A stretch of 42,103 nt of DNA from Leptolyngbyaceae cyanobacterium RM1_406_9 (GTDB lineage: Bacteria; Cyanobacteriota; Cyanobacteriia; Elainellales; Elainellaceae). Made by a program: the position numbers and the translations under genes. Of this stretch, positions 1 through 42,103 are shown piece by piece. Where the stretch lies: assembly GCA_012033355.1 (NCBI GenBank), contig JAAUQZ010000011.1, positions 1 through 42,103 of the forward strand, read 5' to 3'. Every line of letters starts with the position of its first letter. The stretch's first letter is position 1. The notes below the pieces were generated by a model. It was given only the letters and a program-made list of their open reading frames with translations, did not search any database and was not told the DNA's origin.

Positions 1-55
1 TCGAAACTTAGCTCAAAGCTGAGAGAAAAATTCTTAGCGCAATCAGCAGCGATCG

Positions 56-769
56 CTACATCGGGAATTTGTCTCTCATGAATGTCAGCGTTTCTTCTAA
101 CGCCGCGACCGGGAGACGGGTCGCGGCCGAACCAGACGCGCCAGGGAATTCAGTGCAATAGCGGCAGGGGTCGTCTGTAGGCAGCAACTCAGCTTGTTGA
201 CGGAGGCGTTCAGTCATTTCGGGAGACAACCTTCCCAGCAACTGCCTTTCGCTTCCACTTCCAGCCAAGAAAACGAGCGTTAGACTTCCTAGCCGAATGC
301 GATCGCCGTCTTTAATCAAACTCCGCTGCACTTTCTCTCCGTTAACGTAGGAGCCATTGCTGCTATTCAAGTCGGTCAAGAAAAACCCGTGATTTTCGAT
401 GTATTGAATTGCTGCATGACAGCGAGACAGGCGCTTATCCGCAATTGGTACCGTCACCTGACGAGAATCGCGACCTATAATCCAGGTATTCTCAGGTTGA
501 GAGAGCATTTGCGTATTGCCATCTCGCAAATTAGTAATGAGGTAAACCTGATGGTTAAGTACCATCCCCTGAATGTAGGGAAACATCATTCCTGGCAGTG
601 AGCTACCCCCAGAGTTTTCCAGGTTAAGAATTTCATCTAACAGCTCTCGATGATGTTCATAGAGCTTCAAAAACAACTGATACAGTCCTAAACGCTGCTT
701 TAGTTCTGTGTTTTCTACCGTATCTAATAGTTCTGATGAGTACTTGGCTAGAAAATTTGCGTTGATCAT
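56..769 (-). CDS. FHA domain-containing protein
   Basis: ORF with FHA core: WIIGRDSRQVTVPIADKRLSRCHAAIQ...LTDLNSSNGSYVNGEKV...DGDRIRLGSLTLVF. Confidence 0.9.
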   Translation of the reverse strand: MINANFLAKYSSELLDTVENTELKQRLGLYQLFLKLYEHHRELLDEILNLENSGGSSLPGMMFPYIQGMVLNHQVYLITNLRDGNTQMLSQPENTWIIGRDSRQVTVPIADKRLSRCHAAIQYIENHGFFLTDLNSSNGSYVNGEKVQRSLIKDGDRIRLGSLTLVFLAGSGSERQLLGRLSPEMTERLRQQAELLPTDDPCRYCTEFPGASGSAATRLPVAALEETLTFMRDKFPM

Positions 770-1068
770 GGCTAACTTTGTGCTGGCTGGGCGTGAAGAG
801 CCACACTGTCCTATTTAATGGGGTAGCTGAAGCGGTTGAGGACAATGTGAATGAGCTTGATAAGCATTGAAATCTGTCGGGATGCCCCTGAGATGGCTAG
901 TCATTCCATTTGCAGACGCTCAGTTGAACTGGGGTTCTATAAGGGGTTCTAGGAGAGGGGTCTATGAGAACCAAATCCAGACTAAAGCCTCTTTCTGCTA
1001 GAGATAACCGCAGAATTACCATAAGCACAGGCTCCAAAAACATTTTCAGGTAGTGAAATCTACGGAGG

Positions 1069-1947
1069 TCAAACCTGCCGTAAAAAACTTAACAGCTCTC
1101 GATTGACGGTTTGAGGGGCTTCCTGCTGAATCCAATGACCACAATGAGGCACTAGCTTAACTTGACAAGGTGCATTCACTAGTTGGCTAATGCCTTCGGT
1201 CATGGTCTGGCTGAGCAAAAAGTCGTCTTCGCCCCACAGCACCAGGGTCGGTACGGTGACGGGTTCAGGCGATCGCCCCCAATGGCGAAACCAAAATTGA
1301 GGAGCTAGCCATTGGCGGTAGTAGTTGATGGCCGCAGATAGAACGCCTGGCTTTGCCAGAGCCGCTTGGTAGATTTCAGTATCCCTTGTAGTGAAAGCGC
1401 CTTTACGGATTGCCTGTTCTTGAAACAGATTCTTGACGAAACTCTGTAGGTTTTGCTGAATCAACCACTCGGGCAATCCTGGAATTTGAAACGCTAAAAC
1501 GTGCCAGCTTCGCCGCAGTTGATCTAGATTACTGACTATCTCTTGCATGAAGCGCTGGGGATGAGGGGCATTGAGAATAGCCAGTCGGTTGAGGTAGTGA
1601 GGAAATTTTTGGGCCAGATGCCAGGCGATCGCCCCACCCCAATCATGTCCTACTATATGTGCCTGCAGATAGCCTAAACCTTCGATCAGTCCGCGAATAT
1701 CGGCACTGAGCGTATCCAGGTCATATCCGCTTTGCGGCTTGTCAGAATCGTTGTAGCCCCGTAGATCAGGCACTACAACCTTAAAGTGGCGTGCCAGAGC
1801 CGGAATCTGGTGTCGCCAAGAATACCAAAATTCTGGAAAACCATGCAGCAGAATGACTAGCTCCCCTTCTCCTTGAGTCACGCAGTGCAATCGAATCCGA
1901 TTTGTCTCAATGAAGTGGTGCTGCCATCCAGAACTAAGTGCGGTCAT
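1069..1947 (-). CDS. alpha/beta hydrolase (epoxide hydrolase-like)
   Basis: LLHGFPEFWYSWRHQIPALA, VVPDLRGYNDSDKP, HDWGG nucleophile-elbow region, C-terminal HCGHW. Internal Met (MTALSS) preferred as start; the track ORF extends to 2082. Confidence 0.88.
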   Translation of the reverse strand: MTALSSGWQHHFIETNRIRLHCVTQGEGELVILLHGFPEFWYSWRHQIPALARHFKVVVPDLRGYNDSDKPQSGYDLDTLSADIRGLIEGLGYLQAHIVGHDWGGAIAWHLAQKFPHYLNRLAILNAPHPQRFMQEIVSNLDQLRRSWHVLAFQIPGLPEWLIQQNLQSFVKNLFQEQAIRKGAFTTRDTEIYQAALAKPGVLSAAINYYRQWLAPQFWFRHWGRSPEPVTVPTLVLWGEDDFLLSQTMTEGISQLVNAPCQVKLVPHCGHWIQQEAPQTVNRELLSFLRQV

Positions 1948-2654
1948 AGAAGTTGAAAAGAGCGTGTATTTGAGCTTTTTTCGCTGCCGAAGCCTGCCTC
2001 TCCGGGCTGCTTTCCTTGTACTGGCACAGAGCGAATCTGAGGGGATTCCAGCAATTGAGCTAGCTCTCAACGGACTAGGCAAGTCTGGCGAAAGCAGGTG
2101 CCTGCAAACGATAGGGCTGTCAAGATTGTTGCATTTCCCAGCCTAGCATTTGGGGATCAAAACCAGAATAGAGAAATTAGAGTTTATTTGCTTACTTAAA
2201 TAATTAAAAACTAGAACGGTTTGTTCTTTAACTTCTGCAACTTCGTGCATTTAGACGCTACAATTTTCAAAGGTTTAGAGACAATTTAAATGCCTGTTCT
2301 AAGGTTTACAGAGTAATAATCTAAAGTTAACTAAGGGTTAATGTTTCGCTGATTTTGGTACAGCCGCTATGTTTTGAATCGGAATGACCCAGAAGCTTTA
2401 AGTGGGTCTTCACAGTACCTCACTGAAATCTTTAAACCGAGTTTGAGCGTATTGCTATACAGGCTGAATTTTTAAAAACAGGGGCAGTAAGACCGTTACC
2501 AAACGTACCGCTTCTCGCCTCAGTCGTGGAACAGGACTACTTAAAGTTAGAGATGACTGGTGCTTCTGCTGAACCGTAGGTTCCCCAAATTTCCCTAAGG
2601 AAGGAACCGTGTTCATCTGCTTCATGTGGACACTAAACCTATATCCCTGGTGCG

Positions 2655-4049
2655 ATGTTTGTTACTTCTCATTCAGCGCCTCCCTTTCTAGAAAAGTTGC
2701 CCTCTAACCTCACGCTAGAGTCAACTCTACAAGAGCTGCATCTGCACGATCGCCAAATTGAGGTAGATAACCCCGGTAAAAAAGCTGCAAAGCTGTTTGA
2801 CGCAAATCCTTTTTTGCCAGGAATCATTCTACTTGAACAGGGACAACTGGTCGGAATGATTTCCCGGCGGCGATTTCTAGAGCAAATGAGCCGTCCTTAC
2901 GGTTTGGATTTATTTCTCAATCGTCCACTGCGAATCCTATATCAGTTTATCTCGACAGAATTTCCGGTTTTGGCTAGCGATACGTTAGTTGTTGATGCAG
3001 TACGTGAAGCGTTGAAGCGATCGCCAGAGCATCTGTATGAACCGATTGCAGTCCAGTTAGATGCTCAAACCTACCGATTGCTAGATCTGCATCAACTGTT
3101 AATGGCTCAGTCTCAAATTCACGAACTCGCTAAGCAACTGCTGAACGAACAAGCTCAAACTCAAATGATTCAAGCTGAAAAGATGGCGAGTTTGGGACGG
3201 ATGGTTGCTGGGGTTGCCCATGAGATTTTCAACCCGGTCAACTTTATTTGGGGAAACGTGTCGCATCTGTCTAATCATATTCAAAGCCTGATTAAGCTGT
3301 TGTCTGCCTATGAATCGAAAATTCCTGCTTCATCTTATGAAATTCTAAAGTTAAAAGAAGAAATTGAACTAGATTTTGTGCTGGAAGATTTGCCCCAAAT
3401 TCTTAACAGTATGAAGCTTGGATCTGAACGCTTGAAAATGATTGCAGGAGGGTTGCGTAACTTCTCCCACATGGATGAGACGCAGCTTCAGCCAGCCGAC
3501 TTACACCAGTGCATTGACAATACGCTACTGATTCTCAACAACCGAATTAAAGGTGAGATCGATATTGTCAAAAGCTATGGCGATTTGCCTCTAGTTAATT
3601 GCTATTCGGGTCAGCTTAGCCAGGTGTTTATGAACCTGATTAGCAATGCGATTGATACTTTATTCGAGAAGAAAGCACAGCAGAATTCGGCTTTCAGACA
3701 GGTTCAGCGTGAGGAGGCGATCGCCTGGCAGCCTCAGATCGAGATTACAACAGAAGTTTACTCGGCGATCGCTCAACCCCCACCGCCAGGTCAGGGAAAA
3801 AGCTCTGACTCAGCATACTCGGATTGGGTAGCAGTTCGCATTGTTGATAACGGTTGTGGCATCCCAGATGATATTCAAAAGCGAATTTTTGAAACTTTTT
3901 TTACGACAAAACCCGTCGGCAAAGGAACTGGCTTAGGGTTGGCCATTAGCTATAGCATTGTCACTGAAAAGCATCATGGTAAACTCAATCTCAAATCTCA
4001 ACTAGGCATCGGTTCTGAATTTGAAATTCTTTTGCCACTTCTTTCATGA
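2655..4049 (+). CDS. sensor histidine kinase with N-terminal CBS-like region
   Basis: H-box MASLGRMVAGVAHEIFNPVNF, N-box LISNAIDTL, G boxes DNGCGIPDDIQ, TTKPVGKGTGLGLAIS. Confidence 0.88.
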   Translation: MFVTSHSAPPFLEKLPSNLTLESTLQELHLHDRQIEVDNPGKKAAKLFDANPFLPGIILLEQGQLVGMISRRRFLEQMSRPYGLDLFLNRPLRILYQFISTEFPVLASDTLVVDAVREALKRSPEHLYEPIAVQLDAQTYRLLDLHQLLMAQSQIHELAKQLLNEQAQTQMIQAEKMASLGRMVAGVAHEIFNPVNFIWGNVSHLSNHIQSLIKLLSAYESKIPASSYEILKLKEEIELDFVLEDLPQILNSMKLGSERLKMIAGGLRNFSHMDETQLQPADLHQCIDNTLLILNNRIKGEIDIVKSYGDLPLVNCYSGQLSQVFMNLISNAIDTLFEKKAQQNSAFRQVQREEAIAWQPQIEITTEVYSAIAQPPPPGQGKSSDSAYSDWVAVRIVDNGCGIPDDIQKRIFETFFTTKPVGKGTGLGLAISYSIVTEKHHGKLNLKSQLGIGSEFEILLPLLS

Positions 4050-4462
4050 GTAACCCGCTTCGGCGATTGAAGTTTTTACCCTGGCTGCCCCTCTTTCAGG
4101 TCGCCGCCCTCGCTACAGGTCTAACTTTTGTTATAGAAATTTTGCTTGTCGAAGGCACACAGGTTCCATCGATCAGCCAGTTGTTAAACATCCTCTTGCA
4201 GCCGCCACTCGGTTTGTTCATGGTGCTGGCAGCCGCAGTCGGCTTGGGGGCGTTAGCAACTTTTATTTTGGAGCATTTCTTCCAGAAAGTTGTAATTAGT
4301 ACACCTGTGCTTTGGGCGCTGATTTTGTGTGTGATGGTAATGCTTTGGGCGCGATCGCTTCTACAGTTTCCCATTCTTTTTCTCGCTCCAGACTACACAA
4401 CCTTAATGGGCGTTTTGCTGGGCGTGTTCTGGCAGGGACAAGCCTATTGGCGGCGATATTAG
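4046..4462 (+). CDS. small integral membrane protein of unknown function
   Basis: Multiple hydrophobic segments; start codon overlaps the kinase stop (ATGA), suggesting coupling. Confidence 0.65.
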   Translation: MSNPLRRLKFLPWLPLFQVAALATGLTFVIEILLVEGTQVPSISQLLNILLQPPLGLFMVLAAAVGLGALATFILEHFFQKVVISTPVLWALILCVMVMLWARSLLQFPILFLAPDYTTLMGVLLGVFWQGQAYWRRY

Positions 4463-5741
4463 CGGTTTGGCTCAAGCTCTGCCTCTGGCAAATCTAGGTT
4501 CAAAATGGTATCTACTGTAGATACAGGCGTACTGTCTGAAGAAGTTGCGTTCGCTGCTGTGTCAGGCTGTGCGGCTGGAGTGGGAGCAGGTGAAAATGCA
4601 GGCGGTACTTCTTGGGCAAACAGACGGGCGATCGCTGCCTCTTCACCCCTTGCTTGAGGCGGTGAGCTAGTAACTTCAGGCTGAGCGGGTTCCGGCGTTT
4701 GGCTCGGTTTTGGTCTGAGGCGATCGGCTTCAACGGCGCGGGCGATCGCCAACTGCCGTCGTTCCTGGTCGCTGGAGATGCGGTGCAAGTTGTTGCCCAA
4801 TCCCGGAGCATCCCACTGGCTGGTATCGGGGTCGAGAAAAGAACGAGTCCGCGCCCAAAGGACGGCTTCTGAGCCGCGCATCTCCATTTCATGAGCTTGG
4901 TCGAGCCAGTCAATATAGCCGTTTCTACCCAGAGCCGCTGTGGGTGCTTGGTTCGCCAGGTCGATACCGTTCAACCTTTCCTCCAAAGTGAGTTTGAGGT
5001 TTCTGCGATCGCCTTCTGTTCCAACACCTGAGCCTGCTGTCGCAACCTTGCCAGTTGCTTCACATCCGCTTCTTCGGGTGAACTTGCCCCATGCTGGTAA
5101 GAGAAACTGCCCAGGTTCCAAACGCCATTACCCGGATCGACGTGACCGTAGTAAGCGGGGTTACGCTCTCCGTTTACTGTACGGGTTCCCTCTGCACTAC
5201 CAACAGCTCTAGCAACCAGCGAATCAGAACCTCCTTCAAATAGTCTGGCTTCTACGTCATCCTGAGGAGCGGAGGAAGAGGGACCGACCGACTCGGTGGA
5301 ATTTGAAGACTGCGTTGTTAATTCGACTGGAGATGCTGGGGGCGTATGGGCTACGGCGGGAATGTCAAAGCTTAATTCAGCGGGCTTGGTAGGCGCGGCG
5401 GTTGAAATAGCTTCAACTGGAGGTGGAGGGGTGGCTATAACGGGTTGAGATGGAGACGGAGGTGGCGGTAGGGGATTTGCTGCGTGATCTGAAACTCCAA
5501 CTGGAACTGAAGTTGCCTGAGTCGGAATTTCTAACGGCTTTGCCTGAAGCGATGAGGGATTGGCAGAAAGAGTTGGTTTTACGGAAGTGGCTTGCTCTAG
5601 TGGCTTGGGAGAAGGGGAAGAAAGGTCAAAGCTTAGCGCGAGTTCATCCGCACGAACAGACACACTATGGGCTAGGGCAACTCCAGCGGAAAGAGGGGCG
5701 ATCGCCACCCACTGCAATAGGGACATACAGAGGTTTTTCAT
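4459..5741 (-). pseudogene. secreted proline-rich protein with possible lysozyme-like segment, split by a -1 nt frameshift near 5004
   Basis: Signal peptide MKNLCMSLLQWVAIAPLSAGVALA; AVGSAEGTRTVNGERNPAYYGHVDPGNGVWNLGSFSYQHG. Track ORFs 4971..5741 and 4459..5121 join as ...QVLEQKAIAE|NLKLTLEERLNGIDLANQAP... if one A is restored. Confidence 0.72.
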
Positions 5742-6214
5742 GGTTTTTCTAAGGTTCGCTCCAGGATGTCTATGGCAGGCTCAACTAGTGCCCATCTTCC
5801 GTCTGGCTGCCTTCTCAACGCAGCAAACTGAAGGTAACGGCCCGACCCAATCGCCTCTCCCTGGCTAACCTGTCCCAGATTGGGACGCTTTAGACCACAC
5901 AGGCGAAACAGGTAAGCCGGAATTTGAGGGGTAGAGAAAATAACACATCCTTTGACGTTAGGCTGAACTCTACCGTCAAAGGGGGCATAAACTGAACCGC
6001 CTTTTAGCTCAATGGAAATATCGCCCAGTCCGCCCAGTACAGAATGTCCAGCGATCGCATCCCCAGGCTCTAGCTCCCAGTCCTGATAAATCTGAATGGC
6101 TCGGACTTCTTCTGTAGATTGACTGCTACAGCCTGCTACAGAAAGCAGCAGTGCCAGCATCAAGCTAACTTTTCTAAAAATAAATTTACTGATGGCTAAA
6201 CCGATATCCTGCAT
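5738..6214 (-). CDS. putative lipoprotein of unknown function
   Basis: Lipobox-like LLSVAGCSS; start chosen at MQDIG; stop overlaps next start by 4 bp (ATGA on minus strand). Confidence 0.65.
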   Translation of the reverse strand: MQDIGLAISKFIFRKVSLMLALLLSVAGCSSQSTEEVRAIQIYQDWELEPGDAIAGHSVLGGLGDISIELKGGSVYAPFDGRVQPNVKGCVIFSTPQIPAYLFRLCGLKRPNLGQVSQGEAIGSGRYLQFAALRRQPDGRWALVEPAIDILERTLEKP

Positions 6215-6581
6215 ACTCATCGCCCTCGTAGAGAATGACCAGCCAGGTCTGAGGGTCAAATTCAAGAGGATACGCTTCTCGTTCTGCTGCAACGCCCGCT
6301 CGAACCTCCAAGCTTGGCAGGTGGCAGTAAGGCTCTTTCAGAATGTCTCGAACTCTTGCTTTTGTATCCCGCTCTGGCACAGTCAGCAGTTGAGCCAGTT
6401 GCTCTCTTGACAACACAACCTCTGACTTCACACTGCTCTGGCAGACTTCACCCTCACTGCGGCTGGATTGTGCCTCAGGAACCATACCACGCACGTCGAT
6501 CAGCAGACCCACAAGCGCAAACATTAGCCCACCCGCAAGCAATGGTCTTAAGGTTGACCGTTCAGAATCGTGGTGCTTCAT
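6186..6581 (-). CDS. conserved hypothetical protein with N-terminal membrane anchor
   Basis: ORF MKHHDSERSTLRPLLAGGLMFALVGLLID..., contiguous with flanking minus-strand genes. Confidence 0.65.
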   Translation of the reverse strand: MKHHDSERSTLRPLLAGGLMFALVGLLIDVRGMVPEAQSSRSEGEVCQSSVKSEVVLSREQLAQLLTVPERDTKARVRDILKEPYCHLPSLEVRAGVAAEREAYPLEFDPQTWLVILYEGDEYAGYRFSHQ

Positions 6582-6656
6582 CTTGTCCCTCAACTTCCAG
6601 GAATACAAAGCAGGACAGCACAATCAGGAGCCAAACTACACCAAAGAAGATGGGCA

Positions 6657-7661
6657 TTACACAAGCCTGCCTCCAATTAACAGACCTGCCATAACAAGAA
6701 ACAGACGGTAGCCCCAGATTGATCCGGTTTCAGGAGAAACGGCAATCTGGTAGATGGCGATCGCCGCTGGCGTTAAAATCAAAGCTGCGATCGGCAACCA
6801 CAGTCCCGGAAAGGATGCCAGTAACAGGTTGATTCCCACCCGCGCAATCGTCGAGCCAACCACCCAAATCACAGCATCTGGCAAGCTAAAGGACGGTGCT
6901 GCAACAGATGCAGATTGGCTTCGAGAAGATTTAGAAGGTTTACGGCGGCGGACAATAAACTGGCTGGTCAGCTTGGAGAGCCGCTGCCACAGCAGTTTTC
7001 CCCAGATCTCGGCGATTTCTAAAGGAGAGTCGGGTTCGGCAGCGCGGCGTTTTGATGCACTAGCACGCGGATTTGGCGTAGAATCAGGTCTACCCGATCG
7101 GTGACGCAGCGTTTGAGCCATTAAAGCAGCCTCTCGCTCTGCCTTAAACAGGTCAATTGATCGAGTCGTGACGACGAATGCTCCGTCTGGCTCTCGCTCG
7201 ACACAAGGCACCGCTTTTGTCAGATATTCACAGGGGGGAATTTCAGCCACAAATTCGTCTGCGTCTTCTGGAAGGGACTGGCGATCGCGCTCTAGCTTTT
7301 CAGCGATCGCCCTCAGTTCTAAAAGAGCCGCTTCCTGAGCGACAGAAAGCTGATTAACCCGCTCAGCCTGTGCTTCCAGACGTTTAATTTCTTCTGTGAT
7401 TTGCTCTGTTGGCGTGATGCGAGGCGGCTTTAGGTTTAGCTGCTGAATCTGAAGCTGGGAGGCTGATCGCTGCTGAAGCACCTCAACCGTTGCAGAAAAG
7501 TTGTCAGGTCGGCTACTTGCTAAAGTTGCCGAAGCAGAGCCACCCCCCTGAGGAATCTGAGTCTGAGAAGGGGGAGAATAAGGGTAAGTTGGTTTGCGTC
7601 CACTCTGAAGGGCTTGAAGCTTAGCTTGAATGGCTTTGATTTCTGCCTGCGACTCTTTCAT
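6657..7661 (-). CDS. hypothetical protein, coiled-coil N-terminus and C-terminal membrane helices
   Basis: ORF MKESQAEIKAIQAKLQALQSG...; hydrophobic C-terminus WVVGSTIARVGINLLLASFPGLWLPIAALILTPAAIAIYQIA. Confidence 0.75.
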   Translation of the reverse strand: MKESQAEIKAIQAKLQALQSGRKPTYPYSPPSQTQIPQGGGSASATLASSRPDNFSATVEVLQQRSASQLQIQQLNLKPPRITPTEQITEEIKRLEAQAERVNQLSVAQEAALLELRAIAEKLERDRQSLPEDADEFVAEIPPCEYLTKAVPCVEREPDGAFVVTTRSIDLFKAEREAALMAQTLRHRSGRPDSTPNPRASASKRRAAEPDSPLEIAEIWGKLLWQRLSKLTSQFIVRRRKPSKSSRSQSASVAAPSFSLPDAVIWVVGSTIARVGINLLLASFPGLWLPIAALILTPAAIAIYQIAVSPETGSIWGYRLFLVMAGLLIGGRLV

Positions 7662-7715
7662 ATCAGCTCCTGGGGGGGGTACCTGACTACTCTGATATCT
7701 GCTAATACTCTGATT

Positions 7716-7729
7716 AGTACAAGTGTACT
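7716..7729. promoter_or_regulatory. candidate LexA/SOS box upstream of 6657..7661
   Basis: AGTACAAGTGTACT matches the cyanobacterial LexA consensus RGTACNNNDGTWCB; 55-68 nt upstream of the start codon. Confidence 0.5.
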
Positions 7730-7818
7730 ATAAATAAGTCCATTTGTATCCCCTTCGCAAAATTTGTGAAGTCCGTACTTTGAAGTGGGCTTTGCCATGC
7801 TTCAAGCTCCTTCTAGCC

Positions 7819-7861
7819 AAAAAGTTAAGGGGATGCTCATTGAGCACCCCCTTAACTTTTT
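7819..7861. terminator. bidirectional intrinsic terminator-like hairpin
   Basis: AAAAAGTTAAGGGGaTGCTCA t TGAGCAcCCCCTTAACTTTTT, downstream of the minus-strand sigma/anti-sigma genes. Confidence 0.85.
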
Positions 7862-7939
7862 CTAGATTGATTCTAGATTGATAGCGGTATACGTCTCGGC
7901 TAAGACGGTTTTGCCAAAACGGTTTTGTGTAAGCACCCG

Positions 7940-8536
7940 CTACTGGAAATCATCGTTGTCTGGGTATAGCCCCGAACCATAGGGGCTATCCTCCTGATTC
8001 AGGTCAGGCGAAGAAATCGGAGCTTTAGGGATTTCGATGACCGGACGATCTACAGCAATCATCAGAGCAGTGGTAGAAACATCGGGGACATCGGGAAATT
8101 CAGCAACCTGCGGCGCAGGAGACTGGTAGCCTGGTGAAAACATATTAGATAGTACACCCACGAAGGTTGCGGCGATCGTTACTCCTGCCCAGGCTAGAGC
8201 TATCTTGGGTCGGCGGCTTAGCCGAGAGAAGACCTGCTCCGCAGCCTGTTCTGCGGATTGTTCAGGAGCCGGGACAGGAAGAGACTGCATTCCCTGACGC
8301 AGTTTCAGAAGTCGGCTGTGTAGACGCTGTACTACCGGATCGCTCTGGAGCCAGCCTTCGACTTGGCGACGTTCCGCCGCAGTTACTTCACCGTCCAGGT
8401 AAGCACTCAGCAGTTCAAAGCGATCGCGCTTTAAGTTATCTAACGCACCCAGGGGCTGCTGATTGTCTATTCCATCCGCCGCTTCACGATGTAACGGCTG
8501 ATTGGAATCATTACTAGCACCAAAATTAGAGGTCAT
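7940..8536 (-). CDS. anti-sigma factor (zinc-less RsiW/RseA-like N-terminus, one TM)
   Basis: RFELLSAYLDGEVTAAERRQVEGWLQSDPVVQRLHSRLLKLRQGM, then TM IALAWAGVTIAATFVGVLSN; follows an ECF sigma gene. Confidence 0.8.
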   Translation of the reverse strand: MTSNFGASNDSNQPLHREAADGIDNQQPLGALDNLKRDRFELLSAYLDGEVTAAERRQVEGWLQSDPVVQRLHSRLLKLRQGMQSLPVPAPEQSAEQAAEQVFSRLSRRPKIALAWAGVTIAATFVGVLSNMFSPGYQSPAPQVAEFPDVPDVSTTALMIAVDRPVIEIPKAPISSPDLNQEDSPYGSGLYPDNDDFQ

Positions 8537-8732
8537 CTTCAGATTGGAAAGTCAAGTACCAGGTCATACGTAGCAACGAACTCGAGCAGTGACTGATGAG
8601 TAAGCAAGAGATGCTTATTTAGTCAAATCATAGGTTAAGCGGCTTGAAACAGGCACGAACTCGAAGCAAAATCATTAACTTGGCAGAACATCTAACCTGG
8701 TTCATTGCTCACCCACCTCTTTAGCGACCTTG

Positions 8733-9437
8733 CTATCGACCGTCAAGATAATTCTGTAACTGATACTGTAGCCGCTGACGCGCCCTGGCAATCCTAGATT
8801 TTACAGTTCCCAAAGAAACGCCTGTAATTTCGGCAATCTCTTCGTAGGCCATTCCCTCAATTTCGCGGAGTACGATTGTAGTGCGAAAGACTTCCGGCAG
8901 ATCGGCGATCGCCTCGCGCAACTGATCATAAAACTCGCGAGTGATTAAATCCTCTGCTGGTCCAGGATCATCCGAGGCAATTTCCCAATCCATCTCACCA
9001 TCTTCTACCGATCGAGGTGCATCAAGAGATAAAGGGCTGCTGATGCGCTTGCGCTTGCGGAGTTCATCATAAAACAGGTTAGTTGCAATGCGGCTCAGCC
9101 AACCGCGAAACTTAGAGGGTTCTTGTAATCGTCGAATATTTCGATAAACCCGAATCCAGACTTCCTGGGCTAGATCGGCGCGATCGGACCAATCAGGAGC
9201 TAGATGGTAGAGCACCTTTTCTACGTGGGACTGATAGCGGCGGAGTAGTTCAGCGAAAGCGGCTTTCTCAGGGCGTAACCCGACTTGACATTGCAGAATC
9301 AGGTCATAATTGGAAAGTTTTTCGACTTGCACTGGAACTTGAGGCATTGCCCCAGCCACTGACCAAGATACGGGAAAAGGATGACTCATCGGCAACGCTT
9401 GACTATGAGAGGTTCCATCTTGTGATGACGCTGGCAT
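8733..9437 (-). CDS. ECF-type RNA polymerase sigma factor
   Basis: Sigma2 DLAQEVWIRVYRNIRRLQEPSKFRGWLSRIATNLFYDELRKRKR and sigma4 DLPEVFRTTIVLREIEGMAYEEIAEITGVSLGTVKSRIARARQRL. Confidence 0.92.
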   Translation of the reverse strand: MPASSQDGTSHSQALPMSHPFPVSWSVAGAMPQVPVQVEKLSNYDLILQCQVGLRPEKAAFAELLRRYQSHVEKVLYHLAPDWSDRADLAQEVWIRVYRNIRRLQEPSKFRGWLSRIATNLFYDELRKRKRISSPLSLDAPRSVEDGEMDWEIASDDPGPAEDLITREFYDQLREAIADLPEVFRTTIVLREIEGMAYEEIAEITGVSLGTVKSRIARARQRLQYQLQNYLDGR

Positions 9438-9927
9438 TTCTGAGAAGTTCCCACAGATACTGCATAAGGTTTACTAAGCTGTAATGACGCATCAGGGCTT
9501 TTTCGGAGCTCGGCTGAGCGATACAGCTAGAAGTTCATCACTCAGAGTGTCTGAGAATTGAACTGCTCAGAAGGATGGCTCACTCTAAAACTTCTAGGAC
9601 CTTCTAAGTTTTGATTGAGCCTCACACCTGAAGCAGTTTAACCTTACCGTCTTCGGCCAATCGGCTGAGCCAATCTGTGGGACGGTTTTTAATCTGCACA
9701 CTGTCTAAACACTGGCTCTGGCTCTGGCTTTGAGCGATCGCACGACTTCAAAACTTGCTCTAGCCCTGCCATTGAGACGCTTGTTCCTAAAAGTTTTCTC
9801 AAGATAGCTGGCACCCATCAAAACCTATGTCTCTCCCTTACAGGACTTAGAGCGACCTCTATAAGTTTCCCAAGCAGGAGTTATTGCAGGTGGACTGTGA
9901 AGAAGCGATCGCCACGCCCCCGGAGGG

Positions 9928-10970
9928 TTAAGCCAAGTTCAAACCGGCCCAAGTTTCAATCGGGTCAGTCGATTTGACCCGGTGCATTCCGGCTGCTGCA
10001 AACCGCTGAAAAGCAGCCTCTCCCTGCTCGGTGAAGTCAACCACACCGGGCACCACAACTGAGGAAGAACAATCTTCTAGCAGATACACTTTTGTTGCCA
10101 GGGTTGGATCAGTCACCCGAATTTCAGTCAGCAGGTCGTCAATCGTCCAGGCTACACAGTGGCTTTTGGCTTGTCCTGCGATCGCGATGGCATCAAACTT
10201 CAGCAGCTTTTGTAGAAATTTGGGTATTTTTTGGGCGATCGCTGCCTCGCCTGATCTTCTAGCACCTCAGGCTGAAGCACCGAATAGTTTTCGGTCAAGG
10301 GATTGCTGCCCTTGATTTCCAAATGGGTCTGGCTTTGACGAGCCAAATTATGAAAGAAACAGGCTTCTTCAAACGCAGAAACTAGAGCATGACCTACGCC
10401 ACCCAGCATGGAATGGTAGGGCCAAATCGTCAGTGGATATTTACCAACTGAGTCCAGTCTGCGAACGTAGTGCAGCGCATAGGTTTGAAGTGTGGCATGG
10501 TCCATCTGGACAACGCTATGGGCGATCGCTGGGTTAACCCGCCAAACGCCCTGCTCTACATCTGACAGGGAAATCATCGTCATTGCGGGTGGATGCTCTC
10601 CCGCCTGATTCACCCAAAACACCGCATGAAAGATTTGGGTTGCGGTGTGAGTATCCATCGTCGCTGCAATTTCGCTGATTGATCCTAAATTGCGGTAAAT
10701 GAATTCGCACAGGCGCACATTGTCTTCCACTGCCCCCATACCCGACCTGCCCCCTACAAATAGCTCGAATCCAGAAATGCAAAACGTATTCTGGACATCG
10801 ATCGCCAGCAGACAAATTTGGGGTTTGTCATTAGTCGCAGACCGCAGTTCGTGCTGTCTTGCCCAGCTTGCTGCCTCTCCTGCCCGTTCCTGATAGGGGA
10901 CGCGCCACACCGCTCCTACCTGGGCTGGGTCAAAGTGTGCGGGAATTGGAAGCTGGGTGTTGGCGTTCAT
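9928..10970 (-). pseudogene. isochorismatase-family cysteine hydrolase, split by a -1 nt frameshift near 10240
   Basis: [21 protein letters not shown], then in the other frame [24 protein letters not shown]...[36 protein letters not shown]; frame changes at CAGCGATCGCC. Confidence 0.85.
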
Positions 10971-11050
10971 CGTCTTCTCCTGGTTTTAGACCCTTCCTGA
11001 GTCCTTTTGAGAATAGGCGAAATGGTCTTGCAATTTAACTACAAATCAAC

Positions 11051-11087
11051 GAAATGAGCGCAGAGTTTTGCTCTCTACGCTCATTTC
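11051..11087. other. intergenic hairpin 1
   Basis: GAAATGAGCGcAGAGttttgctCTCTaCGCTCATTTC. Confidence 0.6.
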
Positions 11088-11145
11088 ATCTGTAAGGCAA
11101 CTTGTAACAAATGCTAGATCTTTCGGAGGTTTCCATGAAATCAGA

Positions 11146-11186
11146 AAGGGCATCGACGACTGACCGTGTTTCGTCTCGATGCCCTT
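11146..11186. other. intergenic hairpin 2
   Basis: AAGGGCATCGA...TCGATGCCCTT perfect 11-bp arms, 19-nt loop. Confidence 0.6.
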
Positions 11187-11278
11187 GCTGGTTCGCTCCT
11201 CACACTGACATAAATATAGCAGACTTATCCCCAATTTGTCATTAGTTTGAAGAAAGTTTCACAGCAGTATGACAAGAT

Positions 11279-12283
11279 TTACAGTTCTACAGGTGCACAA
11301 ACCGCCAAACCTTCCTCTAGCAATGCTTTTAGAACAGTTCGTGTTGCCAGAACAAGTCCCAGTCGAGCCTGAGCCAAATCTGAATCAGCGGTTTTTACCT
11401 CTGCAAAAATGCGGCAGGCGGCGTGGAAGTTGATAAAGTTTTGGCTAAGAGTTTCGCCTGCCTTCAGGATAGAGGGCTGAAAAGGTGCATCAGAAAGTGT
11501 ATCTACCGTAGCGACAAGTTGAGCAATCAGCCGCCGCTCGGCAGGGTGTTGAAACCGTAATAATTGGTTGAAGTCGAGCCAGGGAAAAGGTTTTGGCGTT
11601 AATACAGACCCTGCCCAAAGCTCACTGGGGGAGAAATGGGATAAGGTGGACGGATTCAATGGACTCGGTAGTTCTGCCTGTTGAGCTAGATAGATTTGAG
11701 AACAACATCGGGCATGAGTGTGCTGCAATTCAAATAACTTGGTAGAATTACGCAAAAGTTGGTTATCATTTTCATAAACAAAATTCTTGCTGGAGTGATC
11801 GTCTAGGCGAATGGATCGCTCGGTTAGAATTTGTAGCCAACTAGCTAGTCCCAAGTCACTTAGTTGTAGATGAATCCATCCTGGGGGAACAACCTTAACT
11901 GTAAAGTTGCGCCACAGCGCATCTGATAGAGGTTGGCGAGCTACAGCTTTGTCCCCGACGGTTTTTATCGATTCAGTTAAACGCGCACCGATTGCCTGAG
12001 CAACGATTGTCTGAGAAAGGTTTGCTGATAGTTCACCCGTTAGTCTTGAAAGTTTCAGGGCGATCGCAGACACGTACTCAATTTCAAAAGTGCCCCGGTT
12101 AATGATGGTGAGAGGAACAGTTTGAGGCTGTTCTACATCTTTAGATAGATAGCCTTCATTGGACAAATTCGATACCTTGTCTCTGCGCAAAGCTTCCTGC
12201 AACGAATAAATGGTTTCCTGCAATCGTCCGGTTATGATTGGCTTTAAGGCTATGGAAGCAATATCGATAGAGGGAAGTTTCAC
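11279..12283 (-). CDS. stand-alone DALR anticodon-binding-domain protein (ArgRS C-terminal-like)
   Basis: C-terminus FINFHAACRIFAEVKTADSDLAQARLGLVLATRTVLKALLEEGLAVCAPVEL resembles the ArgRS DALR domain; no catalytic HIGH/KMSKS core in the ORF. Confidence 0.75.
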   Translation of the reverse strand: MKLPSIDIASIALKPIITGRLQETIYSLQEALRRDKVSNLSNEGYLSKDVEQPQTVPLTIINRGTFEIEYVSAIALKLSRLTGELSANLSQTIVAQAIGARLTESIKTVGDKAVARQPLSDALWRNFTVKVVPPGWIHLQLSDLGLASWLQILTERSIRLDDHSSKNFVYENDNQLLRNSTKLFELQHTHARCCSQIYLAQQAELPSPLNPSTLSHFSPSELWAGSVLTPKPFPWLDFNQLLRFQHPAERRLIAQLVATVDTLSDAPFQPSILKAGETLSQNFINFHAACRIFAEVKTADSDLAQARLGLVLATRTVLKALLEEGLAVCAPVEL

Positions 12284-12593
12284 GGCGGAGGCTTGTTACT
12301 TACAAAACACAGAGGTTCGTTACGGAACGCAGAAATATTCTTTGTTTGCTCGATTAGCAAATTCTGGAGGAAAATGGCTCACTTTCACTTTAGAAAGTTG
12401 TTCTGTAGCTAGCCGAGGGTAATGCAATGGGGGTGTCTACGTATATCACCCTACCTAGATGGGGTGATATGAAGTTAAGCTTGTTGTACCCTATTGGTCG
12501 ATTTTGGTTTGAGGAGTTGAGTCCTAGCCCCCTTAGCACACTCAATTCATGAATAGTTTCCAAAGTATTCACTGATTCTTCGAGCTTCCGACT

Positions 12594-13304
12594 ATGTACT
12601 CAGTATCCTCACAATCCGATACAGCCCGTCCTTTCCTGACCTGGCAAAGAATTTTGGACTGGGCCCAAGAACATTACCGCTGTCGGACTTTTGCCAAAGA
12701 CGAGAAGATTCCGGCTCGACCTGGACTGCTTTATTTAGTTCAGCGAGGTGCTGTGCGATTAGTTGGCGAGGCTCAGGTGAGCGCCACTGCCAGCAATTCT
12801 TCTCGCCTGCCCCGAATTAATTCTGAAGAAGCCTTTTTGGGGTTTGTCGGTGCCGGGCAGCCCTTTGAAATTGTAGCTCAGTCTCCTTTTACGTTGCAGA
12901 GTTTAGCCCATGTTGACAATACTGCCGTGATCTGGATGTATTGGCACGATCTAGATAATTGGCCCCATTTCCGCCGTGAGGTGCTAGATGCTTTTCGCTA
13001 TCAGCATCAGCGTAAGCTTTTGTGGCTCAGCACGCTAGGCCAACGTCGCACAATCGATCGCCTGTTAGGGTTTTTAACGCTGCTGATCGAAGAGTTTGGT
13101 GAACCTTGCGAAGAGGGATATTGTTTGCCCTGGGCACTGACTCACGCCCAAATTGGTAGTGCGATTGGCTCGACGCGGGTTACGGTGACTCGTCTAATGG
13201 GTAAGCTCAGGCAGCGATCGCTGATTCGTACCTATGGCGACAATTTACTTTGTTTACCTGCTGAGTCTGTTATTCAGCGCGGCGAATCTGTTGCTCAGCG
13301 TTGA
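12594..13304 (+). CDS. Crp/Fnr family transcriptional regulator
   Basis: cNMP-like N-terminal half; C-terminal HTH ALTHAQIGSAIGSTRVTVTRLMGKLRQRSLI. Confidence 0.85.
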   Translation: MYSVSSQSDTARPFLTWQRILDWAQEHYRCRTFAKDEKIPARPGLLYLVQRGAVRLVGEAQVSATASNSSRLPRINSEEAFLGFVGAGQPFEIVAQSPFTLQSLAHVDNTAVIWMYWHDLDNWPHFRREVLDAFRYQHQRKLLWLSTLGQRRTIDRLLGFLTLLIEEFGEPCEEGYCLPWALTHAQIGSAIGSTRVTVTRLMGKLRQRSLIRTYGDNLLCLPAESVIQRGESVAQR

Positions 13305-13347
13305 GTTAAGACAGCTTCATCAAGACTCAATGAAAAAAGAATAGCCT

Positions 13348-13384
13348 GGAGCGCCTTTGCTGATAGTAAGGGCGCTTCCTTTTT
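13348..13384 (+). terminator. intrinsic terminator after the Crp-family gene
   Basis: GGAGCGCC...GGGCGCTTCC followed by TTTTT. Confidence 0.7.
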
Positions 13385-13389
13385 GCCGC

Positions 13390-14463
13390 CTAACGAATTC
13401 GGACAAACCCAGACGCTTCGATTAACGCCTGCCCCTGATCGGTAAGCAGTAGATTGGCATAGGCTTCTCCGGCTTGCTGATCAATCTGGCCATTTTGCTT
13501 AACCACAACAAATAGCCTGCGGGTGATTGGGTATTCGCCCGTTTGAAATGCATCTGAATTTAGCTGGGTGCGCTGGGACGAACCGCCACACTGAGAGCCA
13601 ATAATTAGCGGCTCGATATAGGGCGCTACAAACGAATCGCCAGAGCGGGCACTAATCGGAATGGGCTTAACGGTGCATTGACCTACGATTTCCGGTGCAG
13701 AAGCGTAGTAAATTCCACCTGGATCAGTTGAGACTTCCCGCAAAGCTTGGGTTGTAGTGTCAATGAAGCGGGTGCTGTTGCCAAAGTTTTGCCCTCCCAG
13801 GATGTTTGCGACGAAAAATTCAACGGTGCCGCCGTCTTCCACTCGACGGGAGTAGGGTGTGATGGGTAAGTTGGGACCACCGACCTGATTCCAGTTGGTG
13901 ATTTGCCCCGTGTAAATGTCTCTCAGTTGATCCAGGGTTATTCCAGAAAGGTTGAGGTTGGGGTTGATGGCGATCGCCATTCCCTCTAGCGCAACGGGAA
14001 TTTCTCTCAAAGTAAAGCCACGCTGCTCTGCCTCCTGATATTCCTGGGGGTTAAGCGCACGGGAGGACTGGGAAAAGGCAAGCTGATTGTCGAGCAGCAT
14101 CCGAATGCCGCTAGCAGAGCCGGGAGTATCTCCAGAGGGAGGGTTTGTGTAGCGCAGTTGATAGCCAGACCAAACGCTTTGAATCACGGGATCAACCTGT
14201 CCGCGAATGGGGGCCCAGGTGGTGCTGCCGCCATAGCTAAACAGCCCGGAGGGAACGTTGGGTACTCCTGCAAAATCGTCTGCAACGGGGGCAGGCGGAA
14301 CAGAGGATGAGCTAGAAGAACCGGGAGACGGGTCTGGACCTCGTCCCAGTAAGTTGCCCAATCCAGAACCCGATCGGGTGAACCACCAAACGCCGCCGCC
14401 AATCAGCGCGAGTGTGATCAGCAGAGAGATGAGCAGGGCCGGTGTTTCATTCTTCTGAGCCAT
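13390..14463 (-). CDS. membrane-anchored PstS-like substrate-binding protein
   Basis: N-terminal anchor MAQKNETPALLISLLITLALIGGGVWWF; FSYGGSTTWAPIR..., LDQLRDIYTGQITNWNQVGGPNLPITPYSR, PIT RRLFVVVK. Confidence 0.85.
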   Translation of the reverse strand: MAQKNETPALLISLLITLALIGGGVWWFTRSGSGLGNLLGRGPDPSPGSSSSSSVPPAPVADDFAGVPNVPSGLFSYGGSTTWAPIRGQVDPVIQSVWSGYQLRYTNPPSGDTPGSASGIRMLLDNQLAFSQSSRALNPQEYQEAEQRGFTLREIPVALEGMAIAINPNLNLSGITLDQLRDIYTGQITNWNQVGGPNLPITPYSRRVEDGGTVEFFVANILGGQNFGNSTRFIDTTTQALREVSTDPGGIYYASAPEIVGQCTVKPIPISARSGDSFVAPYIEPLIIGSQCGGSSQRTQLNSDAFQTGEYPITRRLFVVVKQNGQIDQQAGEAYANLLLTDQGQALIEASGFVRIR

Positions 14464-14547
14464 AGTTGCTGGGGTGCGATCGCATTCCCTTTTATAGTGC
14501 TACAGATTTAAGTCTTGATTAACCAAGTTAAGTTCTTTAAGCGATCG

Positions 14548-15981
14548 TCATGGCACGGGCACAAAATCGTAACCATAACCAGAGCGAGATCCCGGTTCGA
14601 TGATGACCAACTGCGCTGCCTGGTTGCGATCGCCCGATGGCAAAAACCGAATTGTACCCGTTGCTCCCTCAACTGCAAAGCCGCTGACGTTGAGCGTTTG
14701 CCGAATGCCTTCACGAGTTGGGTTGGTTTCCAGTCCCGCAATCAAAGCCTGGGTTGCGTCATAGGCCATTGCCGTCCGCCAGTTCACGTCACCTCCCCAA
14801 AAGGTTCGAGAAGACTGAACAAACTCTGCCTGTGGGTCAGAGAGAATGTGCCAGGGCACGGCAACCACCATGCCAACGGCGGCTTCTCCCCCAACCTGAA
14901 GCGTTTTGGGAGTGTAAGTGCCGTCTCCACCGAGCAGGGGCAACTGCCCACGATTGACTGCTACGGCCTGTAGCGCCTGATCCAGCATGGCGGCATTAGC
15001 AACCAAAACCAGAACTTCCGCGTCCTGTTCGGCGGCTTGTTGCAGCGTGTCGGCGGCGCTAAAAGCGGGATCAGCCAGGTCAAACTCTGCCAAAATTTGC
15101 CCACCATCGCCATAAAGTGCAGTTGTAAATTCGTTCTTCAGCGACTGGCTATAGGCGCTCTCCGAACTAAAGTAAATCGCAGCATTTTGAGCTTGCAGGG
15201 TGTTGACCATGTAGCGGGAAAGCGCCGCAGCGGTGAAGCGATCGCTTGGCACAGTGCGAAACACATAATCACCCACTTCTGAAAGCTGCGTTGCCGTGCT
15301 GGTGGGCGAAATCATCACCAGCCCAGTGCTTTGATAGATTTCTGCGCTCGCTAGCGTTGCCTCACTGCTAAAGTGCCCTACCACACCTAATACTTCTGAA
15401 TTGTCTGCCAGTGCTTCCGCCACTTGTTGAGAGACCTGCGGATCGTTGTCATCACTGGCGACCAGCACCTTTAGCGGTACACCGTTAATGCCACCTGCCT
15501 GGTTAACTTCAGTTTGAGCCTGAGCTACACCTCTGAGAATTTCCTGCGCCGGATTTATAAAGGTCGCTGCTGGGACTGAGACAGCAACCGTGTAAGCAGT
15601 TTGATTACCGATTTGAGCATTGTTGAGGTAAATTAGCGCTTCAGGATCGTTGCGATTAGCCTGAAGTGCTGCTTCCAGGTCGGAGACTGCTTGCTCAAAG
15701 TTGCCAGCGGCGATCGCCTCCACACCTGCTTGCTTTTGGGGCGATATCTCAGCCGCAAATAAAACTTTTTCTCCTGCACTCAAGCGTTCCTGAATCGGTG
15801 TAGCGCTGCCATTTCCTGAAGAAGCACTGGTTGAATTGCTATTGCCACTTGCTGTTGGGCTTCCAGGACTGAGCATTCCCGGACTCAGCCGATTAAAAAA
15901 CCACCAGGCTCCGCCACCGAGCAGCGCCAAAGTCAGCAGCAGCGACACGATGAGAACTGGAGTTTCGTTCTTTTGAGCCAT
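14548..15981 (-). CDS. membrane-anchored LivK-like (branched-chain amino-acid type) binding protein with a TPR-like segment
   Basis: Anchor MAQKNETPVLIVSLLLTLALLGGGAWWF; AIAAGNFEQAVSDLEAALQANRNDPEALIYLNNA; VLGVVGHFSSEATLASAEIYQSTGLVMISPTSTATQLSEVGDYVFRTVPSD. Confidence 0.88.
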   Translation of the reverse strand: MAQKNETPVLIVSLLLTLALLGGGAWWFFNRLSPGMLSPGSPTASGNSNSTSASSGNGSATPIQERLSAGEKVLFAAEISPQKQAGVEAIAAGNFEQAVSDLEAALQANRNDPEALIYLNNAQIGNQTAYTVAVSVPAATFINPAQEILRGVAQAQTEVNQAGGINGVPLKVLVASDDNDPQVSQQVAEALADNSEVLGVVGHFSSEATLASAEIYQSTGLVMISPTSTATQLSEVGDYVFRTVPSDRFTAAALSRYMVNTLQAQNAAIYFSSESAYSQSLKNEFTTALYGDGGQILAEFDLADPAFSAADTLQQAAEQDAEVLVLVANAAMLDQALQAVAVNRGQLPLLGGDGTYTPKTLQVGGEAAVGMVVAVPWHILSDPQAEFVQSSRTFWGGDVNWRTAMAYDATQALIAGLETNPTREGIRQTLNVSGFAVEGATGTIRFLPSGDRNQAAQLVIIEPGSRSGYGYDFVPVP

Positions 15982-15999
15982 AGCAAGTTCACGCCTCTT

Positions 16000-17484
16000 C
16001 TACATAACGCGGGACAGCAACGTGTAAATCAGGCGGAAGATGATGGTGACAGCGATCGCCAACAGCCCTGCCAGTCCCGCCACAATGACCAGACTGGAAA
16101 GCGGTATCCCAAACCGCAGCACCACAAAGGCAACGACCGCCAGCGTAACTCCAGCAACAATCGGCAAGTCCCATCCTTCAATCACTCGACGAGCCTGAAG
16201 GAAAACCAGAACGGCGATCGCCACCAGCGGCAACCCACCACTCAAGAGCCAAGATCCAGAAAAACTGTAAATGGCGATCGCCAACAGCCCCCCCTCAAAC
16301 CCAGTAAATCCAGCACTCCGAATTAGTTCCAGGGTCGAAAAGGGGCGTGTAGCGGGACGCATCCCTTGTGGAGCAGCAGGCTGCACAGGGACAGGTGCGG
16401 AAGCAGCAGGCATAGGGACAGGGCTGGGAACGGGGGGTGGAGGCGGGGTTTGGTTGGGGGCAGGCGCGGCAACCACTGGTCCTGAAAGGGGGGGCGATGG
16501 AGGTGGGGGCGGAGATGCTGGTTTGACCGTCAAGCTGGCGAGTGCTTCTAGCACTTCATCTGCCGACTGAAAGCGCTGGCTAGGAGTGGGCAACAACATT
16601 CGATTGAGGATAGCTTCCAGGCGATCGCTCACCTGCGTATAGGCTCGCCAAGCCCATGTATTGCTGTAGGAGTCATACAATTCATCAGGCAGCTTCCCTG
16701 TCAAAAGCACAATGCAAGTGACTCCCAGCGCATACAGATCGGTTGACGGAAAAACCTTGTCGCCCCTCATCTGTTCTGGCGGCGCATACAGAGGCGTGTG
16801 AATCCCCGTCGATCCTCTAGCGGCCTGACCTGCAACCGCCGAAGTAAGCTGCTTGACTGCACCAAAATCTAGCAAAAACAGCCGTCCGTCCCGGTGCCGC
16901 ATGATATTAGAAGGCTTGATATCCCGGTGAATGGAGTTGTTATTATGCACAAACCTCAGCACTTTGAGGATTTCAGCTAGCACCTCCAAAACTTCTGTCT
17001 CAGAGAACTGTTTCTTTTGCTCCAGTTCTCGCTCCATGTCCTGTCCGTCAATAAACTCCTGCACCAGGTAGAAGAAGCGATCGGGCTTATTGGGAGTGCG
17101 GCTGGGTACGTCCAACTCAAAAAAAGCCAGCAAGTCAGGAATCTGAGGATGCTTGTTGCCGAGTTCCTCTAATACCTCACCTTCTCGCTCAAACAGCTTT
17201 TGGGCCAGATCCAGCTGGGCCGGACTGAGATCACCCGCAGGCTGAAACTGTTTGACAACGCATTTTCGCATTGCAGGCGTGTAGCGATCGCGGGCCAAAT
17301 ATGCTGCCCCAAATCCACCCCTACCCAGCAGCTTTAACGGCACATAGCGCCCCACCAAAATTAACGGCATCCCGCAGGCAGTGCAATACTTCTGCTGCAC
17401 TGTTTTCAGCGTGGCGCTGTTATCCAGGTCAGCAAAATGGTTAACGGGTCGAGAGCAAGCCGGACGGGTGCAGTGAACTTCCAT
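16000..17484 (-). CDS. Ser/Thr protein kinase, zinc-ribbon N-terminus and C-terminal TM helices
   Basis: CTRPAC...CTACG; LLGRGGFGAAYLARDR, HRDIKPSNIM, LLDFGAVKQL, PEQMRG; Pro-rich linker and hydrophobic C-terminus. Confidence 0.93.
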   Translation of the reverse strand: MEVHCTRPACSRPVNHFADLDNSATLKTVQQKYCTACGMPLILVGRYVPLKLLGRGGFGAAYLARDRYTPAMRKCVVKQFQPAGDLSPAQLDLAQKLFEREGEVLEELGNKHPQIPDLLAFFELDVPSRTPNKPDRFFYLVQEFIDGQDMERELEQKKQFSETEVLEVLAEILKVLRFVHNNNSIHRDIKPSNIMRHRDGRLFLLDFGAVKQLTSAVAGQAARGSTGIHTPLYAPPEQMRGDKVFPSTDLYALGVTCIVLLTGKLPDELYDSYSNTWAWRAYTQVSDRLEAILNRMLLPTPSQRFQSADEVLEALASLTVKPASPPPPPSPPLSGPVVAAPAPNQTPPPPPVPSPVPMPAASAPVPVQPAAPQGMRPATRPFSTLELIRSAGFTGFEGGLLAIAIYSFSGSWLLSGGLPLVAIAVLVFLQARRVIEGWDLPIVAGVTLAVVAFVVLRFGIPLSSLVIVAGLAGLLAIAVTIIFRLIYTLLSRVM

Positions 17485-17496
17485 AAACCTCGTGAC

Positions 17497-18516
17497 CTAC
17501 TTTCCTCCAGGGTTGGAGGTGGTTGCCTCTAGTGAGAGCGGTTTGACAGGCTCGGCTGCATCTTTATCAATCCTATCGTCCACCGTGACCGGCTTATGAC
17601 TGGCAAACTGCGGCAGAATCTCTTCAAAGAAAGCCTCTGCCGCCTTAGAGCGATAGCGATTGGGATTGATAATCACTGAAAGCGTGCGATTGACCACCAC
17701 GTCTTCAATCCTGGCGCGGTGCAATACGCCCATCTGTAGCTCTTTCTCAATTGCCGAAATTGAGACAAACGCAGCACCTAACCCAGCCTGTACCGCATTT
17801 TTAATTGCTTCAATCGAATTTAGCTCCATTTCGATTTTGAGACGACGGGTTTCAATCCCGCAGCGCGTCAAAACCTGGTCAATCACTTTGCGAATCGTGG
17901 ACTGAGAATCGAGGGTAATGAACTGAAGTTTGTAGAGGTCTTCTTTCTGTACGGTGCTTAAGTGGGCAAGAGAATGCAGAACGGGTAAAATCAGCGCAAG
18001 CTCATCTTCTGCATACGGAATAATTTCTAGCGAGTCCTGTAGTTCTGGAGGCACTTCACCGCCAATGATGGCCAGGTCAATCTGCCCGTTTGCTACACTC
18101 CAGGCGGTACGGCGGGTGGAATGAACGTGAAGCTGCACCGCTACATCTGGGTAATTCTGCCGAAACAAGCCAATCATCCGGGGCAGCAGGTACGTTCCTG
18201 TGGTTTGGCTTGCCCCCACAATCAGAGTGCCACCCTGAAGATTTTGCAAATCTTCGATCGCCCGACAGGTTTCCTGACAGAGCGTCAAGATGCGATCGCC
18301 ATAGCTGAGCAACAGGTGCCCCGCTTCGGTCAACTGTGCCCGCCTGCCGCCCCGATCAAACAAAGGCACATCTAACTGTCGCTCCAGATTTTGCACCTGA
18401 AGGCTGACGGCAGGCTGAGAAACATAGAGACTATCAGCGGCACGCTTAAAGCTTCCCTCGGCAGCGATCGCCTTAAGAATCCGCAACTGATCCAAAGTAA
18501 AAGGAAGGTCAGACAT
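17497..18516 (-). CDS. rbcR: LysR-type regulator, RbcR family
   Basis: [66 protein letters not shown]; strong resemblance to cyanobacterial/plastid RbcR (Ycf30). Confidence 0.85.
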
Positions 18517-18742
18517 GAGTGCTAAACCTGAAAGGAGATAAGGCCCAAAGGCTGAGAACGAACGGACCGATTAGGTAAATTGGACGATGGAGAACCATAA
18601 TGGATGGATATCTAAATCGGTAAGTAAATCACCTGAGTTGATCAAAAATCACAATGAGCAGATTCGCCCCCCCTGGATTACTGTTTGGCATACGCCGCCC
18701 TAAAGTAAACAACTTAAACAACTCGTTGCTTAGAGCATCCTT

Positions 18743-19669
18743 ATGAAGCGGGAGGTTGTCCAGGACTTTCTGAATTTACCAGGAATTGCGGGAGTTGCCC
18801 TAATGGATGGGCGATCGCGCCCGTACTTTTTTGGTGTGGATCAATCTCTTAACTTTCAGCAAAAAGAAGCCCTGGCTCAAGGCATCCAACAGGTTGTAGA
18901 GACAACCCCAGCAGACTTTGAATTCTTTGAATTTCAGTTCACCGGGCATCAGGTCTACATCTATAAGTTGAATCACGGCATCATCCTTTTAGTTTTAACA
19001 GGGAGTAGTCTGGTTTACCCAGCTTACCTACAGGCAGTTGAACAGCTAAAAGTTGAACTCCAGAAAGATATCGCCAACACCATTGCGACCTTTCGCCTTT
19101 TGGCAGGCAACATTACCCTGTCTAACCAAAACTACTGGAAACAGCGCCCTGAGTCGAACGCATCCACTGACAGCCAGACCTCCTCATCTGCCGCCCAGTC
19201 GGAGCCTTCACCCAAAATCCAGTCTCAAAACAGAACTCCAGATCCCTCCCTGTCCTCAAAAGGTAACAAACCTCCAGTTGATTCTCCGACCCGTCTAGCC
19301 TCTACCTCGATCACTACTCACCCAGCCAATCAGGTCAACCTCAAAGAACTGCTGCTAGCGCTTAACCACCTCAGCCATTTCACCACCCAATATTTGGGGA
19401 CGACCGTCGTTAATAATTACTGGAAATCCAGTCGTCCTACGGTCGAGTGGCTCAACAATTTTCAGATTGACCGATCTGCTCAAATCAGCTTCTCAGCGCC
19501 CTCTGGAGTCCCTGAATTCATTACAGCCAACCAGCATCAGTATATTCAACAGTGGGTACTAGCCTTCATAGAACGCTGCGCCAGAGTAATCCGTGATTTC
19601 CCTCTCATCATTCGGCAGTCAGCACTTGATGATGAACAGAAGAGGCTCCTACTCGCGGATAAAGCTTAA
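18743..19669 (+). CDS. conserved cyanobacterial hypothetical protein
   Basis: Long ORF MKREVVQDFLNLPGIAGVALMDGRSRPYFFGVDQ...; collinear with the following 2Fe-2S gene. Confidence 0.75.
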   Translation: MKREVVQDFLNLPGIAGVALMDGRSRPYFFGVDQSLNFQQKEALAQGIQQVVETTPADFEFFEFQFTGHQVYIYKLNHGIILLVLTGSSLVYPAYLQAVEQLKVELQKDIANTIATFRLLAGNITLSNQNYWKQRPESNASTDSQTSSSAAQSEPSPKIQSQNRTPDPSLSSKGNKPPVDSPTRLASTSITTHPANQVNLKELLLALNHLSHFTTQYLGTTVVNNYWKSSRPTVEWLNNFQIDRSAQISFSAPSGVPEFITANQHQYIQQWVLAFIERCARVIRDFPLIIRQSALDDEQKRLLLADKA

Positions 19670-19691
19670 TTATTCTTCAAGGAAAAATTCA

Positions 19692-20177
19692 ATGGCAAAA
19701 GTGGTCAGGCTAGAACCGATCGCCCAGGAAACCTCTGTTGAGACAAACGGTAACCTGCTGTCTGTATTAATCAACAAAGATCTGGACGTGTTGCGTGAGT
19801 GTGGCGGTCGAGGAATGTGTGCAACCTGTCACGTTTATGTAAAGCAGGGAATGGATGCGCTCACCCCGATCAATCGCCGTGAGCAGCGCACTCTGGAAGT
19901 GATTACTACCTGTGAAACTAACTCTCGGTTAGCTTGTCAGGCCCGCGTCCTGGGAAACGGTGTGGTCGTAGAACTACCGCCCGGTATGTACATCAATTCT
20001 TTACGAGATATTGAAGCGCTGATTGGACGACGCGCCGACCAAGACTTGCTTCACCCAATCACGGGTCAGGTGCTAGTCGAGTCGGGAAAGCTAATCACTC
20101 GCTCTACGCTAAAGCAGATTGCTGATACGACTAGCTTTAAGCTAGGGGAATATTTTTCACGCACAACGGATGCCTGA
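19692..20177 (+). CDS. 2Fe-2S ferredoxin-type protein
   Basis: LRECGGRGMCATCHVYV...SRLACQARV cysteine ligand pattern; start at MAKVVRLEP (track ORF begins upstream). Confidence 0.88.
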   Translation: MAKVVRLEPIAQETSVETNGNLLSVLINKDLDVLRECGGRGMCATCHVYVKQGMDALTPINRREQRTLEVITTCETNSRLACQARVLGNGVVVELPPGMYINSLRDIEALIGRRADQDLLHPITGQVLVESGKLITRSTLKQIADTTSFKLGEYFSRTTDA

Positions 20178-20245
20178 GGTCGAGGCTGAATATCCCTTGA
20201 ATAGAGACTGTTACTCACATTTCAAGCTAGGGAATTCTTGATGTG

Positions 20246-20340
20246 GCGCTACGCGCTTCAATTAAGACGTTTTTGTATGGAAGCCTCCGCGACGCAGGGG
20301 TTTCCATACAAAAACGTGTCCTAAGGTACACGTGTAGCGC
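20246..20340. repeat. nested inverted repeat / REP- or sRNA-like hairpin
   Basis: Inner perfect 16-bp arms ACGTTTTTGTATGGAA (20267-20282) / TTCCATACAAAAACGT (20302-20317); outer GCGCTAC / GTAGCGC. Confidence 0.7.
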
Positions 20341-20374
20341 TATGTGAAGTTAATTAACTGGAGAGTAAGCCGGA

Positions 20375-20851
20375 ATGTTGAGCCAACTGGAACGCCTGAG
20401 CTTGGATGTAGATGGTCGCTATGCTGCGGATGAAGAACTTCAGTTTGTCAACGACTATGTACAGTCCTTCTACTTAAGAGTTGAGACTTATCAAAAGCTT
20501 CAGGCAGCAGAATCGACCATTGTGCAGCAGGTGCAAGCTCAAATGCAGACAATTGCCCCTGAGTTGCTCAGGAACGGCAATGAAGACCTCAGCGCCAAGT
20601 GGAAACGCGATACAATTCGGGTTTTACGTTACTCCGCAGTTGCGATGCTGTTAAATGACCCGGATAGTTTGCGCGATCGCCTTCTCGTTTGGATGCAAAC
20701 CATCATGCGAGCCTTTGGCGCTCAGCGAAGCTGCGACGTGACCTATCAAGTGATGCAGGAAGTTGTCAAACAGCACCTCACTCCCATTCAAGCCAGCCTC
20801 TTTTGCCCCATCCTAGAATTGAACCGCCGCTCATTGGGCGTAACTGCTTAG
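20375..20851 (+). CDS. phycobilisome-family (phycobiliprotein-like) protein
   Basis: AKWKRDTIRVLRYSAVAMLLNDPDSLRDRLL...RSCDVTYQVMQEVVKQHL; globin-like phycobiliprotein helices. Confidence 0.7.
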   Translation: MLSQLERLSLDVDGRYAADEELQFVNDYVQSFYLRVETYQKLQAAESTIVQQVQAQMQTIAPELLRNGNEDLSAKWKRDTIRVLRYSAVAMLLNDPDSLRDRLLVWMQTIMRAFGAQRSCDVTYQVMQEVVKQHLTPIQASLFCPILELNRRSLGVTA

Positions 20852-20906
20852 GGCTGGAAATTGCATTTTGGCGGACTATTGCGAAGATGCGATCTCCGCG
20901 ACTCCC

Positions 20907-21218
20907 TCAGTTGTCGGGATTGTCCTGTAGAACGTCGATTAGGGGTGGAAAGAGTTCGCTCCGCAGGCTGAGCGCGGTGATGCTGGGGCTGCGAAGACTA
21001 ACCCATACGCTACAGTTCACATTGTTTGCTGTCACCACAACCGTATCGTGACGCGCCAGCCTGCAAGCGTAGTGGTATAGCCGTGCCCGATGCTCAATCC
21101 CTACTGTGTGCAGCCGATAGAACAACTCGCTCCGGAAGTACATTCCGTGCTGAATTTTGTCGTTAAACCAAAACTTAAAGGGAGAGGTAGCTCCCTCATC
21201 TAGAACTGAAGGCAACAC
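20907..21218 (-). CDS. conserved hypothetical protein
   Basis: ORF FKFWFNDKIQHGMYFRSELFYRLHTVGIEHRARLYHYACRLARHDTVVVTANNVNCSVWVSLRS; protein-like composition. Confidence 0.55.
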   Translation of the reverse strand: MLPSVLDEGATSPFKFWFNDKIQHGMYFRSELFYRLHTVGIEHRARLYHYACRLARHDTVVVTANNVNCSVWVSLRSPSITALSLRSELFPPLIDVLQDNPDN

Positions 21219-21468
21219 AATGTAAATTTTCTAGCTTTTCTAGAGGTGTGATCTGTAAAAGCAAAACCAGACGAACGCACTGACAGGTGAAATACTGAAA
21301 TTGTTGATGCTGTTCCACACTTCAGAAAATTCAATAGTATTAAACGTCAGCAATAAGCTTCTCTTATTGAAGTAAACGATCATTAACAGACAGTCTACGT
21401 TCAGTATAAATGCCTAGTTAGTTTTTTGGAGGAAATCTTCAAATAGCTGGAAGGTTTCCTTTCAAAAC

Positions 21469-22155
21469 TCAAAGTTGTCGCTGTTGCCAAAGCTGGTCAA
21501 TGGTAACAAAGCGATAGCCTGCTTGCAGTAAGCGAGGAATGATTTGAGTCGCGATCGCCGCTACATCGACCCCTCCATAGTGCCCATCGTGCAGCACAAT
21601 TACCGACCCATTGCAGGTTTGCCGTAGAACTCGCCGAATTACAACTTCAACCCCAGGCTGCACCCAATCTTCAGGCACGACGCTCCACATTACGGGGCGG
21701 TAGTCCCATTGCCGCAGGTAGGTCAGCGTTTGGGGCGTAAACAGCCCATTTGGAGGGCGAACGTCTCGAATTTGCCGCTGTACATGGGCTGTTTCGAGTT
21801 GACAAGCTTGGGCGATCGCCCTCTGAGTTTGCTCCAGGCTTTGTCTCAGTTCAAAGGCAGACAATTGAGGAAAGGAACGATGGGTATAGCCGTGTAGTCC
21901 GATCCAGTGGCCGCGCTGATAGACTGCCCGCGCCACCTCTGGAAAACGGTCAACACAAACCCCTAACCAAAAGAAATTTGCAGGAATTTGATAATGATCC
22001 AGCACCTCAAGCAGTTGTGGCGTATGTTGAGGGTGAGGGCCATCGTCAAAACTAAGGGCGATCGCGGCAGAAGTAGCGCTTCCAGCCCACAAACAGCCTG
22101 GAAAAGTTGGACTTAAAACCTGATAAATAAAAGGTAGAAATGGAGCTAAAGGCAT
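21469..22155 (-). CDS. polysaccharide deacetylase (NodB-type)
   Basis: IALSFDDGPHPQHTPQLLEVL, HGYTHRSFPQLS, RPPNGLFTPQT, VIVLHDGHY. Confidence 0.92.
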   Translation of the reverse strand: MPLAPFLPFIYQVLSPTFPGCLWAGSATSAAIALSFDDGPHPQHTPQLLEVLDHYQIPANFFWLGVCVDRFPEVARAVYQRGHWIGLHGYTHRSFPQLSAFELRQSLEQTQRAIAQACQLETAHVQRQIRDVRPPNGLFTPQTLTYLRQWDYRPVMWSVVPEDWVQPGVEVVIRRVLRQTCNGSVIVLHDGHYGGVDVAAIATQIIPRLLQAGYRFVTIDQLWQQRQL

Positions 22156-22176
22156 AGCCCATAGCTTACACCACCC

Positions 22177-22581
22177 TCAGCTAGCGTATCTGGTAGAACA
22201 GTAGGTCTGCCGCGCCCAGGCAGACTGAACCAGCGAAGTTAAAATGTCTCGGCTGATTGGTTTGACTAGAAATCCGTCAACTCCCGGATTTTCTTCTTGA
22301 TGCATCCAGCTTGGCGCATTACAGTCTGTCAACGCCACAATCGTCGTGTCGCAATTATTAGCAGCATTCCGCAGGTCTTTCACCAAAGTCTGGGACCAGC
22401 TTTGTCCGTCTCCTGCCAAAATAACCAGGTAAGGAGACATTTGGCTAACTTTTGCAACAACTTGTTCTGTAGAACTTGCAAATACCATTGGGCAACTTAG
22501 ATGCTCTAATAGCGCCTCTAGCATCTGAAGATCATCAGAGGGTTGACCTAGAATTAGGACATAATTTTGTGATGATTTCAT
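22177..22581 (-). CDS. receiver-like (pseudo-receiver) domain protein
   Basis: QPSDD acidic pair, PYLVILAGDG at the phosphosite strand, GVDGFLVKPIS. Confidence 0.75.
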   Translation of the reverse strand: MKSSQNYVLILGQPSDDLQMLEALLEHLSCPMVFASSTEQVVAKVSQMSPYLVILAGDGQSWSQTLVKDLRNAANNCDTTIVALTDCNAPSWMHQEENPGVDGFLVKPISRDILTSLVQSAWARQTYCSTRYAS

Positions 22582-22985
22582 ACTGAACCCGGTACGCTAC
22601 AAAAAATATAGCTTGCGAACCGATCAGCAATTTTCTCTCCGCAAATGCGTAGAAATCTTCCTGTCAATCTGTTGTAGCCAAATCCTTCACGATTCGCGGC
22701 TTTTGTTTTTTTTAGGGATTGAGAATCGGATTTTCAAGCTATCTTTCAAAATATTTCAGATGAGAAATGTTTCTTAGAATTTAGCTTCAGGTAAATACAT
22801 TAATCGCCACACCATAGAGAGTTTGCTGGGTAGTTTGAAAGGTTGTGTGAAAAGTATCGAATCGGACTTTCAATATTCCTGTGGGTTTTCGCTAAATTGC
22901 CTTCTAGAAACTACTTGCTGTTACGAAAAATTGCATAAATATAAGGAGAAATGTCTGGATTCCTTCCCAAATTTATACCAAAAAT

Positions 22986-23879
22986 CTAGGGACGCTGAGG
23001 TTTGATCTGGAGTGAAACTACTGCCGTTAGAATCAAGATTCCTCCTAAGATCTGCATGACTGAGAGCGTTTGTCCCAGTCCAATCCAGGCAAAAATAGCG
23101 GCTGCTAGGGGTTCCAGGGTGGCGGCGATCGCCCCTCGCTCTGACTGAACCCGCTCAATTCCCCAACAGTAAAGTGAAAACGGAATCAGGGTGCCGCCAA
23201 TGCCAACCAATAAAACGCCTGGTAAATGCTCTGGGACAAAAAGCGCTGCTGGAAATCCCTGGGTAAACTGAACCGCAATCCAAAAGAGACTCGAAACCGT
23301 GAAGGCGCGAAACATTACACCCACAGCGCCGTAGGTGGCGACAGCAGATTCGCTGAGCAGCGTGTAAGAGGCGAAGCAAAAAGCACTCAAGCAAGCCATC
23401 AATAATCCCAAGCCATCTAGCCCAAAGTTTCCAGTCGGCAGTTCTGAGATTAAGGTGACTCCAGCGATCGCCGCAATCAAGGCAATTGTCACAGACAAGG
23501 CGGGTACTTTTCGGTGCTTGAGCATTGCCCAAATCACAATCAGCACCGGAGCCGTGTACTGAATGACAACCGCGATCGCCACTGCCAAGCGTTCAATCGC
23601 GATGTAGTAGGCAAGCGTAACCAGGGCTAACGATAGTCCTAGCGCGAGGATGTGCCAGTCTCCAAATTTTGGATTGGGTTGCCACAGTTGATGCACAACA
23701 CCCAAACCTATTGCAGCGATGATAGCTCGCGCCATTGCTAGCTCAAGCGGGCTGACTCCGGATTGAAAGAGACTACTGGCCGCGATCGCGGCGATCGCCC
23801 ACAGCATGGCTGCTAGAGCAATTGCCGCAAAGCCAACCGCAGCGCGAGACAACTTAAAAGGGCGAGAAGATTTTGGCAT
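22986..23879 (-). CDS. EamA/DMT family transporter
   Basis: About 10 hydrophobic segments; QYTAPVLIVIWAMLK, TLEPLAAAIFAWIGLGQTLSVMQILGGILIL. Confidence 0.9.
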   Translation of the reverse strand: MPKSSRPFKLSRAAVGFAAIALAAMLWAIAAIAASSLFQSGVSPLELAMARAIIAAIGLGVVHQLWQPNPKFGDWHILALGLSLALVTLAYYIAIERLAVAIAVVIQYTAPVLIVIWAMLKHRKVPALSVTIALIAAIAGVTLISELPTGNFGLDGLGLLMACLSAFCFASYTLLSESAVATYGAVGVMFRAFTVSSLFWIAVQFTQGFPAALFVPEHLPGVLLVGIGGTLIPFSLYCWGIERVQSERGAIAATLEPLAAAIFAWIGLGQTLSVMQILGGILILTAVVSLQIKPQRP

Positions 23880-24054
23880 AGGTCTTAAAAAATACACAGA
23901 ATCACTCTTCTGGGTGAGACAGCGGTGGGAGGTGCGATCGCTCTTCGGCAAATTAGGCTGAGAGCAAGTTAGAAAACTAGTCAGGAAGTCGCCTGGATAG
24001 AGGGCGATCGGTAAATCTCCTGACGGAATAGCCCCATGCCCAGGAATCTCTGCA

Positions 24055-24483
24055 ATGACCTACTCAATCAGCCAGTTCAAGATGACGCTCCACAATCTTG
24101 GCTACAGCCTCGGACCAGATGGACTAAATAGCAATCACGGCAATCTGCTTGATTTGTACACTCAGTCCGCCATTCAAGAGTTTCAGGCTTACTTTGGCTT
24201 ACCGATGACGGGCAAGGTTGATCAACCGACCAGCGAACGTGCCCGACAGCTGATCCGCAACCTACAGCACAGTCTCAATCTGACCACCGATGCTCAACTT
24301 CCGATCAACGAATTTTATGGGCCGCGAATGATTCGGGCAGTAATGTGCTTTCAGCAGTTACACGATATGCCGATGACAGGTATTGCTGGGTCAACCGTTC
24401 GCCAAAAGCTAAACGAAGAAGTAAAGCAACTGCTGCGGCAGCGAGTCTGTGCTGTGGAAGGGATGTTAGTGGGTAATGGGTGA
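24055..24483 (+). CDS. peptidoglycan-binding domain protein
   Basis: Two PG_binding_1-like repeats: YTQSAIQEFQAYFGLPMTGKVDQPT and GPRMIRAVMCFQQLHDMPMTGIAGSTV. Confidence 0.8.
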   Translation: MTYSISQFKMTLHNLGYSLGPDGLNSNHGNLLDLYTQSAIQEFQAYFGLPMTGKVDQPTSERARQLIRNLQHSLNLTTDAQLPINEFYGPRMIRAVMCFQQLHDMPMTGIAGSTVRQKLNEEVKQLLRQRVCAVEGMLVGNG

Positions 24484-24495
24484 GGGGAGGCGCTG

Positions 24496-25203
24496 TCATT
24501 CTTTTGATTGCTTGGTAGCTAAGGTTGCCAGCGTCTTTAAATCTGGTACTTCTAAATCCGGGTGGCTGCTAGCAGGTGGGGTTGCACCGGAGCCTGCTTG
24601 ATTGCGTCGGCGATTGACCCATACCGTTGATAAACCCAGCGATTTTGCAGGCACGATATCGTGATAGATACTCTGCGCTACGTGCAATATTTTGTTGCGT
24701 GGAATGTTCGTTTTTTCAAACGCAAATTCAAAGTTGTGAGTAGAAGGTTTATAGCTTTTGGCTTGAGAAGCCGTAATCACAAAGTCAAATGGGATATCCA
24801 AATGCTTTGCCGTGAAAGCAAATAGGTCGTCATCGACATTAGAAATAATCACCAGCTTAAATTTCTGTTTCAGGGTTTTTAAGGCTTCAACGCTATCTGG
24901 AAAAGGCTGCCAGTTTTGAATGGAATCAGCCAGATAATCAAGCTGCTCGGAAGCTGGAGTAAAGCCTAATTTTTCGCCGAACTGCTGCATTACCTGCCTC
25001 AGAACGTTTCGATAGGATTGATATTCTCCTGCTTCAATTTTTCCTTCTAGCTGAGCAAACAGTTCCAGAATTTGAGAATCACTCGCTTTAATCTGATGCG
25101 CTGCAAGGACGGGTTTAATCGCGCTTAAAATTCCCTGTTCCCAGTTGATAATCGTCCCATAGCAGTCAAAGGTTAATGCCTCATATTGGCTAAAATCTAG
25201 CAT
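24496..25203 (-). CDS. haloacid dehalogenase type II (HAD superfamily)
   Basis: ALTFDCYGTIINWEQGI, LVIISNVDDDLF, KILHVAQSIYHDIVPAKSLGLSTVWVNRR. Confidence 0.9.
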   Translation of the reverse strand: MLDFSQYEALTFDCYGTIINWEQGILSAIKPVLAAHQIKASDSQILELFAQLEGKIEAGEYQSYRNVLRQVMQQFGEKLGFTPASEQLDYLADSIQNWQPFPDSVEALKTLKQKFKLVIISNVDDDLFAFTAKHLDIPFDFVITASQAKSYKPSTHNFEFAFEKTNIPRNKILHVAQSIYHDIVPAKSLGLSTVWVNRRRNQAGSGATPPASSHPDLEVPDLKTLATLATKQSKE

Positions 25204-25226
25204 TGTGACACCCCATTAATTTGAAA

Positions 25227-25919
25227 CTATTTTGAATTTTTAGCTTCCAACTCTTGCAGGTAGTTAACTAAGGTTTCACCGTCAGCGGTACTGTGGTCTT
25301 GGGCAATTTGTTGAGCTAGAGATGCATTTCCGCAGCAGATTGCTCTCACCATTGATTGATGCTGGTTGGCAATTTCTGTCAGGTCAAATTCCAGCAGAGT
25401 ATTGCAGGCAGTAATGTAGAGCCGGATCTGTTGCTCAATAATTTTGTACTGCTGTTGCAAGCGGCGATGTTCTGTTAGCTGAATGATGGTTTTATGAATT
25501 CCAAAATCAAATTCGTTGACCGCATTGCGATCGCCCCTTTGAGCCGCATCCACCAACTGCTGAAAAGACCGCTCTAGCAGAGTTGCTTTTTCTGACGAAA
25601 TTGCCATAGCCGCTAGACGCGCCGCCAACCCTTCTAGCCCACTCCGCAGCGTGTAAAGCTCCCAGGCATCTTGCGATCGCAGCGGCGGCACCAACCAACC
25701 CCTGTAAGGAAGCTGAACCACCAAATTTTCATAAGTAAGCTGCTGGAGTGCCGACCGCACCGTGCCTCGGCTCAGGTCAAGCGCCTCAGCCAGTTGAGTT
25801 TCAATGAGCCGATGCCCTGGCGGAAAGGAACCGCTGAGAATTTGCTGACGAATTACATCCGCAGCCTGATGGTCAAGGCTACGAGGAATCACGGTCAGGG
25901 AGGATGGTTTTGCTTCCAC
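25227..25919 (-). CDS. GntR family transcriptional regulator (FCD C-terminal domain)
   Basis: ADVIRQQILSGSFPPGHRLIETQLAEALDLSRGTVRSALQQLTYENLV. Confidence 0.92.
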   Translation of the reverse strand: MEAKPSSLTVIPRSLDHQAADVIRQQILSGSFPPGHRLIETQLAEALDLSRGTVRSALQQLTYENLVVQLPYRGWLVPPLRSQDAWELYTLRSGLEGLAARLAAMAISSEKATLLERSFQQLVDAAQRGDRNAVNEFDFGIHKTIIQLTEHRRLQQQYKIIEQQIRLYITACNTLLEFDLTEIANQHQSMVRAICCGNASLAQQIAQDHSTADGETLVNYLQELEAKNSK

Positions 25920-26076
25920 AGGCGAAAGTTTGAATGCAGTTTGTCACAGCATAGGAAGTTTTCTGATAACTGTCAATTGCAGATTGTCAACAATCAACAA
26001 ATTAACGAAATAGTTGAAAGGTGCTGTAGTCGCCGTTCCATAACTTAGGACAAGGAGTTCAGAGAAAATTGTCTCG

Positions 26077-26097
26077 TTCTCAGGCTCAGCCTGAGAA
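26077..26097 (-). terminator. hairpin, candidate terminator for 26135..28195
   Basis: TTCTCAGGCT c AGCCTGAGAA; just downstream of the minus-strand gene's stop. Confidence 0.45.
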
Positions 26098-26134
26098 TTT
26101 ACAGGGATACCCGCTGTAACTCAGGAAACGCTAT

Positions 26135-28195
26135 CTACCCTTTTCGAACTTGGCTCTGCACAACTTGCTGCTGCAATTGCGTTAAGTTGAGGGCTGGTTC
26201 TTTACAACTCAGGCCTTGACACACCAGACCCACTGCCTGTTGCGGCAAATTAGATTCAATCTTGTAAACCACAGTAGGACTGTAGCGCCTAATCAGCGCT
26301 GAGACTTGTTCAGCGGTTGTGCGAACCAGGGTATGGTTGCGATACCAGTCGAGTGCTGAGAATAAAGTCGGGCAGGCTTGGGGCGATCGCCTCATCACAG
26401 CGCCAAATGCCTGAAGCGCTTGCTCAGCCCGATCGAGATACTGCAAGTTCTCGGTTCGCAGGGCAAATCGAATTAGATTGGCGATCGCCACTCCATTTGC
26501 AGATGGGGTAGCATTATCGTCAAAACTACGCTCCCGCACAACCAAATCGCTGCTGGCATCGGTGTTGTAGTAGCCTCCCAATTCAACACTCCAGAGAAAG
26601 TTGTCGAATTCAGCTTGAAGGTTGACGGCATGGGAAAGGTAGGAAGATTGGGGAGGGGGGAGGGCTTGAGTGGCTTGATCGAGGTCGAGCAGGGCTTTAA
26701 TAAATAGGGCGTAGTCTTCGGACTGTGCCAGGACTGCTGGTTTACCGTTGTAGTTGAGCCGCTGGAAGCGATCGCCCACCCACTGATGCTTCAAAATGAA
26801 GTCAGCCGCTTTGCTTGCCAATTTCAAATAATCTGGCTGTTGCAGCACCGCTGCGGCTCTTGCCAGTCCTGAAATCATCAGACTGTTCCAGGCGACAATC
26901 ATTTTAGTGTCGGTCACGGGGGGAATGCGTCCTGCCCAGTTTTGAGATTTAGCTTCTTGATTGTTCTGGGCAGGCGGAAAGGTAATCACGGTCTCTGGCA
27001 GTGCGCCATAGCGAACGGCAAACAGCTTTTTCAGAATCAGTTCTGTGGTGTCGCTGAGCGGTTCGAGGCGGCGGCGTTGCAGCACGTTTTGCCCTTCAAA
27101 GTTACCGTCGGCGGTGACAGTAAATTGCTGTGCCAGTTCATTCAGTTCTGCTTCGGTGAGCAGTTCTGACAGGTCTTGGTAGCGCCAGACGTAAAATGCG
27201 CCTTCCTCTGGCTCCACATCCGATGGCGTAACAAAACTGTCGGCATCCTGAGCGGCGTAGAAATAGCCCTGAGGAGCAGTCATTTCCCGCTTGAGCCATT
27301 CGACGGTTTGGGCGATCGCCCGCTCAAAAGCAGGCTCCTCAAACCCAGAACTCCACAGATTCGCCAAATATTCAACAATCTGCCCATTGTCATAGAGCAT
27401 CTTTTCAAAGTGGGGCACTGTCCAGGTCGAATCGACGGTGTAGCGATGGAACCCACCTGCTACGTGATCAAAAATTCCGCCCAGCGTCAAATCCAGACCG
27501 CGCTGCTGACAGGCTGCCGCCGCATCGTACCTGGAATCTGCAAAACCAAACCGCACGCCCCGCAAAGCCGCTTCTGCATAAGGAATCATTGGAAAGCGGT
27601 TACCCATGCCCCTAGAGCTAAGAATGCCAGCGCTGTACTCTAGCCCCTGTCGCAGCAAATCATTTCCCAATTCACCCGCCGCCGACTGCACCGCTGCGCT
27701 CTGTAAATTTGCCAAAATTTCTGCTTTAACGGACTCTACCTTCTCCGTTTCGCTGTCATAAAAGCGACGAATTGCCTGAAGCACCTGAAGAAATCCAGGT
27801 CGCCCATACTTTGCCTCTAGAGGGAAGTAAGTGCCGCCATAGAACGGGATAAGATCGCTGGGAGTAAGAAATATGTTCAGCGGCCAGCCGCCTTGCCCTA
27901 CCATCATTTGCAGCGCTTGCATATAAATGCTGTCGAGATCGGGGCGCTCTTCCCGGTCTACCTTAATCGGGAGGAAGTTGGCGTTCATGTAGTCGGCGAT
28001 CGCCTCATCCGAAAACGCCTCGCCTTCCATCACCGTACACCAGTGGCAGCTAGAGTAGCCAATGGACAAGAAAATCGGTTTGTTTTCTCGCTTTGCCGTT
28101 TCCAGGGCTTCATTATCCCAAGACCACCAGTCAATTGGATTTTCGGCGTGTTTGCGAAGGTAGAGGCTCTGCGCCTGAGCAAGACGATTTGGCAT
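26135..28195 (-). CDS. thioredoxin-like domain protein (DUF255/YyaL, SPATA20-like)
   Basis: [86 protein letters not shown]. Confidence 0.95.
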
Positions 28196-28430
28196 GGGGG
28201 CAATAGAACTCGTCAGGGGTATCTTCTCCGAGTCTAAGGAATTTGGCTGAATTCAACACATTTTAATTTTGCTTGACACTATCCCTTCAAATAAGTAATG
28301 ATGGTTAACTGGTTGTTTATTTGCTCGGACCAGGTTCTTCAAACCCTTAAAACTGGTATTTAACTTGAGTAACATTTAGCTTGAGGAAAGTAAGTCAGTT
28401 ACCTGTACGGCATTCTCAGGATGAATTTTT

Positions 28431-28862
28431 ATGGCTTACGCAATCATTCAGACGGGCGGCAAACAGTTACGGGTCGAGCCAGGCCGCTTTTACGATGTCG
28501 AGCGGCTTGCGGTTGACGAAGACGAGCAGGTTACGATTGATCAGGTCTTATTCATCGACCAGGATGGAGATGCGTCGGTAGGTCAACCTCTAGTAGAGGG
28601 TGCTACGGTAGAAGCAACCGTGCTGCGTCATCTGCGGGATCGCAAAATTATTGTCTACAAGATGCGACCCAAGAAGAAAACCCGCAAAAAGCAGGGGCAT
28701 CGTCAGGAACTGACCCGCTTGATGATCAACTCCATCAACTTGAATGGCTCTATTATTGTAGGCAACAGCCCAGAGGCAGCAGAAGCTCCCAAGCTAGCTG
28801 CTTCTGAGAGCGCTGAGGTTGAAGATGCAGTAGAGGAAGAAGTACAGGATTCTGAATCCTAA
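28431..28862 (+). CDS. rplU: 50S ribosomal protein L21
   Basis: [26 protein letters not shown]...[26 protein letters not shown]; acidic C-terminal extension. Confidence 0.97.
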
Positions 28863-29039
28863 GCTGCTCTACTTTACTGGAGGCTGGTTTGACGGCTAAG
28901 GGCTGTGCGCGAAAATAAGATCCCTGCGATGCGGTACGGCTAACGCCCAATGCATTCTACAGTCAGGGACATTATTTGACTGCAAGCCCCTAAGCTTGAA
29001 ATTAAGTGAAAATGTGTAGGTAGCGATCGCAGGAACATT

Positions 29040-29330
29040 ATGGCTCACAAGAAAGGAACAGGCAGTACCCGTAACGGTCGTGACTCTAATGCTCAACGCT
29101 TGGGAGTTAAGCGCTATGGGGGACAGGTCGTTAAAGCAGGAAATATCCTGGTGCGTCAGCGCGGCACCAAAGTTCACCCAGGTACGAATGTAGGCCGGGG
29201 CAACGACGACACGCTGTTTGCATTGATTGATGGGATCGTCACATTTGAGCGTCGAGGCAAAAGCCGCAAAAAGGTCAGCGTTTACCCGGTTGCAGCTTCT
29301 GAACCCGCAGTCGCAACAGCGTCGGCATAG
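29040..29330 (+). CDS. rpmA: 50S ribosomal protein L27
   Basis: [65 protein letters not shown]. Confidence 0.98.
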
Positions 29331-29362
29331 GACAGCGTAGCAAGTCTATTCATTCCGAGTCG

Positions 29363-29415
29363 AAGAATTCCAGGTTTGTCATACAGACACATGACAAACC
29401 TGGAATTCTTTTTTT
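29363..29415 (+). terminator. intrinsic terminator after rplU-rpmA
   Basis: AAGAATTCCAGGTTTGTCAT acagacac ATGACAAACCTGGAATTCTT followed by T run. Confidence 0.95.
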
Positions 29416-29569
29416 GTGGAGCGAGCCACATTTTCGCAGATCTACAGCAAGTGTCGAGATGGCTCTAACCATCTTGACGCTTACTATACGGAGAAATGCG
29501 TAGATTTTGAAATGTTCAGGAATTTGGGGGCAAAAACCTGGATCTTCATTTATCTCTACCCGTGCAAAA

Positions 29570-29812
29570 ATGCTCTTAAACCTCGTTATCCCTTTCCAAA
29601 ATTGCCCTGATATCGACCTTGAATTTTGTGTACGCAATGCCCTAGCGACTGGAGAATTGTCTCCCGCTATCAGTGCTTATATTCAGCAAGTGAGGGGTAC
29701 GTCTAACCTGACGAGGCGCGATCGCACCCTCCTAGCGATTCTGCAAGATGCTGTTCAAGAAGGGTGTGTGCAGCCAATAGATCCTCAATCTTCAACTCAG
29801 TCAGTAGTTTAA
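29570..29812 (+). CDS. small hypothetical protein
   Basis: MLLNLVIPFQNCPDIDLEFCVRNALATGELSPAISAYIQQVRGTSNLTRRDRTLLAILQDAVQEGCVQPI; protein-like composition, internal Met start chosen. Confidence 0.5.
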   Translation: MLLNLVIPFQNCPDIDLEFCVRNALATGELSPAISAYIQQVRGTSNLTRRDRTLLAILQDAVQEGCVQPIDPQSSTQSVV

Positions 29813-29827
29813 GATTCTAAATTCTCT

Positions 29828-30481
29828 CTAATGCTTTACTTTCCACATACAGCTTGAGACTAGGTTTGTGGTGATATGAGCCGCAATGGGAATCAGCAAA
29901 TTTCCCGTTTCCAGAGCGCTGAGACCCAACACACCTCCAACAACCGCTGCCCAAATGACATAGGCCCATTGCTGTGAACCGCTGTAGTGTAGAACCCCAA
30001 AACAAACGCTAGAAATAAAGACTCCAAACGGATTCAGCCCAATCGCAGGTAACATCACCCCGCGAAACAGCAACTCTTCACTCAAACCAGGCAACAGTCC
30101 CAGCCAAATGAGGTCAAACCAGACCAGCGGTTTGAGTACTAGTTCTAAATAGTAGTCTGCACTTTTTCGATAGCCAGACCAAAGGCGATAAACAATCGCG
30201 CTAGCAACTGTGATTCCTAATCCTATCCCTACACCTATCAGCAAGGCGCTGATAGACAAATCTACGGCTAGAGGAGAGACAGAATCAAACAGCAGCCACA
30301 GTCGGGCGACAAGCAGCAAGATTACAGCCGTTACCGCCATTGCTACTAGAATTTGCACACGGCTAAGCGGCTCTAAGATTGGCTCTTGAGGAAGCTGGTC
30401 AGTCACAATAAATGAAAATTTCAGGAAGTTGAGTGCTGATAGGAATGAAGTTGGTGAGGAATGCCCTTCTATATCGAGCAA
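29828..30481 (-). CDS. CPBP family intramembrane metalloprotease
   Basis: GLSEELLFRGVMLPAI motif, FGVLHYSG, hydrophobic helices. Confidence 0.88.
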   Translation of the reverse strand: MLDIEGHSSPTSFLSALNFLKFSFIVTDQLPQEPILEPLSRVQILVAMAVTAVILLLVARLWLLFDSVSPLAVDLSISALLIGVGIGLGITVASAIVYRLWSGYRKSADYYLELVLKPLVWFDLIWLGLLPGLSEELLFRGVMLPAIGLNPFGVFISSVCFGVLHYSGSQQWAYVIWAAVVGGVLGLSALETGNLLIPIAAHITTNLVSSCMWKVKH

Positions 30482-30600
30482 AATCGCTCAACCCAACTAC
30501 TGAAGTTGCAGTACTCGCAAGATAGCGCAGAATCAGCTAGTTGTGGCTAAAGCTAAGGTGAATTCAATAGTGCCATTTAGTCAGAGGGAAGGCTACTCCC

Positions 30601-31662
30601 TCAAAATCGTGCCCGATAAATTGAATCTAGTTTAGGGTGCAGAGCAGCAGGACTGATTCCGGCTCGATGGGCTACCAGTACCCCTAGTGCCTCTAGATAA
30701 GAGTTAACCTGAAGGGCTGAGACTCGTAAAGCATCTGAATAGGATTGCATTCGAGTTTTGTTGTCATGAACCGCAATAATTTGAGCCGTCTGGCTAAGAC
30801 TGAGAACGGCGCTGCCGCCACAGGCACTTGACGGGATAATCAGTGCATCAACCTGATCTGCCCACAGGTCACTGGCTTGAGCCAAATATCCTATGCGCTG
30901 CACAAACTGTGGGGCACGACTCAGACCGACCAAAACGCAAGGCAGGAAGGTATAGCCTAATTCCTCAGCGGCTGAGCGTGGAGATAGCTCTGGGTCGAGC
31001 GGCAAAGGAGCAAGGGCGGGAGCATGGGCACAAGGAATTCGGAAGGTTCGCACAACTAAATGGCTGATAACTGCCTCAGCCCCTGCCAACGGATCAACGC
31101 CCTGACCGTGACGATAGGCTTGCAGCGCTTCACTCCCTGTGTCGTCAGGGAAACGGGCGACAATGGCGATCGCCTCTGCCCTCGCTTGCTTAATTAACTT
31201 TTCAGTTGCCCGCAGTAGACTATCAGGCTGCTGAATCGTTCCCCATGTTGCGCCAGAGGCAGCCTGACGCAGCTCTACCCCCAGCGGCGCATCCGTTACA
31301 GCATAATCGGTGAGGGATAGCCCTAACGTGGCTCTGGCAGCATCTGCAACCTGAAGGTGCCGCAGCCGCAGTTCAGGTTCAATTCCTTGATCTAAAACCA
31401 ACCCCACTCGGTTTTGATGGACGGGTCGGAGTCCCCAGTTGCCCGCTGCAAACTGATCTAGTCCGTATCCTTCTACATAGAGGACATTGGGCAACGACCA
31501 GTAGAGCTGTGCGCCATTGAGAACATTGGGGTGGGTGATGAGGCGATCGCTGATTTGGGCGATCGCCCGTGCGACTGGCAGCGCATCTCCCGCATATCCT
31601 CCAATCGAAGCCCCAATCCCCGTTGGAACGATTAAAACAGTCGTGTATAAACGCTGACTCAA
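30601..31662 (-). CDS. DUF3326 domain-containing protein
   Basis: TTVLIVPTGIGASIGGYAGDALPVARAIAQISDRLITHPNVLNGAQLYW. Confidence 0.88.
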   Translation of the reverse strand: MSQRLYTTVLIVPTGIGASIGGYAGDALPVARAIAQISDRLITHPNVLNGAQLYWSLPNVLYVEGYGLDQFAAGNWGLRPVHQNRVGLVLDQGIEPELRLRHLQVADAARATLGLSLTDYAVTDAPLGVELRQAASGATWGTIQQPDSLLRATEKLIKQARAEAIAIVARFPDDTGSEALQAYRHGQGVDPLAGAEAVISHLVVRTFRIPCAHAPALAPLPLDPELSPRSAAEELGYTFLPCVLVGLSRAPQFVQRIGYLAQASDLWADQVDALIIPSSACGGSAVLSLSQTAQIIAVHDNKTRMQSYSDALRVSALQVNSYLEALGVLVAHRAGISPAALHPKLDSIYRARF

Positions 31663-31666
31663 ACCA

Positions 31667-31894
31667 CTAGCCCTGTTGAGTCAGCGTTACGTCACCTGTA
31701 GTTACGTCACCTACAGTTACATCATCTGTAGTAACGACAGCTTCAACCCGTGCCTTCTGAGTTTCTACATCTACAGCCGTCACCGCCCAGCGCAGCGGCT
31801 CTCCCCGCTTTCGCAATTCAGCCTCAATAGCTTGATGCATTTCGAGGGGCGATTCTTCAAGCGCAACTTCAACGTTGATAAAGTGAGTCGTCAT
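31667..31894 (-). CDS. small conserved hypothetical protein with repetitive C-terminus
   Basis: MTTHFINVEVALEESPLEMHQAIEAELRKRGEPLRWAVTAVDVETQKARVEAVV; abuts the DUF3326 gene. Confidence 0.7.
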   Translation of the reverse strand: MTTHFINVEVALEESPLEMHQAIEAELRKRGEPLRWAVTAVDVETQKARVEAVVTTDDVTVGDVTTGDVTLTQQG

Positions 31895-32040
31895 AGCTGA
31901 CCAATTGAATCAAGAGATGGGTGAGTTAGCCGTGCCAATTATTGTCTAACGGTTACTCGCTGTCAAATAGCCCTTTGCAGTTAGACCAACTTTCTCTCAA
32001 ACGCTATTGAAACCATCAGTCATTGCAGCAGCTAGGGCAG

Positions 32041-32370
32041 CTATTTACGCTGTTGAAATTGCCCAAACTGGAGGTGATAAACAACCTCTTCCTTTTCCGT
32101 CTCGATTTTTAGATCAGAGCGAGGATAGGCTACGCATAGTAACACATAGCCCTGTTCTCGAATCTCAGGACTGATTCCCATGCCATCACTTTGGTCTACC
32201 GTTCCTTCCAAAATTTGGGCTGCACAGGTTGTACAAACTCCAGCACTGCAAGAATAGGGCAAATCCAGCCCTGAAGCTTGAGCAGACTCTAAAATAGCTT
32301 GATTCTCAGGCACTTTTAGGCTTGTAGTTGTGCCCTGATGATGAATTTCAACCGTATGTGTCTTAGTCAT
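32041..32370 (-). CDS. plant-type 2Fe-2S ferredoxin
   Basis: LDLPYSCSAGVCTTCAAQILEGTVDQSD...EQGYVLLCVAYPRSDLKIETEKEEVVY. Confidence 0.93.
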   Translation of the reverse strand: MTKTHTVEIHHQGTTTSLKVPENQAILESAQASGLDLPYSCSAGVCTTCAAQILEGTVDQSDGMGISPEIREQGYVLLCVAYPRSDLKIETEKEEVVYHLQFGQFQQRK

Positions 32371-32586
32371 GCTGTTTTCGTGCCTTTTCCTTTAGAAGTA
32401 GGCATTTTCTCGCACCTTAGCTCTCGCTTCACCAAAGCCCAAATACTGTGTAGGGAGGAATCCTAGCTGAGTTGGTTCGCTCGAATGGTAGAGGGAGTTG
32501 GACCTTTATTCTGCTTAAACTAATGATTAGATTATAAGCTTCAAATAACGCGGTTTGAATCCTGTGAGTCCAATTATCCTACCGTA

Positions 32587-32985
32587 ATGCTGCCCTACAA
32601 ACATTCCAAACTTCGTGTCCTTATTGCTGATGACCATGAACTCGTGCGTTTTAGCTTGAAGCTGGCGCTACAGAGACAGCCTCACATCGAGTTAGTCGGT
32701 CTGGCTAGCAATGGTCAAGAGGCGATTGAGATGGTACAACAGCACAGACCCAATGTGGTAATTTTGGACCTGCAGATGCCAATTATGGATGGCTTGAGTG
32801 CCTCTAACCACATTAAAAGTCTACATCCTAACGTCCAAATTCTTGCTTACTCGTCGGTCAAAGATCCACAGGTGGAGGTAATGATCCAAACTGCTAAAAT
32901 CGATGCCTTCTGTGAGAAAGCGGTGCCGATTCAGGAACTAGTCGATGTGGTAAATCAGTTGGGTGAACGAGCCGCTAATTGCTAA
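32587..32985 (+). CDS. stand-alone response regulator receiver
   Basis: RVLIADDHELVRFSLKLAL...NVVILDLQMPIMDGLSASNHIK...CEKAVPIQELVDVV; NarL-type receiver without an HTH. Confidence 0.88.
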   Translation: MLPYKHSKLRVLIADDHELVRFSLKLALQRQPHIELVGLASNGQEAIEMVQQHRPNVVILDLQMPIMDGLSASNHIKSLHPNVQILAYSSVKDPQVEVMIQTAKIDAFCEKAVPIQELVDVVNQLGERAANC

Positions 32986-32998
32986 TGAAATTTCAGGG

Positions 32999-33187
32999 CT
33001 AATTTAGCTCACTTTCAGGAAAAGTCCGCTTAAACTCATCAATCAGGTCATCTATCTCTTCAAGCGCCTGGTTAACATCAATTCTCAGGGTGCCCAAGTC
33101 AGGCTGTTCCAGCAGTCTTAGCAAAGATTCACGCTTACTTTCAATCAGCTTAATTCTCTCATGAATGGTTTGAGGGTCTAACATCAA
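32999..33187 (-). CDS. small conserved hypothetical protein
   Basis: MMLDPQTIHERIKLIESKRESLLRLLEQPDLGTLRIDVNQALEEIDDLIDEFKRTFPE; helical, protein-like. Confidence 0.6.
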   Translation of the reverse strand: MMLDPQTIHERIKLIESKRESLLRLLEQPDLGTLRIDVNQALEEIDDLIDEFKRTFPESELN

Positions 33188-33421
33188 TACTGTTCTCCGC
33201 TGATACGAGTCTTCAGAATTTGCATCCAGTGGTCATTGTAGCGGCCGATTCCTCAAAGTGAAATCTACTTGGAACAGAAATGGCTCGTCCGTTTACTCGT
33301 TATCCTCTTCTGCCACTTCAATTTAGCGGTATCAGGTTGCATTCATCCCGTCATTCAGAGACGATGAAGCAAATGCATGACAACTAACTGCTGAATTTAT
33401 ACAGGCTGCGAATTTACTAAT

Positions 33422-33985
33422 ATGCTGCGTCAAGTTTCTCTGGGAATGCTGGGTCTAATTGTCGGCGGTATTTTATCCGTCACCGGATTTGTGGCTTATT
33501 TTTCAGCAAATGCCACCTTGAATTTAGTTGGCTTTTTCTATGGTATTCCGATTTTGCTAGGCGGACTGGCACTCAAAGCCGCCGAGCTAAAGCCCGTGCC
33601 GCTTGTTACCTCTTCGCCGTCAGTTTTGACGCTGCGAGAACAGCAGGCTACTCCGACTCAAAACCAGATTCGTCAGGATGTTACTCGCTATCGCTATGGG
33701 CAAGAGGCGCATTTGGATAGCTCCTTAGAACATTTGGGACTCAGCCCGACGGATGAAGAGCGTCCCGTCCTCCAGCGTTTGCGAGAAGAAGACGTGGCAG
33801 GAGCTTATGCACTGATCTTGGAATTTGAATCGCCCTTGATTTCATTTGAAACCTGGCAGCAAAAGCAGGATAAAATTGAGCGTTTTTTTGGCCCTGGCTT
33901 GCGAATTGAGCTAGCCCAGCCAGAAGCGGAGCGGGTAGATGTGGCGCTGGTTGCCGCAACGGTCGAGCTTACAGATCAGGTTTGA
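33422..33985 (+). CDS. DUF2854 domain-containing protein
   Basis: MLRQVSLGMLGLIVGGILSVTGFVAYFSANATLNLVGFFYGIPILLGGLALKAAELKPVP. Confidence 0.88.
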   Translation: MLRQVSLGMLGLIVGGILSVTGFVAYFSANATLNLVGFFYGIPILLGGLALKAAELKPVPLVTSSPSVLTLREQQATPTQNQIRQDVTRYRYGQEAHLDSSLEHLGLSPTDEERPVLQRLREEDVAGAYALILEFESPLISFETWQQKQDKIERFFGPGLRIELAQPEAERVDVALVAATVELTDQV

Positions 33986-33986
33986 C

Positions 33987-34244
33987 CTACTTTTCTAGCC
34001 GCACGACATACCATTGAAGAAATTTATCTGGGCCAACATCTAGTTCGCAAGAGGTTTCCATCAGGTATTGAGCCTGTGCTTCTAGGGTGTCAAACCGCTG
34101 CAAGTCTCTGGGCAGATCGTCTTGCCGCTGTGATAAAACTCCTTTGAGCTTGTCGAGAAGCTCTGCTGGCGTAAAAAACTGTTCAGGCTGGTTGGTTTCC
34201 AGTACGACGTATGCATCTTCCTGATACATGATTGAGTCTGGCAT
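33987..34244 (-). CDS. chlororespiratory reduction protein 7 (CRR7) family
   Basis: MPDSIMYQEDAYVVLETNQPEQFFTPAELLDKLKGVLSQRQDDLPRDLQRF...ETSCELDVGPDKFLQWYVVRLEK; internal Met start. Confidence 0.82.
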   Translation of the reverse strand: MPDSIMYQEDAYVVLETNQPEQFFTPAELLDKLKGVLSQRQDDLPRDLQRFDTLEAQAQYLMETSCELDVGPDKFLQWYVVRLEK

Positions 34245-34301
34245 TTTGGCTTCAGTCCTCTTATGGGATGGGTGTTTTGCCGTTCCAGATCGAGTTGCTG
34301 T

Positions 34302-34325
34302 AGGGGCAAAGGGTTGTTTGCCCCT
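34302..34325. repeat. short GTAGGGGCA-type inverted repeat
   Basis: AGGGGCAAA gggttg TTTGCCCCT between pdhA stop and CRR7 start. Confidence 0.6.
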
Positions 34326-34369
34326 GACTGTCATTCGTTTCTTGATCTTGTTTAATTTACGATTAGTAC

Positions 34370-35401
34370 CTACTCATCTTCTGCAAAGACGTAGCGATAG
34401 AGGTCTTTGGGGTCGGGTTCTGGGCTATCTAGACCAAACTGCACTGCCTCTTCAACCGTTGCCTGAATGCGGCGATCAATTTGTTTTAGTTCGTCCTGGC
34501 TGACCAAATTTTGCTCGACCAGGTGTGCTGCAAGTTTTTTGATGGGGTCCCGTGAAAACCAGAATTCTTTCTCGGTCTTGGAGCGCAGTTCGTCTGGGTC
34601 TGCTAGGGAATGTCCGCGAAAACGGTAGGTGAGCGCTTCAATCAGCGTTGGGCCTTCGCCAGCACGGGCGCGAGCAACTGCCTCTTGAGCTACAGCCCGC
34701 ACTGCCAAAACATCCATGCCGTCTACTTCTACCCCATGCATTCCAAACACGCTGGCTTTTTTGTAGATTTCTGGCTGGGAGGTGGCTCGTTCGTGGGCCA
34801 TGCCGATCGCCCACTTGTTATTTTCCACCACGTATAAAATCGGTAGCTTCCACAGAGCCGCCATGTTCAGGCATTCAAAAAACTGTCCGTTATTGGCTGC
34901 CCCATCCCCAAAGAAGCAAGCTGTTACTTGATCAGCGGTGCGATCGCCCAGCGCTTCTTTTCTATACTTGGATTGAAAGGCTGCGCCCGTTGCCACTGGA
35001 ATCCCCTCGGCTACGAAAGCGTAGCCGCCTAGCAGGTTGTGTTCGGCGGAAAACAGGTGCATCGAACCGCCCCTGCCTTTGCTGCACCCTGTTGCCTTAC
35101 CAAATAGTTCAGCCATTACCTCACGGGGCGGAACTCCAGCGCTGAGAGCATGAACGTGATCTCGATAGGTGCTACAGACATAATCATCTGGGCGCATCGA
35201 CCTGATCACCCCCGAAGAGACGGCTTCCTGTCCGTTGTACAGGTGGACAAACCCAAACATCTTGCCGCGATAATACATCTCGGCGCACTTGTCTTCAAAG
35301 GTGCGCCCCAAAACCATATCTTCATATAGCCGTAGCCCTTCTTCACGGTTTACCGAGGTTGAAGCAGCCGAAATAACTGGTAATGTTCGTTCTTGAACCA
35401 T
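34370..35401 (-). CDS. pdhA: pyruvate dehydrogenase E1 component alpha subunit
   Basis: [81 protein letters not shown]. Confidence 0.95.
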
Positions 35402-35733
35402 TGGTTTACAGTATCCTCGCGGAATAGCGCATTAGTTCTTTATACCCCGACAGAGAGGGAATTTTAGAATGGGGGCATCGTTGGTTATTTGTCCTTTGCC
35501 ATTTGTGGAATGTGCAGCTTCTTAGCAATAAAGACCACTGACAACGGGCGAATGATCCAACTTGGTAAAACTTATGTTAAATTTAGCTGTTTTTTGACTA
35601 TGCTGAGGAGTAAATTTCTGCAAACGATGCCAGTTATGATAATGACGCTATCCTGATAGCTTGTAGTGGCGGCTGATGGCTTGAGTGCGATACCTTTATC
35701 TGATCGAGTTGCTTATTGCTGGGGAAGTGGACT

Positions 35734-38146
35734 GTGCGAATTCCGCTCGACTATTACCGAATATTAGGCTTACCAATTCAAGCCACTGCCGAACAATTGC
35801 AGCAGGCTCACCGCGATCGCGCCCTTCAGCTTCCTCGACGGGAATATTCAGAGGCGCGATCGCAGCCCGCAAGCAGCTTTTAGATGAGGCTTCACTGTCT
35901 TGTCTAATCTGGAGCAGCGGCAAGACTATGATGCCAGCTTTTTGGCAAAGTCGTATGACCTGGAAGCGGGTAGAGCCGATTCGACGGACGAAAATATCAG
36001 AGGAACGGCGATCGCCCCCGATTCTACTGCTGACCCCTACACTCCCAGCATCGAGATTCAAGACGGGCAACTGGTCGGCGCTCTGCTGATTTTGCTAGAG
36101 CTAGGCGAATATGAACTGGTGCTAAAGCTAGGCCGTCCTTACCTCACGAGCGGCAGCGTTCCCCTTAAAAATGGTCGGTTTGGCGAACCTGATATTGTTT
36201 TGGCAGACATTGTGCTAACCGTCGCTTTCGCCTGTTTAGAATTAGGGCGAGAACAGTGGCAGCAAGGGCAGTACGAAAACGCCGCAGAGTCACTCGAAAC
36301 GGGACAAGAACTTTTGTTGCGGGAAGGCATCTTTGCCAGTGTTCGCGGTGAGATGCAGTCTGATTTATTCAAGCTGCGCCCCTACCGCATTCTAGAATTG
36401 CTGGCTTTGCCAGAACATCACGAAACCGAGCGACGGCAAGGGCTAAAACTGCTGCGCGATATGCTGCAAGACCGGGGTGGCATCGACGGCACAGGCGATG
36501 ACCAGTCGGGGCTAAACATTGACGACTTTCTGAGATTTATCCAGCAGTTGCGCGGCTATCTCACCGTAGCCGAGCAGCAAACGCTATTTGAAGCCGAGGC
36601 TCGCCGCCCTTCCGCTGTTGCCACGTATCTGGCAGTCTACGCGCTGCTCGCAAGAGGATTTGCCCAGCGTCAGCCCGCTTTAATTCGTCGGGCCAAGCTA
36701 ATGCTGATTCGTCTGGGCACCCGGCAGGACGTGCATCTGGAGCAAGCAGTTTGTGCGCTGCTGCTGGGGCAAACCGAAGAAGCTAGCCGCGCCCTGGAAC
36801 TGAGCCAGGAATATGAGTCACTCGCCTTTATTCGCGAACATTCTCAAGGATCGCCTGACTTGCTGCCAGGATTGTGCCTCTATGGCGAACGCTGGCTGCA
36901 AAACGAGGTCTTCCCTCATTTTCGTGACCTGGCACGACAGCAGGCTTCGCTCAAGGACTACTTTGCCGACGAGCAGGTGCAGGCTTACCTGGAGGAATTG
37001 CCCAACGAGCCGGAAGCCGCTAACCAGTGGACCTCAGTAAAAACTGCCGCTGTGCCTTCCTATAGGCAAACCCCGGTAGGGCAGGGAGGTAGCATTTCAG
37101 ATATTCGGACGCGCACCGCCAGGCAGACGATAGGGCAGAGTGGCTTCTCAGCTAGTACCCCTGCGGCGACTGCGACTATTGACTCTCAGGCAGCCTATGC
37201 TGATTCAAGTGCAAATGGGGCAACAATGCCAATGGCAGAGCGGGTTTCTCAACTCTCGCCCAATGCAAGAAATGGAGCCGCTAGTGCTGATGGAGGAAGG
37301 GGAGGGCGACCTCTTGCAGGTGTCTCTGCGCGATCGCCTTCTCCCCCCTCTCATACCGCCGAACGGAATCGAGGACTAACCTCAAACGGACTTTCATCTA
37401 CTGAGGCAGACTCAACTGCGGCACGGCGAGGAAGTCATAGCCGCCGTCCTAAACTCGATCGCCTGCTGTTCATTGCTGCAATTGGGCTATTGAGCTTTGT
37501 TGTTCTGGGTTTTCTGGTGAGCCGAGTCTATGGCTTGCTGTTTAACAGAGGTCCTTCATTGCAGGGAGAGCATCTTCAGATCGAGGTTAGCCAGCCTCCA
37601 GTACCCATTCCAGAGGTAACGGCTGAAACGCAAACCCCGAATGACCCAGATGCACCGATGAGCGAAGAAGTTGCTCAGCAGGTGATTGAAACCTGGCTAT
37701 CTACAAAATCACTGGCGCGTGGCTCGAACCACGACATCGATCAGCTCAATCAGATTCTTACAGGAGAAGCGCTCTCTCAGCAGCAGTATTTTGCTGAGGA
37801 ACTGCGGCAAACCAACTCGTACTGGGAATATGAGCATCAGGTTATCTCCGTACAGTTGGATGGAGCAGTCCAGAATGGCTTTGAGAATGGAGTCGAGCGT
37901 GAAGCCGAAGATAGCTCTGCCTCTGATGCATCCACTGGCAGCGCCAACTCAACCGATCCGGCTTCACCCAGCAACTCTACTCGTGCAGATCAGGCTCAGA
38001 TTGTGGCAGAAGTGTCTGAGGTCGGCGAACTTTACCAAAACGGTCGGCTGAACTTGAGCCAGTCCTACGACAGCACGGTGCGGGTGCGCTATGAGGTGGT
38101 GCGTCAGCCAGAGGGATGGCGGATCGAAAGTATTGAGCAGCTTTGA
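35734..38146 (+). pseudogene. ftn2: Ftn2/ARC6-type (ZipN) cell-division protein, N-terminal J-domain interrupted by two -1 nt frameshifts
   Basis: GTG start: VRIPLDYYRILGLPIQATAEQLQQAHRDRALQLPRREYSEA | AIAARKQLLDEA | (F/Y)TVLSNLEQRQDYDASFLAKSYDLEA...; C-terminal TM and DUF4101-like domain. Track ORF 35900..38146 is the long part. Confidence 0.85.
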
Positions 38147-38203
38147 TTCTCAGGACATTTCTCAGTAAGCTACTCTGTAGCAGATTTCCTGTAGTTTTAC
38201 GGC

Positions 38204-39256
38204 ATGACAGACACCCTGTTTCAGGCTTACATTCCGCTGCTGTTTTGGACTGGGCTGGGGTTACTGTTGTTTCGCTTTTTGCCCGACTCGCTGCCCCGGC
38301 TGTTGGGACGGAGCCTCTATTGGGTGGGCATTCCCCTAGAAATTTTGGCTCTGGCACGACAAACCAATTTTGCCGATCGGGTTGGTTTAGCGCCCCTCGT
38401 GACGATCGCCACTTTGATCAGCGGATTGATTCTAGCCTGGGTTAGCCTTCAGATTGTCAGAAAAACTGCTCCAAACCCGCATCCGACCAGCGGCGAAACG
38501 GATACGACCGTGCAGCAGGCGATCGCCCCAAAAACCTCTCAAGAGATCGCTAACTCCCCCATTGTCGAACAGGCTGCTGTTAACTCTTGGGAAGCGCGAT
38601 CGCGTCGGGGCAGTTTCATTCTGTCATCAATGGTTGGCAACACAGGCTTTGTGGGGTTGGCGATCGCCCCTGCCTTTGTCTCAGAGGACTATTTAGGCTG
38701 GATTGTGTTTTACAGTGTCACCCATAACGTAGTCGGCACGTATGGAATAGGGGTGTTTCTAGCCAGTTACTTTGGGCGATCGGTGCATCAAATCAGTTGG
38801 CGCACCCTTGTACGAGATGTGTTGACCGTGCCATCGCTCTGGGCATTTGCGGTAGGATATTCAACTCGCACCGTTGAGTTACCGTCTGTTCTAGAATCTG
38901 GACTACATTCCTCTGTTTGGGTGGTGATTCCAACGGCGCTGCTGCTGATGGGAATGCGGCTGAGCCAGATTCAGGGGTGGAAAAGTTTGCAGCTAGCTCT
39001 GGTGCCAACCGTTCTCAAAGTCATCCTAATTCCAGGGCTAGTTGGATTAGTAGCTACCCTAACCGGACTGCCCGCCGAGGCAAGATTGCCCCTGGTGCTA
39101 ATGTCAGGAATGCCCACAGCCTTTGCAGGTCTAATCCTGGCGGAGGAATACGAACTCGATCGGGAACTGATTGCTAGCAGCATTATCTTAACCACGATTC
39201 TGTTGTTTGTAACAATTCCAGCCTGGCTAATTTTGTTTGGCGATCGCTCATTCTAG
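38204..39256 (+). CDS. AEC (auxin efflux carrier) family transporter
   Basis: About 10 hydrophobic segments; SMVGNTGFVGLAIAPAFVSEDYLGWIVFYSVTHNVVGTYGIG; SGMPTAFAGLILAEEYELD. Confidence 0.85.
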   Translation: MTDTLFQAYIPLLFWTGLGLLLFRFLPDSLPRLLGRSLYWVGIPLEILALARQTNFADRVGLAPLVTIATLISGLILAWVSLQIVRKTAPNPHPTSGETDTTVQQAIAPKTSQEIANSPIVEQAAVNSWEARSRRGSFILSSMVGNTGFVGLAIAPAFVSEDYLGWIVFYSVTHNVVGTYGIGVFLASYFGRSVHQISWRTLVRDVLTVPSLWAFAVGYSTRTVELPSVLESGLHSSVWVVIPTALLLMGMRLSQIQGWKSLQLALVPTVLKVILIPGLVGLVATLTGLPAEARLPLVLMSGMPTAFAGLILAEEYELDRELIASSIILTTILLFVTIPAWLILFGDRSF

Positions 39257-39359
39257 AACTGTTTCTACACAAAGTTGCATAGAACAAGGGACTTAAGCCC
39301 TCTGTTTCATCCTGTTGATTTATTGAAGAAATCGTAGCTCAAACGTAACGATCCATGAC

Positions 39360-39394
39360 GAAAGTTTATCGTGATCCCGTTCGGATAAACTTTC
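39360..39394. other. intergenic inverted repeat
   Basis: GAAAGTTTATC gtgatcccgttcg GATAAACTTTC, perfect 11-bp arms. Confidence 0.6.
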
Positions 39395-39640
39395 CTAACT
39401 AAGCGATTATGTCAGGTTATGGTTGGGTTAATCTGGGGGCATAGCAGGAGACAGAAACTCCACCCCCAGCCCACAGATCTATTTCACGCATCAGCGCTTC
39501 AGCTACCTTTTGCTGAGATTAAGCTTCTGTCTAGCTATTTAAATTGCAGTTAGGTTTGCTTTGCTTTAAAACAGGCAGTGGAGTAAATTCCTGCCTCGAT
39601 TTCTGTACCCATTTCTATTAACAACGGGAGTGAGCACCCT

Positions 39641-41712
39641 ATGAACGAAAGAGCATTGTCTGGCTCACGAAATGTGGCGATCGTTGGACCCTATCTCAGC
39701 GGCAAAACCACACTATTAGAGAGCTTGCTATCAGTAACCGGAGCAATTTCTCGCAAAGGCAGGGTGGTGGATGGCAACACCGTCGGAGATAGCACTGCTG
39801 AAGCCCGCGATCGCCAAATGACCGTAGAAATCAATGCCGCCAGTACTGAGTACGGCGGCATTCGTTTTACATTCCTCGATTGTCCAGGTTCGATTGAGTT
39901 TGCTCAAGAAACTTATAACGCCTTAATTGGCGTGGATGCGGCGGTTGTGGTGTGTGAACCCAATTGCGATCGTGTCCTCAACCTTTCCCCCTTATTTCAG
40001 TTTTTAGACGACTGGGAAATTCCTCACCTGATTTTCCTCAACAAGATGGATCGCGCCCACGCCAGCATCGCCGAAGTGCTTCAGGCATTGCAGGCGGTTT
40101 CCAGCCGTCCGTTGGTTCTGCACCAGTATCCAATTCGGCAGGGCGAAAAGATCACGGGCTTCATCGATTTGGTGAGCGAGCAGGCTTACCAGTATCATCC
40201 CGGTGCCCCAGCCGACCCTGTGCCGCTTCCCGATGCGCTCAAAGATCAGGAACAGGCAGCCCGCACTGAAATGTTGGAAACCCTGGCAGACTTTGACGAT
40301 CATCTATTAGAAGAATTACTAGAAGAAATTGACCCGCCTCAGGAAGAAATCTGGCAAGACCTGAAGATGGAACTGGGTGCAGACCTGATCGTGCCCGTGT
40401 TTATCGGCATGGCAGAGCAAGACTTTGGTGTGCGACCGCTACTCGATGCCCTGCTGCGAGAAGCCCCTGCCCCCGAAGCAACTACTGAGCAGCGCGGCAT
40501 CACGATAGAGGAAGTTAATCCACTGGCGCAAGTCCTCAAAACCTACTGCACTCCTCAGGGCGGCAAACTCTCTTTGGTTAGGGTGTGGCAGGGCACAATC
40601 AGCGACGGCGCAGTTCTCAATGGGGTGCGGGTCGGCGGCATCTACCAGCTAATGGGTCAGCAGCAGCAAAGCCTAACCGAAGCCGCAGCAGGGGCAATCG
40701 TGGCATTGGGTCGTTTGGAAGGGATTAAAACTGGGGATACGCTCAGTTTTGACTCTCAGCTAGTCAACGCTTTGCCTAAAGCAGAACGATCGATCCGGTC
40801 TATGCTCTGGCGCTCACCCCTGAAAAACGCAGCGACGAGGTGAAACTAAGTAGCGCAATCAACAAGCTGGTGGAGGAAGACCCTTCTCTTGTGTGGGAGC
40901 AGCACGGCGATACGCATGAGGTGATTCTCTGGGGACAGGGGGATATTCACCTGCTCGTAGCGCTCGATCGCTTGCGGCGTAAGTATGGCTTGCCGCTTTC
41001 AACCCATTTGCCCCAGGTACCTTACAAAGAAACGATTCGGCGAGCAGCAGCTTCGGTGCATGGTCGCTACAAGCATCAAACGGGCGGTCATGGACAGTTT
41101 GGCGATGTCTACCTGGAAATCAAGCCGTTGGGACGAGGGGAAGGATTTAACTTTAGTGAAACGATTGTCGGCGGAGTGGTGCCCAGACAGTACATTCCCG
41201 GTGTGGAAATGGGCGTGCGGGAATATTTGACGCACGGGCCGTTGGGCTTCCCCGTTGTAGATGTGGCGGTAACGCTAACCAATGGTTCCTATCATTCTGT
41301 AGACAGTTCTGAGCAGGCGTTTAAGCAAGCGGCTCGGATCGCCATGCAGGAAGGGCTGTGGCGCTGTGAACCCGCTTTGCTAGAACCTGTGGTGGCGATC
41401 GCCATCTCCGTTCCCACCAACTTCACCTCTAATGTGCTGCGCCTGATCAGCACCCGTCGTGGACAAATCCTCGGCTACGATGCGAAACCTAACTGGCGCA
41501 GTTGGGATGAAGTGTCTGCCTTCCTCCCCCAGGCTGAGATGCATGATCTGATTGTGGAATTGCGATCGCTCACCCAGGGCGTTGGCTCCTTTCGCTGGCA
41601 GTTTGACCACCTCCAGGAAGTACCCGACAAACTCATGGATCGGGTGCTAACCAAGAGCGGCAACAGCAACGGAAATGGCAACGGCAAAACAAACGGGAAT
41701 GGTAGCCATTAG
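39641..41712 (+). pseudogene. elongation factor G-like GTPase, split by a -1 nt frameshift near 40788
   Basis: GPYLSGKTTLLESLL, FLDCPGSIEF, FLNKMDRAH; after the shift PVYALALTPEKRSDEVKLSSAINKLVEEDPSL...YKHQTGGHGQFGDVYLEIKPL; track ORFs 39641..40843 and 40840..41712. Confidence 0.88.
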
Positions 41713-41753
41713 GTTAAGTCCTTAGCCATTGACGCAAAGTGCAATCATCTGCC

Positions 41754-41832
41754 CTAGTGGTTTGTCAACTTTTAGTTTTAGGGTAAATCCCTACGGGATT
41801 TACCCTAAAACTAAGCTGTGACGCTGCACTAG
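41754..41832. repeat. MITE-like nested inverted repeat
   Basis: Perfect 20-bp arms TTAGTTTTAGGGTAAATCCC tac GGGATTTACCCTAAAACTAA (41772-41814) inside outer CTAGTG-N4-GTCA / TGAC-N4-CACTAG. Confidence 0.75.
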
Positions 41833-41957
41833 TCCCCAACCCCTTATCCTCACTTGTAAAGAAGGAGTTGGGAACTGTCTCAAAATTTCTCAGATTGAGA
41901 ATTTAGGGTGGGGTTTTTGGAGTGCATATTACATCAATGTCCAAACTGCTATCAGCG

Positions 41958-42010
41958 ATGACTCAGCAGCAGTGCTAAATGACTCAGCAGCGGTGCGGAA
42001 TGACTTAGGA
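41958..42010. repeat. 21-bp tandem repeat, about 2.5 copies
   Basis: ATGACTCAGCAGCAGTGCTAA / ATGACTCAGCAGCGGTGCGGA / ATGACTTAGGA. Confidence 0.8.
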
Positions 42011-42040
42011 TTGCGGATTTATTAATGTGTAATTCTCCTG

Positions 42041-42071
42041 TGTAGGGGCATGGCAATGCCATGTCCCTACA
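42041..42071. repeat. REP-like palindrome, GTAGGGGCA type
   Basis: TGTAGGGGCATGGCA a TGCCATGTCCCTACA, 14 of 15 positions paired. Confidence 0.75.
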
Positions 42072-42103
42072 GAGATTCTGGTTTTACAGGTTATTTGATC
42101 CAC

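Follow-up and report, generated by a model that had tools for sequence, protein, structure and literature searches.

A candidate nutrient receptor in separate pieces: a cyanobacterial membrane kinase encoded beside two binding proteins with a common anchor

We analyzed a stretch of 42,103 nucleotides (hereafter, the window) from Leptolyngbyaceae cyanobacterium RM1_406_9 and found a three-gene locus whose products probably form a multi-part nutrient receptor: a membrane Ser/Thr kinase and tethered binding proteins outside the membrane. Many cyanobacteria have a kinase of this kind with one to three tethered binders and no transporter, and elsewhere the same binding domains are joined to kinases in cis, which gives the locus the look of an outside nutrient sensor with separable parts. 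The original prediction held that the anchored binding proteins are sensors that inform the kinase and do not serve transport. This is supported by a conserved gene block, by the cis fusions and by the co-occurrence of anchor and kinase among genomes.

The three genes and their products

The three genes lie on the minus strand in the order kinase (16000..17484), LivK-like protein (14548..15981) and PstS-like protein (13390..14463). The tight same-strand packing described before is exact in its coordinates, with intergenic distances of 18 and 84 bp. Directly upstream, 12 bp from the kinase start, ends a LysR-family regulator (17497..18516, minus strand) that is conserved at this position; we take it to be RbcR, our test having covered LysR membership alone. 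A convergent Crp/Fnr-family regulator (12594..13304, plus strand) bounds the far end of the block in many genomes. As predicted, no ABC permease or ATPase families were found among the scanned ORFs of the window, which likewise showed no linked permease and ATPase genes of the kind that define a HAAT/LivK-type ABC transport system.

The kinase (494 aa; Pkinase 5.8e-36, Pfam) presents a four-Cys prefix, a catalytic domain (residues 48-312), a Pro-rich linker and a C-terminal four-TM domain (384-493). The Cys4 N-terminus noticed earlier is the catalogued '4Cys_prefix_kin' domain (NF045510; 41.9 bits against a cut-off of 24), and its C5, C10, C34 and C37 are invariant in the 28 kinases compared. 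The catalytic residues K78, HRD (186-188) and DFG (206-208) are intact and invariant in the same set. A fold search with the predicted model matched PknB; it returned kinase domains alone, with no match for the four-helix domain. The C-terminal TM helices that had been expected number four in the model (384-409, 412-431, 439-458 and 462-493), and four are also seen in the hydropathy of most homologues. According to the model, the outside loops of this domain are very short and the kinase would have no outside domain of its own. These four helices place it in the cbSTKI-TM class, which PMC2176072 defines by three to six TM helices C-terminal to the catalytic part. We also considered that it could be SpkC or SpkD, which have low-CO2 phenotypes (PMC11863333), and dropped this identity because the class listing in that excerpt of PMC2176072 puts SpkF, not SpkC or SpkD, in the TM class.

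Both binding-protein domain calls held. The LivK-like protein (477 aa; Peripla_BP_6 2.9e-35, Pfam) is modeled with a TM anchor (residues 7-31), a flexible disordered linker (32-59), three TPR-like helices (81-124) and an amino-acid-type periplasmic binding domain (130-475). The model has a type I binding fold (pLDDT 90), and among solved structures it best matches Leu/branched-chain binding proteins, with TM-scores to the target up to 0.89. The pocket residues S206, T229, Y277 and D353 are conserved in 28/28, 28/28, 27/28 and 27/28 sequences, respectively. They align with S79, T102, Y150 and E226 of the E. coli proteins, which presumably hold the alpha-carboxylate and alpha-amino groups; at the fourth position, Asp replaces the E. 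coli Glu. Judging from these residues, the ligand is most likely an amino acid or a similar zwitterion.

The PstS-like protein (357 aa) carries the same anchor motif, followed by a Ser/Pro-rich linker and a PBP_like_2 domain (94-342; 1.3e-25, Pfam) in which C263 and C292 are nearly invariant. It scores below the PstS cut-offs (126.5 vs. 206.6 bits for TIGR02136; 35.1 vs. 205 bits for TIGR00975). The phosphate-contacting Asp, equivalent to E. coli PstS D56, which we take to accept a phosphate hydrogen bond, is Ala here. It is kept in only two of the 24 homologues and is present in the two canonical PstS proteins of the host genome. Phosphate bound in the classical mode is probably not the ligand, and another small, possibly anionic molecule may be. 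The host genome has a further PstS-like paralogue (C201, L165), which adjoins M50-peptidase pieces and glycosyltransferases, with no kinase.

A point absent from the original prediction is the near identity of the two anchors. Residues 1-28 of the LivK-like protein (MAQKNETPVLIVSLLLTLALLGGGAWWF; 15898..15981, minus strand) and of the PstS-like protein (MAQKNETPALLISLLITLALIGGGVWWF; 14380..14463, minus strand) agree at 22/28 positions, so that unrelated LivK and PstS folds share one anchor, MxQKNETxxLxxSLLxTxxLxGGGxWWF. The first 60 residues of both proteins contain no Cys and therefore no lipobox, in agreement with the claimed N-terminal TM anchor. The anchor segment is conserved (0.55) almost like the folded domain (0.58; linker, 0.16), which suggests that it stays uncleaved. 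With an anchor HMM at E<1e-4, 65/71 matches were LivK-, PstS- or small PstS-like proteins. The same anchor type or a close variant is also seen on a few further secreted proteins, by eye a glycosidase-like protein (L297) and another binding protein (L304), which led us to reject an exclusive tie between the anchor and the kinase system. This anchor type may therefore be a general cyanobacterial membrane tether.

Recurrence across cyanobacteria

We sampled 146 genomes (42 with the kinase and 104 without) and scored 41 kinase loci. In 19/41 loci, the kinase gene is followed by one to three same-strand genes for anchored LivK and/or PstS-type proteins, mostly with 5-60 bp between it and the first of them. 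The check on neighborhood conservation was thus passed: the arrangement recurs across cyanobacteria more than by chance. The recurrent order is RbcR, kinase, zero to three binding proteins and a convergent Crp, and it is found in the sample and also in named genomes, among them those of Nostoc, Anabaena, Moorena, Arthrospira and Leptolyngbya. The rbcR gene that had been placed directly upstream of the kinase keeps this linkage in 24 of the 41 loci, six of them without binding proteins; that it gives the system a carbon-status meaning is a guess. No permease was noticed in the recurring block, with related loci scored for kinase, binding-protein, RbcR and Crp seeds only.

Counting against a receptor, an adjacent anchored binding protein is absent at 22/41 kinase loci, and binding proteins are often unlinked from the kinase in the 146 genomes. 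At the genome level, the anchor was present in 36/42 kinase genomes vs. 3/104 kinase-less ones (Fisher 2e-24; 2e-8 within class), an association that owes something to common ancestry. The three kinase-less genomes with the anchor contain truncated or deleted kinase remnants beside the binding genes. Three others (G027, G056 and G085) have the kinase and no recognizable anchored protein, which also counts against a receptor.

Sensing, transport or a parallel role

Ordinary transport would make the two proteins binders that are tethered instead of lipidated and serve distant ABC permeases, with the neighboring kinase at most regulating uptake. The host genome, an 83% complete draft, has several BPD_transp_2 permease loci vs. 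three Peripla_BP_6 proteins, which may leave some permeases without a binder nearby, and the LivK pocket is intact. We nevertheless regard this explanation as rather unlikely: the kinase recurs in the block, where no permease was noticed, anchored proteins are essentially missing where the kinase is missing, and the phosphate Asp is lost from the PstS-like protein. Moreover, cis fusions link the LivK domain to kinases and to CHAT, caspase and STAND/AAA domains; they include at least nine Pkinase-TM-LivK proteins (L125, L126 and L128 are among the cis kinase-binding-domain forms), and the PstS domain occurs as CHAT-TM-PstS. These fusions to signaling and effector domains and the phylogenetic co-occurrence of anchor and kinase are two independent lines that favor sensing over transport. 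The TM segments of the cis fusions do not carry the QKNET anchor motif, which weighs against the receptor reading. In its favor, four genomes pair a separate single-TM kinase with a PstS-like protein of different anchor.

The genes could also form a co-regulated nutrient-stress operon, with kinase and binders working in parallel without contact and the anchor as a generic membrane tether. PBP_like_2 proteins carry close anchor variants (GPPPIVF...GGGYWWF and others) whether or not the genome has the kinase, which fits such an operon, as do binders unlinked from the kinase. The anchor and the kinase TM domain also lack specific co-variation, since the tree correlation between the kinase TM domain and the LivK anchor was gone after RbcR control (partial rho 0.09; low power). 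However, among genomes the presence of the QKNET anchor follows that of the kinase, the same domains are found joined in cis, and the kinase lacks an outside domain of its own; we judge a parallel operon improbable. It is far less probable still that the binders sense via another partner, such as RbcR- or Crp-linked regulation or another kinase, while this kinase is kept for other reasons. Cells do have many other kinases, and RbcR and the kinase stand without binding proteins in six loci, but in two sets of genomes the binding genes come directly 3' of this very kinase, and even a decayed kinase leaves its remnant beside them.

In the receptor that we favor, the plasma membrane would hold the kinase via its C-terminal four-helix domain, with almost no outside part. 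The outside sensing domain would be supplied by the binders, each on a single N-terminal helix of the QKNET...GGGxWWF type. Ligand would close the binding domain and the signal would pass through the anchor to the four-helix domain of the kinase, perhaps relayed also by the juxtamembrane TPR-like helices. The kinase would then alter the phosphorylation of cytoplasmic targets. Binder sets differing from genome to genome would be plugged into it. More tentatively, and with slightly more doubt than belief, we propose a modular in-trans receptor, where a four-TM kinase hub docks changeable binders of unrelated folds via a common transmembrane plug. If so, cyanobacteria would change the nutrients that one kinase senses by gain, loss or duplication of binder genes.

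To our knowledge, the activating signals of bacterial Ser/Thr kinases are mostly unknown, above all in cyanobacteria. The locus offers a specific and testable sensor-kinase pairing in culturable genera (Nostoc, Anabaena and Arthrospira), an amino-acid-like predicted ligand for one sensor, and a suggested plug-and-socket design of several outside sensors for one kinase.

Comparison with known systems

Binding proteins feed a membrane kinase, not a transporter, in LuxP-LuxQ and TorT-TorS. There, the kinases are of the histidine type and themselves have large periplasmic sensor domains, and the binding proteins are soluble.

Fusions of Ser/Thr kinase and ANF domains are known in cyanobacteria (cbSTKII, e.g. 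alr0344 and CwatDRAFT_0902; Zhang 2007, PMC2176072, in the excerpted text), and a metacaspase-ANF fusion is known as well (PMC2853523). Their outside part is ANF/Peripla_BP_6, likely the same domain family as in our cis fusions. Unlike these single polypeptides, the window encodes kinase and binding domains in separate genes, with a PstS-type fold also used. Cis kinase-LivK fusions are thus already known, and our literature searches did not find the in-trans version described.

At the class level, the kinase resembles cbSTKI-TM kinases, in which three to six TM helices follow the catalytic domain and no sensor domain is recognized (e.g. SpkF, slr1225, of Synechocystis); the excerpted text of PMC2176072 proposes no sensing partner for this class, which differs in this from the window.

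Finally, the GlnH-GlnX-PknG system of Corynebacterium and Mycobacterium likewise links a Ser/Thr kinase through a four-TM membrane relay to a periplasmic binding protein that takes no part in transport, and it responds to an outside amino acid (PMC9769921, PMC6069109). There, GlnX is a separate 4-TM relay with two periplasmic domains, GlnH a lipoprotein and PknG a separate kinase (PMC9769921, PMC6069109). In contrast, the four-TM part in the window is fused to the kinase and has short outside loops, and it is accompanied by one to three binders of unrelated folds with a common tether helix and no N-terminal Cys.

Gene order at the kinase locus

At the locus level, the three ORFs lay exactly where the original prediction had placed them: a Ser/Thr kinase (17484 to 16000), a LivK-like binding protein (15981 to 14548) and a PstS-like binding protein (14463 to 13390), of the Pfam families Pkinase, Peripla_BP_6 and PBP_like_2. 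All follow a LysR gene on the same strand, with 12 bp from its stop to the kinase start and gaps of 18 and 84 bp before the two binding genes, and a convergent Crp-type regulator closes the far end. As claimed, no ABC permease or ATPase was nearby in Pfam scans of window ORFs of at least about 150 aa.

Elsewhere in the window, an FHA-domain protein (56-769, minus strand), of a class reading phosphothreonine, lies about 15 kb from the kinase. A DALR anticodon-binding domain is the sole recognised part of a stand-alone protein (11279-12283, minus strand). An EF-G-type protein (39641-41712, plus strand) is split into two overlapping frames (GTPase and domain 2, then domains III-IV-C), through either an assembly frameshift or a broken paralogue.

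We inspected 41 kinase loci from a 146-genome set. The upstream neighbor, proposed as rbcR and assigned here to LysR, recurred directly upstream of the kinase in 24/41. In the suggested check of gene order, same-strand genes for one to three anchored binding proteins followed the kinase at 19/41, the first gap being mostly 5-60 bp. Since their sets varied (LIV, PST, LIV-PST, PST-PST, LIV-LIV, PST-LIV, PST-LIV-PST), the binding genes resemble a variable module inserted between the kinase and Crp genes. Six loci kept the LysR-kinase link without binding genes. In a second set of named genomes, including Nostoc, Anabaena, Moorena, Arthrospira and Leptolyngbya, binding genes followed the kinase in 37 of 37 loci, partly by construction because the set was retrieved by the LivK-like protein; Microcoleus relatives had the LivK-like gene alone.

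The kinase and the shared anchor

The Cys4 kinase N-terminus noticed originally corresponds to the catalogued domain NF045510. In the structure model, the catalytic domain is followed by a disordered Pro-rich linker and then by four helices at the C-terminus (384-409, 412-431, 439-458 and 462-493), in line with the transmembrane (TM) helices proposed earlier. The outside loops between them are very short in the model, thus the kinase would have almost no outside domain. Its catalytic residues are invariant among homologues.

Despite unrelated folds, both binding proteins share the N-terminal anchor MxQKNETxxLxxSLLxTxxLxGGGxWWF. In the LivK-like model (pLDDT 90), residues 7-31 make a TM helix and residues 32-59 a disordered linker, after which come three TPR-like helices and then the type I binding domain. 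Among 28 relatives, mean pairwise identity was 0.55 for the anchor, 0.58 for the binding domain and 0.16 for the linker, and this anchor's conservation pattern appears unlike that of a cleaved signal peptide. The first 60 residues of both proteins lack Cys; therefore neither is a lipoprotein, and the normal lipobox is missing as described.

Across 146 cyanobacterial-phylum genomes, the anchor profile (E<1e-4) had 71 matches: 34 LivK-like, 17 PstS-like, 14 in a smaller PBP_like_2 protein and six others, among them further small-type proteins, one glycosidase-like protein and, in genome G125, a decayed copy of 55 aa lying between the kinase and LivK genes. The anchor was present in 36/42 genomes with the kinase vs. 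3/104 without it (Fisher 2e-24; within class 2e-8), statistics that are inflated by shared ancestry and depend on an arbitrary threshold of 1e-90 for kinase presence. The three exceptions carry kinase remnants adjoining intact binding-protein genes: one has lost the middle of the kinase but retains its Cys prefix and its TM domain (locus L152, 7000-8000, G064), one kept the TM domain (L161), and one is truncated (L163).

Related tethers (GPPPIVF...GGGYWWF and variants) occur at loci L297, L298-L302, L304 and L305, where they are carried by small PBP_like_2 proteins as well as by another binding protein and a glycosidase-like one, and are perhaps a general cyanobacterial membrane tether.

Fused binding domains and their ligands

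The LivK domain with its TPR-like helices also forms the C-terminal half of fusion proteins of ~750-1050 aa, where a kinase, CHAT, caspase-like peptidase or AAA/STAND ATPase precedes one TM helix. At least nine are kinase-LivK fusions in cis (e.g., L125, L126, L128, L131 and L133). One-TM fusions to caspase-like, CHAT or STAND/AAA domains were found at L129, L130, L134-L137, L139, L140, L141 (PstS domain with CHAT), L143 and L144, and we read their amino-acid- or PstS-type domains as outside sensors for what are probably cell-death or conflict effectors. A second, independent pair in four genomes (L162, L172, L173 and L174) sets a single-TM kinase beside a PstS-like protein whose anchor differs. 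Together, the cis fusions and this pair are strong reasons to read LivK and PstS domains as outside sensors. In the same genome as the window, L166 (contig C319, 800-4015) is an open reading frame that spans at least 1072 aa, has PBP_like_2 near its N-terminus and continues past the contig end.

By fold and sequence, the LivK domain is closest to Leu/branched-chain binding proteins. S206, T229, Y277 and D353 map to the residues that grip the carboxylate and ammonium groups of the amino acid in the E. coli proteins. They are conserved in 28, 28, 27 and 27 of 28 relatives, respectively; the Y277 and D353 equivalents are mostly lost in CHAT-, caspase- and AAA_35-fused versions. Our best guess for the LivK-like ligand is an amino acid or similar zwitterion. 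In canonical PstS, an Asp contacts phosphate. This Asp is absent from 22/24 PstS-like family members and the protein scores far under PstS cut-offs, so phosphate should not be assumed as its ligand.

Signaling, transport and known systems

In the mechanism that we propose, ligand would close the tethered binding domains, and the anchor would pass this closure on to the four-helix domain of the kinase. Against direct anchor-kinase contact, anchored proteins are missing from some genomes with the kinase, and other secreted proteins bear related tethers; anchor distances did not correlate with those of the kinase TM domain once the RbcR background was taken into account (partial rho 0.09, 42 loci, low power). 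Alternatively, the binding proteins could serve transport via distant permeases, which fits poorly with both the cis fusions and the anchor/kinase co-occurrence.

The cis forms were described earlier as 'ANF' architectures, for caspase plus LivK (PMC2853523) and for kinase plus LivK (PMC2176072). For the in-trans system, we found no description in the literature searched, which took in few subscription papers. Functionally, the locus as we read it resembles actinobacterial GlnH-GlnX-PknG, in which a kinase is controlled through a binding lipoprotein and a four-TM relay (PMC9769921, PMC6069109). However, in the cyanobacterial locus a single protein combines relay and kinase, and it seems to serve several tethered binding proteins.
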